Notes under the pieces: generated by a model
Databases searched by the model: none
The model's input: the letters and a program-made list of their open reading frames with translations, nothing else
Told to the model about the DNA's origin: nothing
Shown here: positions 1-64,000 of the stretch, piece by piece
Layout of the letters: the number at the start of each line of letters is the position of its first letter
Numbering within the stretch: the first letter of the stretch is position 1
Program-made: the position numbers and the translations under genes
NCBI GenBank assembly: GCA_001464475.1
Contig: LNDX01000001.1
Span: 620,001-684,000 of the forward strand
Source of the DNA: Flavobacteriaceae bacterium Ga0077528
GTDB taxonomy: Bacteria; Bacteroidota; Bacteroidia; Flavobacteriales; Flavobacteriaceae
DNA: 64,000 nucleotides
Direction of reading: 5' to 3'

Positions 1-812
1 ATATTTTTGATTACGAACGACCAGTTGGAATTCAGATTTTTGGTGGCGATGAAGAAGCAATGGAAATGTCATCAAGAATAGTTGATGCAGTTCAGCCTGA
101 TTTGGTGGATATAAATTTTGGTTGTCCTGTAAAAAAAGTAGTTTGTAAAGGTGCAGGCGCAGGAGTTTTGAAAGATGTAGATTTGATGGTGCGTTTGACT
201 AAAGCAGTTATTAAAGGAACTAATCTTCCGGTAACGGTAAAAACGCGTTTGGGTTGGGATGAAAATTCTATCAATATCGATGAGGTTGCAGAGCGTTTGC
301 AAGATATTGGTGTTCAAGCATTAACGGTTCACGCAAGAACTCGCGCTCAAATGTACAAAGGTCATTCCGATTGGAGTCATATTGAACGTGTAAAAAATAA
401 TCCAAGAATAACGATGCCAATCTTTGGAAATGGCGATATCGATTCTCCAGAAAAGGCTTTAGAATATAAAAATAAATACGGTCTTGACGGAATGATGATA
501 GGTCGTGCCGCAATTGGGTATCCGTGGATTTTTAACGAAATCAAACATTATTTTGCTACAGGAGAACATTTAGCAAAACCAACAATTGCTGATAGAGTAG
601 AAGCAGCAAGAAATCACTTAATTTGGTCGATGGACTGGAAAGGTGAACGCCTTGGAATTGTAGAAATGCGTCGTCATTACACTAATTATTTTAAAGGAAT
701 TCATGGCTTTAAAGAATACAAACAACGTTTAGTAACGACAGACGAACACAACGGATTGATGGATATATTTGAAGAGATTAGCCAAGAATACGCTAATTAT
801 CAAATTGTTTAG
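1..812 (+). CDS. dusB: tRNA-dihydrouridine synthase, DusB type (5' end missing)
   Basis: The frame is open from the window edge (codons in phase from base 3), so the N-terminus lies outside; 269 residues are visible. Dus enzymes are FMN-dependent TIM barrels that reduce uridine in the tRNA D-loop. Visible hallmarks are the segment ERPVGIQIFGG, then DINFGCPVKKV with the active-site Cys, KTRLGWD, the HARTRAQMYKGHSDW block and GNGDI, followed by MIGRAAIGYPWIF. The C-terminal helical domain is present. The stop codon overlaps the stop of the convergent permease gene by four bases (809-812). The partial 5' end is due to the window, not to decay. Confidence 0.95.
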   Translation, partial: IFDYERPVGIQIFGGDEEAMEMSSRIVDAVQPDLVDINFGCPVKKVVCKGAGAGVLKDVDLMVRLTKAVIKGTNLPVTVKTRLGWDENSINIDEVAERLQDIGVQALTVHARTRAQMYKGHSDWSHIERVKNNPRITMPIFGNGDIDSPEKALEYKNKYGLDGMMIGRAAIGYPWIFNEIKHYFATGEHLAKPTIADRVEAARNHLIWSMDWKGERLGIVEMRRHYTNYFKGIHGFKEYKQRLVTTDEHNGLMDIFEEISQEYANYQIV

Positions 813-2011
813 TCTAAAAGCTTTTTTGTTACTCTACTGCTTGCAATAAAACTTGCAATAATTCCTAAAGAAACAATCGTTAAAAACACAATCAATACAT
901 TAAATATTGAAAATTCAACAGGATAGGCCAAAGTTGGAGTTATCATAATAAGCTGGAATTGTTGTTGAATTAAAACAATGATAATTCCTAAAACCAAACC
1001 TATTAAACCACCTAAAACACTTAATAAGCTTCCTTGTAGCAAAAATACTTTACGTAAATCTTTAACTTCTGTCCCAAGATTATACAAGGTTTTTAAGTTT
1101 GCTTTCTTATCTAAAATCATCATTATTAATGCTCCTATTAAATTGAAAAGAGCAATAACAATTACAAGAGTAAAAATAAGATAAACAGCAATATTTTCAG
1201 TATTTAACATTTTGTGTAAAGTTGCGTTTAATTCAGCTCTTGTTTTTACGTCAACTTTATTATTGAAAATGGCTTTTATTTTGGTAATTACTTCAGCTTC
1301 ATTTGAATTAGGTTTTAATTTCAATTCAATTCCCGAAACTTGATTTGTTTTGTATTGTAATAACTCTTGTGCTAAACCTAAATCGGCAAATACATACTTA
1401 GAATCAAGCTCTTCGCTGATTGCATAAATTCCAACAGGAATCAAGACCGATTTATTAAAAGAATCTTCTGGATTTAAAGCCAAATCACCTTTACCGGGCT
1501 TAGGTGCCATAACTTCAAAGGCGTTATTGAAGTCAAACAAACCCATAGATAATTTTTCAGAAATTCCATAGCCAACTACTACTTGGTAAGTTTCGGGTTT
1601 TAACCATTGACCGTTAAATAGCTTTTGAGATGCTTTACTTACGTTTTTAAAGTTGTTGTCAACTCCTTTTAGAATAGAAATTTGTTGTTTTCCATCGAAA
1701 GAAAATAGTACTCGCTCTTCAATTATTTTACTAAAGTCAACTACACCTTCGGTATTTCTAATTTGTTTTTCTTGATCAGTTGTAATGTAAAATGATTTAC
1801 CTATAGATGGAATTACTTTTAAATCTGGGTCAAAATCATTTGAAAAGGATAAACTAAACACTCTCAATCCACTAAAAACAGAAAGAACAACAAACAATGC
1901 CATGGCTCCAACAATAATTCCTCCTGAAGCAATTTTAGTAATGATGTTGATTGCATTATTCTTACTCTTACTAAAAAGGTATCGTTTAGCTATGTAAAAA
2001 GGAAAACTCAC
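809..2011 (-). CDS. FtsX/LolC-type ABC transporter permease
   Basis: 400 residues. The N-terminus (SFPFYIAKRYLFSKSKNNAI) is the MacB/LolC-E type cytoplasmic lead-in. It is followed by one TM helix (about residues 25-50), a large periplasmic domain and three C-terminal TM helices (about 275-395), the FtsX fold. Family members work in lipoprotein release or other mechanotransmission at the inner membrane; no ATPase partner lies beside it. The start is GTG at 2009-2011, directly after the TAA of rbfA (2012-2014) with no gap, which implies translational coupling. There is no internal ATG that would preserve the conserved N-terminus, so GTG is chosen. Confidence 0.88.
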   Translation of the reverse strand: MSFPFYIAKRYLFSKSKNNAINIITKIASGGIIVGAMALFVVLSVFSGLRVFSLSFSNDFDPDLKVIPSIGKSFYITTDQEKQIRNTEGVVDFSKIIEERVLFSFDGKQQISILKGVDNNFKNVSKASQKLFNGQWLKPETYQVVVGYGISEKLSMGLFDFNNAFEVMAPKPGKGDLALNPEDSFNKSVLIPVGIYAISEELDSKYVFADLGLAQELLQYKTNQVSGIELKLKPNSNEAEVITKIKAIFNNKVDVKTRAELNATLHKMLNTENIAVYLIFTLVIVIALFNLIGALIMMILDKKANLKTLYNLGTEVKDLRKVFLLQGSLLSVLGGLIGLVLGIIIVLIQQQFQLIMITPTLAYPVEFSIFNVLIVFLTIVSLGIIASFIASSRVTKKLLD

Positions 2012-2404
2012 TTACGATCTCTTGCGTTTTTCTAGTAATTCTCTATTTTCTATAGGATTTTCTTCTCCTTTTAAAGCATTGTCAATTTTTTCGATATAAT
2101 CTAGTGAATCGTCAATGTAAAAAGAAAGATTAGGCACTTTTCTCAACTGCAATTTAACGCGTTGAGACAAGTCATGTTTTATTAATGGTGCATTAGATTT
2201 TACTGCAGCTAAAATTTCTTGAGCTCTATTTTGAGGAAAAACACTTAAATATACACGTGCTACACCCAAATCAGTTGTAACAACAACTTTAGAAACCGAA
2301 ATTATCAAATTTGTAAGTCCGTTTTTTCTCACTTCACCTTGAAGAATATCTACTAAATCATTTTGTAGAACGCTTCCTATTTTTTTCTGTCTATTTGTTT
2401 CCAT
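2012..2404 (-). CDS. rbfA: 30S ribosome-binding factor A
   Basis: 130 residues, starting at METNRQKKIG. The open frame extends 11 codons further upstream, but that stretch covers a promoter box and is not RbfA-like. RbfA is a single KH-like domain that binds the 5' end helix of 16S rRNA during late 30S maturation and cold adaptation. Visible are the N-terminal QKKIGSVLQNDLVDIL helix and the DLGVARVYLSVFP strand. The C-terminal region (RVKLQLRKVPNLSFYIDDSLDYIEKID) carries the family's R-x-P-x-L-x-F motif. It forms an operon with the downstream permease. Confidence 0.95.
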   Translation of the reverse strand: METNRQKKIGSVLQNDLVDILQGEVRKNGLTNLIISVSKVVVTTDLGVARVYLSVFPQNRAQEILAAVKSNAPLIKHDLSQRVKLQLRKVPNLSFYIDDSLDYIEKIDNALKGEENPIENRELLEKRKRS

Positions 2405-2408
2405 GGTG

Positions 2409-2416
2409 CAAAAATA
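2409..2416 (-). promoter_or_regulatory. -7 box of the rbfA promoter
   Basis: TATTTTTG on the minus strand fits the Bacteroidetes TAnnTTTG consensus. Only four bases (2405-2408) separate it from the rbfA ATG, so the transcript would be leaderless or nearly so. Confidence 0.6.
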
Positions 2417-2489
2417 CGATTTTAAGTTTAATTTCAAGTCATAGCGTTCATTATGATAAAAATCATTAGTTAATAAAGTTCGGAATTAG

Positions 2490-2497
2490 TAACTTTG
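2490..2497 (+). promoter_or_regulatory. -7 box upstream of the epimerase gene
   Basis: TAACTTTG fits TAnnTTTG and lies 35 bases before the ATG at 2533. No clear -33 TTTG is visible. Confidence 0.5.
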
Positions 2498-2532
2498 ATT
2501 TCTAATAAATCATTGAAAACAATAGTAAAATA

Positions 2533-2934
2533 ATGAGAAAAATAGAACATATAGGAATTGCTGTAAAAAATTTAGAAACTTCGAATTTATTATTTGAAAA
2601 ATTATTTGGTGCACCAGCTTACAAACAAGAAGAAGTTGCAAGTGAAGGAGTAAAAACTTCTTTTTTTATGAACGGACCAAATAAAATAGAATTATTAGAA
2701 GCGACAAATCCTGAAAGTCCAATTGCTAAATTTATTGATAAGAAAGGCGAAGGGATTCATCATATAGCATTTGATGTAAAAGATATTGTTTCAGAAATGA
2801 AAAGATTGAAAGATGAAGGATTTATACTATTAAACGAAATACCTAAAAAAGGAGCTGACAACAAACTAGTAGCTTTTCTTCATCCAAAGACCACCAATGG
2901 AGTTCTGATTGAACTTTGCCAAGAAATTGATTAG
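2533..2934 (+). CDS. mce: methylmalonyl-CoA epimerase
   Basis: 133 residues, the usual length. VOC-superfamily enzyme that interconverts (2R)- and (2S)-methylmalonyl-CoA in propionyl-CoA metabolism. Two beta-alpha-beta-beta-beta modules are visible: EHIGIAVKNLETS (metal ligand His6) to KIELLE, and GIHHIAFDVKDI (His76/His77) to NGVLIELCQ (Glu127 as the last metal ligand). Monocistronic between rbfA (divergent) and a tRNA. No methylmalonyl-CoA mutase gene is in the window. Confidence 0.93.
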   Translation: MRKIEHIGIAVKNLETSNLLFEKLFGAPAYKQEEVASEGVKTSFFMNGPNKIELLEATNPESPIAKFIDKKGEGIHHIAFDVKDIVSEMKRLKDEGFILLNEIPKKGADNKLVAFLHPKTTNGVLIELCQEID

Positions 2935-3043
2935 AGGAATTGAATTTCAAATGATTATAAGTTTTATAAAATTCTATTAAATCAAAAATTTAAAAACACT
3001 TGCAATAAATTAAAAATAGTAGTAATATTGCAACCTCATAACC

Positions 3044-3117
3044 GGTCCTATAGCTCAGTTGGTTAGAGCACCTGACTCATAATCAGGTGGTCCCTGGTTC
3101 GAGCCCAGGTGGGACCA
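3044..3117 (+). tRNA. tRNA with CAT anticodon (elongator Met, or Ile2 if lysidine-modified)
   Basis: A 74-nt cloverleaf. The acceptor stem GGTCCTA pairs with TGGGACC (one T-G wobble). The D-arm TAGCTCAGTTGGTTAGAGCA is present. The anticodon stem is CCTGA/TCAGG with loop CTCATAA, and the T-arm is CCTGG-TTCGAGC-CCAGG. The discriminator is A and CCA is not encoded. The G1-C72 pair rules out initiator tRNA. Met and Ile(CAT) cannot be separated safely by eye; a lysidine-modified Ile2 would need TilS. Confidence 0.95.
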
Positions 3118-3122
3118 CAAGT

Positions 3123-3152
3123 AAAAGACCTCGAAAAAAAGAGGTCTTTTTT
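3123..3152 (+). terminator. rho-independent terminator of the tRNA gene
   Basis: Perfect 10-bp stem AAAAGACCTC/GAGGTCTTTT with an A-rich 8-nt loop, ending in a T-run, just after the tRNA. Confidence 0.85.
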
Positions 3153-3300
3153 ATTATACGTAAACCAAAATCGTTTTTTTTTACGTTATTACTGAAAATA
3201 TATGGTTGTTTGTAAATAAATTGTCAATTGTTTACTACAATAATTAAAATATAAGACAAAAAATTTTGATAAAGAGATTTTTTTTTTACTTTTACGCCCT

Positions 3301-3504
3301 ATGAAAATTGTCCCAAATAAGATAATAGTATTAATCGTCGGGTTGCTTAGTGTAAATTTTACATTTGCAGCACCAGATCCGCCAGCGCCAATTCCACCAC
3401 CACCACCAGGTTTACCGGTAGATGGAGGTATAATGGTCTTGTTTTTTGCGTCATTGATTTTTGCATTTTACAAAATATATACAATAAAAAAAGCTTCAAG
3501 ATAA
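3301..3504 (+). CDS. small signal-peptide protein with PVDGG-TM-basic C-terminus (PID-CTERM-like)
   Basis: 67 residues in three parts. They are a signal peptide (residues 1-23, ending FTFA-A), a proline-rich linker (24-38, PDPPAPIPPPPPGLP) and VDGG (39-42) followed by one hydrophobic helix (43-59) and a basic tail KKASR. Pro-(I/V)-D-x-G plus helix plus basic residues is the layout of PID-CTERM-like sorting tails described for Bacteroidetes with exosortase-type systems. Here almost nothing but the sorting signal is present. It stands alone after the tRNA; a weak TACTTTTA box lies just upstream. The function is unknown and the sorting assignment is inference. Confidence 0.7.
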   Translation: MKIVPNKIIVLIVGLLSVNFTFAAPDPPAPIPPPPPGLPVDGGIMVLFFASLIFAFYKIYTIKKASR

Positions 3505-3517
3505 TTGAAGCTTTTTT
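3487..3517 (+). terminator. terminator overlapping the stop of the small PVDGG protein gene
   Basis: AAAAAAGCTTCAA/TTGAAGCTTTTTT, a 13-bp stem with the 5-nt loop GATAA. The upstream arm encodes the last codons and the loop holds the TAA. The A-run on the left also makes it usable for the convergent ribE. Confidence 0.85.
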
Positions 3518-3535
3518 GTTTTAATATGTTTATAT

Positions 3536-4123
3536 TCATTTGATAGCATTCAATTTTGCTACATATTTCCCAATTACATCAAATTCTAAATTAATTTTTG
3601 TTCCAATTTTAAAACTTTTGAAGTTAGTGTGCTCAAAAGTATAAGGTATTATGGCAACACTAAATTCATTGATTTTAGAATCTACAACAGTTAAACTTAC
3701 TCCATTAACTGTAATCGATCCTTTTTCAATAGTAATATTGTTTAATGCAGCATCATATTCGAAAGTAAATTTCCAACTTCCGTCGGTTTCTTCAACAGAT
3801 TTACAAAATCCTACTTGGTCAACATGGCCTTGAACGATGTGGCCGTCAAGTCTATCTCCTAGCTTCATTGCTCGTTCTAAGTTTACAATGTCGTTTATTT
3901 TCCAATCACCAACGTTTGTTTTGTCAATTGTTTCTTTTATCGCAGTTACGGTGTAGTTGTCATTTTCTATTCCAACCACAGTTAGGCACACGCCATTATG
4001 AGAGACACTTTGGTCAATTTTTAGTTCGTTAGTTATTGATGAGGTAATTGTAAGATGTAGGTTTTCTTCTTCTTTTACAATGTCTTTTACAATTCCAAGG
4101 GTTTCTATTATTCCTGTAAACAT
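3536..4123 (-). CDS. ribE: riboflavin synthase, alpha subunit
   Basis: 195 residues, starting at MFTGIIETLG, the invariant N-terminus of the family. The open frame runs 76 codons further upstream over the pdxA promoter and start, and that part is rejected. The enzyme dismutates two 6,7-dimethyl-8-ribityllumazine molecules to riboflavin. Two tandem lumazine-binding barrels are visible: residues 1-96 (SHNGVCLTVVGI) and 97-190 (GHIVQGHVDQVG, then TVNGVSLTVVDS). It is divergent from pdxA, with only 61 bases between the starts. No FMN riboswitch-like leader can fit in that space. Confidence 0.96.
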   Translation of the reverse strand: MFTGIIETLGIVKDIVKEEENLHLTITSSITNELKIDQSVSHNGVCLTVVGIENDNYTVTAIKETIDKTNVGDWKINDIVNLERAMKLGDRLDGHIVQGHVDQVGFCKSVEETDGSWKFTFEYDAALNNITIEKGSITVNGVSLTVVDSKINEFSVAIIPYTFEHTNFKSFKIGTKINLEFDVIGKYVAKLNAIK

Positions 4124-4140
4124 TTGTCGTTTTATTTTAC

Positions 4141-4161
4141 TAAATTTGCACTTCAAAATTA
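4141..4161. promoter_or_regulatory. back-to-back -7 boxes for pdxA (+) and ribE (-)
   Basis: TAAATTTG (4141-4148, plus strand) lies 36 bases before the pdxA ATG. TAATTTTG (4154-4161, minus strand) lies 30 bases before the ribE ATG. Both fit TAnnTTTG and are only five bases apart, so the two polymerase footprints would overlap. Confidence 0.6.
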
Positions 4162-4184
4162 GCAATAAATTAGAAGAAGTCACT

Positions 4185-5249
4185 ATGAAAAAAGCAGAAA
4201 ATATAATCGTTGGAATTTCAATAGGAGATTTAAACGGTATTGGAAGCGAAGTAATATTAAAAACATTTGAAGATACTCGAATGTTAGAGTTGTGTACACC
4301 TGTAATTTTTGCTAATGTTAAGATTTTATCCTTTATTAAAAGAAACCTCAATTCTGAAGTTGCACTTCATGGGATTGACAAACTGGAACAACTAGTAAAA
4401 GGAAAAATTAATGTGCTCAACGTTTGGAGAGAAGGAGTAGATATTAATTTTGGTCAAAATGATGAAAACGTAGGAAAATATGCTATAAAATCATTTGTTG
4501 CCGCTACCGATGCTTTAAAAGAAGGATTAATAGATGTTTTGGTTACTGCTCCAATTAATAAATATAATATTCAATCAGAAGAATTTAAATTTCCAGGACA
4601 TACTGATTATTTGGACAAGGAATTGGAAGGTAATGCATTAATGTTAATGGTTCAAGACAATCTAAGAGTTGGATTATTAACTGATCATGTTCCAGTAAAT
4701 GATGTTGCTAAGCATTTGACAGAAAAATTAATTTTTCAAAAAATTGAAACTATTAATTTGACTTTAAAACAGGATTTTAGCATAACTAAACCTAAAATTG
4801 CGGTTTTAGCTTTGAATCCTCATGCTGGTGATAATGGAGTTATTGGTAAAGAAGATGACGAAATTTTAAAACCCGCAATTAAAAAATTATTTGATAAAGG
4901 AATTCTAGCATTCGGACCCTATTCTGCAGATGGATTCTTTGGAAGTGGTCAATATGAAAAGTTTGATGCTGTAATTGCAACCTATCACGACCAAGGATTA
5001 ATTCCTTTCAAAACGTTGGCTTTTGGTAATGGTGTGAACTACACTGCAGGTCTAAATAAGATAAGAACGTCTCCAGATCATGGAACAGCATATGAAATTG
5101 CAGGAAAAGGATTAGCAGACGCATCCTCATTCAAAGAGGCTGTTTATCTTGCGATTGACATCTATCACTCAAGAAATGAGTATTTAGAGTTGTCAAAAAA
5201 CCCATTAAAAATAAAAGAAAAACAATTAGAAACAAAAAAAGGTGCTTAA
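4185..5249 (+). CDS. pdxA: 4-hydroxythreonine-4-phosphate dehydrogenase
   Basis: 354 residues, starting at MKKAENIIVGISIGDLNGIG. An upstream in-frame extension of 35 codons would lie within and before the promoter and is rejected. PdxA oxidises 4-phosphohydroxy-L-threonine with NAD in DXP-dependent vitamin B6 synthesis. Visible are the N-terminal G-D-x-N-G-I-G-x-E motif and the three His metal-ligand sites in FPGHTDYLDKE, LNPHAGDNG and ATYHDQGLIPFKTLAF. The glycine-rich GVNYTAGLNKIRTSPDHGTAY segment near the C-terminus is also present. dxs, which supplies another B6 precursor, is elsewhere in the window (34191). Confidence 0.96.
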   Translation: MKKAENIIVGISIGDLNGIGSEVILKTFEDTRMLELCTPVIFANVKILSFIKRNLNSEVALHGIDKLEQLVKGKINVLNVWREGVDINFGQNDENVGKYAIKSFVAATDALKEGLIDVLVTAPINKYNIQSEEFKFPGHTDYLDKELEGNALMLMVQDNLRVGLLTDHVPVNDVAKHLTEKLIFQKIETINLTLKQDFSITKPKIAVLALNPHAGDNGVIGKEDDEILKPAIKKLFDKGILAFGPYSADGFFGSGQYEKFDAVIATYHDQGLIPFKTLAFGNGVNYTAGLNKIRTSPDHGTAYEIAGKGLADASSFKEAVYLAIDIYHSRNEYLELSKNPLKIKEKQLETKKGA

Positions 5250-5272
5250 CGCTTTTGGATTTACAATAAATT

Positions 5273-5280
5273 TATATCTT
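5273..5280 (+). promoter_or_regulatory. -7 box of the DUF177-rpmF promoter
   Basis: TATCTTTG followed by CAC fits TAnnTTTG(C) and sits in the short gap after pdxA. It suggests the rpmF/fatty-acid cluster has its own promoter. Confidence 0.6.
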
Positions 5281-5326
5281 TGCACTCCCAAACCCGAATC
5301 TTCGGATGGGACAAATTGATGAAATG

Positions 5327-5869
5327 ATGAAAGTTACAAATGAATTTTTAATTCCGTTTATTGGATTAAAGTTAGGAAAACATCAATTTGAATTTCAAAT
5401 AAAGAAAAAGTTCTTTGATAGTTTTGATTATCACGAGTATGAAGATTGTGATATCAAAGTAAATGTAGTTTTAGAGAAAAAAAGTACCATGTTGGAGTTT
5501 TCTTTCAAACACAAAGGAACAATTCATGTGCCTTGTGATTTAACTAACGAAATGTTTGACCTTCCAATAAAAGGTAAGATAAGATTAGTAGTTAATTTTG
5601 GAGAAGAGTTTAACAACGATAACGAAGAGTTATTGATTTTGCCTCATGGTGAGCATCAAATAGATATATCACAATATATTTATGAAATGATTGTGCTTTC
5701 GGTTCCGTTAAAAAGAGTTCATCCTGGCATAAAAGAAGGAACTTTACAAACAGAAACCCTCGAAAAATTAACAAAACTATCTGTAAAAGAACAGAAAAAA
5801 GAGAGTAAAAAAGAAGAAAATACGGACCCTAGATGGGACAAATTAAAGCAACTATTAACGGATAAATAA
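5327..5869 (+). CDS. DUF177 (YceD-like) protein, 23S rRNA accumulation family
   Basis: About 180 residues from MKVTNEFLIPFIGLKLGKH. An in-frame ATG at 5306 would add seven residues and cannot be excluded. YceD-family proteins accompany rpmF almost everywhere; in Escherichia coli YceD affects 23S rRNA accumulation. Family features are the FSFKHKGTIHVPCDLTNEMFDLPI core and the acidic GEEFNNDNEELLILPHGEHQIDISQYIYE stretch. PLKRVHP and the C-terminal DPRWDKLKQLL signature follow. It ends nine bases before rpmF, consistent with co-transcription. Bacteroidetes members carry the charged K/E linker seen at about residues 145-168. Confidence 0.88.
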   Translation: MKVTNEFLIPFIGLKLGKHQFEFQIKKKFFDSFDYHEYEDCDIKVNVVLEKKSTMLEFSFKHKGTIHVPCDLTNEMFDLPIKGKIRLVVNFGEEFNNDNEELLILPHGEHQIDISQYIYEMIVLSVPLKRVHPGIKEGTLQTETLEKLTKLSVKEQKKESKKEENTDPRWDKLKQLLTDK

Positions 5870-5878
5870 TATAGTAAA

Positions 5879-6073
5879 ATGGCACATCCTAAGAGAAAAA
5901 TCTCCAAAACGAGAAGAGATAAGAGAAGAACACATTACAAAGCTACTGCAGCTACAATTGCAACTTGTCCAGTAACTGGAGAAGCACATTTATACCACAG
6001 AGCTTATTGGCATGAAGGTAAAATGTATTACAGAGGTCAAGTAGTTATTGATAAATCAGTAGTTGCTGCTTAA
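5879..6073 (+). CDS. rpmF: 50S ribosomal protein L32
   Basis: 64 residues starting [20 protein letters not shown], the invariant L32 N-terminus. Only one Cys (in [15 protein letters not shown]) occurs where zinc-binding versions have two CxxC pairs, so this is a zinc-free form. It follows the DUF177 gene and precedes fabH in the conserved cluster, and a strong hairpin separates it from fabH. Confidence 0.97.
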
Positions 6074-6094
6074 TATATTTTTAAAATTACATTT

Positions 6095-6122
6095 AAACTC
6101 TCACGACCTGTGAGAGTTTTTT
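6095..6122 (+). terminator. terminator or attenuator after rpmF
   Basis: AAACTCTCAC/GTGAGAGTTT, a 10-bp stem with a 5-nt loop, then T-run. It separates rpmF from fabH, so fabH may be driven partly by read-through. Confidence 0.8.
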
Positions 6123-6214
6123 GTTTTTTATAAAATTTGATTATAACTAAATATTTTTTTGTAAATTCCACCTCTTTTAAAATTTGATTTATAAAGAGGT
6201 TATAAATAAACTAT

Positions 6215-7213
6215 ATGAGTAAAATTACAGCCGCAATTACCGCTGTTGGTGGATATGTTCCAGATTATGTTCTGTCTAACCAAGTATTAGAAACTCTTGT
6301 AGATACCAACGACGAATGGATTACTACTAGAACTGGTATTAAAGAAAGAAGATTGTTGAAAGAACAAGGGAAAGGAACTTCTTATTTAGCTATAAAAGCT
6401 GCCCAAGATTTATTTAAAAGAGGAAATATTAATCCAGCTGAAATTGATTTGGTAATTATGGCAACTGCTACGCCAGATATGCCTGTTGCTACAACTGGAG
6501 TTTATGTTGCTACACAAATTGGAGCAGTGAATGCTTTTGCTTATGATTTATCTGCAGCATGTTCAAGTTTTCTTTATGGTATGTCAACAGCTGCGGCATA
6601 CATAGAATCAGGTAGGTATAAAAAAGTTTTATTAATTGGAGCAGATAAAATGTCTTCAATAATCGATTATACCGATAGAGCAACTTGTATCATCTTTGGT
6701 GATGGAGGAGGAGCTGTTTTATTTGAGCCTAATAACGAAGGACTTGGACTACAAGATGAATTTTTACGTTCCGATGGAATTGGTCGTGAATATTTAAAAA
6801 TTGACGCAGGAGGTTCTATTTTACCAGCTTCTAAGCAAACGGTAGAAAATAGTCAACATTTTGTTTTTCAAGATGGTAAGACTGTTTTCAAATACGCAGT
6901 TTCTGGTATGGCAGATGTTAGTGATAAAATAATGCAACGTAATAATTTGACCAAAGAAGATATAAATTGGTTAATTGCACATCAAGCTAATAAAAGAATT
7001 ATCGATGCAACTGCATCAAGAATGGAACTTGACGAAGAAAAAGTCTTAGTAAATATTCATAAATATGGAAACACAACTTCAGCAACATTACCTTTGTTGT
7101 TGAGTGATTTTGAACATAAATTTAAAAAAGGAGATAACCTTATTTTTGCTGCTTTTGGTGGCGGATTTACTTGGGGTTCAATATACCTTAAGTGGGCATA
7201 CAACAAACAATAA
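6215..7213 (+). CDS. fabH: beta-ketoacyl-ACP synthase III
   Basis: 332 residues. FabH condenses acetyl- or branched-chain acyl-CoA with malonyl-ACP to start fatty-acid chains. The catalytic triad is visible: Cys116 in DLSAACSSFLYG, His256 in IAHQANKRI and Asn286 in HKYGNTTSATLP. The N-terminal DEWITTRTGIKER and C-terminal FAAFGGGFTWGSIYLKW complete the thiolase fold. It lies upstream of accB and accC in a pathway cluster. Confidence 0.97.
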   Translation: MSKITAAITAVGGYVPDYVLSNQVLETLVDTNDEWITTRTGIKERRLLKEQGKGTSYLAIKAAQDLFKRGNINPAEIDLVIMATATPDMPVATTGVYVATQIGAVNAFAYDLSAACSSFLYGMSTAAAYIESGRYKKVLLIGADKMSSIIDYTDRATCIIFGDGGGAVLFEPNNEGLGLQDEFLRSDGIGREYLKIDAGGSILPASKQTVENSQHFVFQDGKTVFKYAVSGMADVSDKIMQRNNLTKEDINWLIAHQANKRIIDATASRMELDEEKVLVNIHKYGNTTSATLPLLLSDFEHKFKKGDNLIFAAFGGGFTWGSIYLKWAYNKQ

Positions 7214-7239
7214 AAAACTATAACTTAAACAAATCAATT

Positions 7240-7719
7240 ATGGATTTAAAAGAAATTCAAAACCTAATCAAATTTGTATCTAATTCAGGCGTTGCAGAAG
7301 TAAAATTAGAAACTGGTGATATTAAAATTACCATCAGAACTACTTTAGAAGGAAATACTCCTGATATAACTTATGTGCAACAAGCGCCAATGCAACAAGC
7401 TGTGCAACAATCGGCTCCAGTTCAACAAGTTGCAGCACCAGCGGCTCCTGCAGCACCTGCAGTAGATGAAAATGCAAAATATGTTACAATTAAGTCACCA
7501 ATGATTGGTACATTCTACAGAAAACCAGCTCCAGACAAACCTACTTTTGTTGAAGTTGGATCTTCAATAGGTAAAGGTGATGTTTTATGTGTTGTTGAAG
7601 CAATGAAGTTGTTCAATGAAATTGAAGCTGAAATCACAGGAAAAATTGTTAAAATTCTTGTTGACGATATGTCTCCAGTTGAATTTGACCAACCATTATT
7701 CTTAGTAGATCCATCATAA
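7240..7719 (+). CDS. accB: acetyl-CoA carboxylase biotin carboxyl carrier protein
   Basis: 159 residues from MDLKEIQNLIKFV; an in-frame start 48 bases upstream overlaps the end of fabH and is rejected. The N-terminal helical region (1-40) is followed by a mobile Q/A/P-rich linker (about 48-75). The biotinyl domain (80-159) carries the motif VEAMKLFNEI with biotin-accepting Lys123. The protein carries carboxybiotin between AccC and the carboxyltransferase. It lies 26 bases after fabH. Confidence 0.97.
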   Translation: MDLKEIQNLIKFVSNSGVAEVKLETGDIKITIRTTLEGNTPDITYVQQAPMQQAVQQSAPVQQVAAPAAPAAPAVDENAKYVTIKSPMIGTFYRKPAPDKPTFVEVGSSIGKGDVLCVVEAMKLFNEIEAEITGKIVKILVDDMSPVEFDQPLFLVDPS

Positions 7720-7722
7720 TTT

Positions 7723-7795
7723 TAAATTCCAATATTTTAAATTCCAAATCCCAAGTTTATTTCTTAGGAATTGGAGTTTGGGATTTGTTTTTTGA
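7723..7795. repeat. AATTCCAAATCCCAA dispersed repeat with hairpin potential (copy 1)
   Basis: The accB-accC spacer holds AAATTCC twice and then CAAATCCCAA, which pairs perfectly (10 bp) with TTGGGATTTG about 20 bases later; AATTCC/GGAATT adds an alternative inner stem. Similar AATTCCAAAT words occur at 35536, 52583 and 62188. Confidence 0.6.
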
Positions 7796-7812
7796 ATTTT
7801 AAAAAAAATAAG

Positions 7813-9162
7813 ATGTTTAAAAAAATATTAATTGCCAATAGAGGAGAGATTGCACTTCGTGTAATTAGAACCTGTAGAGAAATGGGCATAAAGACCGTGG
7901 CCGTTTATTCAACAGCTGATGCTGAAAGTTTACACGTGAAATTTGCAGACGAAGCTGTTTGCATTGGTCCGCCACCAAGTAATTTATCTTACTTGAAAAT
8001 GTCAAATATCATTGCAGCTGCTGAAATTACTAATGCAGATGCAATTCACCCAGGATATGGTTTCTTGTCTGAAAATGCTAAATTTTCTAAAATCTGTCAA
8101 GAACACGGAATTAAATTCATCGGTGCTTCGCCGGAAATGATTGACAAGATGGGAGATAAAGCTACTGCAAAATCTACTATGATTGAGGCAGGTGTTCCAT
8201 GTGTGCCAGGTTCAGAAGGGATTTTAGATTCTTTTGAAGATGCTCAAAAAGTTGCTAAAGAAATTGGTTACCCAGTAATGATGAAAGCAACTGCTGGTGG
8301 TGGTGGAAAAGGAATGCGTGCTATTTGGAAAGAAGAAGATTTATTAAAAGCATGGGAAAGTGCTCGTCAAGAAGCTGCAGCAGCATTCGGAAATGACGGT
8401 ATGTATATGGAGAAACTTATTGAAGAACCACGTCATATCGAAATTCAAGTTGTTGGAGATTCTTATGGAAAAGCTTGCCACCTTTCAGAAAGAGATTGCT
8501 CTGTTCAAAGACGTCACCAAAAATTAACCGAAGAAACTCCTTCACCATTCATGACAGATGAATTACGTCATAAAATGGGAGAAGCTGCGGTAAAAGCTGC
8601 TGAATATATTAAATATGAAGGAGCAGGAACAGTTGAGTTTCTTGTAGACAAACACAGAAATTTCTACTTCATGGAAATGAATACTCGTATCCAAGTAGAA
8701 CACCCAATAACGGAACAAGTTATTGATTACGATTTGATTCGTGAGCAAATTCTTGTTGCTGCAGGAGTGCCAATTTCGGGAAAAAATTATTTACCACAAT
8801 TGCATTCAATAGAATGTCGTATTAACGCCGAAGATCCATATAATGATTTCCGTCCTTCACCAGGAAAAATCACAGTATTGCATTCACCAGGTGGACATGG
8901 TGTACGTTTAGATACTCACGTTTATGCTGGATATACAATTCCACCAAATTATGACTCTATGATTGCAAAGTTAATTACAACAGCGCAAACACGTGAAGAA
9001 GCTATCAATAAGATGAAGCGTGCTTTAGATGAGTTTTATATTGAAGGAATTAAAACAACTATTCCTTTTCATAGACAGTTGATGGATGAACCAGATTATG
9101 TAGCTGGGAATTATACCACAGCATTTATGGAATCCTTTAAAATGAAAGATTTACAAGAATAA
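7813..9162 (+). CDS. accC: acetyl-CoA carboxylase biotin carboxylase subunit
   Basis: 449 residues from [23 protein letters not shown]; the 14 codons upstream are derived from the repeat in the spacer. Biotin carboxylase uses ATP and bicarbonate to carboxylate biotin on AccB. The ATP-grasp layout is clear: N-domain to residue about 110, glycine-rich loop [12 protein letters not shown], the E-x-x-x-x-x-R-H-I-E block, and [31 protein letters not shown] (metal and catalytic residues) and the C-terminal [16 protein letters not shown] domain follow. It is the last gene of the cluster; accA/accD are not here. Confidence 0.97.
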
Positions 9163-9165
9163 CAC

Positions 9166-9200
9166 AAAAAACCATTCGAATTAACGAATGGTTTTTTTTT
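9166..9200 (+). terminator. terminator of accC
   Basis: AAAAAACCATTCG/CGAATGGTTTTTT, a 13-bp stem followed by T9, starting just after the accC stop. Confidence 0.9.
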
Positions 9201-9213
9201 GAATTTTGTTTCA

Positions 9214-9247
9214 TAAAAAAACCCTTTCAATACTGAAAGGGTTTTTA
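9214..9247 (-). terminator. terminator of rplU-rpmA (bidirectional shape)
   Basis: AAAAAACCCTTTCA/TGAAAGGGTTTTT stem with a 4-nt loop. The left A-run gives the T-run for minus-strand transcripts ending after rpmA. Confidence 0.85.
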
Positions 9248-9266
9248 TTATCTAAAATAGTTTAGA

Positions 9267-9527
9267 TTATGCTTCAAAAGGAATTACAGATACAAATGAC
9301 TTTTCATTTGCTTTTTTCTGAAATTTCACAATACCATCAACTTTAGCATGTAAAGTATGATCGTTACCCATGTAAACATTTTCACCTGGATTGTGTTTAG
9401 AACCTCTTTGTCTTACGATAATGTTTCCAGCAATTGCAGCTTGACCACCATATATCTTAACGCCTAAACGTTTAGAATGTGATTCTCTACCATTCTTCGA
9501 ACTACCGACACCTTTCTTGTGAGCCAT
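9267..9527 (-). CDS. rpmA: 50S ribosomal protein L27
   Basis: 86 residues, [20 protein letters not shown] at the N-terminus. There is no N-terminal cleavable leader like that of Firmicutes, so the tail reaching the peptidyl-transferase centre is translated directly. It ends with the usual VSVIPFEA. Directly downstream of rplU (32-bp gap), the universal order. Confidence 0.97.
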
Positions 9528-9559
9528 GATGTATTGGTTTTTATAAGTTAATACTAAAA

Positions 9560-10255
9560 TTAAACAGCTTTACCACCGTTTAATTCATCTTGTAATTTTT
9601 TTAATTCATCCATTTTACCATCAGCAGCTAATTGTGCTTGTTGAGCCCAAGTAGTTGGATCTAAATGTTGTACTTTTGAAGTAGATGCATCTAAAATTGC
9701 TTTAACTTCTTCAGCAGAAGCAGCAGCTAATTTTGCAAATGTATCGATTCCAGCAGCAACTAATGCTTCAGCAGCTTTTGGACCAATTCCTTCAATGATT
9801 ACTAAATCATCACCTGATTTTTTTGCTTTTGGAGCTTTTGGAGCTTTTACTTCAACAGCTTCTACAAGTTTTTCTGCTTTTGGAGCTTTCTCAGCTTTTG
9901 GAGCTTCAACTTTTTCTGCTTTTGGAGCCGCTTTTTTAGCACCTGTTGCAACAATTCCTTCAATAAGGATTTGAGTTAAATACTGACGGTGACCATTTCT
10001 TTTCTTGTAACCTTTTCTTCTTTTCTTTTTGAAGATAATTACTTTATCACCTTTTAAGTGTTGTAACACTTTTGCTTCAACAGAAGCACCTTCTATAGCT
10101 GGGGCGCCTAAAGTTACATTTCCATTATCGTCTAATAAAAGAACTTTGTCAAAAGAAACTTTTGAACCTTCTTCACTAGCCAAACGGTGAACATAAACCT
10201 TTAAGTCTTTGCTTACTTTAAATTGTTGCCCTGCTATCTCTACGATTGCGTACAT
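9560..10255 (-). CDS. rplU: 50S ribosomal protein L21 with C-terminal helix-hairpin-helix extension
   Basis: 231 residues against the usual ~100. Residues 1-103 are canonical L21 ([42 protein letters not shown]). Residues about 105-150 are a low-complexity K/A/P/E linker. Residues about 150-230 form a compact domain beginning [17 protein letters not shown], a helix-hairpin-helix-type motif (I-x-G-I-G-P), with helices to the C-terminus. The extension likely lies on the ribosome surface and may touch RNA. It is not a frame error, since the fusion is in one continuous frame and followed by rpmA. Confidence 0.95.
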
Positions 10256-10287
10256 AACAAATTGTTTAGTTAATTTTTTTAAGGTTG

Positions 10288-10295
10288 CAAATATA
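10288..10295 (-). promoter_or_regulatory. -7 box of the rplU-rpmA promoter
   Basis: TATATTTG then CAAC on the minus strand, 32 bases before the rplU ATG; perfect TAnnTTTG. Confidence 0.65.
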
Positions 10296-10409
10296 CAAAT
10301 AAATATTTCTCATACAACCCATTTTTAAAAAAGTTTTAGTTTAAAATCAGTAAGTTATCCATTTTGTAATTTTAAGTTAAATACTTTCTTTATAAGACGT
10401 AAAAAAATC

Positions 10410-10417
10410 TATTTTTG
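10410..10417 (+). promoter_or_regulatory. -7 box upstream of the M16 peptidase pair
   Basis: TATTTTTG, 62 bases before the ATG at 10480. Confidence 0.45.
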
Positions 10418-10479
10418 TGTAACAGAAATTGCAATTATTATACTAATTGTACTATCAACTAAAATTTATAATAGTTTTT

Positions 10480-11808
10480 ATGAAAAAATCTTTAATCGCT
10501 TTAAGTTCAATGCTTATGCTTGGAGGAACAGTTCATGCCCAAAAGGTCGCTTTTGAGGAATATGACTTAGCCAATGGAATGCATGTTGTATTACACAACG
10601 ATCAATCCGCACCTGTTGTAATAACTTCGGTTATGTACCATGTAGGTTCAAAAGATGAAAATCCTGAAAGAACAGGTTTTGCCCACTTTTTTGAACATTT
10701 ATTATTTGAAGGAACTGAAAACATCAAGAGAGGTGAGTGGTTCAAAATTGTTACAGGAAATGGTGGAACAAACAACGCCAACACTTCTGATGATAGAACC
10801 TACTACTTTGAAGTTTTTCCATCAAACAATTTAGAATTAGGTTTATGGATGGAATCAGAGCGATTAATGCATCCAGTAATCAACCAAATTGGTGTTGATA
10901 CTCAAAATGAAGTTGTTAAAGAAGAGAAACGTCTTAGAGTTGACAACCAACCTTATGGAAGTTGGATTGCTCAGGTAAAAAAGAATTTATTTAAAGTACA
11001 TCCTTATCGTTGGGCAACTATTGGTTCTATGGAACATTTAGACGCAGCAACTTTAGAAGAATTTCAAGCTTTTAATAGAAAATTCTATTCTCCTAAAAAT
11101 GCAGTTTTAGTAGTTGCAGGACAATTAGACATTGCAAAAACTAAAGAATGGATTCAAAAATATTTTGGACCAATTCCTGCTGGTGAAAAACCGGTTAAGC
11201 AAACATTTGTTGAAGAACCAATTACACAACAAATAAATGCTAGATATGAAGATCCGAATATTCAAAAACCAATGGTTGTTGCGGCTTACAGAACACCATC
11301 AATGAAAACTAGAGATGCTAGAGTTTTAGACATGATTTCAACTTTATTGAGCGATGGAAAAAGTTCAAGATTGTACAAAAAAATCGTTGATGAAAAGAAA
11401 ATGGCTCTTCAATTAAGTTCATTCAACTATAGCCAAGAAGACTATAGTTCTTATATGATTATCGGAATTCCTCAAGGTGAATTTACTTCTGCAGATTTAA
11501 TTAAAGAAGCAGATGCAGAAATCGCTAATCTGCAAACAGAATTAATTTCTGAAAATGATTTGTTGAAATTGAAAAACAAATACGAAAATAACTATGTAAA
11601 CGGAAATTCAACCGTTGAAGGTGTTGCTGAAAATTTAGCTACATATTATATGTTATATGGCGATATTAATTTAATCAACACAGAAATTGAAATCTATCGT
11701 TCAATTACTCGTGAAGAAATTAGAGATATTGCTAAGAAATATTTGAATCCAAATCAAAGATTGATTTTAGATTATGTTCCTGCAAAAGACAAAGCTGAAA
11801 ATAAATAA
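10480..11808 (+). CDS. M16 family zinc metallopeptidase (catalytic subunit)
   Basis: 442 residues from MKKSLIALSSMLMLGGTVHAQ, a signal peptide cut after residue 20. The inverted zinc motif is present: His69-x-x-Glu72-His73 in AHFFEHLLFEGT. A third ligand Glu lies in NEVVKEEKR (residues 143-151). The second M16 half-domain (about 240-442) contains KPMVVAAYRTP. The enzyme is periplasmic or outer-membrane associated and probably degrades peptides. Eleven bases separate it from the inactive-type partner gene, as in pitrilysin-like heterodimers. Confidence 0.92.
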   Translation: MKKSLIALSSMLMLGGTVHAQKVAFEEYDLANGMHVVLHNDQSAPVVITSVMYHVGSKDENPERTGFAHFFEHLLFEGTENIKRGEWFKIVTGNGGTNNANTSDDRTYYFEVFPSNNLELGLWMESERLMHPVINQIGVDTQNEVVKEEKRLRVDNQPYGSWIAQVKKNLFKVHPYRWATIGSMEHLDAATLEEFQAFNRKFYSPKNAVLVVAGQLDIAKTKEWIQKYFGPIPAGEKPVKQTFVEEPITQQINARYEDPNIQKPMVVAAYRTPSMKTRDARVLDMISTLLSDGKSSRLYKKIVDEKKMALQLSSFNYSQEDYSSYMIIGIPQGEFTSADLIKEADAEIANLQTELISENDLLKLKNKYENNYVNGNSTVEGVAENLATYYMLYGDINLINTEIEIYRSITREEIRDIAKKYLNPNQRLILDYVPAKDKAENK

Positions 11809-11819
11809 ATTACACGAAA

Positions 11820-13874
11820 ATGAGAAAATCACTAATCATATTATCAAGCTTGTTTTTAACTATCACTATGCAAGCACAAGACAGATCACAGCCAAAACCA
11901 GGACCAGCTCCTACTATTAACATTAAAAAACCAGTTTCATTTGTTTTACCAAACGGATTGAAAGTTTTGGTTGTTGAAGATCATAAATTACCTAGAGTTT
12001 CATTCAATCTTTCTATCGACAATGCTCCTTATGCAGAAGGCGATAAAAAAGGTGTAGATGAATTAACAGGTTCATTAATTGGAAATGGTTCTAAAACTAT
12101 CAGCAAAGATGCCTTCAATGAAGAAGTAGATTTCTTAGGAGCTGATATAAACTTTAGTACAAATGGTGCATTCGCAAGTGGATTATCTAAATATTCAAAA
12201 AGAATTTTAGAATTAATGGCTGATGGTGCATTAAACCCAAACTTTACTCAAGAAGAATTTGATAAAGAAAAAGAAAAACTTATTGAGGGTTTAAAAACAC
12301 AAGAGAAAAGCGTTCCTGCTGTTGCCGGAAGAGTTGAAAACGTATTGGTTTACGGAAAAAACAATCCAGCTGGAGAATATTTAACAGAGCAAACAATTAA
12401 TAATGTTTCTTTATCAGATGTAAAAAATAATTACACTACTTATTTCTTGCCAGAAAAAGCTTATTTGGTTGTAATTGGTGATGTGAATTTCAAAGAAACT
12501 AAAAAGAATGTTGAAAAATTATTCGGAAAATGGGTTAAAGGAAAAGCGCCTCAACAAACATATACTGTTCCAAGCAATGTTCAGTACACACAGATTAACT
12601 TTGTGGATATGCCAAATGCAGTTCAATCTGAAATTTCTTTAGTGAACACTGTAAATTTAAAATTATCTGACCCTGATTTCTTTCCAGTTATTGTTGCAAA
12701 TCAAGTTCTAGGTGGAGATTTTAATAGTTATTTAAACATGAACTTACGTGAAGCTCATGGTTGGACTTATGGTGCTCGTTCAAGTGTAGGTTCAAGTAAA
12801 TACATGGCTAGTAAATTTAAAGCTAACTCACAAGTGAGAAACGCTGTTACTGATAGTGCTGTTGTTGAATTCTTAAAAGAAATTAAAAGAATTAGAACAG
12901 AAAAAGTTTCAGAGCAAACATTAAATGATGTAAAAGCTGGATATGTTGGAAGATTTGTAATGCAAGTTGAAAAACCGCAAACAGTAGCTCGTTATGCATT
13001 AAACATTGAAACAGAAGGTTTACCTGCAGATTTCTATGAAAATTACATCAAAAACATTCAAGCTGTAACTGCTGATGATGTTATGAGAGTTATGAATAAA
13101 TATGTTCTTGAAGATAATTTAAGAATTATTGTTACTGGTAAAGGTTCAGAGGTTATTCCTGGTTTAGAACGATTGAAAATTCCAATGTTCTATTTTGATA
13201 AATTTGGAATTCCAACCGAAAAACCAGCTATGAAAAAGCCTACTCCTGCTGGAGTTACTGTAAAAACAGTTATGGATAATTATATCAAAGCTATTGGTGG
13301 AGATAAAGCTGTTGCTGCTGTGAAAACTATTTTCTTAACTGGTTCTTCAGAAATAGAAGGTGCACCAGCACCATTATCATATGTTGTGAAAAAAGATGTG
13401 AAAGGAAAAACATTATCTAAACTAGAATTAGTTGGAATGATGGAACTTTCTAAACAAGTTATAGGAGATACAAGCGGATATAATTCTTCTCAAGGTCAAA
13501 AGAAAGATTTAACTCCAGAAGAATTTGCTGAGAAAAAACCTTTAGCAACAACATTCGAAGAATTAGCATTAGCTAAAAAAGCTGACGTTGTTGTAGACGG
13601 AATAGAATCAATAAATGGAGTTGATGCTTATGCTATCAAAAATGGTAAAACAACTATTTACTATGATGTAAAAACAGGTTTAAAACTTTTATCATCAACA
13701 ACATCTGAAAGAAATGGTCAAAAAATGACTTCTACAATTACTTTCAATGACTATAAAGATGTTAAAGGAATTAAAGTACCTCACAATATCATAATGTCTC
13801 AAGGAAGAGAAATTGATATCAAAATTTCTGATGTAAAAATCAATGAAGGTGTAACCGATGCTGATTTTCAATAA
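11820..13874 (+). CDS. M16 family peptidase-like protein (non-catalytic partner) with C-terminal extension
   Basis: 684 residues with a signal peptide (1-20). Residues about 35-450 are two M16 half-domains. The position of HxxEH is replaced (KKGVDELTGSLIGNGS), so no zinc site is expected and the protein should serve as the substrate-binding partner of the upstream peptidase. The R-Y loop motif EAHGWTYGARSS is kept. Residues about 470-684 form an extra domain starting TVKTVMDNYIKAIGGDKAVAAVKT, like the lipoprotein-carrier-type folds found at the ends of Bacteroidetes peptidases. Co-transcribed; a terminator follows. Confidence 0.9.
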   Translation: MRKSLIILSSLFLTITMQAQDRSQPKPGPAPTINIKKPVSFVLPNGLKVLVVEDHKLPRVSFNLSIDNAPYAEGDKKGVDELTGSLIGNGSKTISKDAFNEEVDFLGADINFSTNGAFASGLSKYSKRILELMADGALNPNFTQEEFDKEKEKLIEGLKTQEKSVPAVAGRVENVLVYGKNNPAGEYLTEQTINNVSLSDVKNNYTTYFLPEKAYLVVIGDVNFKETKKNVEKLFGKWVKGKAPQQTYTVPSNVQYTQINFVDMPNAVQSEISLVNTVNLKLSDPDFFPVIVANQVLGGDFNSYLNMNLREAHGWTYGARSSVGSSKYMASKFKANSQVRNAVTDSAVVEFLKEIKRIRTEKVSEQTLNDVKAGYVGRFVMQVEKPQTVARYALNIETEGLPADFYENYIKNIQAVTADDVMRVMNKYVLEDNLRIIVTGKGSEVIPGLERLKIPMFYFDKFGIPTEKPAMKKPTPAGVTVKTVMDNYIKAIGGDKAVAAVKTIFLTGSSEIEGAPAPLSYVVKKDVKGKTLSKLELVGMMELSKQVIGDTSGYNSSQGQKKDLTPEEFAEKKPLATTFEELALAKKADVVVDGIESINGVDAYAIKNGKTTIYYDVKTGLKLLSSTTSERNGQKMTSTITFNDYKDVKGIKVPHNIIMSQGREIDIKISDVKINEGVTDADFQ

Positions 13875-13895
13875 TTAGTTAGAAATAATAAAGTT

Positions 13896-13930
13896 AAAAA
13901 CCGTTTCATGTTATGTGAAGCGGTTTTTTT
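13896..13930 (+). terminator. terminator of the M16 peptidase operon
   Basis: AAAAACCGTTTCA/TGAAGCGGTTTTT with one G-T wobble and a 6-nt loop, then T-run; usable in both directions. Confidence 0.85.
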
Positions 13931-13948
13931 ATTTCTGAACACTGAACA

Positions 13949-14815
13949 CTACTTTTTGCTCGACAAATACACTCCAATCAAAATAATAAAAGCTCCAATA
14001 AATTGTATTGGTGTTAGCATTTCATTGTCTAATAATCCCCAAAAGAAAGCCACAACCGGAATTAAATAAGTTACTGAAGTAGCAAAAACTGGAGATGACA
14101 TTTGAATCAATTTAAAGAAAATAATATTCGCAATTCCTGTTCCAACAACGCCAAGAATAATGATATAAATCATCGAATTTTGAACTTCTGCATTTTCTAC
14201 AACAGATAAAAAGTCGGTTGAGAATAATACAATCAAAGCTGGAACTAACATCACTAAAAAGTTTCCTGTAGAAATACTTAAAGGTTTTACATCGGATAAA
14301 TGTTTCTTTAACAAATTTACATTCGTTGCATAACAAATGGAAGCGATAAGTACCAAAACAGTATACCAATAGTTTTGATTAGGATGATTTATCGCACCAT
14401 TTACAATAAGTAAAAGTGTTCCAATTAAGCCAATGATTACACCAAAAACTTGTGTACGTTTGAAGCTTAAGCTAAATGCTAATCCACCAATAATTAAAGT
14501 GTTTAAAGGTGTTAATGAATTCAATATAGAACTCACCGAACTACTAATCTGCGTTTGAGCAATTGCAAAAAGAAATGCTGGAATGAAAGTTCCAAACAAA
14601 GAAGTTAATGCAATATACTTCCATTGATGTTGCTTTATTTCTGTAATGCTTTTAAATCCAATTATGATTAGGAATATAGCAGAGAAAATAATTCGTAACG
14701 AACCCAATTGCATCGGCGATAAACCAACCAATCCTTTCTTGATTAAGATAAAGGAACTTCCCCAAATCAAGGCAAGAACGGTTAAAAACAACCATTTTAA
14801 TGTATTTGTTTGCAT
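13949..14815 (-). CDS. EamA family (DMT superfamily) transporter
   Basis: 288 residues with ten hydrophobic segments in two EamA repeats (about 1-135 and 145-285). The opening LALIWGSSFILIKKGLVGLSP and the second-repeat GNFLVMLVP and SVTYLIPVVAFFWGLLDNE are typical. Inner-membrane metabolite or amino-acid exporter; the substrate cannot be read from the sequence. Monocistronic, convergent with the M16 operon. Confidence 0.9.
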   Translation of the reverse strand: MQTNTLKWLFLTVLALIWGSSFILIKKGLVGLSPMQLGSLRIIFSAIFLIIIGFKSITEIKQHQWKYIALTSLFGTFIPAFLFAIAQTQISSSVSSILNSLTPLNTLIIGGLAFSLSFKRTQVFGVIIGLIGTLLLIVNGAINHPNQNYWYTVLVLIASICYATNVNLLKKHLSDVKPLSISTGNFLVMLVPALIVLFSTDFLSVVENAEVQNSMIYIIILGVVGTGIANIIFFKLIQMSSPVFATSVTYLIPVVAFFWGLLDNEMLTPIQFIGAFIILIGVYLSSKK

Positions 14816-14876
14816 AGCATTTTTTTAGCTCCACAAAATTGACATAATTTTATGAATTGTCGCATAAAAAAAGTTG

Positions 14877-14884
14877 TAATTTTG
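14877..14884 (+). promoter_or_regulatory. promoter of the heavy-metal-associated lipoprotein gene
   Basis: TAATTTTG -7 box with a TTG at 14856-14858 about 18 bases upstream, a plausible -33 element. Confidence 0.6.
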
Positions 14885-14924
14885 TAAAACAATTAAGAGT
14901 CAAAAATTTAAAAACATATATACA

Positions 14925-15305
14925 ATGAGAATTTCAAAAGGAATCGTTGGTTTAGCATTGGCATCAGTGCTTTTTGTCGGATGTAAAAATACAGATAGCA
15001 AACCAACAGAAGTTAAAGAAGAAGCTACTGCCAAAAAAGAAATTGCAGCTGCAACAAAACCTGAAACGGCAACATTTCATATTGAAGGAATGACTTGTGC
15101 AGTAGGATGTGCTAAAACTATCGAAGAAAAATTAGCCGAAATGGATGGCGTTCAAAATGCAAAAGTAGATTTTGAAACAAAAACGGCTACTATTAATTTT
15201 GATTTAGACAAATTAAAATCAGAAGATTTAGTAAAAGCAGCAGAATCTTGCGCTGATGGTAAAACATATAAAGTTTCTGATGTAAAACTTGGAAATAAAG
15301 CTTAA
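14925..15305 (+). CDS. lipoprotein with heavy-metal-associated (HMA) domain
   Basis: 126 residues. The signal sequence ends SVLFVGC with lipidated Cys20. It is followed by a charged K/E/A linker (21-48) and a ferredoxin-fold HMA domain (about 49-120). The metal loop is GMTCAVGCAKTIE, so the two Cys are spaced CxxxC rather than the usual CxxC. It probably binds or passes a soft metal such as copper at the envelope. No P-type ATPase or efflux gene is adjacent. Confidence 0.85.
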   Translation: MRISKGIVGLALASVLFVGCKNTDSKPTEVKEEATAKKEIAAATKPETATFHIEGMTCAVGCAKTIEEKLAEMDGVQNAKVDFETKTATINFDLDKLKSEDLVKAAESCADGKTYKVSDVKLGNKA

Positions 15306-15327
15306 TTATTATTTCAAATTAATAAAG

Positions 15328-15357
15328 AAAGGATTCGTAATTGCGAATCCTTTTTTG
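15328..15357. terminator. bidirectional terminator between HMA lipoprotein and gldD
   Basis: AAAGGATTCG/CGAATCCTTTTTT, stem GGATTCG-CGAATCC with a 6-nt loop and A/T runs on both sides. It serves both convergent units. Confidence 0.85.
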
Positions 15358-15359
15358 TT

Positions 15360-15929
15360 TTACTTCCACTTCAACGATTCCATCAAATTCTGCATATCAT
15401 TTTTAATGTAATCTGCAGCTGGCATTATAGAATCATAATTGGGTTTGGCATAGAAATAAACAGAACCTGTCAAGAAATGTTTTGTACTATCAGTTACGTA
15501 AAATTGTGAGTTGGTTGCAGCATTTCCACCAACGCGATAAAACATTCCATATACTTTCTTTTCCGTGTTCATGAAAGGTTGTTCTAAGATGTCGTCGGCT
15601 TTAATAACGTGCTCGTAAGTTAGTTTTTGAGCGTCACGAAGTAATTTATCAATATTACCATTTACAGATTTATAAGTTAAATAAATAGTTGCTTTCATCT
15701 TCGGATAAGTTATCGTAAAACCACAATCAGTTTTTTCTTTTATCACTGCTTCCGAATTAATATTAAAGGTAAACGGACAATGATTTTCAAAAGCTGCATA
15801 TTCTGCAACAGGATAATCTAATCGCAATTGGCTAGAAGGTTTTGGCAAAACATCGTCTTTGCAACTTGTAAAAATTACAGCACTAAAAGCTAAAGTTAAT
15901 CCTACTATATAATGAAATGGTTTACGCAT
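15360..15929 (-). CDS. gldD: gliding motility lipoprotein GldD
   Basis: 189 residues from ATG at 15927-15929 (MRKPFHYIVG); an upstream TTG would add one residue. The signal peptide ends with FTSC, lipidated Cys23. The body is GldD-like: PSSQLRLDYPVAEYAAF, CPFTFNINSEAVI, YPKMKATIYLTYKSV and TDSTKHFLTGSVYFYAKPNYDSI. GldD is an essential gliding/T9SS-associated lipoprotein in Flavobacterium johnsoniae. Its ATG overlaps the gldE stop by eight bases, indicating translational coupling. Confidence 0.93.
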   Translation of the reverse strand: MRKPFHYIVGLTLAFSAVIFTSCKDDVLPKPSSQLRLDYPVAEYAAFENHCPFTFNINSEAVIKEKTDCGFTITYPKMKATIYLTYKSVNGNIDKLLRDAQKLTYEHVIKADDILEQPFMNTEKKVYGMFYRVGGNAATNSQFYVTDSTKHFLTGSVYFYAKPNYDSIMPAADYIKNDMQNLMESLKWK

Positions 15930-17220
15930 CAATGGTAACTTTTATTTGTTTAACTCGTTTTTTATCAACTACTTCTATGGTAAATAAGCAGTTTTCAAAT
16001 TGTATTTTTTGTCCTTTTTTTGGAAAATTCCCTAATATTTCTAAAATAAATCCGGCTAAAGTTTCGGCTTCTCCTTTTCTTATTTCAAATAAATCTTCGT
16101 CAACATCAATAATTCTGTAGAAATCTTTTAGGTTAATTTTACCTTCAAATAAGTAATTTCTATCATCAATTTGAGAAAAATTAATATTCTCATCATCAAA
16201 CTCATCGCTGATATCACCTACAATTTCCTCAATAACATCCTCTAAAGATACAATTCCTGACGTTCCGCCATATTCGTCAACCACAATAGCTAAATGGCTT
16301 TTCATGCCTTGAAAGTCTTTCAACAAATCGTCTAGTTTCTTGTTTTCAGGAACAAAAAACGGTTCACGAAGTAAGGTTTTCCAATCAAATTCTTTCTTAT
16401 TAATGTGTGGAATCAAATCTTTAATAAACAAAACGCCTTCTATGTGGTCAATATTGTCTCTATAAACTGGAATTCGCGAATATCCTTTTTCAACAATCTT
16501 TGGAAATATTTCTGCAAACGTTTCTTCAATATCTAAAGCAAATAAATCAATCCTCGGACTCATGACTTGTTTAGTATCAGTATTTCCAAAAGAAACGATG
16601 CCTTCCAATAGTTTTTGTTCTTCTTGCGATGTGTCGTCTGTTGAAGTTAATTCTAAAGCTTGCGAAAGTTGATCAACCGAAAAATTGGTTTTTTGTTTGC
16701 CTAATTTCTCTTGAATAAAATTAGTAAAAGCTCTCATTGGCAAACTAATTGGCGAAAGCAATTTGTCTAATAGAGAAAGCGGATAAGCTATAAATGAAGC
16801 GAATTTTATATTATTTCTACTGGCATAAACTTTAGGTAAAACTTCTCCGAAAAGTAAAATTAGAAACGTGACTAAAACCACTTCAACAATAAATTTCAAA
16901 AGAGGTGAAGCAATAGTTGAAAAAACTTCATCTAATGAAAAGGAGAATAATATTACAATAGAAATGTGAAGAAAATTATTAGCGACCAAAATAGTTGCCA
17001 AAAGTTTTTTGGGTTTCGAAAGCATTTGATTGACAACAATTGCTTTTGAAGGATTTTTTTGTTCTAAATCGGAAATGTTTTTAGGTGTAAGCGAAAAAAG
17101 TGCTACTTCAGATGCAGCAACCATCGAACAACAAAAAAGCAAAATTATAATTCCAATGATGCCAAAAAGCATGTTGGTGTCAACGGTAGAAAATAATGTA
17201 AAACTGGGCTCTGGGTCCAA
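15922..17220 (-). CDS. gldE: gliding motility-associated protein GldE (CNNM/CorC-like)
   Basis: 432 residues using a TTG start (17218-17220) that gives MDPEPS; an internal ATG at 17170-17172 (residue 17) is the alternative. Order: DUF21/CNNM transmembrane domain (about 17-190), two CBS motifs (about 207-330, including MSPRIDLFALD and IVVDEYGGTSGIVSLEDVIEEIVGDI), then a CorC/HlyC C-terminal domain. GldE is encoded next to gldD in gliding Bacteroidetes. The family binds divalent cations and nucleotides, but its role in gliding is unproven. Confidence 0.92.
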   Translation of the reverse strand: MDPEPSFTLFSTVDTNMLFGIIGIIILLFCCSMVAASEVALFSLTPKNISDLEQKNPSKAIVVNQMLSKPKKLLATILVANNFLHISIVILFSFSLDEVFSTIASPLLKFIVEVVLVTFLILLFGEVLPKVYASRNNIKFASFIAYPLSLLDKLLSPISLPMRAFTNFIQEKLGKQKTNFSVDQLSQALELTSTDDTSQEEQKLLEGIVSFGNTDTKQVMSPRIDLFALDIEETFAEIFPKIVEKGYSRIPVYRDNIDHIEGVLFIKDLIPHINKKEFDWKTLLREPFFVPENKKLDDLLKDFQGMKSHLAIVVDEYGGTSGIVSLEDVIEEIVGDISDEFDDENINFSQIDDRNYLFEGKINLKDFYRIIDVDEDLFEIRKGEAETLAGFILEILGNFPKKGQKIQFENCLFTIEVVDKKRVKQIKVTIDA

Positions 17221-17245
17221 ATTAAATTAAATTAGTTAAACATAA

Positions 17246-17680
17246 TTAATAAGGCATGTCGTTTTCGATAGCCGAATTAGGTGCGTCAAAGTTACCGCTT
17301 TTAGGTTCAGAACCTGAAATTTGTTTGTTGCCTTCAGTATCTTTTTTCACATTCAAAAAGGTAAATTCTGTAACTTGAATTTCTGTAGTATATTTAGTAG
17401 AACCATCTTCTGCTTGCCATTGGCGCGATTTAATTCTGCCTTCAACATATATTTTATCACCTTTCGTAAGGTATTTTTCACAAATTTCGGCAGCTTTATT
17501 TCTAACTACAAGATTATGCCACTCCGTAGAAGTGATTTTTTCGTTGGTAGATTTATTGATATAAACTTCATTAGTCGCCAATGGAAAACGCCCAATGCAG
17601 TTTCCTCCTTCAAAATAATGCATCTTAATATCGTCACCTAAATGACCAATTAGCATAACTTTATTCAATGTTCCGTTCAT
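17246..17680 (-). CDS. ssb: single-stranded DNA-binding protein
   Basis: 144 residues: OB-fold (1-105; MNGTLNKVMLIGHLGDDIKM, W-HNLVVRNKAAEICEKYLTKGDKIYVEGRIKSRQW), then a short linker and the acidic tip AIENDMPY. The last residues are MPY rather than DDDIPF, a mild departure from the classic tip. Placed between mutY and gldE, the known flavobacterial order. Confidence 0.95.
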   Translation of the reverse strand: MNGTLNKVMLIGHLGDDIKMHYFEGGNCIGRFPLATNEVYINKSTNEKITSTEWHNLVVRNKAAEICEKYLTKGDKIYVEGRIKSRQWQAEDGSTKYTTEIQVTEFTFLNVKKDTEGNKQISGSEPKSGNFDAPNSAIENDMPY

Positions 17681-17701
17681 AATTCAATAATTTGAGAAAT
17701 T

Positions 17702-17709
17702 CAAAATTA
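17702..17709 (-). promoter_or_regulatory. -7 box of the ssb-gldE-gldD promoter
   Basis: TAATTTTG on the minus strand, 21 bases before the ssb ATG, so ssb-gldE-gldD can be expressed separately from mutY. Confidence 0.55.
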
Positions 17710-17713
17710 CAAA

Positions 17714-18751
17714 TTAAATAGAATATTTCTCAATAAAATTATAAATTACTATCGGAAAAGGATAATTTCTTAAGGAATTCAAGCTAATTCCATTCATTAA
17801 TTTATTTGAAACTTCAACTTTATAAAAATTAATATGTAGTTTTTGATGTGATAATTTGTGAATAATCTGATTATCATTATAAATTGAAATAGTTTTAATT
17901 TCTAAATCTGAATAGTTTTCATGGACTAACTTAGACAAAACATCAAAATCAATTTCATTTTCAGTTTCAATTATTGGAAATTCATATAAGTTGTGCCAAA
18001 TTCCTTTTTCAGTTCTTTTATTGATTAATGTTGTTTCAGAATCATCTAAGAAAATCAAATAGTTAAAAAACTTATCGGTAACTTTAGTTTTCTTCAATTT
18101 CACAGGAAGTTCAGCAACTTTTTTCTTTTGCAAAGCAGCACAACTACTATTAAAGATACAAATTTCACAATTCGGATTTTTAGGAACACATTGCAAAGCA
18201 CCAAATTCCATAATCGCTTGATTAAACAACGCTGGATTATCATTCGGAATCAATTCTTTCGCCAAAGCAGTAAATTCTTTTCTAGCCGAACTCGAAGCAA
18301 TATCGGTTTCAACATTAAAATATCTTGCTAAAACCCTGTAAACATTTCCGTCAACAACAGGAACAACTTCGTTGAAGGCAAACGATGCTATTGCAGCAGC
18401 AGTATATTCACCAATTCCTTTCAGTTTTAATAAGTCGTTATAATTGTTTGGGAAATTTCCGTTGAGGTCAAAAGCTATAATTTGTGCCGTTTTGTGCATA
18501 TTTCTTGCTCGTGAATAGTATCCTAATCCTTGCCAAAGTTTTAAAACTTGCTCTTCATCGGCTTTCGCCAAATCAAAAACAGTAGGAAAAGCTTCCATAA
18601 ACGATAGAAAATAAGGCATTCCTTGTGCTACACGAGTTTGTTGTAACATAATTTCAAACAACCAAATAGGATAAGGGTTGTTGGTGTTTCGCCATGGTAA
18701 ATCACGTTTATTTTGTAAATACCAATGCAATAATGAGTTAGAAAATTCCAT
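17714..18751 (-). CDS. mutY: A/G-specific adenine DNA glycosylase
   Basis: 345 residues. MutY removes adenine mispaired with 8-oxoguanine. Visible are catalytic Glu33 in FEIMLQQTRV, the helix-hairpin-helix LKGIGEYTAAAIASFAF, and catalytic Asp134 in PVVDGNVYRVL. The [4Fe-4S] loop is Cys188-x6-Cys195-x2-Cys198-x5-Cys204. The C-terminal NUDIX-like domain (about 225-340) reads 8-oxoG. First gene of the mutY-ssb-gldE-gldD set. Confidence 0.96.
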   Translation of the reverse strand: MEFSNSLLHWYLQNKRDLPWRNTNNPYPIWLFEIMLQQTRVAQGMPYFLSFMEAFPTVFDLAKADEEQVLKLWQGLGYYSRARNMHKTAQIIAFDLNGNFPNNYNDLLKLKGIGEYTAAAIASFAFNEVVPVVDGNVYRVLARYFNVETDIASSSARKEFTALAKELIPNDNPALFNQAIMEFGALQCVPKNPNCEICIFNSSCAALQKKKVAELPVKLKKTKVTDKFFNYLIFLDDSETTLINKRTEKGIWHNLYEFPIIETENEIDFDVLSKLVHENYSDLEIKTISIYNDNQIIHKLSHQKLHINFYKVEVSNKLMNGISLNSLRNYPFPIVIYNFIEKYSI

Positions 18752-18768
18752 ATAAATTTTAAGATTAA

Positions 18769-18776
18769 CAAAAGTA
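18769..18776 (-). promoter_or_regulatory. -7 box of the mutY promoter
   Basis: TACTTTTG on the minus strand, 17 bases before the mutY ATG. Confidence 0.55.
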
Positions 18777-18810
18777 TAACTTTATGTAATTAAATTTTAA
18801 TCAATTATCC

Positions 18811-18842
18811 TTGAAATATTGTTTTTTTAATTCCTATATTTG
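18811..18842 (+). promoter_or_regulatory. HU gene promoter (-33 TTG and -7 TATATTTG)
   Basis: TATATTTG at 18835-18842 followed by CAC; TTG at 18811-18813 gives a 21-base spacer. This is the clearest full TTG-N21-TAnnTTTG promoter in the window. Confidence 0.7.
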
Positions 18843-18885
18843 CACTCTCAAAAAAAATACACATAATTATTAAATACGAAAGAAA

Positions 18886-19179
18886 ATGACGAAAGCAGAC
18901 ATCGTAGCGAAAATTTCAGAAAAATTAGGACTTGAAAAAGGTGATGTTCAATCAACGGTTGAAGCATTAATGGAAGAAGTAAAAACTTCTTTAGAAAATG
19001 GAGATAACGTTTATTTAAGAGGTTTCGGTAGTTTTATCATCAAAACTAGAGCTGAAAAAACTGGTAGAAACATTTCAAAAAATACTACAATTAAAATTCC
19101 TGCTCACAATATTCCTGCATTTAAACCTGCAAAAGTATTTGTTGAAGGAGTAAAAACTAAAACTGAAGTAGCAGTTTAA
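18886..19179 (+). CDS. hup: HU family DNA-binding protein
   Basis: 97 residues. Helical dimerisation body (MTKADIVAKISEKLGLEKGDVQSTVEALMEEVK), then GFGSFIIKTRAEKTGRN and the DNA-binding beta arm with KIPAHNIPAFKPAKVF. Here the usual Arg-Asn-Pro of the arm tip region is replaced by KNTTIKIPAHNIP, typical of Bacteroidetes HU. Nucleoid architecture. It is followed by the 30-residue basic protein, probably in the same transcript. Confidence 0.95.
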   Translation: MTKADIVAKISEKLGLEKGDVQSTVEALMEEVKTSLENGDNVYLRGFGSFIIKTRAEKTGRNISKNTTIKIPAHNIPAFKPAKVFVEGVKTKTEVAV

Positions 19180-19211
19180 AAACTTATTTATTAATCACAA
19201 AAAATCAACCT

Positions 19212-19304
19212 ATGCCAAGCGGTAAAAAAAGAAAAAGACATAAGGTAGCGACGCACAAACGTAAAAAAAGAGCGAGAGCTAACCGACACAAAAAGAAAAA
19301 GTAG
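19212..19304 (+). CDS. 30-residue highly basic protein, probably ribosome-associated
   Basis: ATG at 19212, stop TAG at 19302-19304. The protein (MPSGKKRKRHKVATHKRKKR then ARANRHKKKK) is over half Lys/Arg. It sits 32 bases after the HU gene and has its own terminator. This composition and size resemble tiny ribosomal proteins (bTHX, or the COX24/mS38-type basic peptides, K-R-x-H-K-x-x-K-H-K-x-R pattern). Flavobacterium ribosomes are known to carry extra small proteins, but which one this is cannot be decided here. Ordinary length cut-offs would miss it. Confidence 0.75.
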   Translation: MPSGKKRKRHKVATHKRKKRARANRHKKKK

Positions 19305-19326
19305 TTTTAAACTACTTTTTTCTTTT
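19296..19326 (+). terminator. terminator of the HU/basic-protein unit
   Basis: AAAAAGTAGTTT/AAACTACTTTTT stem spanning the TAG stop of the 30-residue gene, then a T-rich tail. Confidence 0.8.
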
Positions 19327-19463
19327 TAAACGTTCATTGAAAACGAAATTTAGTAATCAGTATTCAGTCACAGTAAGCAGTCTGCTAACTGAAAACTGCT
19401 ACTGCAAACTAAAATTCACCGGGTAAAAACCTGTAAAAAATGTTTAATCCATCCTAACATTTC

Positions 19464-19531
19464 AGTTGCGAGTTGAAAGTTGAAAGTTGCGAGTTGAAAA
19501 ACCCGAAACCCGAAACCCGAAACCCGAAACC
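19464..19531. repeat. short tandem repeats upstream of rng
   Basis: AGTTGCGAGTTGAAAGTTGAAAGTTGCGAGTTGAAA (shuffled AGTTG words) is followed by four exact copies of the 7-mer ACCCGAA plus ACC (19501-19531). They lie in the 253-base spacer before rng. The rest of that spacer also has CAGT/ACTG word repeats (19358-19410) and no gene. Confidence 0.75.
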
Positions 19532-19557
19532 AAAAAGTTTGGATAAAAATTTACAAC

Positions 19558-21102
19558 ATGAATAAAGAATTAATCATTCGCAAGGATGACAATGCTGTAG
19601 ATTTTGCCTTATTAAAAGATGGAAAACTAATTGAATTACACAAAGAAGAAGAAAAAAAGAACAGTTTTGCTGTAGGTGATATTTTTATTGCCAAAATCAG
19701 GAAACCTGTTGCCGGATTAAATGCTGCTTTTGTAAATGTTGGCTACGAAAAAGATGCCTTTTTACATTATCATGATTTAGGTCCGCAATTAGCTTCTTAT
19801 TTGAAATTCATTAAACTTGTAAGCGCAGGTAAAATAAAAGATTTCTCCCTAAAAAACTTTCAGTTTGAAAAAGAGATTGATAAAGATGGTGCCATATCAG
19901 ATATTCTGAGCGCCAATCAATCTGTTTTAGTGCAAGTGGTTAAGGAACCAATTTCTACCAAAGGACCAAGAATTAGCTCTGAGCTTTCTTTTGCTGGTAG
20001 ATATTTAGTTCTTGTCCCTTTTTCTGACCGAGTTTCTGTTTCACAAAAAATAGAAGACAAAGCCGAAAAAGACCGATTGAAAAAATTGGTACAAGCCGTC
20101 AAACCTAAAGGTTTTGGTGTTATTGTGAGAACAGTAGCAGAAGGCAAAAAAACAGCCGAACTAGAAAAAGATTTGCAAAACCTAAACGATAGGTGGCTTG
20201 CAATGTGTAAGAAATTACCAACTGCTCATCATCCTTCTAAAGTGTTAGGAGAACTTAACAAAGTTTCTTCAATGCTTAGAGATATTTTCAACGATACTTT
20301 CACAGGTATTCAAGTAGATGATGAAGAGTTGTACCAAGAAACGAAGGACTATATAGCCGAGATAGCACCTTCAAAACAAAACATGGTGAAGCTTTATCAA
20401 AATAAAGATCTTCCTATTTTTGAGAAATATCATATAGAGCGTCAAATAAAAACCTCATTCGGACGAACAGTTTCCATGAGTAAAGGAGCTTATTTGATTA
20501 TAGAACATACAGAAGCGCTTCACGTTATCGACGTAAACAGCGGAAATCGTTCTAACAAGGCAACCAATCAGGAAGATACTGCTCTAGAAGTGAATATGAT
20601 TGCCGCAGCAGAAATTGCACGTCAGTTAAGACTTCGCGACATGGGCGGAATTATTGTAGTCGATTTTATCGATATGCAAAATCCTGAAAATCGTCAAGTT
20701 CTATACAATTTCTTGAAAGAAGAAATGGAAGATGACAAAGCTAAACACAAGATCTTACCACCAAGTAAATTTGGATTAGTTCAAATTACTAGACAAAGAG
20801 TAAGACCAGAAGTAAATATTGAAACAAGGGAAGAAAATCCTAATAATTTGAGTAGCGATGTAGATGCGCCAATCCAAATTATAGACAAGATTACTTTTTC
20901 ACTTGAAAAAATTATGAAAGACCACAAGAAAGTAAAACTTAATGTTCATCCTTTCGTGGCAGCATACCTTAAAAAAGGTTTTCCATCAATACGTTCAAAG
21001 TGGTTCTTTGAACATAAAAAATGGGTGAAAATCATACCTCGTGACGCTTACACGTACCTAGAATATCATTTTTTTGATAATCAAGGAAAAGAAATTAAAT
21101 AA
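19558..21102 (+). CDS. rng: ribonuclease G (RNase E/G family)
   Basis: 514 residues. N-terminal S1-like domain (about 35-130, VGDIFIAKIRKPVAGLNAAFVNVGYEKDAFLHYHDLGP), then an RNase-H-like region. The metal-dependent catalytic core has the two Asp sites in HVIDVNSGNR and GGIIVVDFIDM, followed by KFGLVQITRQRVRP. The C-terminal region is short with no RNase E scaffold, hence RNase G type. It processes rRNA and decays mRNA. The start ATG follows the tandem-repeat spacer. Confidence 0.93.
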   Translation: MNKELIIRKDDNAVDFALLKDGKLIELHKEEEKKNSFAVGDIFIAKIRKPVAGLNAAFVNVGYEKDAFLHYHDLGPQLASYLKFIKLVSAGKIKDFSLKNFQFEKEIDKDGAISDILSANQSVLVQVVKEPISTKGPRISSELSFAGRYLVLVPFSDRVSVSQKIEDKAEKDRLKKLVQAVKPKGFGVIVRTVAEGKKTAELEKDLQNLNDRWLAMCKKLPTAHHPSKVLGELNKVSSMLRDIFNDTFTGIQVDDEELYQETKDYIAEIAPSKQNMVKLYQNKDLPIFEKYHIERQIKTSFGRTVSMSKGAYLIIEHTEALHVIDVNSGNRSNKATNQEDTALEVNMIAAAEIARQLRLRDMGGIIVVDFIDMQNPENRQVLYNFLKEEMEDDKAKHKILPPSKFGLVQITRQRVRPEVNIETREENPNNLSSDVDAPIQIIDKITFSLEKIMKDHKKVKLNVHPFVAAYLKKGFPSIRSKWFFEHKKWVKIIPRDAYTYLEYHFFDNQGKEIK

Positions 21103-21103
21103 G

Positions 21104-21137
21104 AAAAACCGCCTTTCGTGAGATTGGCGGTTTTTTT
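21104..21137 (+). terminator. terminator of rng (weakly bidirectional)
   Basis: AAAAACCGCC/GGCGGTTTTT, a 10-bp GC-rich stem with a 12-nt loop and T7. It may also end the convergent CBASS transcript. Confidence 0.85.
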
Positions 21138-21158
21138 GTGTTTATAGGAGCTTTTATA

Positions 21159-21878
<720 letters not shown>

Positions 21879-21881
21879 TTA

Positions 21882-22979
21882 TTATCCTACTAATAAGCTT
21901 TGATTATGTAAATCAGCAATAATTGAATCAAGTTCTTGACTTAAAAATTCAATTTCTATTAATTTTTTAGCACAATCAAATTCAAAAATATACTCGCATC
22001 CATCTACAGATTTTATATTGTCTCTATAAGATTTGTTTGAGATTATATTAGTTAATTCTTGATAGAGTATTGATACTAAATCTAAATAGTGTAGGTCTTC
22101 GTATTTTTTAACATCTATATTATAGCAAATTGCATTAATATGAAAACTCCTTATTGAACCTTTGTTTTCTATGTGAGGACAATCATATTTTATGTTTTTT
22201 AAAAATCGTATCATATTTTTAAGTCTTCTGTTTGAAATTATGTCTTTAACATTAATTCTCTCAATGCTTAAAAAAGGATAATCAACATCATTTATTTTTC
22301 CTGTTTTTTTGTTATAAATTTGAATACCTTTTCTGGATTTGTCATTAGTTTTCATAAAATCAACACTTTTATAATAAGTTGCAGTAACAACATCAATGTC
22401 TCGTTCTGGTTCTGTAACTTTTACATATATTGAATTTTCTTTTTCTATATCAACGGTTTTATATGTGCTTGATAGAACTAATTCAGATTTCAAACGCACA
22501 TACTTTAAGTCATCTATCTGATTTCCTTGATATGGACTAAAATTTTCTTTATGTTTTTTTAAGTTTAAAATTTCTTCTGTTTTTAAAACTGATGTATTGT
22601 TTAAAGCTTTTTCTAATCCTTTGTGATCAAATTCAGATGATTTGTTAGTTATTTGGACTAAATCTACATCATTTTCTTTCAGAATATGAGTATTTGTCAT
22701 AACAGAGCCTTGTCTTTCAAAATCAACAAGGTTTCCATGACTTTTTTTAAGATGAGCCTCGACTTTATTGGCTGCTACTTTACTATTCATGGTGTAAGAA
22801 GGCGCCACACCTTTCATAGATTCTTTTATGTAAATTGAAACATCTGAATATTCAATACTTTTGTTTTCAAATAATTTTGAACCAGATAAAGTTTCGGAAT
22901 ACATTTTTGTCATTTGTACCAAGTCAGGATTACTTCTTTCTCTGACTTTTTTAATTAATTCAAGGTAATTTTTTTGCAT
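21882..22979 (-). CDS. cGAS/DncV-like nucleotidyltransferase (CD-NTase) of a CBASS operon
   Basis: 365 residues. The polymerase-beta-like active site is visible: Gly91-Ser92 in ERQGSVMTNT, Asp104-x-Asp106 in NDVDLVQI, and a third acidic strand RDIDVVTATYY (Asp194/Asp196). N-terminal helix region DVSIYIKESMKGVAPSYTMNSK and a long helical C-domain (LKNMIRFLKNIKYDCPHIENKGSIRSFHI) complete the CD-NTase layout. It should make a cyclic oligonucleotide on phage infection. The adjacent STING effector suggests c-di-GMP (cyclases paired with STING are mostly clade E). First gene of a two-gene operon; no Cap2/Cap3 partners, so the simple (type I) architecture. Confidence 0.85.
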   Translation of the reverse strand: MQKNYLELIKKVRERSNPDLVQMTKMYSETLSGSKLFENKSIEYSDVSIYIKESMKGVAPSYTMNSKVAANKVEAHLKKSHGNLVDFERQGSVMTNTHILKENDVDLVQITNKSSEFDHKGLEKALNNTSVLKTEEILNLKKHKENFSPYQGNQIDDLKYVRLKSELVLSSTYKTVDIEKENSIYVKVTEPERDIDVVTATYYKSVDFMKTNDKSRKGIQIYNKKTGKINDVDYPFLSIERINVKDIISNRRLKNMIRFLKNIKYDCPHIENKGSIRSFHINAICYNIDVKKYEDLHYLDLVSILYQELTNIISNKSYRDNIKSVDGCEYIFEFDCAKKLIEIEFLSQELDSIIADLHNQSLLVG

Positions 22980-23092
22980 AAATAATTTTTTAGTTGTTGT
23001 TGTTTTTAATTTATTATCAATAATATCGTGTATACATTGCTTTTTTTAGACTTTTTATTTAAAAAAATATACATATATGAGATTATATCGTG

Positions 23093-23100
23093 CAAACTTA
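23093..23100 (-). promoter_or_regulatory. possible -7 box of the CBASS operon
   Basis: TAAGTTTG then CAC on the minus strand fits TAnnTTTG; 113 bases before the cyclase ATG, giving a long AT-rich leader. No convincing -33. Confidence 0.35.
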
Positions 23101-23156
23101 TAAAAAATATTTTAATTAATAAAATAAAAAATGATATTTTTTACGTATTGTTCTCA

Positions 23157-23172
23157 TATTTTTGTATTTTTG
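23157..23172 (+). promoter_or_regulatory. tandem -7 boxes upstream of the AAA ATPase
   Basis: TATTTTTG occurs twice, at 23157-23164 and 23165-23172, 30-38 bases before the ATG at 23203. Confidence 0.45.
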
Positions 23173-23202
23173 TTTCAAATTACCTTAAATTACTACAAAA
23201 AT

Positions 23203-24486
23203 ATGCTCGTTAAATTCTCTGTTGGAAATTTTCTTTCATTTAAAGAAAATGTTTCTATTAATTTATCTGCTACTTCATTGACTGAGTATCGAAATGATAA
23301 TATTTTTCAATCTCCAATCAATGATCTAAGTCTTTTAAAAAGTATTATTGTTTACGGAGCAAATTCAAGTGGAAAGAGTAATCTTTTTAAAGCTATTGGT
23401 TTTATGAAAAGATTTATTTTAAATTCCTCAAAAGACTCAATATCTGGTGAAGAAATTATGGTTGAAAGATTTAAGCTTTCTACGGAAACTATATCAAAAC
23501 CAAGTTTTTTTGAGATGGAGTTTATAATTGATAGCACAAAATATAAATATGGATTTGAAGTTGATACAGATACTGTTCATTCAGAATATTTATATTATCA
23601 GAATAAAACTAAGGAGTATCTTTTATTTAAAAGAAATTTTCAAAGTATTGAATTAGGTAAAAAAATTGATATGGCAAATGAGAAATTATTTGAAATAACA
23701 AGAGAAAATTCACTTTTTTTATCTGTTTGTGCTCAGTTTAATGACAAACTGGCAAATTTGATAATTAAAGAAATAAGAGGAATAAATTTTATTAGTGGTA
23801 TTGATGATTTTGGATCAATTGATTATACAGCAAAATTATTGACTAATAATAATTTTAAAGTAATGGTTAATAATCTTCTTAAAAGTGCAAATTTAGGATT
23901 TAATGAGATTAAAATTGAAAAAGTTTCTACTGAAGATATACTTAGTAAATCAGGAATTCCAAAAGAGCTACATAAAATATTAATAAAAAATAATCCTGAA
24001 AATACAATAATTAGTACAAAACACTTTGTTTATGATGAAAACAAAGAAATATTTGGCGAAGAATATTTTGACTTAAATACCGATGAATCTTTAGGTACAA
24101 GAAAGTTTTTTGCATTAGCAGGACCATTAATTGATACATTGACCAATGGTACTATATTAATTATTGATGAGTTTGATTCTCGTTTACATCCTGAATTGTG
24201 TAAAGCTATTATTAAATTATTTAATTCTTCTGAAAACAATCCATATAAAGCTCAACTAATTATTGCATCTCATAATTCTACATTTATAAATTCAAATAAT
24301 AAATTGTTTAGGAGAGATCAAATCATTATTGCAGGTAAAAACAGGTATGGAGTAACTAGATTAGAAAGTTTATTTGAGAAAAAGATAAGGAAGGATGCGT
24401 CTTTTGAAAAAGATTATCTTTCAGGTAAGTATGATGGTGTTTCAATAGAATTGACTATTAGCAATCAGTTAAACTTGAAATTGTAA
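23203..24486 (+). CDS. AAA family ATPase (AAA_15/AAA_21, OLD/RloA-like), putative defence protein
   Basis: 427 residues from MLVKFSVGNFLSFKENVSIN; 24 in-frame codons upstream cover the promoter boxes and are rejected. SMC-like ABC ATPase features: F-x-N-F-x-S-F-K-E start, Walker A GANSSGKSN (about residue 54), DESLGTRKFFALAGP signature region, Walker B ILIIDEFDSRLHPEL and H-loop IIASHNSTF. This type is often paired with RloB or a nuclease in defence loci, but no such partner follows. It is divergent from the CBASS operon and ends at a terminator within a dispersed repeat. Confidence 0.85.
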   Translation: MLVKFSVGNFLSFKENVSINLSATSLTEYRNDNIFQSPINDLSLLKSIIVYGANSSGKSNLFKAIGFMKRFILNSSKDSISGEEIMVERFKLSTETISKPSFFEMEFIIDSTKYKYGFEVDTDTVHSEYLYYQNKTKEYLLFKRNFQSIELGKKIDMANEKLFEITRENSLFLSVCAQFNDKLANLIIKEIRGINFISGIDDFGSIDYTAKLLTNNNFKVMVNNLLKSANLGFNEIKIEKVSTEDILSKSGIPKELHKILIKNNPENTIISTKHFVYDENKEIFGEEYFDLNTDESLGTRKFFALAGPLIDTLTNGTILIIDEFDSRLHPELCKAIIKLFNSSENNPYKAQLIIASHNSTFINSNNKLFRRDQIIIAGKNRYGVTRLESLFEKKIRKDASFEKDYLSGKYDGVSIELTISNQLNLKL

Positions 24487-24516
24487 TAAGTATTTTCACA
24501 AAAGACAAAACCAATC

Positions 24517-24634
24517 TAGCCCTGATTGTAGAGAAAATAAAAAAATGCTTCCATTGTTTGGAAGCATTTTTTATTGAAACGAAAAGCAGGAATAGGGTAA
24601 CCAAGAAAGCGCAAACCATTCGCTCCTAATCTCT
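24517..24634. repeat. composite dispersed intergenic element (copy A)
   Basis: Starts TAGCCCTGATTGTAG, contains GAAAAGCAGGAAT and ends ATTCGCTCCTAATCT. The same words in the same order occur on the opposite strand at 59127-59221. It carries a terminator hairpin and overlaps the pbpC stop codon. Confidence 0.75.
24541..24573. terminator. bidirectional terminator between AAA ATPase and pbpC
   Basis: AAAAATGCTTCC/GGAAGCATTTTTT stem with a 7-nt loop and A/T tracts on both sides, between convergent genes. Confidence 0.85.
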
Positions 24635-27019
24635 CACAAACTCCACCTTTCTATTAATTTCATTTCCAAATTCATCTACAACCGTGATGTAATGAAAACC
24701 AGTGTTGGCTTCAATTTGCATTTCATGAAACGTTTGGGTTTCGCCTTTAAAAACGTTGTCAACATACCAAAAAAGTTTGGCTTCTTTGTTGGAATGCGCC
24801 ACTTTTAAAATTACAGGTTGCACTTTACTTTGAAAGTTTTTAGTGAGATATATTTTGCTGTTCGTTTTTGGATAAATAAAATCCATCGACGCTTGTTGCG
24901 TTTGCTGACAATCAGCGCGAAATGGTGGTAAAGGCATATAATCGATATGCTGACTTTTGTAATACCATTCCATAACAGGCGGTAAAACAAACCATTTTTT
25001 GGTGATGATATTATCTACATTTTCACAACTGCTGTTTACTCGAAATTGTTGTGAAGCATCCAAATGCACCAATTTATGATACGGACAAATACTGGTTTTT
25101 TTACCGTTTTTAGGAATCAGCTGATTGGTTTTTGGGCAATCATCTTGAGCTAAATGACCACTTTTGGTACAAACATCAGCATATTCTAAATCGTTCAATG
25201 GCGGACTGAAAAATGCTTTTCGAGGTAATAAATTAAAAACATCAAACAATATTGGAGCCGCACTATCAACACCTGTCAATTGTGGTCGTCCTTCACCAGA
25301 AGCATTGCCAACCCAAACGCCAACGACATATCTAGAATTGGTTCCAATTGCCCACGCATCACGATTTCCAAAACTGGTTCCTGTTTTCCAAGCAATATCT
25401 AAGGATGAATCGTAGAATCGCCAAGCTTCATCACCTTCAGGACGATTAACTTCTTTCATAGCGTTGTAAGTCAAGTAAATCGAACCTGCACCAAGTATTG
25501 GTTTTTGATTGGTTTCATTGCTATAGTCTTGTTCGAATCCATTCACGTAATTCAACTCGGCAAATTCTTTATTTCGGTATTTTCCTTTTGTTTTGTTGAA
25601 ATAATTTACGGTCGAAGAAAGATTAGCATACGTTCTACACAAATCCCAAAGATTACTTTCGGCACCACCAAGAATTAATGATAATCCGTAATGATCAGGT
25701 CGTTTATTGATGTTTTTCAGTTGGAATTTTTGAAGCAATTCATAAAAATTATTCACGCCGTGTTCTTGCAACATCAAAACTGCTGGAATATTTAACGAAC
25801 GTGACAAAGCTCTTTGTGCCGGAACTGCGCCATCAAAGGTCAGATTAAAATTCTGAGGTGCATAACCCGAAATTTGTGTTGGAATATCAGCAACTAAAGT
25901 ATTAGGAAGAAGTTCTCCCGAATCTAACATCGAAGCATAAAGCAATGGTTTTAAAATACTTCCTGTGCTTCGTGGCGCCGAAATAATATCAACATCTTTA
26001 TCGTGATCTTTATCGGTTGGAGCATTTCCAACATAACTAATAACGTTGCGATTTTGAATGTCAATAACCATTATCGCCAAGTTGTGCACTTCGTTTTGTT
26101 TGTATTGATTGTAATAATAAGCAGCGATTTGATTCACACGATTTTGCAACGAAATATCAACCGTAGTTTTAATACGTTTTCCTTCGTCAGATTTTGCAAT
26201 TCTCTGTAATAAATGAGGTGCAATTTGCGGAATATTATATGGTTTTTGAGGCAACGGTTCTTCAATTGACAACTGATAAGTCATTTTATCAATAACTTTT
26301 TCGTTGTATAATTTTAGTAAAAGTGTATTACGTTTTTTTAGTAATTTCTGTTGGTTCTTACCTGGATAAATTAAACTTGGAGCATTCGGTAAAACCGCCA
26401 AAGTAGCCGTTTCTGCCCAAGATAATTGATGTGATTGCACTCCAAAATATCGCCAAGAAGCCATTTCGAGTCCAACAACATTTCCGCCATAAGGTGCGTG
26501 TGCTGCGTATAATTCTAAAATTTTTCCCTTAGAATGACGAAATTCCAATCGAGTAGCGAGAATGATTTCGATTACTTTTTCAAAGTAGGTACGTTTTTTG
26601 TTTTTACGAGACAAACGAATAACTTGTTGTGTTAAAGTACTTCCACCACGAACTACTTTTCCTGCGCTTTGATTTTGTTGAATAGCTTTCACCATCGCTA
26701 CAGGATTAAAACCCCAATGGTAATTAAAATGTTCGTCTTCAAAATAGACAATACATTTTTTAAATTTATCAGGAATACTATCTTTTGAAGGAAAACGCCA
26801 TTGTCCATCGCGAGCAATTTTGGCAGCTAATAATTCGCCGTCACTACTTTCAATTACCGTGGAATAAGGTTCTTCAAAAAGTGTTCTTGGCAAAGAAAAA
26901 TAGTAAACCACAAGAAGAATAAATGCAATTGCAGATTTCTTTTTGTTGGCTTTAATGTATTTTAAAATTTTCCTAACAGGTTTTTCTAACCTGTTAGGTA
27001 TGTTTGAAAAAATAGACAT
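24626..27019 (-). CDS. pbpC: penicillin-binding protein 1C
   Basis: 797 residues. Short cytoplasmic tail, TM helix (about 28-44), glycosyltransferase GT51 domain (about 60-225; catalytic Glu94 in VYFEDEHF and RGGSTLTQQVIRL). The transpeptidase domain (about 285-580) has active-site S354-x-x-K357 in STGSILKP, S408-x-N in SRSLN, and KTGTS. The C-terminal PBP1C domain runs from about 700 to the end. Residues 7-15 are encoded by a REP-like palindrome (26972-26998), so the start of this protein has been rewritten by a repeat. In other bacteria pbpC pairs with the alpha-2-macroglobulin gene, which is next but one here. Confidence 0.95.
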   Translation of the reverse strand: MSIFSNIPNRLEKPVRKILKYIKANKKKSAIAFILLVVYYFSLPRTLFEEPYSTVIESSDGELLAAKIARDGQWRFPSKDSIPDKFKKCIVYFEDEHFNYHWGFNPVAMVKAIQQNQSAGKVVRGGSTLTQQVIRLSRKNKKRTYFEKVIEIILATRLEFRHSKGKILELYAAHAPYGGNVVGLEMASWRYFGVQSHQLSWAETATLAVLPNAPSLIYPGKNQQKLLKKRNTLLLKLYNEKVIDKMTYQLSIEEPLPQKPYNIPQIAPHLLQRIAKSDEGKRIKTTVDISLQNRVNQIAAYYYNQYKQNEVHNLAIMVIDIQNRNVISYVGNAPTDKDHDKDVDIISAPRSTGSILKPLLYASMLDSGELLPNTLVADIPTQISGYAPQNFNLTFDGAVPAQRALSRSLNIPAVLMLQEHGVNNFYELLQKFQLKNINKRPDHYGLSLILGGAESNLWDLCRTYANLSSTVNYFNKTKGKYRNKEFAELNYVNGFEQDYSNETNQKPILGAGSIYLTYNAMKEVNRPEGDEAWRFYDSSLDIAWKTGTSFGNRDAWAIGTNSRYVVGVWVGNASGEGRPQLTGVDSAAPILFDVFNLLPRKAFFSPPLNDLEYADVCTKSGHLAQDDCPKTNQLIPKNGKKTSICPYHKLVHLDASQQFRVNSSCENVDNIITKKWFVLPPVMEWYYKSQHIDYMPLPPFRADCQQTQQASMDFIYPKTNSKIYLTKNFQSKVQPVILKVAHSNKEAKLFWYVDNVFKGETQTFHEMQIEANTGFHYITVVDEFGNEINRKVEFVRD
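26972..26998. repeat. REP-like palindrome inside pbpC
   Basis: CCTAACAGGTT-TTTCT-AACCTGTTAGG: 11-bp perfect stem, 5-nt loop. Same core as the two palindromes beside the RAYT gene, but with TT/AA in place of TC/GA at the loop base. Confidence 0.85.
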
Positions 27020-27093
27020 TTATTTTTTTGTTATCCTACTAAATTTTTTCAAATCTCTTAGGTATTTATTTTCTGATGGATGTTACTTTATTT

Positions 27094-27130
27094 GATATCC
27101 AATGGATTTAAAAAACCTGTAATGGATATC
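27094..27130. repeat. inverted repeat between pbpC and the RAYT gene
   Basis: GATATCCA (27094-27101) and TGGATATC (27123-27130) form an 8-bp stem with a 21-nt loop just downstream of the RAYT stop codon. It may belong to the transposed unit. Confidence 0.5.
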
Positions 27131-27146
27131 GAATTTAAGATAGTTT

Positions 27147-27737
27147 TCAAAAATCAAACTTATCTATTTCATCAATTAAACCTTCAAACCTGATTTGATT
27201 TTCATTATGATGAAAAATAAAATTTTCTTTTCCTCCAAAAAGGTCAAAAATATATGTTCTTTTAATATTTGTATCTTTTTCAGATAAATAAGTTAGATAA
27301 GATGAATGTTTGTATGTTGAAAAATCATCGGTAAACTTATGCTTTAAAGGATTTAGATGAATGTATATTATCAATTGTCTTAAATATTCTTCTGTTTCAA
27401 CTCTGTTTCTTTGAGGATGTTCTTGAAATAAGCTTCCTGTTCTGTCATATGCTTTGTTTACGCTTTTAGTATAGGTATTGAATAAATTTGAAAAAGGTAG
27501 ATGTATTTTGTCGGTAAATTTTTCTGGTAAATCTTCTTTTTCTTTGATTTTAAAAGCTAAATGAAAATGATTTTTTAGAAGACAGTAGGCGTAAATATCT
27601 GCAATAGGTAAAAGGTATTTCTTCACTAATTGTAAGAAGTAATAATAATTTCTTTCTTCTATGAAAATGTTTTCTTTATTATTTCCTCTATTGTAGAAAT
27701 GATAAATAGCACCTGACTCTAAAACATCTTTTTTCAT
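27147..27737 (-). CDS. REP-associated tyrosine transposase (RAYT, Y1 HUH family)
   Basis: 196 residues. Opening IYHFYNRGNN, the HUH pair His57-x-His59 in YCLLKNHFHLAF, then GSLFQEHPQRNRV and YLRQLIIYIHLNPLKHKF, the conserved RAYT helix that probably supplies the catalytic Tyr (Tyr125 is the best candidate). RAYTs are domesticated single-copy relatives of IS200 transposases that move REP palindromes. Such palindromes lie right beside it. It interrupts the pbpC/alpha-2-macroglobulin pair. The frame is intact. Confidence 0.9.
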   Translation of the reverse strand: MKKDVLESGAIYHFYNRGNNKENIFIEERNYYYFLQLVKKYLLPIADIYAYCLLKNHFHLAFKIKEKEDLPEKFTDKIHLPFSNLFNTYTKSVNKAYDRTGSLFQEHPQRNRVETEEYLRQLIIYIHLNPLKHKFTDDFSTYKHSSYLTYLSEKDTNIKRTYIFDLFGGKENFIFHHNENQIRFEGLIDEIDKFDF

Positions 27738-27762
27738 TTTATTTTAATTTTTTTATACCTAT

Positions 27763-27854
27763 CCTAACAGGTCTTTTTGACCTGTTAGGTATTATTATTT
27801 TGAATTTATTTTATGCTTTTCTTTATACCTAACAGGTCAAAAAGACCTGTTAGG
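27763..27854. repeat. head-to-head pair of REP-like palindromes (BIME-like)
   Basis: Unit 1 (27763-27789) is CCTAACAGGTC-TTTTT-GACCTGTTAGG; unit 2 (27828-27854) is the same with loop AAAAA. The flanks ATCC...GGTAT and ATACC...GGATAT show that unit 2 is unit 1 inverted. They sit between the RAYT start and the alpha-2-macroglobulin stop and would form strong RNA hairpins. Confidence 0.9.
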
Positions 27855-27863
27855 ATATGAAAA

Positions 27864-30800
27864 TTACTTCACCACTTCAACCCATTGACCTTTAGTTCGA
27901 GCCAAGAATTCATTGTCATACATCGCTTCACATTGTAGTCCTGGTAAGTAATATTTACCTAAATACGATGCGTTTAATAAGATTTTGAACGTTCTTGTTT
28001 CGCCGCCACGAAGACTGAAATAGTAGTTCGCTCTATCATCACGAATGTCGATATAGTCTGCAACATTGGAAGTTGATTCTCCAAATTCAGTGTATCTAGT
28101 ATTTACAATTTCAAATCCTGACGGTAGAATTTGCGAAAGTGCAATATTTTCTACTCGTTCATTTTTACGATTGGTTAGCGTAACTTCTGCAATGAATTCT
28201 GTTCCTTGAGCTATTTTGGTTACTGAAATTGCCTTTCCTTTTCGGTCTTTGAAAACCACATTGGCAGATAAATTGTTTTGAACAACATTTTCTTTTCCAA
28301 CAGGAAGAATTCCGCTATTTAGGACACGAACAAAAATAGTATTATTTTTATTGTTCTTAATCGTAACCGAATTATTTCCTGAAACTAAAGCTAAATTTCT
28401 TTGTGCTACCGTTTTGTTGGTATTAATTACAACTGATTTTCCGCCACTAGTATATTGAACAGAAACGCCTTTACTACCATTACTTTGTGCAAATTTTGAC
28501 ATTGCGTATAATCCGTAAGCGGTTGTTTGCGTGCTCATCCATTGGTTGCTTGAAAGATTTTTAGCCAATTTGGTTGCCATTGCAAAAGCTTTTTGTTTTT
28601 GACCTAATAACACTAAAGTTTCTAATGCCATCGCACGATTTCTTTCGTTTGAACCATAATAATAGTAGTAACCATCTTCGTTTTGTTCGTCAATCATTGA
28701 TTTGCTTAATAACGCCAAACCTGCCGAATTTTGTTTGATAATAGCATAAGTTGCAGCCAAACGCAATTTACTTTCGTTAGAAATTCCAACCGTTTCACGA
28801 AGTCTGTTCATTGAAGCCAAATCGGCCGAACCTGCAATAGCCAATGTATAAAGACGATAAGCTTGGGCAAAATCGTTACCATATTGTTTTTCAAAACGCC
28901 ATTGTTTTGCCATTTTCTTTTGATAGGAAATCCATTTATTTTTGAAAGAAATTGGTAAAACATATCCTTTTTTCTCTGCTTCAATTAAGAAATGTCCTGC
29001 GTAAGATGTTCCCCAATCGTCCGCTTCGGCATTGCCTGGCCAATAAGCAAATCCGCCGTTTGCCACTTGGAAATTTCCTAATTTTTGGATTCCTGCGGTT
29101 ACATTTTTCTGAATTCTTTGTTTGTAAGTCGCGTCTAAATCCATCACATCATTCAAATACAATTGTGGGAAAACAGATGATGTAGTTTGTTCCACACAAC
29201 CGTGTGGATATTGAATCAAATAATCCAATCTTCTGCTAAAATCAACTGTTGGAACCGATGAAACTTCCATTTTTGCTTTGTTGCTTCCAGTTACTCCAAA
29301 TAAATCCCAAGTGATTTTTTTAGAACTATTTGGTTCAATAATAATATCAGTGTATGTTGTGGTTATTGGATTTGGATTTATCACATCAATTTCAACATCA
29401 TAAGTAGATTTCTCTTTTCCTGATGTGGCGATGATTTGCACTTTTCCAATTCCGGTTATACTTCCAACACTTAAATTGAAATACGCCATTTTTTCGTCAG
29501 GTTCGGTGAATTTTACAATTTGACTTGCTTTTCCAAGAACTCTTACAGCATTATTTGTTTTAATTTGAAGTGTTACATTCTTAATATTTTTCTCTGTTGC
29601 AAAAAGCGTTACTGGAATCGTAACATTTTCTGAAGGAGAAATTTTTCTTGGCAACGAAGCCAAAACCATCAACGGACTTTTTACTTGAGTAGCTTTTTCA
29701 GCCATTCCGTAAGCGCTATTTTCTTTATTGGCAGCCACAACCATAGTGCGAACGGAACCAATGTATTTTGGAAGTTTAATTTGATGCGTTTTAGAATCGC
29801 CTTTCCCTAATTCAAATGGTCCGAAATACATCACAACTGGTTTGAAACGATTGGCTTTTTTAGCTTTTCCGCCACCTAAATCGGCATCACCACCAATGGC
29901 GAAAACTTGATTTACTTTTCCGCCATACGCACCAATTACATCATCATAAATATCCCAAGTTCTAACGCCTAATGCTTCGCGAGTGTAGAAATTATCCCAA
30001 GCATTTGGAGTTTTGAAACGTGTTAAATCCAACAAACCTTCATCAACAACAGCAATGGTGTAAGTCATCGCTTTGCCTTGTTTTTCAGATACTTTTACAT
30101 TCACAGTTTGCTCCGGACGAAGTACATCTGGCATCGAAATTTGTGGTTCTAAAACCGTATTTTTATCGACAACTTCTATTGGAACAATTCCGTACATTCT
30201 TATTGGAGAATCGTTTTTGGTAGATGCGTGTGGTTGTAATAAAGTTACATTGATGTACACATTTGGCGCCATTTCACCAGTAATTGGTAATTCGACAGAA
30301 GTTTCACCTTTTTTGGTTTTTGCCCAAAGTGTTTTCACAACTTTAGTTCCGTTTTCTACAGAAATTAATGCTCTTCCGCCTTCACTTGATGGGAAGAATA
30401 TTTTGGCAGTTTCACCAACAGCATATTTCTCTTTATCGGTTGAAAAGCGTAACATTGTCGCTGCTTTTCCATCTTCATTTTTAGAACGAGCCGACCAATA
30501 TGGCGAGTCAATATAAACTCTTGTTCCTGTTGCGTGACCATCATTTGGATCGGAAACACGAACTAAATAATTACCCCAATCGTTTTCTGGAACTACAAAT
30601 GAAACACTTGCTTTTCCTGAATAATCAGTTGAAACTCTAAAGTTTTTGTAAGCAATTGTTGAAGTTGACGAACTATAATTAGATAAATTATCATTGGAAG
30701 CATCCCACCACCAACGTGATTCTAATTTGTAAACGCGAACATCTAGATTCTGAACTGATTTTGGTTTTCCGTTTTCGTTTACAGCTACAATATCAAATCG

Positions 30801-33557
30801 ATTGGCTTTTCCAGTTTCTAATAAGCCATATTTGTTTGGTTCTGGGGCTTTTACACCAATATAAGTCTGGTAAGGTGAATAAGTTGTAGAAGCTACATCG
30901 GTAGAAACATCGCCTCCTTGCTCGTAAACTTTGGTGATGAAAGCGGCTTTCAACATTCCTGGCGCTTGACCTTGCAATGTTGGTTTTATCGGGATGGATG
31001 CACGACCATTTCCATCAACTTTTCCTGAAAAAATATTGATTTCTTCGGTTGAAAAACTTCTTGTTGGATCATCAAAAATGTATTTGTCAAATCCTTTAAA
31101 CGTTGTTACTTGTTGCGAGAATTTGGCTTGAACTTCGGTTTTTAAATCTTTTGCTACAGCACCGTGAAGCCATAAAACTTGAATATTATTGACATTGTTT
31201 TTGCTAGTTGATAGTACAGCATCATTGAAACTGTTTTTAATTTTTAAACGATTAGGTTTTATGGTTTCAATTTTCAAACTTTTGTAAAAACGAGCACCAC
31301 CAACACTTACAACAGCTTCCCAATTTCCTGTTGGAGCACTTGATTGCGTTGGAACTATGAATTTATAATGACTGAAAGCCGTTCCTTTTTGAACCGATTG
31401 ATAAACCGTTTTTCCGCTTGGATCGTTTACTCTAATTTTTATCGGATGATTTTCTGGTAATTTATTGGCGTTATCATTTAAAATGAATGACAAAAACAAT
31501 GTATCACCTGGACGCCAAACGCCACGTTCACCATATAAATAGGCTTTTAATCCTTTTTGCAAAGTTTCGCCCGAAACATCAAAATCACTTACAGATAATG
31601 ATAATTCGTCGTCCAATTTCACATAAGTGCTTTGGTCGCCTTTGGTAATAATTGCGAAATAAGCAATTTTTTCTAATTGGAACGATGCCATTCCATCGCC
31701 ATCAGTGCTTGAATCTGCAATTTTTTGTTGTTGGTAATTGTATAAAGTTACGGTTGCACCCGAAACAGGATCAGTAGAAACGATATCACTAACTGCAATT
31801 GTCACTGATTTATCTGTTCCACGTTTCGCAATTACACCTAAATCGGTTGCTAAAATATTGGTTCCAATGGTCGTATTGTTGTAATAATAATAGTCGGTGC
31901 AAGGATCAAGACTTTCTCTGTAATCATAATCTTCTTCGTAGTAATAATAATCGTAATTGTTGCCGCTATAATTGACGTCGTCTTCATTTTCTTCTTCAGA
32001 ATCTTGATTTTCTTCTTCGTTATTTGGCGTTTCATTTCCGCATTTGTAAAGTGAATATTTCTTTTTGAATGAAAATTCTACACGATAAATCGCACCTGGT
32101 TCTGGAGTTACAATTTTAGAAATGTCTAAAGCATAGGTATTCCATTTGGTGTAATCTAGAAGGTTGTTTTGTTTTAATTCGATGGTTTTTTTGGCGACTG
32201 ATTGTCCAACTTGTTTCAGATTTCGAGTTCCGTTAAGTTCATTATTTTGCAAGAATTGCATTATGTTGTTTTTGTAAATTTTGTACACTTTTACATCAAC
32301 AGCATTCAAATTGGCCGCTTGAAAATTAATTTTTAAATTATTAGAACTTGGTAAAATCGTTCCGCTTTTTAGTAATCGTACAGCTGGTTTTATTTGTTCA
32401 AATTGTAGTTTTTCAGAATAATTTTGCTTCATTTTGTAGCCGTATTCGCTTTCAATTCCTTGAAAAACTTCGACTAGTTTTGTTCCGGCAAAAGATTGAA
32501 TATTAGATTCTTCTTCAACAGCTTCAACTACTGGTGCAACATAAGCTACAGCCGAATCAACTGCAACAGCAGCAGTGTCAACAGCAACGGCTACCGAATC
32601 AACAACCGCAGTTACACTTTCGGTGATAGTTTCAGTTGAATTTCCTTTATCTACTTCAGAATTTTTGGCTTCATTGCTGAAAAACACTTTCAAAACGTTG
32701 CCCATTGTGGCAAATTTCAAATTGTTAGTGTTTTCAATTGCGATTAATCCTTTAAAATCTTGATCTCTTTTTAATGGATCGGAGAAGTTTATCAATAACG
32801 ATTGGTTGTTTTCGTCACCAATTTTAATGTCTAAAACTTTGAATTGATTTTTACCTGGAATAGGATATTTTACTTCGCCTTCTTGCTCAATATCAGCATC
32901 ATCGCCATCCCAAGCAATGGTGATTTCACTATCGTCATCGAAACGTTTTATTTTGTCAATAGTAAATTTAAATTCCGTTGAAGTACTTGTTGCTTTATCA
33001 AAAATTATTTTTAAATCATCACCATTTTGAGTTGCTTTCAACAATTTTTGAGCATCTTCAAAGGATAAATTATCAGCGGTTTTAATCGTTCCGTTTAAAT
33101 AATAAGTGTCTCTGTCATAGGATTGCAAATCTAAAGTATTGACTATGAAATCTTGCTTGATGGTTTTTATGGAAAAATTAAAATTCTCCAATTCTTTTGG
33201 CGTCTTATCATTGATTTGTGAAAGGTGAAGCGTAATTTGATACAAAGTATTTTGTTCCAATTTGTCTTTTGGAATAAAAGCAATGGTATTGTTAGAAAGT
33301 GCCACCACTTTTCCTGAAACACTTGGAGAAATATCGAACAAATCTTCGTCTAATTCTTGGTTGGGTTTCCAATCACTTTTATTAAAAGCTAATTGCACGC
33401 GAATATCGGAACTGACCGATACAAAACCAGAAGAAAAACTCGATATATAATCCTTGTATAAAGTGAAGTCGGAATCAAAATCGGCAGCCGATTTTTTAGA
33501 ACAAGAATACAATACAAAGATTGCAAGAAACAAACCGATTAACTTACTGGTTTTCAT
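27864..33557 (-). CDS. bacterial alpha-2-macroglobulin family lipoprotein (YfhM-like)
   Basis: 1897 residues from MKTSKLIGLFLAIFVLYSC; an upstream frame extension of 21 codons is rejected because it displaces the signal peptide. Lipobox LYSC, lipidated Cys19. It has many macroglobulin (MG) Ig-like domains, a central bait/MG6-MG7 region, and the thioester motif HGCVEQ with Cys1454, followed by the alpha-helical thioester domain (SSVFPQLYLNDVMDLD to about 1740). It traps foreign proteases in the periplasm and works with PBP1C in envelope defence and repair. Residues about 504-560 are unusually acidic and Tyr/Asn-rich (runs of Y and D/E), an expansion between MG domains. Confidence 0.93.
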   Translation of the reverse strand: MKTSKLIGLFLAIFVLYSCSKKSAADFDSDFTLYKDYISSFSSGFVSVSSDIRVQLAFNKSDWKPNQELDEDLFDISPSVSGKVVALSNNTIAFIPKDKLEQNTLYQITLHLSQINDKTPKELENFNFSIKTIKQDFIVNTLDLQSYDRDTYYLNGTIKTADNLSFEDAQKLLKATQNGDDLKIIFDKATSTSTEFKFTIDKIKRFDDDSEITIAWDGDDADIEQEGEVKYPIPGKNQFKVLDIKIGDENNQSLLINFSDPLKRDQDFKGLIAIENTNNLKFATMGNVLKVFFSNEAKNSEVDKGNSTETITESVTAVVDSVAVAVDTAAVAVDSAVAYVAPVVEAVEEESNIQSFAGTKLVEVFQGIESEYGYKMKQNYSEKLQFEQIKPAVRLLKSGTILPSSNNLKINFQAANLNAVDVKVYKIYKNNIMQFLQNNELNGTRNLKQVGQSVAKKTIELKQNNLLDYTKWNTYALDISKIVTPEPGAIYRVEFSFKKKYSLYKCGNETPNNEEENQDSEEENEDDVNYSGNNYDYYYYEEDYDYRESLDPCTDYYYYNNTTIGTNILATDLGVIAKRGTDKSVTIAVSDIVSTDPVSGATVTLYNYQQQKIADSSTDGDGMASFQLEKIAYFAIITKGDQSTYVKLDDELSLSVSDFDVSGETLQKGLKAYLYGERGVWRPGDTLFLSFILNDNANKLPENHPIKIRVNDPSGKTVYQSVQKGTAFSHYKFIVPTQSSAPTGNWEAVVSVGGARFYKSLKIETIKPNRLKIKNSFNDAVLSTSKNNVNNIQVLWLHGAVAKDLKTEVQAKFSQQVTTFKGFDKYIFDDPTRSFSTEEINIFSGKVDGNGRASIPIKPTLQGQAPGMLKAAFITKVYEQGGDVSTDVASTTYSPYQTYIGVKAPEPNKYGLLETGKANRFDIVAVNENGKPKSVQNLDVRVYKLESRWWWDASNDNLSNYSSSTSTIAYKNFRVSTDYSGKASVSFVVPENDWGNYLVRVSDPNDGHATGTRVYIDSPYWSARSKNEDGKAATMLRFSTDKEKYAVGETAKIFFPSSEGGRALISVENGTKVVKTLWAKTKKGETSVELPITGEMAPNVYINVTLLQPHASTKNDSPIRMYGIVPIEVVDKNTVLEPQISMPDVLRPEQTVNVKVSEKQGKAMTYTIAVVDEGLLDLTRFKTPNAWDNFYTREALGVRTWDIYDDVIGAYGGKVNQVFAIGGDADLGGGKAKKANRFKPVVMYFGPFELGKGDSKTHQIKLPKYIGSVRTMVVAANKENSAYGMAEKATQVKSPLMVLASLPRKISPSENVTIPVTLFATEKNIKNVTLQIKTNNAVRVLGKASQIVKFTEPDEKMAYFNLSVGSITGIGKVQIIATSGKEKSTYDVEIDVINPNPITTTYTDIIIEPNSSKKITWDLFGVTGSNKAKMEVSSVPTVDFSRRLDYLIQYPHGCVEQTTSSVFPQLYLNDVMDLDATYKQRIQKNVTAGIQKLGNFQVANGGFAYWPGNAEADDWGTSYAGHFLIEAEKKGYVLPISFKNKWISYQKKMAKQWRFEKQYGNDFAQAYRLYTLAIAGSADLASMNRLRETVGISNESKLRLAATYAIIKQNSAGLALLSKSMIDEQNEDGYYYYYGSNERNRAMALETLVLLGQKQKAFAMATKLAKNLSSNQWMSTQTTAYGLYAMSKFAQSNGSKGVSVQYTSGGKSVVINTNKTVAQRNLALVSGNNSVTIKNNKNNTIFVRVLNSGILPVGKENVVQNNLSANVVFKDRKGKAISVTKIAQGTEFIAEVTLTNRKNERVENIALSQILPSGFEIVNTRYTEFGESTSNVADYIDIRDDRANYYFSLRGGETRTFKILLNASYLGKYYLPGLQCEAMYDNEFLARTKGQWVEVVK

Positions 33558-33709
33558 GTGTTTTTTGGAATTATTGGTTAGAACTTTTTGACTTGAAAAT
33601 ATGATTTTTAACACTTTCAATTAATGCTATAACAGAAATAAATTTTAAATATTGTAGTAAATGTAAAATAAATTTTTGGACTATTTTTCTTGTAAAAAAA
33701 GGAATTTTT

Positions 33710-34153
33710 CTACTTTCTTTTTTCGGCAAAAAAACGCTTCATTAAGTCACCACATTCTTGAGCTAAAATGCCTTGATTTACTTGAGTTTTTGGATGTAAT
33801 TTTGTTCCTAAAGTTTGAAATCCGCGTTGTTCGTCTCGAGCACCAAAAACAATTTTGGAAATCTGACTCCAATACAAAGCACCGGCGCACATTTGACAAG
33901 GTTCGAGTGTTACATATAATGTACAATCTTTTAAATATTTTCCACCAAGGTAATTGGCAGCAGCTGTTATCGATTGCATTTCGGCGTGCGCCGTTACATC
34001 GTTTAATAATTCAGTAAGATTATGACTTCTAGCAATGACTTTGTTGTCAATTACAATGATGGCACCAACAGGAATTTCACCTTTTTCAAAAGCAGTTTCA
34101 GCTTCTTGCAAAGCTTTTTTCATAAAGTATTCGTCAGTGAAAATGTTTTCCAT
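33710..34153 (-). CDS. tadA: tRNA-specific adenosine deaminase
   Basis: 147 residues from MENIFTDEYFMKKAL; ten further upstream codons lie over the promoter. Converts A34 to inosine in tRNA-Arg(ACG). Zinc site: His56-Ala-Glu58 in TAHAEMQ and Pro85-Cys86-x-x-Cys89 in LEPCQMC. C-terminal FGARDEQRGFQTLG segment as in the family. Divergent from dxs with 37 bases between starts. Confidence 0.95.
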   Translation of the reverse strand: MENIFTDEYFMKKALQEAETAFEKGEIPVGAIIVIDNKVIARSHNLTELLNDVTAHAEMQSITAAANYLGGKYLKDCTLYVTLEPCQMCAGALYWSQISKIVFGARDEQRGFQTLGTKLHPKTQVNQGILAQECGDLMKRFFAEKRK

Positions 34154-34157
34154 AGAA

Positions 34158-34186
34158 CAAAAATAGGAATTCAATTCGTACATTTG
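34158..34186. promoter_or_regulatory. divergent -7 boxes of tadA (-) and dxs (+), both next to the start codons
   Basis: TATTTTTG (34158-34165, minus) ends four bases before the tadA ATG. TACATTTG (34179-34186, plus) ends four bases before the dxs ATG. Both fit TAnnTTTG, so both mRNAs may be leaderless. Confidence 0.55.
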
Positions 34187-34190
34187 CTAC

Positions 34191-35972
34191 ATGTCAGAAA
34201 ATTTACTTCAAAACATCAATAATCCATCTGATTTGAAAAAATTAGAACCTTCGCAATTGCCTCAATTGGCTAAAGAATTGCGTGATTTTATTATTGATGT
34301 AGTTTCTGTAAAAGAAGGTCATCTTGGCGCAAGTCTTGGTGTGATTGAACTGACAATTGCTTTGCATTATGTTTTTGACACGCCAAATGATTTGCTAGTT
34401 TGGGATGTTGGTCATCAAGCTTATGGTCATAAAATTTTAACTGAAAGAAAAGAAAATTTTCATACCAATCGTCAACTTGGTGGTATTTCTGGTTTTCCAA
34501 AACGTAGCGAAAGTGTTTATGATACTTTTGGTGTTGGTCATTCATCAACATCGATTTCTGCTGCTTTGGGAATGGCAATTGCCTCTCAGTTGAAAGGCGA
34601 AAATAAACATCATATTGCTGTGATTGGTGACGCCTCAATTGCAAGCGGAATGGCATTTGAAGGATTGAATCACGCTGGAGTTACTGATGCTAATTTGCTA
34701 GTAATTTTGAATGATAATGCTATCGGAATAGATCCAAGCGTTGGTGCTTTGAAAAACTATTTGACTTCGGTTAAAGAAGGAAAAAATCCGAAGCAGAATA
34801 ATATGATTAAATCTTTGAACTTTGATTATTCAGGACCAATTGACGGACATGATTTTGAAGCCTTAATTTCAGAATTGGAACGTTTGAAAAAAGTAAAAGG
34901 GCCAAAATTTCTTCATATAATCACTACCAAAGGTAAAGGTTTACAACAAGCTGAAGAAGATCAAGTGAAATATCACGCGCCAGGAAAATTTGATAAAACT
35001 ACTGGTGAAATTCATCCAAAATCGGAAGAAAATTTACCTCCAAAATTCCAAGATGTATTTGGTTGGACTTTGGTCGAATTGGCTACAAACAATCCGAAAA
35101 TTATTGGAATTACGCCTGCAATGCCAAGTGGGAGTTCTTTAAAGTTCATGATGGATGCTTTTCCTGACAGAGCTTTTGACGTTGGAATTGCAGAACAACA
35201 TGCAGTGACACTTGCAGCTGGAATGGCAACACAAGGAATGGTGGTTTTTTGCAACATTTATTCTACGTTTTTGCAACGTGCTTATGACCAAGTGATTCAT
35301 GATGTGGCTTTGCAAAATTTACCTGTAATTTTTTGTTTGGATAGAGCAGGATTGGTTGGAGAAGATGGCGCAACACATCATGGAGTTTTTGATTTGGCGT
35401 ATTTGCGATGTATTCCAAATATGATAATTTATGCTCCTAAAGATGAAATCGATTTGCGAAATATTTTATATACAGCTTCTTTAGGATTACATCATCCGAT
35501 TGCTATTCGTTATCCGCGCGGAAGAGGAAAATTTTCAAATTCCAAATTTAAAATTCCAAATTCCAAATTTGAGAAAATTGAAATAGGGAAGGCACATTTG
35601 CTTAAGAGTGGAACTAAAATTGCAGTTTTATCAACAGGATTTATTGGGAATAATGTGGACTTGACTTTGGATAAAGTTTCAAATGCTGATGAAATTGCTC
35701 ACTATGATTTTGGATTTGTAAAACCATTGGACGAAAAGTTGTTGCATGAGATTTTCAATTCATATGATACAATAATTACAATTGAAGATGGCGTAATTAA
35801 AGGTGGATTTGGTTCTGGAATTATCGAATTTGCATCTGAAAATAATTATAAAAATACCATAAAAACGCTCGGAATTCCTGATGATTTTATCGAACATGGA
35901 ACAGTAGAAGAGTTGCAACAAATCTGTAAAATTGACGTTAAAAGTTTAGAAAAGCTTTTTTCTACTATTTGA
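34191..35972 (+). CDS. dxs: 1-deoxy-D-xylulose-5-phosphate synthase
   Basis: 593 residues. Thiamine-diphosphate enzyme that condenses pyruvate and glyceraldehyde-3-phosphate for isoprenoids, thiamine and vitamin B6. Seen: KEGHLGASLGVIELT, WDVGHQAYGHKILT, TPP motif GDASIASG...NDN, transketolase middle domain (FDVGIAEQHAVTLAAGMA, GEDGATHHG) and C-terminal domain. At residues about 450-461 the repeat word AATTCCAAA at the DNA level encodes FSNSKFKIPNSKF, lying between RYPRGRGK and KIEIGKAHLL, which are normally nearly adjacent. The frame is kept, so the enzyme is probably active with an enlarged loop. Confidence 0.95.
   Translation: MSENLLQNINNPSDLKKLEPSQLPQLAKELRDFIIDVVSVKEGHLGASLGVIELTIALHYVFDTPNDLLVWDVGHQAYGHKILTERKENFHTNRQLGGISGFPKRSESVYDTFGVGHSSTSISAALGMAIASQLKGENKHHIAVIGDASIASGMAFEGLNHAGVTDANLLVILNDNAIGIDPSVGALKNYLTSVKEGKNPKQNNMIKSLNFDYSGPIDGHDFEALISELERLKKVKGPKFLHIITTKGKGLQQAEEDQVKYHAPGKFDKTTGEIHPKSEENLPPKFQDVFGWTLVELATNNPKIIGITPAMPSGSSLKFMMDAFPDRAFDVGIAEQHAVTLAAGMATQGMVVFCNIYSTFLQRAYDQVIHDVALQNLPVIFCLDRAGLVGEDGATHHGVFDLAYLRCIPNMIIYAPKDEIDLRNILYTASLGLHHPIAIRYPRGRGKFSNSKFKIPNSKFEKIEIGKAHLLKSGTKIAVLSTGFIGNNVDLTLDKVSNADEIAHYDFGFVKPLDEKLLHEIFNSYDTIITIEDGVIKGGFGSGIIEFASENNYKNTIKTLGIPDDFIEHGTVEELQQICKIDVKSLEKLFSTI
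35536..35570. repeat. AATTCCAAA repeat cluster inside dxs
   Basis: Three AATTCCAAAT words in 35 bases, in frame with dxs, matching the intergenic copies at 7723, 52583 and 62188. Confidence 0.75.
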
Positions 35973-36008
35973 TTTTACGATTTTTGCGCAACTTTTAATT
36001 TTTATGTC

Positions 36009-36959
36009 ATGAGATTCTTCTTCAAATCTTCTGTAGTTTTACTTTTGCTATTTACACAAATCACTTTTTCTCAGAAAATTCAAACTAAGTTACCAGATAC
36101 TATTTCTCATTGGGAAAAGAAGAATATTGTAGGGTTGGATATTAGTCAAATAGCATTTATGAATTGGAATGCCGGAGGAAATAGTTCGGTTTCTGGTTTA
36201 TTGAAAGGTAATTTTGTTAGAAAATATACTACAGACAATGTTAGATGGGTTAATGAGTTGATATTTAAGTATGGTGTAAATAAACAAGATGGTGTAGAAC
36301 TAAGAAAAACAGATGATGCTTTTCAATTAAATTCTACTTTTGGTTATAGACATGACACTATTTCAAATTGGTATCATTCTGCAAAGTTTAATTTCAACAC
36401 ACAGTTTACTAATGGATATTCTTATCCTAATACTGATAAAGCTATTTCAAAACCTTTTGCGCCGGCATATATTTTTCTTGGAATTGGAGCTGAGTATTCC
36501 AATAAAGAAAAAAAGATTAATGTATATATTTCCCCATTAACTCAAAAAACAACTTTAGTTTTAGCTCAAGAATTGGCTAATCAAGGTGCTTTTGGAGTAA
36601 ACAAAGCTATTTATGATGAAAATGGAAATCTGATTAATAAAGGGAAAAAATCTAGAACAGAATTAGGTTTTTTAGTTTCAAGCGGTTACAAAAAAGAAGT
36701 TTTTAAGAACATAATAGTTGAAAACAGATTGAATTTATATTCAGATTATATAAACAAGTTTGGGAATATTGATGTGGATTGGCAAATGCAATTTGATTTA
36801 GTTGTAAATAAGTATGTTAGAGCTAATATTGGAGCGCATTTAATATATGATGACGACATTAAGGCAAAAGAGGAAATAAATAATGTTCAAGTAACTGTTG
36901 GTCCAAAAGTTCAATTAAAACAAATGTTGGGAATAGGAATAATTTATAATTTTATTTAA
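36009..36959 (+). CDS. DUF3078 outer-membrane beta-barrel protein
   Basis: 316 residues. Signal peptide (1-21, ending TFSQ), then a run of amphipathic strands typical of a Bacteroidetes outer-membrane barrel. DUF3078 hallmarks: KKNIVGLDISQIAFMNWNAGGNSSVSG, NELIFKYGVNKQD, ISPLTQKTTLVLAQELANQGAFGVN and the closing IGIIYNF. The function of the family is unknown. A strong hairpin follows. Confidence 0.85.
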   Translation: MRFFFKSSVVLLLLFTQITFSQKIQTKLPDTISHWEKKNIVGLDISQIAFMNWNAGGNSSVSGLLKGNFVRKYTTDNVRWVNELIFKYGVNKQDGVELRKTDDAFQLNSTFGYRHDTISNWYHSAKFNFNTQFTNGYSYPNTDKAISKPFAPAYIFLGIGAEYSNKEKKINVYISPLTQKTTLVLAQELANQGAFGVNKAIYDENGNLINKGKKSRTELGFLVSSGYKKEVFKNIIVENRLNLYSDYINKFGNIDVDWQMQFDLVVNKYVRANIGAHLIYDDDIKAKEEINNVQVTVGPKVQLKQMLGIGIIYNFI

Positions 36960-36960
36960 T

Positions 36961-36996
36961 AACAAAAGGCTTTCAAATTAATGAAAGCCTTTTGTT
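36961..36996. terminator. bidirectional terminator between the DUF3078 gene and M36 peptidase gene
   Basis: AACAAAAGGCTTTCA/TGAAAGCCTTTTGTT, 15-bp perfect stem with a 6-nt loop, between convergent genes. Confidence 0.85.
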
Positions 36997-37012
36997 TATT
37001 TATAACTATTAT

Positions 37013-39685
37013 TTAGTTTTTAATAATTTTTTGAGTGAAGTTAACATTGTCACCATTCACTTTTAAAATGTACATTCCAGATTGTAAACTGTTTAAGTTT
37101 AATGATTTCTCAGTATTAAAATCTTCATTTTTATATTCAGTTACTATTCTACCATTGATATCAATAACCTGAATATTTACTTTACCTACGTAGTTGTTGA
37201 TTCTTACATTAAGTAATCCATTTGTTGGATTTGGATAAATTCTGAATAATTCATTGTTTTCAAAATAATCAACGCTTAAAGTACAGTTTGGACCTGGAGC
37301 AAAAGCTGTAAAATCTTCAACTTGATCATTACAATTTTGATTACTTCCAGCAGAAGCATTTAAACCAACACCTCTTCTTCTGAAAACTTCGGCAATTAAG
37401 CAATAATCTTGTCCTCCAGTTGTAGCTTGATCTGCTGCAAATAAAGCGTCTCTTGCTGAAATAACTGTTGGGCTACATGGTTGTAATTTAAGTCCATCAA
37501 GAACTAATCTCATTACTTTATTATTACCACCTGTTCCAGTATATTTATTATCATCATATCCATATTTTTGAATATAAGCCCAGTTTAAATCCCAAAGAAC
37601 TGTTGCCCAAAAATCACCATTTACATATCTGTATGAAGTATTGGCAGGGTCTGATGGTATCGGAGAATTTGAATCTGCATACGTTAATGGGTTTATAGAC
37701 ATATCAGTAGAATATGGATATGATCTTAAACCATTACCAGTAGTTGGTTCACTCAATACGAAAGTTGCTAATCCTTTTGGTGTAGTACCTACATCACCTG
37801 GTTTAATTTGCATCATCATTGCAAACCAATCTGACCAACCTTCTCCCATTTGGTCATAATTTTGAAGACAACTAGAATTTAATCTACCACCTGCTAACCT
37901 ATTAGATATACCATGACCAAATTCATGACTAATGATACCATTATCAAAATCGCCATCAGAGTTTACGAAAGCTTGTTTTTGTAATTTAATTGTAACAGGA
38001 CCATTTTGCATTTCAGCAATAATAGCTTCTCCAACTTCTTGTGTTACAAAAACAGCTGGAATTGTAACGTTAATATCCGCTCCACTCATTGTAACCAGTT
38101 GATTGGGAACATTGTTTACTACAATTACAGCAATAGCACCAGCATTTTGAGCATTAAGTACTTTAGATACAAACGTGCAATCTCCTCTTCTTAATATAAC
38201 AATTTTTCCATTTAATTCTGTATCGTTAGAAGCTGGAGTACAAGCTATTGATGTTGAGGGATCAGTATCTAGATATAAAGCAACCTCTGTTTGTATAAAG
38301 TCTGGAGCTGAGGGAACAGGAATGTTTCCCGGATCGAAACCATTATCAGCCGAATAATAATCTCCTGCAATTGAAGATGGAGACAGAACAAATAATGATT
38401 TTGGACTATAGTTCCATAAGAACATTTGCATTCTTGGTCTAGAGCCATCAACAGGAGTTGAAAAATTTGCATTATTTGTTGCTGGTGTAGCTACTTGTGA
38501 GCCGTCTTGTGCATCACCCCAAACTGCATCTGAAGCCGCTCCACCACTGATGTAGTTTGTTTGTTGGAAGTTTCCATTAGGCTCATTAAATCCATATTGA
38601 TACCAAACGTCATGTAAAACATTTATCATGTAAAATAAATTGGTAGTTGCTGCACTAATGTAGGTATTTGCGCTTACAGTTGTACCTGGATAAGGAAAAT
38701 CAAAACTTAATGCGGCACCACCATCAGGTGCAAAACCACTATTTGCCGGATTTGTATTGTGTGATGTTGGGTTTACACTTGTAAAATCTGCTCTAGCCCA
38801 TGTATTGTTACCTCTTGTGTAAGTATATTTTAAACTTGCAGTGTTTAAAGCAATAGTATTTGTATCATGCCATCCTTTTGGAGAAGCTGTAGGGTTTTCT
38901 GGATTTGTAACTAATTGTCTTGCAGTATGGTTTGGACTTTCAAAGTTGAAAGGAATAACTCTGTAAGATCCACCTTGTATCTGAAGCGGATTAGCTAAAC
39001 TTTCATCTTTAAATAAATTTTTGTAAAATGAAAAATCAGAAGAACCATGTTTGTGTCCTTTGTGGTTTTCAAAATTACATGAAATAACTAAGTCGTATTT
39101 CTGAAGAATAGTTCCTGTAACAGCATCAATTCTCATGTTCCAAAGATGTTTATAATCTTGAGTATAAAATGAAAAGTCCCAAGCTAATCTTAAAGTTTCA
39201 CCCATTGGTTGATAAACAAGTTCAGCAGTAATAGGATCCTCTGTTAAGTTACCATTAGAAATTTTGAATTCATTGTTGCTAATAGTTTCAATGATTTGAT
39301 TGTTTGAATTTGATTGATTAACTGATTCAAATGCTTTGTTAAGGGCATTTAATACAGACAATGAAGGTGAAGTTGTGTTAACTTTTTGCGCAACATTTGA
39401 AATAAACACTCCAGTAGAGTTGATTACTTCATCATTCTTCATCCAAATGTTTGAAACAGAGTTGAATATTTCAATTCCTTGATGTCTTTGTTTAATCCAA
39501 TAAGTATCAATCTTGGTTGATTCTGAATTACCTATACTTTCAATTGTCCAATCGCTAATATCTTGTGTTGTAAGATTAAATATGGTTTTGTTATTGTCTA
39601 AATAGCTTTGAATTTTCACTCTGTTTTCTTGTGAAAAACTCAAAATTGTAAACAAAATCATCAATAGTGATGTAATTCTTTTCAT
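37013..39685 (-). CDS. secreted M36 (fungalysin) metallopeptidase with PA domain and T9SS sorting tail
   Basis: 890 residues. Signal peptide (1-18), fungalysin propeptide (about 20-200), catalytic domain beginning near 260. A protease-associated (PA) domain is inserted (about 440-560, GKIVILRRGDCTFVSKVLNAQNAGA). The zinc motif is His587-Glu-Phe-Gly-His591 in SHEFGHGISNRLAGG, followed by GEGWSDWFAMM. The final ~80 residues (FRIYPNPTNGLLNVRI...GMYILKVNGD...QKIIKN) form a T9SS type A sorting domain. The enzyme should be exported by the gliding-linked type IX system and attached or released outside. Monocistronic. Confidence 0.94.
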   Translation of the reverse strand: MKRITSLLMILFTILSFSQENRVKIQSYLDNNKTIFNLTTQDISDWTIESIGNSESTKIDTYWIKQRHQGIEIFNSVSNIWMKNDEVINSTGVFISNVAQKVNTTSPSLSVLNALNKAFESVNQSNSNNQIIETISNNEFKISNGNLTEDPITAELVYQPMGETLRLAWDFSFYTQDYKHLWNMRIDAVTGTILQKYDLVISCNFENHKGHKHGSSDFSFYKNLFKDESLANPLQIQGGSYRVIPFNFESPNHTARQLVTNPENPTASPKGWHDTNTIALNTASLKYTYTRGNNTWARADFTSVNPTSHNTNPANSGFAPDGGAALSFDFPYPGTTVSANTYISAATTNLFYMINVLHDVWYQYGFNEPNGNFQQTNYISGGAASDAVWGDAQDGSQVATPATNNANFSTPVDGSRPRMQMFLWNYSPKSLFVLSPSSIAGDYYSADNGFDPGNIPVPSAPDFIQTEVALYLDTDPSTSIACTPASNDTELNGKIVILRRGDCTFVSKVLNAQNAGAIAVIVVNNVPNQLVTMSGADINVTIPAVFVTQEVGEAIIAEMQNGPVTIKLQKQAFVNSDGDFDNGIISHEFGHGISNRLAGGRLNSSCLQNYDQMGEGWSDWFAMMMQIKPGDVGTTPKGLATFVLSEPTTGNGLRSYPYSTDMSINPLTYADSNSPIPSDPANTSYRYVNGDFWATVLWDLNWAYIQKYGYDDNKYTGTGGNNKVMRLVLDGLKLQPCSPTVISARDALFAADQATTGGQDYCLIAEVFRRRGVGLNASAGSNQNCNDQVEDFTAFAPGPNCTLSVDYFENNELFRIYPNPTNGLLNVRINNYVGKVNIQVIDINGRIVTEYKNEDFNTEKSLNLNSLQSGMYILKVNGDNVNFTQKIIKN

Positions 39686-39861
39686 TTATTTAAAATTTAA
39701 TTTGTTGGCTGTCCTTTATGGTTTCAACTTTATTTATGAACGTTTGCTTGCACAAACTAATTGTTAATGGCGATTTCATAATTAAAGTTTGTAGTTTTTT
39801 GTGAAACAAATCTAATTTTATTTTCAAATAAAAGCAATTATTTTTGTTGAAAATCAAATTT

Positions 39862-41208
39862 TTAACTATTGTTAGAGGCTATTATTTGATTGAATAATAC
39901 TGCATTTCCATCTGTTAGCATCGAAATGAAATGGCAAATATGTAATAATCGTTCGTATAATGATTCTTTTTCAATGTGATGTTTTTCGGGTAAAATCTTT
40001 AATAATAGCTTATCATAATTGGTAGCTTTTCCCTTATAATTATTATTGTAAGCCGTTATGAATTTGTCTAACAAATTGTTAATCATCTGATAACCTGATA
40101 GTTCTTTCTCAATTACTTCACGACTTTGATAAATGTTTTTTACACTTAATTCGATAATATCATCAATTTGTGCTTTGTATTTACTTTTATCTGTTAATGC
40201 ATATGGGAATTCACCTTTAAGAATTGCTTCTTCATTTTCTATAAATATACGAACCGCATCATTAATTAGATTTCCAATGGCTAGAGCACGTAAATAGCTA
40301 ATTCTGTCTTCTTTTGTAGTGAGTGTTTGATATTTATTAGCGTCAATAGTATCTTTTACTAATTTAATCAAATATTCTAGAGCATAATCTTCCGAAACTA
40401 ATCCGAGATTTATTCCATCTTCAAAATCAATTATAGTATAACAAATATCATCTGCGGCTTCGACTAGATAGGCTAGAGGATGTCTTTCATAACCGATATC
40501 ATTTCCCGATTTGTTTGGAATTAATCCTAATTCATCGGCCACTTCTTTGAAAAATTCTTTATCGGTTTGAAAGAAGCCATATTTTTTATCGGCAATATTG
40601 GAAGTTGGTTTTTTAGGCAAACTTTCTTTAGGATATTTCATAAATGCTCCAAGAACAGCATAAGTCAATCTAATGCTTCCTTCTATTCCAGGTCGTGAGC
40701 TTGTTAAAACAGAAAAACCGTTAGCATTTCCTTCAAAATCGATTAAATCTTGCCATTCTTTATCGGTAAGTTGTTCTTTGTATTTTTGTCCTTTTCCGAT
40801 AGAAAAATATTCACCGATAGCTTTTTCACCTGAATGCCCAAAAGGTGGATTTCCAATATCATGTGCTAAGGAAGCTGCAGCAACAATGGCTCCAAAATCA
40901 TTAGCTTGATAACCATGAATTTCTTGTAAATGTGGATATTTTTCAATGATTTTTTTTCCAACTAATCTTCCTATTGAACGACCAACTACTGAAACTTCTA
41001 AACTGTGCGTCAATCGCGTATGAACGAAATCGGTTTTTGATAACGGAATTACTTGCGTTTTATCTTGTAAACTTCTAAAAGCTGATGAAAAGATAATTCT
41101 ATCGTAGTCAACTTCAAAGCCTAAACGTGTGTCGTCTTGTTCTATTCGAAGTCGTTTTCCTTTATCACCTTGACGTTTTAAAGATAAAAGTTGTTCCCAG
41201 TTCATCAT
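39862..41208 (-). CDS. dgt: deoxyguanosinetriphosphate triphosphohydrolase
   Basis: 448 residues. HD-domain dNTPase that releases triphosphate from dGTP and other dNTPs. RTRLTHSLEV-type motif (His68), His116-Asp117 in LAHDIGNPPFGHSGE and the third HD residue region LVEAADDICYTIIDFEDG are visible. The start is the first of two adjacent ATGs. It shares the nucleotide-pool theme with nrdA and nrdB a few genes away on the same strand. Confidence 0.94.
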   Translation of the reverse strand: MMNWEQLLSLKRQGDKGKRLRIEQDDTRLGFEVDYDRIIFSSAFRSLQDKTQVIPLSKTDFVHTRLTHSLEVSVVGRSIGRLVGKKIIEKYPHLQEIHGYQANDFGAIVAAASLAHDIGNPPFGHSGEKAIGEYFSIGKGQKYKEQLTDKEWQDLIDFEGNANGFSVLTSSRPGIEGSIRLTYAVLGAFMKYPKESLPKKPTSNIADKKYGFFQTDKEFFKEVADELGLIPNKSGNDIGYERHPLAYLVEAADDICYTIIDFEDGINLGLVSEDYALEYLIKLVKDTIDANKYQTLTTKEDRISYLRALAIGNLINDAVRIFIENEEAILKGEFPYALTDKSKYKAQIDDIIELSVKNIYQSREVIEKELSGYQMINNLLDKFITAYNNNYKGKATNYDKLLLKILPEKHHIEKESLYERLLHICHFISMLTDGNAVLFNQIIASNNS

Positions 41209-41235
41209 ATAATATTAGATTTATGATTTTAGATA

Positions 41236-41682
41236 TTAGATATTTTTTTTCATGCAAATGCTAGTTTCAACGCCTTGATATTGCCCAAAGTTTTCAATGA
41301 TTTTATATCCTAATTTTTGATATAAATAGATAGCATCTTTTTGCAAATGACCTGTTTCTAATAAAGCAGTTTTATAATTTTCTTCTTTTGCCCAAGTTTC
41401 TAATTCTGTTAAAACTTTAGTTGCAATTCCTTTTCCACGATGTTCAGGTAAAGTAAACATTCGTTTCATTTCGGCAGTTTCTTCATCATATTCTTTGTAA
41501 GCGCCAATTGCAATTGGAATTTCACTTTCATAGACAATTAAGGCGTTTTTCAATAAACTCGATTTATTAAATTGCGAATAAAAGGCATGATCTTCACCAT
41601 CAAGAATTGCCAAATAAGCATCCAATTGAGTTACAAGTTTTTCAAAATCTGGATTGTCAGAAGTTGTACGAACAAGATGCAT
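41236..41682 (-). CDS. GNAT family N-acetyltransferase
   Basis: 148 residues, single GNAT fold. Acetyl-CoA loop RGKGIATKVLTELETWA (motif A) and EETGHLQKDAIYLYQKLGYKI (motif B). The substrate is unknown. Its start is one base from the stop of the RDD gene, so the two are translationally coupled. Confidence 0.85.
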   Translation of the reverse strand: MHLVRTTSDNPDFEKLVTQLDAYLAILDGEDHAFYSQFNKSSLLKNALIVYESEIPIAIGAYKEYDEETAEMKRMFTLPEHRGKGIATKVLTELETWAKEENYKTALLETGHLQKDAIYLYQKLGYKIIENFGQYQGVETSICMKKNI

Positions 41683-41683
41683 C

Positions 41684-42196
41684 TTATTGTTCTTCTTGCG
41701 GTTTTCCTATTTCATCTAGAGAATTATGTGCTTCAAAGGCTTTTTCAAATGCATCTTTTCTAACAACATAAGTATCTGGAATTGAATCGTGCCAACCTCT
41801 AGAATAACTTCCTATGAAAGAAAACGCTTCGAAAGGAATTATTCTGCAAAGTGTTCTTCTCAAAGTAGTTCCAAAATCGGGTTTTGAGCCATCTTCCATT
41901 ACCACCATTGTTTTAGTAATATATTTTCCTATTGTTCGAGAAGTTTTGTTTTCTAAAACTGAATAATAAGGGATAAAAATGGAGAAAAATATCAAATAGC
42001 TTTCTAAAGTAGTAATGCTTTGAAGTTTTTCAACAATTGTATTTGCCCCAAGTAAAAGGGCAACAATAGCTACTACAAAAGAAATGGAAAATATTGTAAT
42101 ATAAACTACAATTAAATCAATTATATAGTTAATAAATCGTTGTCCTGATGACGCTAATAAATCTCCTGATACTTCAAATTCTTTTTTGGATTCCAT
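41684..42196 (-). CDS. RDD family membrane protein
   Basis: 170 residues. RDD-type opening ASSGQRFINYIIDLIVVYI with the Arg and Asp of the family, three hydrophobic segments (about 24-49, 68-83 and a shorter one), KTSRTIGKYITKTMVV, and a soluble tail. Family members have been linked to ion or osmolyte transport, but the role here is unknown. Small operon with the 72-residue upstream gene and the GNAT gene. Confidence 0.82.
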   Translation of the reverse strand: MESKKEFEVSGDLLASSGQRFINYIIDLIVVYITIFSISFVVAIVALLLGANTIVEKLQSITTLESYLIFFSIFIPYYSVLENKTSRTIGKYITKTMVVMEDGSKPDFGTTLRRTLCRIIPFEAFSFIGSYSRGWHDSIPDTYVVRKDAFEKAFEAHNSLDEIGKPQEEQ

Positions 42197-42201
42197 AATT
42201 T

Positions 42202-42420
42202 TTATTTTTTATCGTTAGCTAAGAAAAATACTCTTGATTTTTTTGGATATTGATTATAACTTTTATCACTCGGATTAGCAATAACCGATTTGATATTGAT
42301 TTCGTCACCCAATTTAAAATCCTTTACAACAATTTGATAATCTAATAAATATTCGCCACAGAAATAGTTTCCGTTTTCGTCTTTTTCTATAATTCCTGTG
42401 TAAATTCCTTTTTCTTTCAT
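42202..42420 (-). CDS. hypothetical 72-residue protein
   Basis: Starts MKEKGIYTGIIEKDENGNYF, mostly beta-strand-like with no signal peptide or membrane helix; no family recognised. Five bases upstream of the RDD gene, so an operon member. Its ATG overlaps the CTGAAACAAGTTCAG-type palindrome at 42419-42439, so the repeat forms its whole upstream region. Confidence 0.6.
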   Translation of the reverse strand: MKEKGIYTGIIEKDENGNYFCGEYLLDYQIVVKDFKLGDEINIKSVIANPSDKSYNQYPKKSRVFFLANDKK

Positions 42421-42439
42421 GCTGAACTTGTTTCAGTAT
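42419..42439. repeat. CTGAAACAAGTTCAG palindromic repeat (copy 1)
   Basis: ATGCTGAACTTGTTTCAGTAT; quasi-palindrome overlapping the start codon of the 72-residue gene. Reverse complement of the copy at 59291-59311. Confidence 0.8.
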
Positions 42440-42482
42440 CGCTACTATTTTTTTTATTTGATTTCAAAGATAATTAAAAAAC

Positions 42483-42512
42483 AAAACAGCCATCTTTTTT
42501 GATAGCTGTTTC
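42483..42512 (-). terminator. terminator of nrdA
   Basis: AAAACAGCCATC/GATAGCTGTTT with one mismatch and a T-rich loop; the minus-strand product ends in TTTTGTTTTTT. Confidence 0.7.
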
Positions 42513-42543
42513 TATATTCTTTTCTCTTTATTCTATTTTCTAA

Positions 42544-44994
42544 TTACGAACCACACATTTCACAGTCGTCTGGTCCAGCATTTTTTGCCATTTCAATCAT
42601 AGCTCTGTATTCTTCGGCAGTCATTTCAACTGGTTCGTTAAGAACTGCAATTGGTTGTAATGGTTCTGTGATAGCATTTATTTCTGCTGCAGGTTGCTCT
42701 TGAACTTCAATTGGTTCGGCTTTTTTATCATTATTTAAAGTAAACTTGATGGCATCAACCGCAGCTTTTGTTCTCAAGTAATACATTCCAGTTTTTAAAC
42801 CTGATTTCCATGCGTAGAAATGCATTGAAGTTAGTTTTGCATAATTTGCATCTTGCATAAACAAATTCAACGATTGTGATTGGTCAATAAAGTAACCTCT
42901 TTGACGGCTCATATCGATGATGTCTTTCATAGACATTTCCCAAACGGTTTTGTAAAGTTCTTTCAAATCTTGTGGTACTGATTCTATATTTTGAACCGAA
43001 CCATTGTGACGCATAATTTCTTGCTTCAAAGTTTCGTTCCACAATCCTCTTTCTACTAAATCGTTTAGTAAATGTTTGTTTACCACAATAAATTCTCCAG
43101 AAAGCACTCTTCTTGTATAAATATTAGAAGTATAAGGTTCAAAAGCTTCGTTGTTTCCAAGAATTTGTGATGTTGAAGCCGTTGGCATTGGCGCTACTAA
43201 CAATGAATTTCTAACACCATTTGCTAAAACTTCTTTTCTCAAACCTGCCCAATCCCATCTTCCAGAAAGTTCTTCGTCTTTAATATTCCATAAATTATGT
43301 TGGAATTCACCTTTAGAAATCGGCGAACCTTCATAAGAAGAATATGGTCCTTCTTGTTTAGCCAATTCCATAGAAGCAGTTACTGCTGCAAAGTATAATG
43401 TTTCAAAAATATCTTGATTCAATTGTTTTGCTTCGTCACTTGTAAAAGGCATTCTCAACATGATAAAAGCATCTGCTAAACCTTGAACACCAAGACCAAC
43501 AGGACGATGACGCATGTTAGAATTTTCAGCTTCTATTACTGGATAGTAATTTCTGTCGATTACTTTGTTTAAGTTTCTTGTTACACGTTTAGTTACATTG
43601 AAAAGTAATTCGTGATTGAATTTTCCGTTTTCAACAAACATTGGTAATGAAATAGAAGCCAAGTTACAAACTGCAACTTCATCTGCAGAAGTATATTCCA
43701 TAATTTCAGTACATAAGTTAGACGAACGAATAGTTCCCAAATTCTTTTGGTTCGATTTTCTATTCGCTGCATCTTTGTACAACATGTATGGTGTTCCAGT
43801 TTCAATTTGTGATTCTAGGATTTTTTCCCAAAGTTCACGTGCTTTTACTGTTTTTCTTCCTTTTCCTTGTGCTTCATACGAAGTATATAATGCTTCAAAT
43901 TCGTCGCCATATACATTGTCTAATCCTGGACATTCGTTTGGACACATTAAAGTCCAAGTTGAATCTGCTTCAACACGTTTCATGAATAAATCTGATGTCC
44001 ACATGGCGAAGAATAAATCTCTAGCACGCATTTCTTCTTTACCTGTATTTTTTTTCAAATCCAAGAAATCGAAAATATCGGCATGCCAAGTTTCTAGGTA
44101 AATCGCAAAACTTCCTTTACGTTTTCCTCCACCTTGATCTACATAACGTGCAGTATCATTGAATACTCTCAACATCGGAACAATTCCGTTTGAAGTTCCA
44201 TTTGTACCACGAATATAAGAACCTGTAGCACGAACATTGTGGATTGCTAGTCCAATTCCACCTGCAGATTGTGAAATTTTTGCCGTTTGTTTCAGCGTAT
44301 CGTAAATTCCATCAATGCTATCATCTTTCATAGTTAATAAGAAACATGATGACATTTGAGGTTTAGGAGTTCCTGCATTAAACAATGTAGGCGTTGCGTG
44401 CGTAAAGAATTTTTTCGACATCAAATCGTAAGTTTCAATAACTGATTCAAGGTCGTTTAAGTGAATTCCAACAGAAACACGCATCAACATGTGTTGTGGT
44501 CTTTCAACAATTTTACCATTAATTTTTAACAAATAGGAACGTTCTAAAGTTTTGAAACCAAAATAATCGTAGTTAAAATCACGGTTATATATAATGTGAG
44601 AATTTAAAAATTCTGAATTTTCTTGAATTACATTGTGAACTTCTTCCGAAAGCAATGGCGCTTCTTGATTGGTTCTTGGATTTACATAATGATACATTTC
44701 ATTCATCGTTTCAGAGAATGATTTGTTAGTGTTTTTATGTAAATTTGATATTGCGATTCTTGCTGCTAATTGAGCGTAATCAGGATGCGAAATCGTCATT
44801 GACGCTGCTGTTTCTGCTGCAAGATTATCTAATTCTGACGTAGTTACTCCATCATACAATCCTTCAATTACACGCATGGCTACTTTTACAGCATCTACTC
44901 TGTCATTTAAACCATAGCATAGTTTTTTAATTCTATCGGTGATTTTGTCAAACATTACCGGCTCTTTGTGGCCGTCTCTTTTTACTACGTACAT
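42544..44994 (-). CDS. nrdA: ribonucleoside-diphosphate reductase, alpha (large) subunit
   Basis: 816 residues, class Ia. ATP-cone (1-95, [22 protein letters not shown]) for allosteric control. The catalytic ten-stranded barrel has PQMSSCFLL and [10 protein letters not shown] (Cys residues of the active site), and [29 protein letters not shown]. The C-terminal redox pair is Cys811-x-x-Cys814 in DDCEMCGS. A low-complexity E/P/A stretch (about 755-790) precedes the tail. Encoded after nrdB on the same strand with a repeat-filled 136-base gap. Confidence 0.97.
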
Positions 44995-45054
44995 AAGTTT
45001 TAAGTTTTTGTGAAATAGAAAATCCCTTCACTATTTCGGGTTATTTGTAATATG

Positions 45055-45073
45055 TGCTGAACTAGTTTCAGCA
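45055..45073. repeat. CTGAAACAAGTTCAG palindromic repeat (copy 2)
   Basis: TGCTGAACTAGTTTCAGCA between nrdB and nrdA; perfect outer palindrome TGCTGAA/TTCAGCA except for the central base pair shift. Confidence 0.8.
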
Positions 45074-45111
45074 TCTGTTTTTTGGAAAATATTATTCTTA
45101 GATTTTAAAAG

Positions 45112-45132
45112 AATCTGAAACAAGTTCAGATT
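45112..45132. repeat. CTGAAACAAGTTCAG palindromic repeat (copy 3)
   Basis: AATCTGAAACAAGTTCAGATT overlaps the nrdB stop codon (45131-45133), opposite in orientation to copy 2; the two could pair in the nrdBA transcript. Confidence 0.8.
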
Positions 45133-46108
45133 AAAAATCAGCGTCGAAACTAATTTTGCTTGCTTCAGAATCAGAATTCATTACACCTGCTTTTTGGTAT
45201 TCAGCTACACGTTTTTCAAAGAAATTTGTTTTTCCTTGAAGTGATATCATATCCATAAAATCGAATGGATTTGATGAGTTGTAAACTCTATCGCAACCTA
45301 ATTCTACCAATAATCTATCAGTAACAAATTCTAAATATTGTGTCATCAAAGTCGCGTTCATTCCAATCAAACTTACAGGAAGTGACTCGGTGATGAATTT
45401 TCTTTCGATGTTTAAAGCGTCAGTTAAAATTTCTGTGATTCTTGCTTTAGGAACTTTATTTACTAAATGGTGGTTGTGTAAATGCACAGCAAAATCACAG
45501 TGCATTCCTTCATCACGAGAAATTAATTCGTTAGAAAAAGTCAAACCTGGCATTAAACCACGTTTTTTCAACCAGAAAATTGAGCAAAAAGAACCTGAGA
45601 AGAAAATTCCTTCTACGGCTGCAAAAGCAATCAATCTTTCTGCAAATGAATCTGATTCTATCCATTTTAAAGCCCATTCTGCTTTGTCTTTAATGGCAGG
45701 AAAAGTTTCGATTGCGTGAAAAAGTTCGTATTTTTCTGCTTCATCTTTTACATAAGTGTCGATCAATAACGAATAAGTTTCGCTATGAATGTTTTCCATC
45801 ATGATTTGAAATCCGTAGAAAAATTTAGCTTCAGGATATTGTACTTCACTTACAAAGTTTTCTGCAAGGTTTTCGTTTACAATTCCATCAGATGCAGCGA
45901 AGAACGCAAGAATGTGTTTGATGAAGTATTTTTCATCAGCATTCAGCTTATTATTCCAATCGTTCAAATCGGTGTGTAAGTCAATTTCTTCTGCTGTCCA
46001 AATGCAAGCTTCTTGTTTTTTATACCATTCCCAAATATCTTGATGCTTAATTGGGAAAATTACAAAGCGATCTTTATTTTCTTGAAGGATTGGTTCTACG
46101 AAAGACAT
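45131..46108 (-). CDS. nrdB: ribonucleoside-diphosphate reductase, beta (small) subunit
   Basis: 325 residues, class Ia ferritin-like subunit holding the diiron-tyrosyl radical. Metal ligands Asp74 (ASDGIVNEN), Glu105 and His108 with radical Tyr112 in MENIHSETY; the second EH pair is in [15 protein letters not shown]. This is the same E-x2-H-x3-Y spacing as E. coli NrdB. Order nrdB-nrdA (reverse of E. coli). Confidence 0.96.
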
Positions 46109-46298
46109 AATTATGGTTTTTATTAAGGTTTTTTTAACTTATTTCAACTGTTACAAAGATTGATAATTTTAAACGAAAAAGAAAGTCAAAGTTATTGACA
46201 ATCGGCTTTAGTTTTTAACAATGTGTAGGAATACTACTAATTTTCACTTTTTCATAACTATTTGTTTAACAATAGTTTACAAACGTCAAAAAATGAAA

Positions 46299-46321
46299 AA
46301 ATCCCTAAAAATAAGGGATTT
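46299..46321 (-). terminator. second hairpin downstream of the basic-adaptor gene
   Basis: AAATCCCT/AGGGATTT stem, 7-nt A-rich loop; weaker than the hairpin at 46385. Confidence 0.5.
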
Positions 46322-46384
46322 ATGAATTTTTACGATAAGTTTTCGTAATGTTTTTGAAAGGAAATTTTAAGTAAAAAATTAAAC

Positions 46385-46423
46385 AAAAAATGCAACTTTC
46401 GATAGGTTGAAAGTTGCATTTTT
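46385..46423 (-). terminator. terminator of the basic-adaptor gene
   Basis: AAAAATGCAACTTTC/GAAAGTTGCATTTTT, a 15-bp stem with an 8-nt loop; minus-strand T-run follows. Confidence 0.85.
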
Positions 46424-46446
46424 AAATTTTCTAAGAATAGAAAGAT

Positions 46447-47103
46447 TTACTCTTCTTGCTCAGCATCAATATAGGTTTTGTTACCGTTTTTATTGATGTA
46501 ATATTTTCCACCTCTTGGTCCAGTGAATACTTTTTTACCTTTATATTTTCCAGTTACTTTATCAGCAACTTTTTTCTCTGCAGTTTTAGAAGCTGCAGTT
46601 TCTTTCATGTCTTCTTTTTCTTCAGCTGCCGTTTTTTTAACTTTAGCTGCCGTTTTATTTGCAGTTGCTTTTGCTTTTCCTTCTGCAGCTTTAGCAGTTC
46701 CGGTTGCTGATGCTTTAGTTTCTTTGGCTTTTTTAGTCGCATTTTTGTAACGTTTGTCAACTGTACCGTCTTTTTTCAATTTAGCACCTTTTTCTTCTAC
46801 TTCTTTTTTAGCTTTAGTAGTTTTAGCTTTAGCATCATTTGAAGTTTTAGCTGCTTTTTCTTCTACTTCTTTTTTAGCTTTAGAAGTTTTTGCTTTAGCA
46901 TCTTTTTCTGTTTTTTTAGCTGCCTTCTCAGCCTCTTTCTTAGCTTTAGCTTTCTCTTCTTTTAATTTGTCAGCTTTTTCTTTTTTAGCAGCTACTGCCT
47001 TTTCAGTTTTTGATTTTGCTTTTGATGCTTTTTCTTTTACGTCTTGTGCAAAAGTCATGTTTGAAAATACAAACACTAAGCATAATAAAATTAGTTTTTT
47101 CAT
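46447..47103 (-). CDS. secreted Lys/Ala-rich protein with PBCV-type basic adaptor domain
   Basis: 218 residues. Signal peptide (1-19, ending TFAQ), then about 150 residues of K/A/E-rich sequence resembling histone H1 tails or long charged helices. The small C-terminal domain GKKVFTGPRGGKYYINKNGNKTYI matches the PBCV-specific basic adaptor motif (G-P-R-G-G-K-Y-Y-x-N-x-x-G-N-K-x-Y), first noted in chlorella-virus proteins. The protein should be periplasmic or extracellular. The function is unknown. The repetitive middle may vary in length between strains. Confidence 0.78.
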   Translation of the reverse strand: MKKLILLCLVFVFSNMTFAQDVKEKASKAKSKTEKAVAAKKEKADKLKEEKAKAKKEAEKAAKKTEKDAKAKTSKAKKEVEEKAAKTSNDAKAKTTKAKKEVEEKGAKLKKDGTVDKRYKNATKKAKETKASATGTAKAAEGKAKATANKTAAKVKKTAAEEKEDMKETAASKTAEKKVADKVTGKYKGKKVFTGPRGGKYYINKNGNKTYIDAEQEE

Positions 47104-47203
47104 TGTGAATTCGAAATTAGGTTATTAAAGTTTAAAATTAACGAATTTATTATTAACAACAATTATTCCAATATTATTTTTTTGTTGTAGAACTATGTTT
47201 ACA

Positions 47204-50200
47204 TTAAAAAAATGCACGGAGTTGCACGCTTCCAGTGTGAATAGCATTGCTAGTATCAGATTTTCGTCCTTGATAGTTAATGTTAATGTCTAAATATTGC
47301 GTTAGATTTTTCTGTAAAAGTAAGCGCCAAGTACTGTTTTTTCCGGGTTGTAAGCCTTCAAGCATTTGAAAAGCAACAGGTGAAAGTGCGTTTCCAATGA
47401 ACTCATTGTTATAAAGCGAGAATTCTCCATTGGCTGTGAATTTATTGTCGCTTGAATAATTAAACGAAATTCCGAAGCGTTGTTGTTTTAAAGATTCAAG
47501 TAAGTTTATGATGTTTTCTTTGTTTTTGTATTCATAAAAAAGCGACAAACTTTTATTGTTCGAAAATAAATAGGAGATTTTGGGTGCTACTGCATAAGAA
47601 TTCAATTCAAAGTTTCGTGTGGCATAATTATCTGAAATACTTTCGGAGTTTGAAACAGAAAAATCCAAATTAAATAACCAACTTTTTTTCACCAAATGCG
47701 CGTATTGCAACTGATTAGACTGTGTTGTGTTTTCTTGAGAACCGATAGACAACAACGTTTTTACTCTTCCATTTAAATGAGTGTATGTTAATGAGTGACG
47801 TTGCTTGCCTCGATTGTAAAATAAACTATTTCTAAAATTAGTATTCAGTCCAAGTAAATTATCTTCGCTAGTTGAAAACGGATTTAGATTAAAATTATCA
47901 GTATCGCGTTGAATTTTTCTATCTAATGAAAATGAAGTTTGGTTATAAAAATAGGAGAGTAGTTTTTTGAAACCTTTATTGTTAATCCATTTGGATGGAC
48001 TTAAAGTTACCGATTGTGAAAATTTATTTTGATGTGTTTTTACAAAAATTTGATTGGGAAGAAAAACACGAACATATTTGGCTTGATCAGGAAAAGCAGC
48101 TATTTCAAACTCTTGCAGTTCTTGAATTCCGTTGTTGTTGTAATCATTCCACATGTAAACTCCTTGTCCTGGATTGACTTCTAAATAAGTGAATTCCTGT
48201 TGAGCAATGGTTCCTGAAGCAGTTTCGTAGGCAACAGTGGTTTGGATTAACTGATTGAAAAAATTGTCATTGTAAAGCAATCTAGAATTCAATGACGGTT
48301 CTGTTGGAATCGTTGCATCGGTATATTTTAATTTTCGATAATTTACAAAAAGAGATAAGTTAGTTTTCTTATTTTGAATTAATTTTGATTTCAAATAATA
48401 GGAATCAGAAGTATTTACTCGTTGTAGTATTCCCAATTGCAAACTATCGTTTTTTCTGTTTAAATATCCAATTTCAGTGTAAACTTTTGTACTATCACCA
48501 CGACCAATAAACGCTCCATATTCAGAAAAACGTTGACTTAAAGTGGTGAATTGATTTGTAGCAACCAATTGTTCCTGATTGTCTTCAAGGTTAAAACTTC
48601 CGCCAATCCAGTTCTTTTTAAAATGAAGTTTTGCTCTTGTTTGATTTCGGATAAAGTCAGTATTTGAAATAGTTCCAGTGCTTTTCATGAAACTAGAATT
48701 TTGCTGAACAACTAATTTTTTATGTTTGAAACTTCCTTGAACAATGTGTCGTGTTCCTGAAAAATTATTGGTAAAATCTAGTTTTTCTAGTTGATATTTG
48801 GCAAAACCTTTGGTTTTAAAATCAAAATTTAAACCTGAAACCAACAAATTTTGATTGCCTGAAATGGTTGTTAAATTCCAATCGCGATTGAATTCTATGT
48901 TGAATAATCGTTCGATAGTCTTGAAATTTTGTTGCACTAACTGATAATTAGCAAAAGCATCAAGATTATATTTTCCTGAATAAAGTCTCTGTTTCCCATT
49001 GATTTTTGCTGCAATCCCTCTGTTGTTATTGTCGTCAATGGTTGAATAAAGATTCAAATCGTTGTTGCTAACTCCTAGTTCAAAATCAATTGCAGTTTTT
49101 TCATTTGGATTATAACTTCCTAAAATTGTGGCAATTTGAATTTTTGTTGGAGCAATCAATCGTGTTATCGGTTCATAATTTCCTTGAGGAATTCCAGCAA
49201 TTGGTGCAACATATTCGTAAATTTTTCCAACGGCATTGTTATTTGCTAAAACGTAATTTCCTAAGTTATTTCCAACCAATGAAAATCGTACATTATATAA
49301 GGTATCATTTGCATCATTTGAATATTGAAAAACTTCAACACCACCAATAATGACTTTTTCATACAAAACTTTGTTTTCAGAATAAGAATCTTCGTAAGCT
49401 GATGGAGCAGTCATTAAATTGGAATCATCTCCAGCATTTTTGAGTACTTCAACTTGTTCACCAGATAAATTTTGTTGCAATGGTTGGTTTTTTACATCAT
49501 TTTCAGAATATAAAAATCCACCAATAGACCATTTTTTTGTTTGATGATTCGCACCACCATAGGTTACAAATCGAGTGAAATTTCTATCAGAATATTGGTA
49601 TTCAATAACAATTCTCATTTCGGAAGTTATTGGAAACAGTGAAGTAAAGATGATTTCTCCAGCATTGTAGTCGATTATGTAATCGTTGCTTTCACCTCTT
49701 TTTAATAAAATCCCATTAACAAAAACGCGTTCAGAGCCAGAAATTACAAGTACAAATAATTCTCCATTAGCACCACGTAATTTATATGGACCTTGATTTC
49801 CTTCTTGTCCAGTAAAGTTGCTTTTGGCGTATTGACCACGAACCACGGCACCTGAGGCAAAGACTTCCGTTTTATTTTGAGGTGTTCCAAAAGTGAATTT
49901 TGAAGATAATCCTTGTACTTTTTTGTTAAAATTTAAAAACTTAGATTGTCTATTTTCTAGAAATAAATCTCCAGCGCGAATACTCCATTTGTCTGAAAAC
50001 AATTCGATAAATATTTGATCAAATTCGTCTAAGGTTTGTGAATAGCCGCCAGCTTGCAAAGGAATATTACTATCTTGGATAGAGGCACGAAGTGAAACTT
50101 TATTGGAAATTTTACCTGTAATTTGCAAATCAAGATTGGAGTTTACAGTCGAGTTTTGATTGTTTCCAACGGTAATTCCACGAGTAATACTTCCCGAAGT

Positions 50201-50605
50201 ATTTAATCCGTCGAAAGGTTTGAAGGTTTTTAGATTGTCTCTTTTTACGGTGTATAAATTTCCAGCTTCATTAGAAACCACTCGCTTATCGTCATAAATA
50301 GAATAGGTTTTGGTAAGAAATTCAGGAAACTTTAAATAACGAATGGTCAATGAATCTTGAGAAACGTAATTGTTTTTGAAAATCAATTTTGAGTTTTGAA
50401 AATCTACTTTATAATAGGAAGAGTCGATTTCGATTCCTTGTTTGTTAAGAATTTTAAAGAACGATTTATTGATGCTAACGTTATCAATAGTGATGGTATC
50501 TTTAGAAAAAACTATTTTTTTGTTTTTATATGGCGTTTCTATTTCCTGAGCAAAAATGCCCGAAAAACAGAACAATAACATCCATAAAAAACTATTTTTT
50601 AACAT
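47204..50605 (-). CDS. large outer-membrane beta-barrel protein, uncharacterised
   Basis: 1133 residues. Signal peptide (1-19, ending IFAQ). Residues about 20-130 look like surface Ig-like strands. A repeated pattern of long amphipathic strands with aromatic ends follows to a C-terminal phenylalanine (QLRAFF), the outer-membrane insertion signal. A recognisable block is GSERVFVNGILLKRGESNDYIIDYNAGEIIFT. No plug or TonB box seen. It could be a translocon-like or scaffold barrel. It stands downstream of aspartate kinase with its own promoter; the link to gliding/T9SS is guesswork. Confidence 0.75.
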   Translation of the reverse strand: MLKNSFLWMLLFCFSGIFAQEIETPYKNKKIVFSKDTITIDNVSINKSFFKILNKQGIEIDSSYYKVDFQNSKLIFKNNYVSQDSLTIRYLKFPEFLTKTYSIYDDKRVVSNEAGNLYTVKRDNLKTFKPFDGLNTSGSITRGITVGNNQNSTVNSNLDLQITGKISNKVSLRASIQDSNIPLQAGGYSQTLDEFDQIFIELFSDKWSIRAGDLFLENRQSKFLNFNKKVQGLSSKFTFGTPQNKTEVFASGAVVRGQYAKSNFTGQEGNQGPYKLRGANGELFVLVISGSERVFVNGILLKRGESNDYIIDYNAGEIIFTSLFPITSEMRIVIEYQYSDRNFTRFVTYGGANHQTKKWSIGGFLYSENDVKNQPLQQNLSGEQVEVLKNAGDDSNLMTAPSAYEDSYSENKVLYEKVIIGGVEVFQYSNDANDTLYNVRFSLVGNNLGNYVLANNNAVGKIYEYVAPIAGIPQGNYEPITRLIAPTKIQIATILGSYNPNEKTAIDFELGVSNNDLNLYSTIDDNNNRGIAAKINGKQRLYSGKYNLDAFANYQLVQQNFKTIERLFNIEFNRDWNLTTISGNQNLLVSGLNFDFKTKGFAKYQLEKLDFTNNFSGTRHIVQGSFKHKKLVVQQNSSFMKSTGTISNTDFIRNQTRAKLHFKKNWIGGSFNLEDNQEQLVATNQFTTLSQRFSEYGAFIGRGDSTKVYTEIGYLNRKNDSLQLGILQRVNTSDSYYLKSKLIQNKKTNLSLFVNYRKLKYTDATIPTEPSLNSRLLYNDNFFNQLIQTTVAYETASGTIAQQEFTYLEVNPGQGVYMWNDYNNNGIQELQEFEIAAFPDQAKYVRVFLPNQIFVKTHQNKFSQSVTLSPSKWINNKGFKKLLSYFYNQTSFSLDRKIQRDTDNFNLNPFSTSEDNLLGLNTNFRNSLFYNRGKQRHSLTYTHLNGRVKTLLSIGSQENTTQSNQLQYAHLVKKSWLFNLDFSVSNSESISDNYATRNFELNSYAVAPKISYLFSNNKSLSLFYEYKNKENIINLLESLKQQRFGISFNYSSDNKFTANGEFSLYNNEFIGNALSPVAFQMLEGLQPGKNSTWRLLLQKNLTQYLDININYQGRKSDTSNAIHTGSVQLRAFF

Positions 50606-50627
50606 AAATAAGATAACTCATAAATGT

Positions 50628-50635
50628 CAAAAGTA
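50628..50635 (-). promoter_or_regulatory. -7 box of the large barrel gene
   Basis: TACTTTTG on the minus strand, 22 bases before the ATG. Confidence 0.5.
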
Positions 50636-50671
50636 GTATTTATTATTGGAAAAAGTTGATGGAATTGTAAC

Positions 50672-50729
50672 GCAATTTTGCCAAACTATAGTTAATTCTA
50701 ATGTGATTCCTACGGAATGACAAAATTGC
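50672..50729. repeat. hairpin containing the ATTCCTACGGAAT dispersed word
   Basis: GCAATTTTG (50672-50680) pairs with CAAAATTGC (50721-50729), enclosing the small palindrome ATTCC-TAC-GGAAT (50706-50718). It lies between aspartate kinase and the barrel gene and may be a terminator for the former. Confidence 0.6.
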
Positions 50730-50754
50730 GATAGGTTTTTGGATTGTAATAAAT

Positions 50755-52008
50755 TTACTCTTTAGTTACAATCTGCATTGTTTCTCTGGAAATTTGTTTT
50801 ACTAAAACAGTTTTGTCTTTTTCTACCATTTCTGCTGCTTCTTTAGAGAAGTGACGAATGGTGTAAAGAGAAACATTTTCGTTGTAAGAAACTTTAAATT
50901 TCTTTGATAAAATAGTTTTCAATTCATTGAAATTCCCAAATTTATCTTCAATACAAATAGAAAAACTGATTGCTGTGTTTTGAATCAAACTTACTTTGAT
51001 TTTATACTTATGTAAAAGTGCAAAAATTTCACTGATATTTTCTTCCATAATAAAAGAGAAATCTATGGAGGAAAGTGAAATTAATAATTGGTTTTTCTTT
51101 ACAATAAAACAAGAAGCTTTTGGTTCTAAATCAGCACCTTTAGAAACAGAAGTTCCAGGTAACATTGGATTTATAAAGGATTTTACAAAAAGCGGAATTT
51201 CTTTTTTCTGTAAAGGTTGCAACGTTTTTGGATGAATTACTGAAGCTCCATAAAATGCTAATTCTATTGCTTCACGATACGAAATTTGATTTAACAAAAT
51301 CGCATTTTCAAAATATCTTGGGTCGGCATTCATCACTCCAGGAACGTCTTTCCAAATCGTCACACTTTCTGCACTCAAACAATAAGCAAAAATTGCAGCT
51401 GTATAATCAGAACCTTCACGACCAAGAGTTGTAGTAAAGTTATTTTCGTCTGAACCTAAAAATCCTTGTGTAATGTTTAATGCTTTTTTCTTAACTCCTT
51501 TAGAAATCAATTTTTGAGTTTGTTCCCAATCAACATTGGCATCACGGTAAGTTGCGTCTGTTTTGATAAAATTCCTAACATCAATCCAATTGTTTTTTAA
51601 ACCTTGGTGATTGAAATAATAGCTTACAATTGTTGTAGAAACAATTTCCCCATAACTAATTACTTGGTCGTAAACGAAGTTGTAATTTGGTGATTTATTG
51701 CTTCTCAAGAAATATTCTAAATCGGCAAAATGACTATTTACAGCAAAGAAAACATCATGTTCTTCATCATCGAATAAGTCTAACAAAATTTGGTTATGGT
51801 ATTTTCTAACTTCTTGTAAGGATGCATGAAATTCGTTAGATTTTTCAAAATAGTTTTTTATTACAGTTTCCAAAGCATTGGTTGTTTTTCCCATTGCGGA
51901 AATTACGATTAAGACATCTTCATGACCTACTTTTTGTAAAACATCAAAAACATTTTTTACACCATCAGCATCTTTAACTGATGCGCCACCAAATTTAAAT
52001 ATTCTCAT
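50755..52008 (-). CDS. aspartate kinase (monofunctional)
   Basis: 417 residues. Amino-acid kinase domain (1-about 275): MRIFKFGGASVKDADGVKNV, NITQGFLGSD, TTLGREGSDYTAAIFAYCL, WKDVPGVMNADPRYF. Two ACT domains follow (about 290-410), which normally give lysine or threonine feedback. Phosphorylates aspartate for Lys/Thr/Met synthesis. No homoserine dehydrogenase fusion. TTAGTATTAAG words (52010-52045) crowd its upstream region. Confidence 0.92.
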   Translation of the reverse strand: MRIFKFGGASVKDADGVKNVFDVLQKVGHEDVLIVISAMGKTTNALETVIKNYFEKSNEFHASLQEVRKYHNQILLDLFDDEEHDVFFAVNSHFADLEYFLRSNKSPNYNFVYDQVISYGEIVSTTIVSYYFNHQGLKNNWIDVRNFIKTDATYRDANVDWEQTQKLISKGVKKKALNITQGFLGSDENNFTTTLGREGSDYTAAIFAYCLSAESVTIWKDVPGVMNADPRYFENAILLNQISYREAIELAFYGASVIHPKTLQPLQKKEIPLFVKSFINPMLPGTSVSKGADLEPKASCFIVKKNQLLISLSSIDFSFIMEENISEIFALLHKYKIKVSLIQNTAISFSICIEDKFGNFNELKTILSKKFKVSYNENVSLYTIRHFSKEAAEMVEKDKTVLVKQISRETMQIVTKE

Positions 52009-52052
52009 ATTAGTATTAAGACTTTAGTATTAAGTATTAAGATTTTATTCTT

Positions 52053-52526
52053 TTAGATTTTATTTAAAAAATTATCGATTCCGTTTTCATCCATTTGAAC
52101 AACATCCCAATCAGCTAGAATTTTTGCGCCACTTTTTTTGTAAAATTCAATTGCAGGCGTATTCCAATCAAGAACATTCCATTCAATTCTTCTCACATTA
52201 TCGCGTTTTCCTTGGACTATGATTTCGCTGTAAAGTGCAAAACCTGCTCCGGTTCCGCGTTTGTCTTCTTTTACAATTAAATCTTCAAGGTGAATAGTTT
52301 TCCCTTTCCAAGTAGAATATCTGTAATAATAAAGTGCAATTCCGATGATTTGGTCATCGACTTCAGCTACAAAAGTATGAAACAAAGGGTTTTCTGCAAA
52401 ACCATCACGAATTAAATCGTCGACAGTTATAACAACGGCATCTGGTTCTTTTTCGAAAATTGCTAATTCTTTTATCAACTCTAAAACAGATGGCATGTCG
52501 TTTGGAGTTCCTTTTCTTATAATCAT
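52053..52526 (-). CDS. GNAT family N-acetyltransferase (diamine acetyltransferase-like)
   Basis: 157 residues. HLEDLIVKEDKRGTGAGFALYSEI holds the acetyl-CoA loop; WNVLDWNTPAIEFYKKSGA is motif B. The layout (FEKEPDAV, YYYRYSTWKGKTIHLEDL) is like spermidine/diamine acetyltransferases of the SAT1 group. The substrate is not proven. Own promoter box upstream. Confidence 0.88.
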   Translation of the reverse strand: MIIRKGTPNDMPSVLELIKELAIFEKEPDAVVITVDDLIRDGFAENPLFHTFVAEVDDQIIGIALYYYRYSTWKGKTIHLEDLIVKEDKRGTGAGFALYSEIIVQGKRDNVRRIEWNVLDWNTPAIEFYKKSGAKILADWDVVQMDENGIDNFLNKI

Positions 52527-52544
52527 TTAAAAAAAATTAATTTC

Positions 52545-52552
52545 CAAAATTA
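52545..52552 (-). promoter_or_regulatory. -7 box of the GNAT gene
   Basis: TAATTTTG on the minus strand, 18 bases before the ATG at 52526. Confidence 0.5.
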
Positions 52553-52582
52553 CAAATTGCTTTGTCAATAAACAAAAAAACA

Positions 52583-52620
52583 AATTCCAAATCCCAATGG
52601 AAATTGAGGGATTTGGAATT
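52583..52620. repeat. AATTCCAAATCCC perfect hairpin repeat (copy 3), acting as a terminator
   Basis: AATTCCAAATCCC (52583-52595) pairs over 13 bases with GGGATTTGGAATT (52608-52620), 12-nt loop, with A-runs on both sides. It would terminate the minus-strand M48 peptidase transcript. Confidence 0.8.
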
Positions 52621-52644
52621 AAAAAAAATTGGGGTCTAAAAAAT

Positions 52645-53508
52645 TTATTTTTTCTTTTTCTTGGTAGTAGTTTTTTTGGTAGTAGTTTTGGTAACAACGA
52701 CTTTGTTATTGATTGGTTTTTGAACGTATGCTTTGTATAGTCCATCAGCAATTGCTCTCTGTTTAGCAGTTTCAGCTCTGTCTTTTGGGTCAGGATGTGA
52801 ACTCATCATTCTAGATAGAAAATCGGCTGATGCACCACCACTTTGAGAAGCTAATAAATTAAAAGCTGATTCAACTGCGTTTACATCATAACCATGTTTT
52901 TTCATAAAATCATAAGAATAGGTATCTGCTTCAGATTCTTGTTTTCTGCTGTGTTTGCTGTCTAACATTGCGTTTCCAATTTGACCTAATTGGCTGTCTG
53001 TTAGTTTGGCAACTTTATCAGATTGAGATGAAATAGCATCAATCAATGCAGCTTTTCTTAACGCTGCTTTCATAGCATCTTTCGTGTCTTCATTGGCAAC
53101 GTGACCAATTTCGTGACCAATAACGGCAAGCAATTGATTGTCATCCATAATATCCATTAAACCTGAATAAACACGAACACTACCATCTGCAGTTGCAAAT
53201 GCATTTACCTCTTTTGTTAGATATACTTTGTAGTTTAATGCTAATCCGTTTTCGCTTGCATGTTTTCCAAAAATTCTGTTTAGTCTAAGTGTATAACCAT
53301 CTTTTGGTCCAGCTAAAACATTAGTTGAATCCATTTTTCTAACAGCTTCTTTAGATAATTTTGCTGCATCTTCATTTGAAAATGTAAAGCTTGCAACTCC
53401 ATTTTGCAAAGCACCAAGAGCTTTTTCTCCCAAGTTAATTTGAGCATTTGCTTTAGAAATATTCAAAATGACTAATAAAGCAATTGCTAAAAACGATTTG
53501 ATTTTCAT
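52645..53508 (-). CDS. M48 family zinc metalloprotease
   Basis: 287 residues from MKIKSFLAIALLVILNISKA; ten upstream codons rejected because they displace the signal peptide. Signal peptide cut near residue 23 (NAQ). Zinc motif His132-Glu133-x-x-His136 in VIGHEIGHVANED, third ligand in KQESEADTYSYDFMKKHGY, then SSHPDPKDRAETAK. No membrane anchor: periplasmic, in the LoiP/BepA group. The tail is a run of Thr and Lys (TKTTTKKTTTKKKKK) encoded by a small tandem DNA repeat. Confidence 0.92.
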   Translation of the reverse strand: MKIKSFLAIALLVILNISKANAQINLGEKALGALQNGVASFTFSNEDAAKLSKEAVRKMDSTNVLAGPKDGYTLRLNRIFGKHASENGLALNYKVYLTKEVNAFATADGSVRVYSGLMDIMDDNQLLAVIGHEIGHVANEDTKDAMKAALRKAALIDAISSQSDKVAKLTDSQLGQIGNAMLDSKHSRKQESEADTYSYDFMKKHGYDVNAVESAFNLLASQSGGASADFLSRMMSSHPDPKDRAETAKQRAIADGLYKAYVQKPINNKVVVTKTTTKKTTTKKKKK

Positions 53509-53535
53509 TGTATTATAATTTAATAAATTGAAGAA

Positions 53536-53543
53536 CAAAGATA
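53536..53543 (-). promoter_or_regulatory. -7 box of the M48 protease gene
   Basis: TATCTTTG on the minus strand, 27 bases before the ATG. Confidence 0.55.
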
Positions 53544-53643
53544 AAATAAGTTTGATAATAAATTTGTAGTATTAATTCGTTTAATTGATTTGAAATTTAA
53601 TAAAATAAACGATATTTGCACAAATAACTACAACGATTTCGTA

Positions 53644-54654
53644 ATGGAAGAACGCAATAAAACCTTAGGTGAATTTATCATTGAAAATCAAAATGCTTTT
53701 CAGTATTCCTCAGGAGAATTATCAAGAATTATAAACTCAATTCGACTGGCAGCAAAAGTTGTTAATTACAAAGTAAATAAAGCTGGATTGGTTGATATTG
53801 TTGGAGCAGCTGGAGAACAAAACGTTCAAGGTGAAGACCAACAAAAGCTAGACGTTTATGCCAATGAAGTTTTTATTCAAACGTTAATCAATCGTGAAAT
53901 TGTGTGTGGAATCGCTTCAGAAGAAAATGATGATTTCATTACTGTTGCAGGTTCAGATAATTCTCATAGTAATAAATATGTGGTTTTAATGGATCCTTTA
54001 GATGGTTCTTCTAATATTGATGTCAATGTTTCTGTTGGAACAATTTTTTCAGTTTTTAGAAGAAAAACTCCTGTTGGAACTCCAGTAACAAGTGAAGATT
54101 TTTTACAACCAGGAACACAACAAGTTGCTGCTGGATATGTTATTTATGGAACTTCAACGATGTTGGTTTATACAACTGGTCATGGTGTAAATGGTTTTAC
54201 TTTAAACCCTGCTATTGGAACTTTTTATCTTTCACATCCAAATATGCAGTATCCAAAAGATGGAACTATTTATTCGATAAATGAAGGAAATTATGTGCAT
54301 TTTCCTCAAGGAGTGAAAGATTATATAAAATATTGTCAGCTAGAAGAAGGCGATAGACCTTATACTTCAAGATATATTGGAAGTCTAGTTTCCGATATGC
54401 ATCGAAACATGATTAAAGGTGGAATTTATATTTATCCAACAAGTTCAAAAGCACCAAATGGTAAACTTAGATTGCTTTATGAATGTAATCCAATGGCTTT
54501 CATTGCTGAGCAAGCAGGTGGAAAAGCAATTGATGGTTACAGAAGAATTATGGAAATTCAACCAACAGAATTGCACCAAAGAGTTCCTTTTTTCTGTGGA
54601 AGTTACAATATGGTTAGTAAGGCAGAAGAATTTATGAAAGCATCTAATTTGTAG
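53644..54654 (+). CDS. fbp: class 1 fructose-1,6-bisphosphatase
   Basis: 336 residues from [19 protein letters not shown]; 18 upstream codons overlap the presumed promoter (GATATTTGCAC, one mismatch from consensus). Gluconeogenic step from fructose-1,6-bisphosphate to fructose-6-phosphate. Metal and phosphate sites: [52 protein letters not shown] and [18 protein letters not shown]. Monocistronic. Confidence 0.96.
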
Positions 54655-54712
54655 AACAAATTCTACAAAAACATAAAATACTGAAAAGTAGCTTAGTTGA
54701 AAGAAAAATTAC

Positions 54713-54720
54713 TAAATTTG
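54713..54720 (+). promoter_or_regulatory. -7 box of the GTPase/kinase operon
   Basis: TAAATTTG then CAAAC, 34 bases before the first ATG of the four-gene operon. Confidence 0.6.
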
Positions 54721-54754
54721 CAAACATTTTTTTCAACAAAAACTACTTACTTAT

Positions 54755-55117
54755 ATGTCTAAAAATCAATCAAAAGAAACAGAAGCTCCAGCAGTAAACC
54801 CACTAGAATCTGCTCAAAGATTGGAAGCTATCAAAAACCTGATTTTTGGTGAAAATATTCAGCAAATTGATCAGGAATTTCAAGCGATTAAAAATCACAT
54901 TGAAAAAAGAAAAGAGGAATTAGAAGACTTTATTGCTGAAACTCGTAAGGAGTTGAACAGCACTATCGATAATTTAGCAACCGATTTAAACATCAGAATT
55001 ACTGATTTAGAGAACAGTATGAATGATAAAACGGATGAATTAAACCACAAAAAAGTCGATAGAAACTTACTTGGAACGCTTCTAGTTTCTATGGGTGAAA
55101 AGATAATGAAGGACTAA
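54755..55117 (+). CDS. coiled-coil protein, first gene of the GTPase/kinase operon
   Basis: 120 residues, no signal peptide or membrane helix. From about residue 15 to 100 it is almost one charged helix with heptad-like spacing (QRLEAIKNLIFGENIQQIDQ onward). The C-terminal KVDRNLLGTLLVSMGEKIMKD is a more compact tip. No family recognised. Nine bases from the next gene. A scaffold or membrane-surface adaptor for the downstream GTPase is an inference from the operon. Confidence 0.75.
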   Translation: MSKNQSKETEAPAVNPLESAQRLEAIKNLIFGENIQQIDQEFQAIKNHIEKRKEELEDFIAETRKELNSTIDNLATDLNIRITDLENSMNDKTDELNHKKVDRNLLGTLLVSMGEKIMKD

Positions 55118-55126
55118 TTCATTATT

Positions 55127-55918
55127 ATGACAGATTCAGAGAAATTAATTAAGCTCAAAGAACTTCTTCTTAGTGAGGACAGAGATTTTGCGCAAAATAT
55201 TTTACAAAAATTAGATTCTCTTGAAGATACGGTTAACACGCACGAAAAACTTTCTGAAAAAGTAAACCCAATTATTGATAAAAAAATAGACACTTTTGTG
55301 GAAGAAATTCCAACAAAATTAGGTCCAGTTATTGCCGATGCTTTGACCAAATCGCAGGATAAAGTGGTGGAAGCTCTTTTTCCAATCATTGGTAAAATGA
55401 TAAAGAAATACATTCAGCAAGAAATAAAAGCGCTTTCAGATTCTATTAATAGCCAAGTTCAAACCACTTTTTCAATTAAAACCTGGCAACGAAAAGTTAA
55501 AGCGATTTTCACAGGAGTTTCCGAAAAAGAAATCATTTTGAGCGAAATGAATCAAACTTCTGTCGAACAAATTTTTGTTATTGAAAAAGGTTCAGGTTTG
55601 ATTATTTCAAGTGCATCCAAACAAGAAAGTATTGATGAAGATATGATTGCTGGAATGTTAACCGCGATTAAAAGTTTCGTCGAAGATGCTTTCAAAAAAG
55701 ACCAACAAAGCTTAGAATCAATTCAATATGAATTGTTTGAAATTCATATTCAAAATTTTACTTCCTATTATTTTGCAGTTGTAATTTCTGGAGGATTTGA
55801 TGCTTCTTTTAAAAATAAATTAGAAAATAAATTATTCGATATTGCTTCTCATATTAAAACAGATGCTGTCGATAAAGAACATATAACCATTAAGTTAACA
55901 GAATTCATCCATGAATAG
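55127..55918 (+). CDS. cytosolic helical/sensor protein, second gene of the GTPase/kinase operon
   Basis: 263 residues. The N-terminal ~100 residues are amphipathic helices (KLIKLKELLLSEDRDFAQNI; GPVIADALTKSQDKVVEALFPIIGKMIKKYI). The C-terminal ~150 residues read as an alpha/beta sensor: VEQIFVIEKGSGLIISSASKQ, then DMIAGMLTAIKSFVEDAF. This is like the roadblock/longin-type region found before OmpA domains in some envelope proteins, but no OmpA domain or signal peptide is present. Roadblock-like proteins are regulators of small GTPases, which fits the next gene. Overlaps the GTPase gene by eight bases. Confidence 0.72.
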   Translation: MTDSEKLIKLKELLLSEDRDFAQNILQKLDSLEDTVNTHEKLSEKVNPIIDKKIDTFVEEIPTKLGPVIADALTKSQDKVVEALFPIIGKMIKKYIQQEIKALSDSINSQVQTTFSIKTWQRKVKAIFTGVSEKEIILSEMNQTSVEQIFVIEKGSGLIISSASKQESIDEDMIAGMLTAIKSFVEDAFKKDQQSLESIQYELFEIHIQNFTSYYFAVVISGGFDASFKNKLENKLFDIASHIKTDAVDKEHITIKLTEFIHE

Positions 55919-56405
55919 TTCGAAAAAAGTTGTTTTAGTAGGACATTTTGGTGTTGGAAAATCTTCTTTGATGAGGCGATTTGTTCAAAACACTTTTTCT
56001 GATAATTATATTGTTACTATTGGTGTTCATATACTCAAAAAAGAAATTAAAATTGAAGAACTAAATCTAACTTTAGTTATTTGGGATATTGAAGGTAAAG
56101 ATGATATTCAAAAAGTACGTTCGTCTTATCTTTTAGGTACTTCAGGATTTATTTATGTTATCGATCCAACTCGTTCACAAACCTATGAACGATTTAATGA
56201 AGAGATTGATTTTTTAAAAACAACCTATCCAACTTCAAAAATTGTTTCTGTTGCCAATAAATCAGATTTAATTGATATTGAGGAATTTAAAAAATTACTA
56301 GAGCAAAAAAATATTTCAATTGACTATTTTGCAAGTGCCAAAGAAGGAATTGAAGTTGAAAATTTATTTCAAACAATTGGACTGAAAATGGTAAAAAATG
56401 TTTGA
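55911..56405 (+). CDS. Ras-superfamily small GTPase
   Basis: 164 residues, a minimal G domain. G1 Gly11-His-Phe-Gly-Val-Gly-Lys17-Ser18, G2 Thr36 (IVTIGV), G3 WDIEGK (58-63), G4 NKSD (116-119), G5 SAK (142-144). Rab/Ras have W-D-T-A-G-Q at G3; here the catalytic Gln position is Lys63, so intrinsic hydrolysis is probably low or done differently. No lipidation motif. Bacterial relatives include MglA-type switches, but this one lies with a histidine kinase. Overlaps neighbours by eight bases on both sides. Confidence 0.88.
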   Translation: MNSSKKVVLVGHFGVGKSSLMRRFVQNTFSDNYIVTIGVHILKKEIKIEELNLTLVIWDIEGKDDIQKVRSSYLLGTSGFIYVIDPTRSQTYERFNEEIDFLKTTYPTSKIVSVANKSDLIDIEEFKKLLEQKNISIDYFASAKEGIEVENLFQTIGLKMVKNV

Positions 56406-57915
56406 GCAAATTAGAAATAAATATCTCTATAATAAAACTCAAATTGTAGTTTTAGACAAGCAAGGAATTGTTTTGCATTCCGATGATTTGCTTTATAAAA
56501 TTCAGAAACAAACTTCAATTTCTGATTTTCATCCTTTTTTTGAGACCATTATTTCTTTGATTGATTTAGAATACAATGAGTTTACATTTAGCTGTATTCA
56601 TATTGATTATGAAGGAATTAAAAAAACTATTGACGTCATTTTCAATTCAGGTTCAAATAATGAAAATCCGTTTCTAATTTTTATTGATTTTACAGAACAC
56701 TACAATAATTTTCAAAGCATTGCCCAAGAAAAAAATGAATCTGTTCTTAGTTTTCATTTGGCAGAAATAAAAAACCAGCAATTACAATCGGAGAAGAATT
56801 TTAAAAACAAATTCTTAGCCAATGTAAGTCATGATTTGAAAACACCATTAAGTGCTTCGTTATGGTTTTTGGGGATGTTAGAAAAATCTGAAATCACTTC
56901 TTCTCAAAAGGAAATGATTGCATTAATGAAAGAAACAACAAATCATATAAAAGAGCTAGTAGATGATATTTTAGATTTATCAAAAATAGAAATGGGGCAA
57001 ATAAAACTTCAAACTGCTCCATTCGATTTTATTGAAATGCTTTACCATATTGAAAAAATTATAGCTCCAAAAGCAAGAACCAAAAAGCTTGATTTTCAAA
57101 TTGTAAAAGATAAAAACCTGCCAAAATTAGTGGTTGGTGATAAAACTAGAATTGTACAAATTATTATCAATTTGCTAGATAATGCCATAAAATTTACCAA
57201 AAAAGGCAGTGTTGTTCTTTCGGTTGTTGTAAAAGAAATTGAAAGTAATAATGCTACAATTTTGATAAAAGTTGCCGATACAGGAACAGGAATAAAAGCT
57301 AATGAAAAAGGCGAAGTTTTTCAAAGTTTCAAAAAGCTTCACGATTCCAAAAAAATTGATGGTTCTGGTTTGGGACTTTCTATTGTTTCAAATCTATTAG
57401 AATTAATGGGAGGTAAAATAGATTATCAAACAGAATTAAATGTAGGTACCACTTTTGAGATTGAAATTCCTTTAGAAATTAAAGAAAGTGAAGTTGGTAC
57501 TAAACCATTTGAATTTATTGAAATCATCAATAAACTTAATGTCCTTATTGTAGAAGACGATGAAATTAATCAACTTTTATTGATGAAATTGTTGTTAAAT
57601 CATGGTGGATTTAATATTAATATTGCTAATAATGGTTTGCAAGCTATTGAAATGGTAGAACAAAATCCATATGATTTAATTTTTATGGATAAAGAAATGC
57701 CACAAATGGATGGCTATCAAACTACAGCTGTTCTAAGGAAAAATTTAAAAAAAGAAATAAATTCTATTCCAATTATTGGCGTTTCTGGCCATCCTGTTGC
57801 TAATCAAAAGGAGATTTTTGACGCAATGGGTTTTAATGGCTATATAACAAAGCCATACAAGAAAGAAGAAATTTATGAATTGGTTTATGAAGTATTAAAA
57901 CTAAAAAAGTCCTAA
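56398..57915 (+). CDS. cytosolic hybrid histidine kinase / response regulator
   Basis: 505 residues without TM helices. PAS-like sensor (about 12-100), short coiled coil (102-135), HisKA with His145 in NVSHDLKTPLSA, HATPase with N-box IIINLLDNAIKF and G-boxes DTGTGI and GSGLGLSIV. A receiver domain follows with Asp431 in IFMDKEMPQMDGYQ, Ser463 and Lys485. Signal comes from inside the cell, plausibly from the GTPase it is coupled to. No output regulator is adjacent, so phosphotransfer would be to a distant partner. Last gene of the operon. Confidence 0.93.
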   Translation: MFEQIRNKYLYNKTQIVVLDKQGIVLHSDDLLYKIQKQTSISDFHPFFETIISLIDLEYNEFTFSCIHIDYEGIKKTIDVIFNSGSNNENPFLIFIDFTEHYNNFQSIAQEKNESVLSFHLAEIKNQQLQSEKNFKNKFLANVSHDLKTPLSASLWFLGMLEKSEITSSQKEMIALMKETTNHIKELVDDILDLSKIEMGQIKLQTAPFDFIEMLYHIEKIIAPKARTKKLDFQIVKDKNLPKLVVGDKTRIVQIIINLLDNAIKFTKKGSVVLSVVVKEIESNNATILIKVADTGTGIKANEKGEVFQSFKKLHDSKKIDGSGLGLSIVSNLLELMGGKIDYQTELNVGTTFEIEIPLEIKESEVGTKPFEFIEIINKLNVLIVEDDEINQLLLMKLLLNHGGFNINIANNGLQAIEMVEQNPYDLIFMDKEMPQMDGYQTTAVLRKNLKKEINSIPIIGVSGHPVANQKEIFDAMGFNGYITKPYKKEEIYELVYEVLKLKKS

Positions 57916-57932
57916 TTTCTTAGGACTTTTTT
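57903..57932. terminator. terminator overlapping the kinase stop codon
   Basis: AAAAAAGTCCTAA/TTAGGACTTTTTT, 13-bp stem with the 4-nt loop TTTC. The upstream arm contains the TAA. It can also serve the convergent TerB-like gene. Confidence 0.85.
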
Positions 57933-57953
57933 ATATTTCAAAGAATAATTATA

Positions 57954-58385
57954 TTACTTATTCATGTGAGTCATTTCAAAAGTAAATGTGTCTAAATCAA
58001 CACCCATTACTAATAAAGACAATGCTTTGTCAACTATGTAATTTACATTTCCTGGAGTAAAACCTAATGCCAAAGCAAAACGAGTTAAAATTTCTTTTTG
58101 CTTAGGTCCAAGAATGTGATCTGCATAAACCATTCTTGATAAATCATACAAACGTTCCAATCTGTGTGCATAAGAATACGGCGGATTGATTGGGTATTTC
58201 AATGGATTTTCAAGAATTTCTTCATATTCAGCTGGCGAAATTTCTAATCTTACAGCTAGTTTATCTAAAAATTCTTTTTCTTCTTTGCTCAAATCTCCGT
58301 CAGAAGTGGCAACACGAACAATAGCCGAAAAATGACCTTTATTTCTCGTTTTAAATTCGCTATCAAATAAATCTGAAAATGACAT
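57954..58385 (-). CDS. TerB-like (tellurite resistance TerB domain) protein
   Basis: 143 residues from MSFSDLFDSEF; eight upstream codons rejected because the promoter box lies there. All-helical fold with VRVATSDGDLSKEEKEFLDKLA, the acidic metal-binding loop of TerB/DjlA N-domains, and a second helix set LSRMVYADHILGPKQKEILTRFALALGF. The role is unknown; no other ter gene nearby. Confidence 0.8.
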   Translation of the reverse strand: MSFSDLFDSEFKTRNKGHFSAIVRVATSDGDLSKEEKEFLDKLAVRLEISPAEYEEILENPLKYPINPPYSYAHRLERLYDLSRMVYADHILGPKQKEILTRFALALGFTPGNVNYIVDKALSLLVMGVDLDTFTFEMTHMNK

Positions 58386-58406
58386 AATTATAATGGTTTT
58401 ATTATG

Positions 58407-58414
58407 CAAATATA
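58407..58414 (-). promoter_or_regulatory. -7 box of the TerB-like gene
   Basis: TATATTTG on the minus strand, 21 bases before the ATG. Confidence 0.55.
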
Positions 58415-58529
58415 ATTCAAATTCCTCAAAAACCGAAAATGTTTTTCATCGAATTTAAGATAATCTTTTCTGCCAAATTCAAAATAAATTGTAAGTTTAC
58501 ATTCCTAAAAATTGCTAAAAACCGAACTT

Positions 58530-59123
58530 ATGTCAGATTTTTGGATTTATTTCAAAATTGGTCTCAACCATGTTTTAGACATCAATGGCTACGATCACGT
58601 TTTATTTCTAATCGCGCTAACCGTTCCTTATGCTTTCAAAGATTGGAAAAGAATACTTTTATTAGTTACCATTTTTACCATCGGACACACGCTAGCCTTG
58701 ATGCTTTCTGTTTTTAATATTATAACTGTTCAAGCTAATATTGTTGAATTTCTGATTCCAATTACGATTCTAATAACAGCATTTTTCAATCTTTTTACCG
58801 CCGGAAAATCTTCTAAACAAGAAAGTATCACCTTTGTTGGAACCATAACTTTATTCTTTGGAATCATCCACGGATTAGGATTTTCAAACTATTTTAAAGA
58901 GATTCTTCCAGGAAAACCAACTGACAAATTGTGGCCATTACTAGAATTTGCACTCGGAATTGAAGCTGCTCAAATTATTGTAGTTTTAGTGGTTTTAATT
59001 TTATCATTCATCGTTCAAACCTTATTCCGATTCAGCAAACGCGATTTTACATTAACCATGTCAGCATTTGTCATTGGAGTTGTAATTCCGTTAATCATCG
59101 AAAGCCCAATTTGGAAACGATAA
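58530..59123 (+). CDS. HupE/UreJ family membrane protein
   Basis: 197 residues from MSDFWIYFKIGLNHVLDING. Conserved H-V-L-D-x-x-G-Y-D-H-V-L-F motif with possible metal-binding His, then FTIGHTLALML and FGIIHGLGFSNYF; about six TM helices. The family is linked to nickel or cobalt import, or to a structural role; there are no hydrogenase or urease genes here, so the substrate is open. Confidence 0.85.
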   Translation: MSDFWIYFKIGLNHVLDINGYDHVLFLIALTVPYAFKDWKRILLLVTIFTIGHTLALMLSVFNIITVQANIVEFLIPITILITAFFNLFTAGKSSKQESITFVGTITLFFGIIHGLGFSNYFKEILPGKPTDKLWPLLEFALGIEAAQIIVVLVVLILSFIVQTLFRFSKRDFTLTMSAFVIGVVIPLIIESPIWKR

Positions 59124-59126
59124 TAT

Positions 59127-59221
59127 TAGAATAGGAGCGAATCAGTAGTTATATTTGTAATGGTAATTCCTGCTTTCCGCACTACATGGTAGTTGCTACA
59201 ATCAGGGCTAAAGGAGATACC
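59127..59221. repeat. composite dispersed intergenic element (copy B, reverse orientation)
   Basis: Read on the minus strand it begins CCTTTAGCCCTGATTGTAG, contains GCGGAAAGCAGGAAT and ends ATTCGCTCCTATTCTA, the same order as copy A at 24517. It includes the inverted repeat ACTAC/GTAGT (59181-59193). Confidence 0.75.
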
Positions 59222-59290
59222 ATTTTAATAGAGTTCAGAAATAAATAAAATAAACTTTGTGCCTTCATGCCTTAAATAAATAATGAAGAG

Positions 59291-59311
59291 ATACTGAAAC
59301 AAGTTCAGCAT
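59291..59311. repeat. CTGAAACAAGTTCAG palindromic repeat (copy 4)
   Basis: ATACTGAAACAAGTTCAGCAT ends four bases before the dCMP deaminase ATG and is the reverse complement of copy 1. Confidence 0.8.
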
Positions 59312-59315
59312 TAAT

Positions 59316-59744
59316 ATGAAAGACAAAAAACAAAACAAATACGATAAAGCCTACTTAAGAATTGCTGCTGAATGGAGTAAACTTTCTTATTGTAAGCGCA
59401 AGCAAGTAGGCGCAATAATTGTTCGCGACCGAATGATAATTTCAGATGGTTACAACGGAACACCTTCAGGTTTTGAAAATTGTTGCGAAGATGACGAAGG
59501 ATTAACACAATGGTATGTGCTTCATGCTGAGGCAAATGCTATTTTAAAAGTGGCACGTTCTACTCAATCTTGCGATAACGCTACTTTATATATTACACTT
59601 TCACCTTGTAAGGAATGTAGTAAATTAATTCACCAATCAGGAATAAAACGAGTGGTTTATCAAAATGGTTATCGCGATACATCAGGAATTGATTTCCTTG
59701 AAAAAGCAGGAATTCAAGTTTCTCAAATTGAAGAGTTAGATTAA
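59316..59744 (+). CDS. dCMP deaminase family protein
   Basis: 142 residues. Zinc-dependent cytidine-deaminase fold: Cys/His lead CKRKQVGAIIVRD, His70-Ala-Glu72 in LHAEANAIL, and Pro97-Cys98-x-x-Cys101 in SPCKECSKLI. GYNGTPSGFENC is typical of dCMP deaminase/ComEB. Converts dCMP to dUMP for dTMP supply. It lies just before the S41 protease gene, which has its own promoter. Confidence 0.92.
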   Translation: MKDKKQNKYDKAYLRIAAEWSKLSYCKRKQVGAIIVRDRMIISDGYNGTPSGFENCCEDDEGLTQWYVLHAEANAILKVARSTQSCDNATLYITLSPCKECSKLIHQSGIKRVVYQNGYRDTSGIDFLEKAGIQVSQIEELD

Positions 59745-59805
59745 GTTTTATAAAGTTTTAGGAAATAATAGGATATGTTTAACGTTCCTATATTATAAAG
59801 CTTTG

Positions 59806-59813
59806 TAATTTTG
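59806..59813 (+). promoter_or_regulatory. -7 box of the S41 protease gene
   Basis: TAATTTTG, 22 bases before the ATG at 59836. Confidence 0.5.
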
Positions 59814-59835
59814 ACAAGCTAATTAATTGTTTTTC

Positions 59836-61413
59836 ATGAAAATTAATAAAATCTACATACCATTACTTTTTTTCTCGTGCGTGGCGCTTGGCATTGTCAT
59901 TGGTGGTTTGATTAATTATCCTGTAGCGAAACCTTCTTTGTCTAAAAATGATTACAAAACAAAACTCAATAAATTAATCAATTTTATTGACAATGAGTAT
60001 GTTGATGATGTAAAAACCGACTCCATTGTAGATTTAACAGTTAATAATATTCTAGCTAATCTTGATCCACATTCGGTTTATGTTCCGCCAAGTGAGCAAA
60101 CTGCTGTTGCTGAGAACATGAAAGGTGATTTCGTTGGAATAGGTGTAAATTTCTATAATTATAATGATACAATTGCCGTAATAAAACCAATAGAAAATGG
60201 CCCAGCAGAAAAAGCCGGAATCAAATCTGGTGACAGAATTTTGTATGCTGATAATTTCAAGCTATTTGGTAAAAAACTAAAAAACGAAGTCCTTTACAGC
60301 AAATTGAAAGGTGAAAAAGAATCGGAAGTAACCTTGACAATTTACAGAAAATCTGAAAATAAAAATCTGAAAATTAAAGTAATACGCGATATCATACCTA
60401 TAAAAAGTGTTGACATTGCGATTTTATTGAATAAAACTACAGGTTATATAAAAATCAATCGTTTTGCAGAAACAACTGCCGATGAATTTCATACAGCTTT
60501 ACTGAAATTGAAGAAAAGTGGCATCAATTCACTTGTAATTGATTTACGTGAAAATGGCGGCGGATTTATGGAAATGGCAGTAGAAATTGCCGACGAGTTA
60601 TTGAAAGATAAAGAATTAATAGTTTTTACTAAAAACAAAAAAGGAAGTATCGACAAAACTTTTGCAACAGGAGAAGGTAATTTTGAGACTGGAAAAGTTG
60701 CTGTTTTGATTGATGAAAATTCAGCTTCTGCAAGTGAGATTTTAGCTGGAGCTATTCAAGACAACGATAGAGGTTTGGTTTACGGAAGACGTTCGTTTGG
60801 AAAAGGATTGGTGCAACGCGAAATGGGTTTTGATGATGGTTCAGCTGTACGATTGACAATTGCAAGATATTACACACCAAGTGGAAGAAGCATTCAAAAA
60901 CCTTATATAAAAGGTCATACTGAAGAATATTACAAAGAATCGGAAACACGTTTTGAAAGTGGCGAATTGTATGAAAAAGGCAAAATAAAAATTGCTGATT
61001 CCTTAAAATTCAAAACCAAAAAAGGAAGAACTGTTTATGGCGGCGGCGGAATAGTTCCAGATATTTTCGTGCCTTTAGAAGTAGAACACGGTCAAGAAAG
61101 TTTAGAATACATACTTCAAACAGGAATCGTTGGACATTTTGTTTTTGAACAGTTAGATCAAAATAGAAATGCTTTCAAAGGAGATGATTTTCAAAAGTTT
61201 CAAGCTAAAATGCTAAACAATGAAACCTACATTAGTTTGTTTGAGAAATACCTTTCTAAAGCTGGTTTAGACATTAGTTTGAACAAGAGTAGAGCATTAG
61301 TAAATCGTTACATCACTGCAGAATTTGCTCGTCAATTGTTTGGAGAAAATCAATATTACCAAATTATTTTGAAAGAAGATAAAATGGTAAAAACGGTTTT
61401 GAATGGTAAATAA
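59836..61413 (+). CDS. ctpA: C-terminal processing peptidase (S41 family)
   Basis: 525 residues from ATG (a TTG nine bases upstream would add MFF). N-terminal membrane anchor (about 7-28), PDZ domain (about 85-185, FVGIGVNF...GPAEKAGIKSGDRIL), then the S41 core with catalytic Ser298 in NSASASEILAGA and Lys323 in FGKGLVQ, the usual 25-residue spacing. A long C-terminal region (about 385-525) is typical of Bacteroidetes members. Periplasmic tail-specific protease. Confidence 0.93.
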   Translation: MKINKIYIPLLFFSCVALGIVIGGLINYPVAKPSLSKNDYKTKLNKLINFIDNEYVDDVKTDSIVDLTVNNILANLDPHSVYVPPSEQTAVAENMKGDFVGIGVNFYNYNDTIAVIKPIENGPAEKAGIKSGDRILYADNFKLFGKKLKNEVLYSKLKGEKESEVTLTIYRKSENKNLKIKVIRDIIPIKSVDIAILLNKTTGYIKINRFAETTADEFHTALLKLKKSGINSLVIDLRENGGGFMEMAVEIADELLKDKELIVFTKNKKGSIDKTFATGEGNFETGKVAVLIDENSASASEILAGAIQDNDRGLVYGRRSFGKGLVQREMGFDDGSAVRLTIARYYTPSGRSIQKPYIKGHTEEYYKESETRFESGELYEKGKIKIADSLKFKTKKGRTVYGGGGIVPDIFVPLEVEHGQESLEYILQTGIVGHFVFEQLDQNRNAFKGDDFQKFQAKMLNNETYISLFEKYLSKAGLDISLNKSRALVNRYITAEFARQLFGENQYYQIILKEDKMVKTVLNGK

Positions 61414-61419
61414 AGAATT

Positions 61420-61569
61420 ATGGAAAAAGTAATAAATGATTTTAGTATAGGTTTGTTTCTATGGCAAATCGTCGTTATATCAATTTCGGTGATTGTAATT
61501 GTATTTTTATACAAACTATCCAAAAGAATTTGGAAGTATTACGAAAAAGATAATCCTACTTCCTTATAG
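61420..61569 (+). CDS. 49-residue single-pass membrane protein
   Basis: ATG at 61420, stop TAG at 61567-61569. One strongly hydrophobic helix (residues about 11-31, LFLWQIVVISISVIVIVFLY) followed by a basic stretch KLSKRIWKYYEKD. It is six bases after the ctpA stop, so likely co-transcribed. Its last codons overlap the convergent flavoprotein gene by 14 bases. Small proteins of this kind are common in flavobacteria and have no known function. Confidence 0.65.
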   Translation: MEKVINDFSIGLFLWQIVVISISVIVIVFLYKLSKRIWKYYEKDNPTSL

Positions 61570-62164
61570 AATCATGCGCTTGACTCGAAATTCCATCATT
61601 CCATAACGTTAGAATATCGGTTGCTACGGCAGCGCCACTTCCAGCAGCTATTGCTAATTGACTTCTGTGTCCGGCAAGAGTTCCAGCTACATAAATTCCT
61701 TCAGCAACTTTGTGGTCATCATTTTTTAATTGGATGCGTTGTTTTTCAGCAATTGCTTTTTTGTGAGGTTCAACGTAATGCATTAAACCTTCAATTGCAA
61801 ACGTATTTGCTGAGCCAATTCCAATAACAATATTTTTAGTTATGTAGGTATTTTTGTTTGTGATTACATTGAAATTTGGAAAACCACCTTCAATTTTTAA
61901 AACTTTTTCACCTTCAATTTGAGTAACATGAGGATATAAATCTTGAAGTTGTTCCAAACTTTCAGTTAAAAGTTCTGAGCCTAATTTTCCAGCAGGAATT
62001 CCGTAAGCATTATTGAATAAAGCTTCTTGTAAAGAAGAGGTTTTTTGATGTGTAATAATTCCGATTTTTTTATCTTGAGCAAAGGCTTTTTTATGAGCCG
62101 AACCTAATACTAGTGCACAAGAAACTCCAGAAACGCCACCGCCAATTATTAAAACATCAAACAT
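61556..62164 (-). CDS. short NAD(P)/FAD-dependent oxidoreductase (thioredoxin-reductase fold)
   Basis: 202 residues against ~310 for thioredoxin reductase. FAD-binding GGGVSGVSCALVLG at the N-terminus, VIGIGSANTFAIEG in the middle, and the C-terminal FAD motif VAEGIYVAGTLAGHRSQLAIAAGSGAAVATDI. The whole NADPH-binding insert and the redox CxxC are missing, so it cannot be a standard TrxB. The frame is intact. It may be a flavin-dependent protein of the compact type found in Bacteroidetes. Confidence 0.82.
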   Translation of the reverse strand: MFDVLIIGGGVSGVSCALVLGSAHKKAFAQDKKIGIITHQKTSSLQEALFNNAYGIPAGKLGSELLTESLEQLQDLYPHVTQIEGEKVLKIEGGFPNFNVITNKNTYITKNIVIGIGSANTFAIEGLMHYVEPHKKAIAEKQRIQLKNDDHKVAEGIYVAGTLAGHRSQLAIAAGSGAAVATDILTLWNDGISSQAHDSIRK

Positions 62165-62187
62165 AAATTTTAAAATTAAAAAAACTT

Positions 62188-62250
62188 AAATTCCAAATTC
62201 CAAACACAACTAAAAAAATTGGGATTTAGAATTTATAAATTGGGATTTAT
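62188..62250. repeat. AATTCCAAA repeat cluster (copy 4)
   Basis: AAATTCCAAATTCCAAAC followed by TTGGGATTTAGAATTTATAAATTGGGATTTA; forward and inverted words in the gap upstream of the short flavoprotein. Confidence 0.65.
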
Positions 62251-62255
62251 ATTAG

Positions 62256-62456
62256 TTATTGATTTTTTAATTTCTCTTCAATTTTTTTAGACATTTTGAA
62301 GATAAGTAAAATTAAAACAGCGCAAAAAGCAGCAGCAATTCCAACTAAAGCAATCAAACTATCACCTTCAAATGGATTTTGAAAATCAAGTAAAGTAATG
62401 TTGAAAACCATTAAGCCAACAGCAAGTAAAATTAGTATAGTAGTAAAAATTTTCAT
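62256..62456 (-). CDS. small two-TM membrane protein
   Basis: 66 residues. Two hydrophobic helices (about 4-24 and 33-54) joined by DFQNPFEGDS, ending in a charged tail KMSKKIEEKLKNQ. No family recognised. Its own TATTTTTG promoter box lies 16 bases upstream (62473-62480). Confidence 0.7.
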   Translation of the reverse strand: MKIFTTILILLAVGLMVFNITLLDFQNPFEGDSLIALVGIAAAFCAVLILLIFKMSKKIEEKLKNQ

Positions 62457-62472
62457 TGATAAATATTTGATA

Positions 62473-62480
62473 CAAAAATA
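62473..62480 (-). promoter_or_regulatory. -7 box of the small two-TM protein gene
   Basis: TATTTTTG on the minus strand, 16 bases before the ATG at 62456. Confidence 0.5.
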
Positions 62481-62492
62481 GTAAAAATCAGA

Positions 62493-63071
62493 TTAAATGA
62501 ATAATCCTTTAACATTAGCTGCAAATAATTTAACAGCAATTGCAAGAAGCACTACTCCAAAGGTTTTTCTGATGACACCAAGTCCGTTTTTTCCTAAAAA
62601 CTTTTCAATTTTAGCAGAAGATTTTAAAACCGCATAAACCAAAATAATGTTTAAAACTATTGCAATTATGATATTTATAGTTGCAAATTGTGAACGTAAT
62701 GAAAGTAAAGTAGTCATTGTTCCTGCACCAGCTATCAAAGGAAATGCTAAAGGAACAATCGATGCTGATGAATTAGCTTCTTCTTTATAAATTCGAATTC
62801 CTAGAATCATTTCTAATGCTAAAAAGAATAGTACAAACGAACCTGCAACTGCAAAAGAGTGAACGTCAATTCCAATTAATTTTAATAATTCTTCTCCAAC
62901 AAAAAGGAAAACAATCATAATAACTCCAGCAACAACTGAAGCTTTTTCTGATTCAATGTGACCAAATTTTTGTCTCAAATCAACTATAATTGGAATTGTT
63001 CCAACAATATCAATTACAGCAAAAAGTACCATTGCAATGGTAATAATTTCTTTAAAATCTAATCCAAACAT
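62493..63071 (-). CDS. MarC family integral membrane protein
   Basis: 192 residues with six TM helices. Family motif FAVIDIVGTIPIIVDLRQ near the N-terminus, then FLALEMILGIRI and SIVPLAFPLIAGAGTMTTLLSL. MarC proteins were once linked to multiple antibiotic resistance, but that role was withdrawn; the function is open. Own promoter box at 63093. Confidence 0.9.
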   Translation of the reverse strand: MFGLDFKEIITIAMVLFAVIDIVGTIPIIVDLRQKFGHIESEKASVVAGVIMIVFLFVGEELLKLIGIDVHSFAVAGSFVLFFLALEMILGIRIYKEEANSSASIVPLAFPLIAGAGTMTTLLSLRSQFATINIIIAIVLNIILVYAVLKSSAKIEKFLGKNGLGVIRKTFGVVLLAIAVKLFAANVKGLFI

Positions 63072-63092
63072 AATTCCTCATTTATCAAAGTG

Positions 63093-63100
63093 CAAAATTA
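63093..63100 (-). promoter_or_regulatory. -7 box of the marC-like gene
   Basis: TAATTTTG on the minus strand, 21 bases before the ATG. Confidence 0.5.
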
Positions 63101-63173
63101 CTGCTTTCCAAATTGTTAAAATCAAAACCATACGTTAATTTTAGGATATTTATCAAAACCATAAAATCATTTG

Positions 63174-63181
63174 TACCTTTG
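63174..63181 (+). promoter_or_regulatory. -7 box of the DUF3109 gene
   Basis: TACCTTTG, 62 bases before the ATG at 63244. The leader contains ATCTAATATCTAAAAT, a word also found (reversed) near 41229. Confidence 0.45.
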
Positions 63182-63243
63182 ACAAAAATTTTAGATAAGA
63201 GAAAACATCTAATATCTAAAATTTAATATCAAATATTTGACAT

Positions 63244-63816
63244 ATGTTTCAGTTAGGAAAAACGATAGTTTCAGAAGATATTCTTGAAAAAGATTTTGTT
63301 TGTAATCTTTCTGCGTGCCATGGTGCATGTTGTGTAGATGGAGACGCAGGTGCGCCATTGAGTGAAGAAGAAACTAAAATTTTGGAAGAAATTTATCCAA
63401 AAGTAAAACCATTTTTACGTAAAGAAGGAATAGAAGCTATTGAGAGACTGGGAACTTGGGTAAAAGGAACGGAGCAAGATTTAGAAACACCGTTAATTGA
63501 TGAAAAAGATTGTGCCTACGTAATTTTTGACGGAAAAACGGCATTGTGTGGCATAGAACAAGCCTATAATCAAGGTGTTATTTCTTGGAAAAAACCTGTT
63601 TCGTGTCATTTATATCCAATTCGTGTAAAAGATTTTACTGAATTTGCAGCCGTAAATTATGATCGTTGGGATATTTGCGATGATGCTTGTTCACTCGGGA
63701 AAGAGCTTCAAGTTCCAATTTATAAATTTGTAAAAGAAGCTTTGATTAGAAAATTTGGAGAAGATTGGTACCAAGAACTAGAAAAAGTAGCCGACGATTT
63801 AAAAAACGGAAAATAA
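63244..63816 (+). CDS. DUF3109 family protein (cysteine-rich, putative Fe-S or zinc protein)
   Basis: 190 residues. N-terminal cluster [21 protein letters not shown] (four Cys), then [29 protein letters not shown] and [13 protein letters not shown], giving at least nine Cys in the arrangement typical of YkgJ-like/DUF3109 proteins, likely metal-binding. Cytosolic. Activity unknown. Monocistronic with a terminator. Confidence 0.88.
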
Positions 63817-63817
63817 A

Positions 63818-63850
63818 AAAACGCCTTGATATTTCAAGGCGTTTTGTTTT
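63818..63850 (+). terminator. terminator of the DUF3109 gene
   Basis: AAAACGCCTTGA/TCAAGGCGTTTT, a 12-bp perfect stem with a 4-nt loop, then GTTTT. Confidence 0.85.
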
Positions 63851-63884
63851 CAAATTAGTAAACGTGATGAGATTAGAATCAAAA

Positions 63885-64000
63885 TATTTAATTAATTTTT
63901 TCTAAAAATAAACAAAAACTATTTGGTAAATAAAGGAGTTTTTTCGTTAAGAAAGTGGAGGATATGGCTCGAACCAACTATTTAATTAATTTTTTCTAAA
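63885..64000. repeat. 22-bp direct repeat at the right edge, 94-base period
   Basis: TATTTAATTAATTTTTTCTA plus AA occurs at 63885-63906 and again at 63979-64000, where the window ends. No gene is seen in the 150 bases after the terminator. Confidence 0.75.

Follow-up and report, generated by a model that had tools for sequence, protein, structure and literature searches.

What might a small Ras-like GTPase do when it is encoded between a helical protein and a hybrid histidine kinase, and which of these proteins would act on which? The question is raised by a four-gene operon in a 64,000-nucleotide stretch of the genome of Flavobacteriaceae bacterium Ga0077528 (contig LNDX01000001.1, positions 620,001 to 684,000; hereafter the window), which an initial annotation had read as a polarity, motility or surface-sensing switch. 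We conclude that the operon is probably a Flavobacteriia form of Group 1 Rup signalling, in which the longin domain of the second protein would control the GTPase and the GTPase would act via the N-terminus of the kinase. All four genes lie on the forward strand and, as annotated, are separated by a gap of 9 bases and then overlaps of 8 and 8 bases, behind an upstream TAnnTTTG box (ORF calls and sequence; Table 1).

Table 1. Features of the operon and its borders (window positions)
Feature	Position	Strand	Basis
Fructose-1,6-bisphosphatase (FBPase) gene, upstream neighbour, left border of module site	53644..54654	+	Pfam FBPase 3.6e-77
TAAATTTG, Bacteroidota-type -7 box (TAnnTTTG)	54713..54720	+	sequence
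Gene 1, 120-aa coiled-coil protein (CC)	54755..55117	+	coiled coil by sequence look, coiled-coil-type Pfam rows
Gene 2, 263 aa, helical and longin protein	55127-55918	+	ORF, AlphaFold2 model
Gene 2 residues 1-141, long helical region	55127..55549	+	AlphaFold2 model, low to moderate confidence
Gene 2 residues 142-263, modelled longin domain (b-b-a-b-b-b-a-a)	55550..55915	+	AlphaFold2, VIA-align, Foldseek
Gene 3, 164-aa Ras/Rab-like GTPase (Rup)	55911..56405	+	Pfam Ras, PDB profile search, column counts
Gene 3 G1 motif GHFGVGKS	55941-55964	+	sequence
Gene 3 G3 motif WDIEGK, without usual catalytic Gln	56082-56099	+	column counts
Gene 4, 505-aa cytosolic hybrid histidine kinase	56398-57915	+	ORF, Pfam
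Gene 4 N-terminal domain, PAS-like element order (residues 11-97), then long-helix start	56398..56775	+	AlphaFold2, pLDDT about 91
Gene 4 invariant Gln110	56725-56727	+	column counts
Gene 4 kinase core, HisKA (136-200) and HATPase_c (247-360)	56803..57477	+	Pfam, fold matches to kinase cores
Gene 4 receiver domain (382-496)	57541..57885	+	Pfam, fold matches to CheY/DivK-like receivers
Inverted repeat, T tracts on both strands, at operon end	57902-57933	.	sequence
TerB-family gene, downstream neighbour, right border of module site	57954..58409	-	Pfam TerB 1.5e-8

The box was named from the TAnnTTTG consensus, which we take to be the Bacteroidota -7 element, and sequence inspection found no well-placed -33 element ahead of it. 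Such a box starts 29-61 bases ahead of gene 1 in nine of the 11 closest loci (the window and L020-L029) but is found in only 18 of the 81 loci scanned, with 8.3 expected from mononucleotide shuffles, and so is conserved only locally. An early start call for the L023 frame may account for its missing box. The inverted repeat at the end of the operon is likely a terminator common to the operon and the convergent TerB-family gene.

The gene-neighbourhood survey called for in the initial annotation bore out the four-gene arrangement. With gene 2 alone as the query, 80 related loci (L020-L099) were retrieved, and the order coiled coil, helical/longin, GTPase, kinase is kept in 79 of them; since the other genes had no part in the retrieval, this order is more than chance. 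The coiled-coil gene adjoins gene 2 in 80/80. Its product has a conserved motif (A25-I26-K27-x-L29-I30-F31-G32), and none of the 25 Pfam matches listed for it, out of 31, reaches the curated cut-off. Kinship between the coiled-coil protein and the start of gene 2, suggested by a similar-looking motif, was dropped (hhalign probability 0.6%). No fusions joining module domains were found among 2,251 ORFs. As a point against the reading above, two loci (L112 and L115) in a set of 12 that lie further off contain longin-OmpA and coiled-coil genes and no Rup gene in the stretch retrieved.

Gene 3 encodes a single-domain small GTPase, as the annotation held, with Pfam matches to Ras (E = 1.1e-28) and Arf (1.9e-13). 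Its nearest solved structures in a PDB profile search are Rabs, headed by Rab35, Rab1, Rab23 and Rab7, and all of the best 60 matches listed are Rab-type. Rab GTPases have C-terminal prenylation cysteines; the gene 3 protein ends in KMVKNV and has none. The usual G3 Gln, replaced by Lys63 in the window, is missing in 80 and kept in four of the 84 GTPases in the column counts.

Gene 4 is the cytosolic hybrid kinase that was annotated, with HisKA (3.7e-16), HATPase_c (9.7e-25) and Response_reg (6.8e-22) matches. Its N-terminal domain is labelled PAS-like because of the element order in the model only; membership of a PAS family was rejected, as Pfam (no family in more than one of 28 members) and the PDB (no match below E 0.09) gave nothing convincing. 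A fold search with the whole kinase returned a list filled by receiver and kinase cores. Gln110 is present in 93/93 kinase N-termini and in all 12 hand-picked mixed outputs, three sigma-54 activators among them; the four GTPases that keep the G3 Gln have kinases with Gln110 too, and the residue therefore does not simply replace that Gln. The N-terminal domain was found in three of 395 Bacteroidota genomes, each time at a module. Between the window and its closest relative, L020, the coiled coil is 100%, the longin protein 97% and the GTPase 95% identical, while the kinase N-terminus is 85% and the core 52% identical, and the L020 kinase has no receiver. At L038 the GTPase and N-terminal domain occur twice, the first copy without a kinase core. 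Kinase cores look to have been exchanged behind a conserved N-terminal domain.

The gene in the output position encodes a hybrid kinase at some loci and, at others, a kinase without receiver, a kinase that has both receiver and Hpt, or a sigma-54 activator (L108-L110), a range that favours reading these genes as a set of outputs. It counts against an alternative in which the flow is reversed, the kinase sensing or relaying the signal, the GTPase being the output and the longin protein an effector or anchor. The GTPase has been posited as the output in actinobacterial conservons (Wuichet & Sogaard-Andersen, PMC4316618, in the text available), and a published abstract describes stimulation of the conservon kinase CvnA8 by its accessory protein CvnF8. 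However, the sigma-54 activator at L108 has no receiver and is hardly able to act on a GTPase through phosphorylation, and we consider reversed flow unlikely.

The second protein had been described as roadblock/longin-like, a guess that the modelled longin fold supports. On a model of moderate confidence, residues 142-263 adopt a longin fold, with VIA-align Z-scores of 10.2-13.2 over 108-124 residues (best 50 matches listed) and Foldseek longin matches from E = 1.7e-4; the model as a whole is weak (mean pLDDT 64.5), and helix a1 and the following loop are the least certain parts of the domain (block means 49-55). Sequence support is sub-threshold. None of the eight Pfam matches of gene 2 reaches the curated cut-off, and the HMM search proposed for this protein yielded, among its relatives, Fuz_longin_1 (FUZ/MON1; best E 0.0012, 2/13 members) and Intu_longin_1 (INTU/CCZ1; E 0.05, 1/13 members). 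DUF6120, FlgN and DUF445, and in a second scan UPF0058 and Apolipoprotein, are ahead of the longin rows in members or score; DUF6120 (81-114) and UPF0058 (93-131), the two placed by residue in single members, fall in the helical region. The best PDB profile match of the family is the TRAPP longin BET5 (E 0.54), and the close-relative alignment gave one chance match only. Despite Rag chains from rank 8 and LC7 and Ragulator chains in the Foldseek list, a Roadblock protein was rejected: PF03259 has no match in gene 2 or the genome, in a search whose control was positive in three of 14 genomes, and longin is preferred because of the two C-terminal helices and the VIA-align matches. Gene 2 has homologues in the N-terminal part of longer, distantly related proteins (589-636 aa), and OmpA was found in all four of these ten long forms that were scanned (L108, L111, L113 and L115). 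The window's product stops after the longin domain, with no membrane helix or OmpA tail; three relatives have a separate neighbouring gene for a peptidoglycan-binding protein.

The longin fold handles GTPases and is most familiar from membrane traffic in eukaryotes; the Rab exchange factors Mon1-Ccz1, Fuzzy-Inturned and TRAPP have it. SNAREs and coats also hold longin domains, without GTPase regulation. As a common fold proves no function, the domain could be a scaffold or dimerisation part of the kind that coats and SNAREs use, with another, unlinked protein controlling the GTPase. This is quite improbable, given the strict linkage of longin and GTPase genes (79/80 loci) and the conservation of helix a1, which is the best-conserved stretch of gene 2 (G176-F189) and whose charged residues K182, E186 and D187 are conserved in 95% or more of 83 relatives and in 46/46 of set A4.

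The FBPase gene is the next gene upstream of the module in 69 of 83 loci and the TerB-family gene the next downstream in 64. In the genus to which the window belongs, the module was found in none of 36 further genomes and was apparently lost as one block; the two border genes sit side by side in 12 of 13 genomes of this genus that lack it. An MglA/MglB-like switch for polarity or gliding is highly improbable, even with a small GTPase, a roadblock/longin superfold protein and gldN in the genome, given these closed sites, the absence of a Roadblock match and a distribution that leaves the annotated gliding/T9SS link and any motility reading unsupported, since the module is present in 87/397 Flavobacteriaceae genomes and the T9SS gene gldN (GldN) in 389/397.

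For Group 1 Rup signalling, gene order, domains, the longin fold by model, the absent G3 Gln, the conservation of Gln110 and the varied outputs behind one N-terminal domain were computed here, and the interactions, signal direction and stimulus are all ones that we infer. The coiled-coil and longin-domain proteins would form a cytoplasmic platform, perhaps tied to the envelope. By analogy with eukaryotic Rabs, whose nucleotide state is controlled by longin dimers, the longin domain may bind the Rab-like GTPase and set its nucleotide state, more likely as an exchange factor than as a GAP. GTP-loaded Rup would then dock on the output protein at its N-terminal domain, the contact including Gln110, the residue that heads the signalling helix, and docking would switch the kinase and then the phosphorelay through the receiver. 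More tentatively, at somewhat less than even chances, a longin protein tied to the wall, through OmpA in the long form and through the separate peptidoglycan-binding partner in some Flavobacteriales, serves as exchange factor of a Rab-like GTPase, and this GTPase in turn drives interchangeable outputs of the two-component and sigma-54 types.

If that wall-tied exchange factor exists, the Rab/longin pairing of eukaryotes and Asgard archaea is also present, as an operon, in bacteria. In the text available, no prokaryotic group is placed closer to Rab/Rho/Ras/Ran than the Rup GTPases (PMC4915359), and longin domains are treated as a feature of eukaryotes and Asgard archaea (PMC4917890, PMC10933270). 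A longin domain in the Rup partner protein, hitherto of "unknown function", and the finding that Rabs are the nearest solved structures to the GTPase are new here as far as the literature was searched; the titles and abstract openings listed included no report of a longin next to a Rup GTPase in bacteria. The operon offers a system in cultured species, such as Flavobacterium croceum (L025), for asking whether longin control of Rab-like GTPases is pre-eukaryotic, moved between domains or arose twice, and it names a testable route from GTPase to histidine kinase.

Among known systems, Haloferax OapA/ArvA was set aside as a relative, its operon partners being DUF2073/DUF2072 proteins in the text available. 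Eukaryotic Rabs with longin exchange factors (Mon1-Ccz1/Ypt7, Fuzzy-Inturned/Rab23, TRAPP/Ypt1) likewise pair a Rab-like GTPase with a longin domain, whereas the window's GTPase has neither prenylation cysteines nor G3 Gln and its partner is a two-component kinase. MglA/MglB share a small GTPase with a partner of related fold, but MglB is a Roadblock protein. Actinobacterial conservons (AGPS, CvnA-D) also have four genes, with a histidine kinase, a small GTPase and a small roadblock/longin-superfold protein, but differ in their MglA-family GTPase, membrane kinases and the roadblock protein CvnB, a type without a match in this genome; they also include CvnC. The operon fits a kind of system that genome analysis had already predicted in 2014, Group 1 Rup (PMC4316618), the GTPase being placed there by its sequence features. 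The annotated absence of a characterised pathway of this composition still seems true, although a predicted one exists: no Rup GTPase had been characterised as of 2014, by the available text of that paper, and Group 1 systems seem to have remained experimentally uncharacterised since. In that text the conserved-domain protein often has a membrane helix and OmpA, unlike the window's short form, and the description gives the domain no fold and names no sigma-54 activator outputs. It does describe a Rup without the G3 Gln, a coiled-coil protein, a conserved-domain protein and an output with an invariant N-terminal Gln, to which Gln110 probably corresponds; at the locus we find a single-domain Ras-superfamily GTPase lacking that G3 residue, a coiled-coil neighbour, a homologue of the conserved-domain protein and a Gln-bearing output.

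The four-gene operon is real and conserved. Its genes lie on a single strand, and their positions, with one gap of 9 bases and two overlaps of 8 bases as described in the initial annotation, were confirmed in the source genome (3.45 Mb, 52 contigs; the window is contig 1, 620001-684000), and the inverted repeat at the operon end is likely a two-way transcription terminator.

Positions of the operon features in the window and, in the last row, of a short protein gene in the related locus L038
Feature	Position	Remark
TAAATTTG box	54713-54720	upstream of the four-gene operon
Gene 1, coiled coil	54755-55117	
Gene 2, longin protein	55127-55918	
Gene 3, Rup GTPase	55911-56405	
Gene 4, hybrid kinase	56398-57915	
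Inverted repeat	57902-57933	a T tract on each side; at the operon end, between convergent genes
L038 200-aa protein	9289-9891	N-terminal domain and helical remnant, between two Rup genes

Among 60 near genomes, the gene 2 query matched three, namely the window's own and two from a different family, with no match in the 36 further genomes from the window's genus. It matched 14 of 395 Bacteroidota genomes; with a larger alignment it matched 87 of 397 Flavobacteriaceae, a figure that counts the window's genome and includes a few matches that are partial or contain stops. Related loci were sampled as the best 80 of 149 found by scanning named genomes, with a bias toward Aquimarina and close relatives. 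The contiguous order coiled coil, gene 2, GTPase, and kinase N-terminal domain was found in 79 of these 80 loci, a count that gauges how tightly the other genes accompany gene 2, since all 80 were picked via gene 2; the exception, L054, has an extra, shorter GTPase-like frame interposed. Ten of the 80 (L032, L034, L035, L036, L037, L041, L042, L043, L046, and L048) have two hybrid kinases in tandem that share the N-terminal domain, and in these loci one GTPase may feed two kinases.

Across 83 loci (the 80 plus the window, L004, and L005), the module has a fructose-1,6-bisphosphatase gene as its upstream neighbour in 69 and a TerB-family gene as its downstream neighbour in 64. Among 13 picked module-less genomes of the window's genus, the bisphosphatase gene is present in all and is followed by a convergent TerB-family gene in 12, with alignment ends 71 to 1,214 bases apart (less than 250 in 8/12), compared with 3.3 kb in the window. 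Because the border genes are shared, and adjoin one another in module-less genomes, the module appears to have been lost as a whole from many members of the genus at one old site in the family; gain of the module at the same site is the alternative. The module acts as a unit and is dispensable.

Gene 3 matches the Pfam families Ras (1.1e-28) and Arf (1.9e-13), and chains of Rab35, Rab1, Rab23, and Rab7 lead the PDB search with a three-member gene 3 profile (E from 2.7e-34, best 60 of 950 rows). Its motifs are GHFGVGKS (G1), TIGV (switch I), WDIEGK (G3), NKSD, and SAK. Most of the GTPases lack the Gln that would be expected to follow the G3 glycine: among 84, including the window's and excluding the 109-aa frame of L054, the residue is H in 38, N in 15, K in 14, T in 6, Q in 4, and seven others once each. 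Gene 3 is the only single-domain Ras match in the source genome, the other five lying in frames of 297-939 codons.

The window's gene 2 protein matched no Pfam family above cut-off. An AlphaFold2 model built with 46 sequences has a mean pLDDT of 64.5, with block means of 69-84 (residues 141-170 and 201-263), 52-55 (helix a1, 171-190), and 49 (191-200). In a Foldseek search with this model, longin-type chains lead (AP2 core chain S at 1.7e-4, coatomer zeta), Rag chains appear from rank 8, followed by Mon1-Ccz1 and Ykt6, and Ragulator and LC7 chains are lower. The best 50 rows from VIA-align (Z 10.2-13.2, rmsd 2.5-4.1, 108-124 residues) start at model residues 135-146 and end at 262-263; from entry titles and chain roles, we take these chains to be longin-type (coats, TRAPP, Mon1-Ccz1, Fuzzy-Inturned, SNARE longins, and a Lokiarchaeota longin). 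Sub-threshold matches were obtained to Fuz_longin_1 in 3/46 close (best E 0.023) and 2/13 diverse (best E 0.0012) gene 2 members, to Intu_longin_1 in 1/13 diverse members (E 0.05), and, as the top PDB row for the diverse profile, to the TRAPP longin BET5 (E 0.54). These prove nothing on their own because other families equal or outscore them (DUF6120 in 27/46 close members and DUF445 at best E 0.00051; UPF0058 at 0.00019 and Apolipoprotein at 0.00068 in the 13 diverse members). Conservation peaks at G176-F189, in longin helix a1, and the motif (S/A)(G/S/A)ML(T/S)A(I/L/V)(R/K/Q)x(F/L) is still legible in distant members. The longin domain predicted by the model is a substantive addition to the Rup system predicted earlier.

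Kinase residues 11-97 are predicted by AlphaFold2 as b-b-a-a-b-b-b (pLDDT about 91), followed by a single helix at 99-162. This N-terminus would be PAS-like in its order of elements only, the label being so limited because Pfam and PDB searches gave no convincing match. All 93 N-termini compared have Q15, Q110, and N113; this set leaves out the unrelated second kinase of L025 and any frame shorter than 340 aa, such as the 200-aa protein of L038, which keeps the Gln and has Lys in place of Asn. All 12 hand-picked outputs retain Q110, 11 retain N113, and 8 retain Q15, which makes Q110 the strongest candidate for the Gln that Wuichet and Sogaard-Andersen noted as invariant. The N-terminal domain query matched 3 of 395 Bacteroidota genomes, each time at a module; its profile is fitted to the Flavobacteriia type and does not pick up the outputs of the other 11 gene 2-bearing genomes.

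The closest relative found, a Flavobacterium MAG (L020), is 100, 97, 95, and 85% identical to the window in coiled coil, gene 2, GTPase, and kinase N-terminus, respectively, and 52% in the kinase core, and has no receiver; L026 gives 98, 80, 91, and 84%, with a core at 50%. Most parts of L021-L024 are less alike to the window; their cores are 64-73% identical and their length fits a receiver. Kinases of 361-364 aa occur in 5 of the 10 loci L020-L029 (L020 and L025-L028), and N-terminus and core are nearly equally identical to the window's in L025 (55/53) and L028 (58/51); L029 and L033, in which the H-box was not located, are outside this comparison. From these identities, kinase cores look to have been swapped behind an N-terminal domain that stays with the GTPase, although the pattern would be no different after an old duplication with differential loss. 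L038 has two GTPase genes: the first precedes the 200-aa protein, an N-terminal domain without an ATPase domain and possibly a decoy or adaptor, and the second precedes a full kinase.

In the distant loci L106-L117, the coiled-coil gene is present in 11/12 (one of them seen as L018) and the Rup gene in 10/12, on the strand opposite to gene 2 in L111, L116, and L117. L112 and L115 (genomes G188 and G071) have longin-OmpA and coiled-coil genes with no Rup gene found in the fetched stretch; it may lie elsewhere or be lost. The outputs identified differ: a hybrid kinase with Hpt (L106), a hybrid kinase (L107), a sigma-54 activator (L108 and, by likeness, L109 and L110), a kinase and, after it, a sigma-54 response regulator (L111), and a sigma-54 response regulator (L114). 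Gene 2 encodes 589-636 aa in the ten loci L108-L117, and all four long proteins scanned (L108, L111, L113, L115) contain OmpA. Where gene 2 is short (L004, L005, L106), the next upstream product has PG_binding_1 (3/3) and, by reading, an N-terminal hydrophobic stretch, so the wall-binding part is fused in the former and separate in the latter. An epimerase-like gene, named by look, precedes the PG_binding_1 gene in L004 and L005. No wall-binding gene adjoins the module in the window.

Judging by the wall-binding parts, the stimulus may be the state of the envelope. The gliding or polarity role first proposed for the operon is unlikely, as gldN is found in 389 of the 397 Flavobacteriaceae versus 87 for the module, and the source genome has no Roadblock match. 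It encodes proteins of 115 and 117 codons, one of them above the Pfam cut-off, that are Hpt candidates and might act downstream of the gene 4 kinase.

A genome-based study of 2014 (PMC4316618) described this kind of system, and PMC4915359 names Rup as the group closest to Rab/Rho/Ras/Ran. According to PMC4917890, longin domains in a prokaryote were first found in Lokiarchaeum, the wider PAS/GAF superfamily being universal, and PMC3521125 derives longins from the MglB-type domain. PMC10933270 covers Asgard longins and reports that small GTPase genes of strain MK-D1 are generally not in operons with longin genes. No report of a bacterial longin adjoining a Rup GTPase was found within the limited literature searched. 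The window operon offers a clear set of bench tests for the predicted Rup system and is, as far as seen, a new form of that system with the longin domain as its new element.
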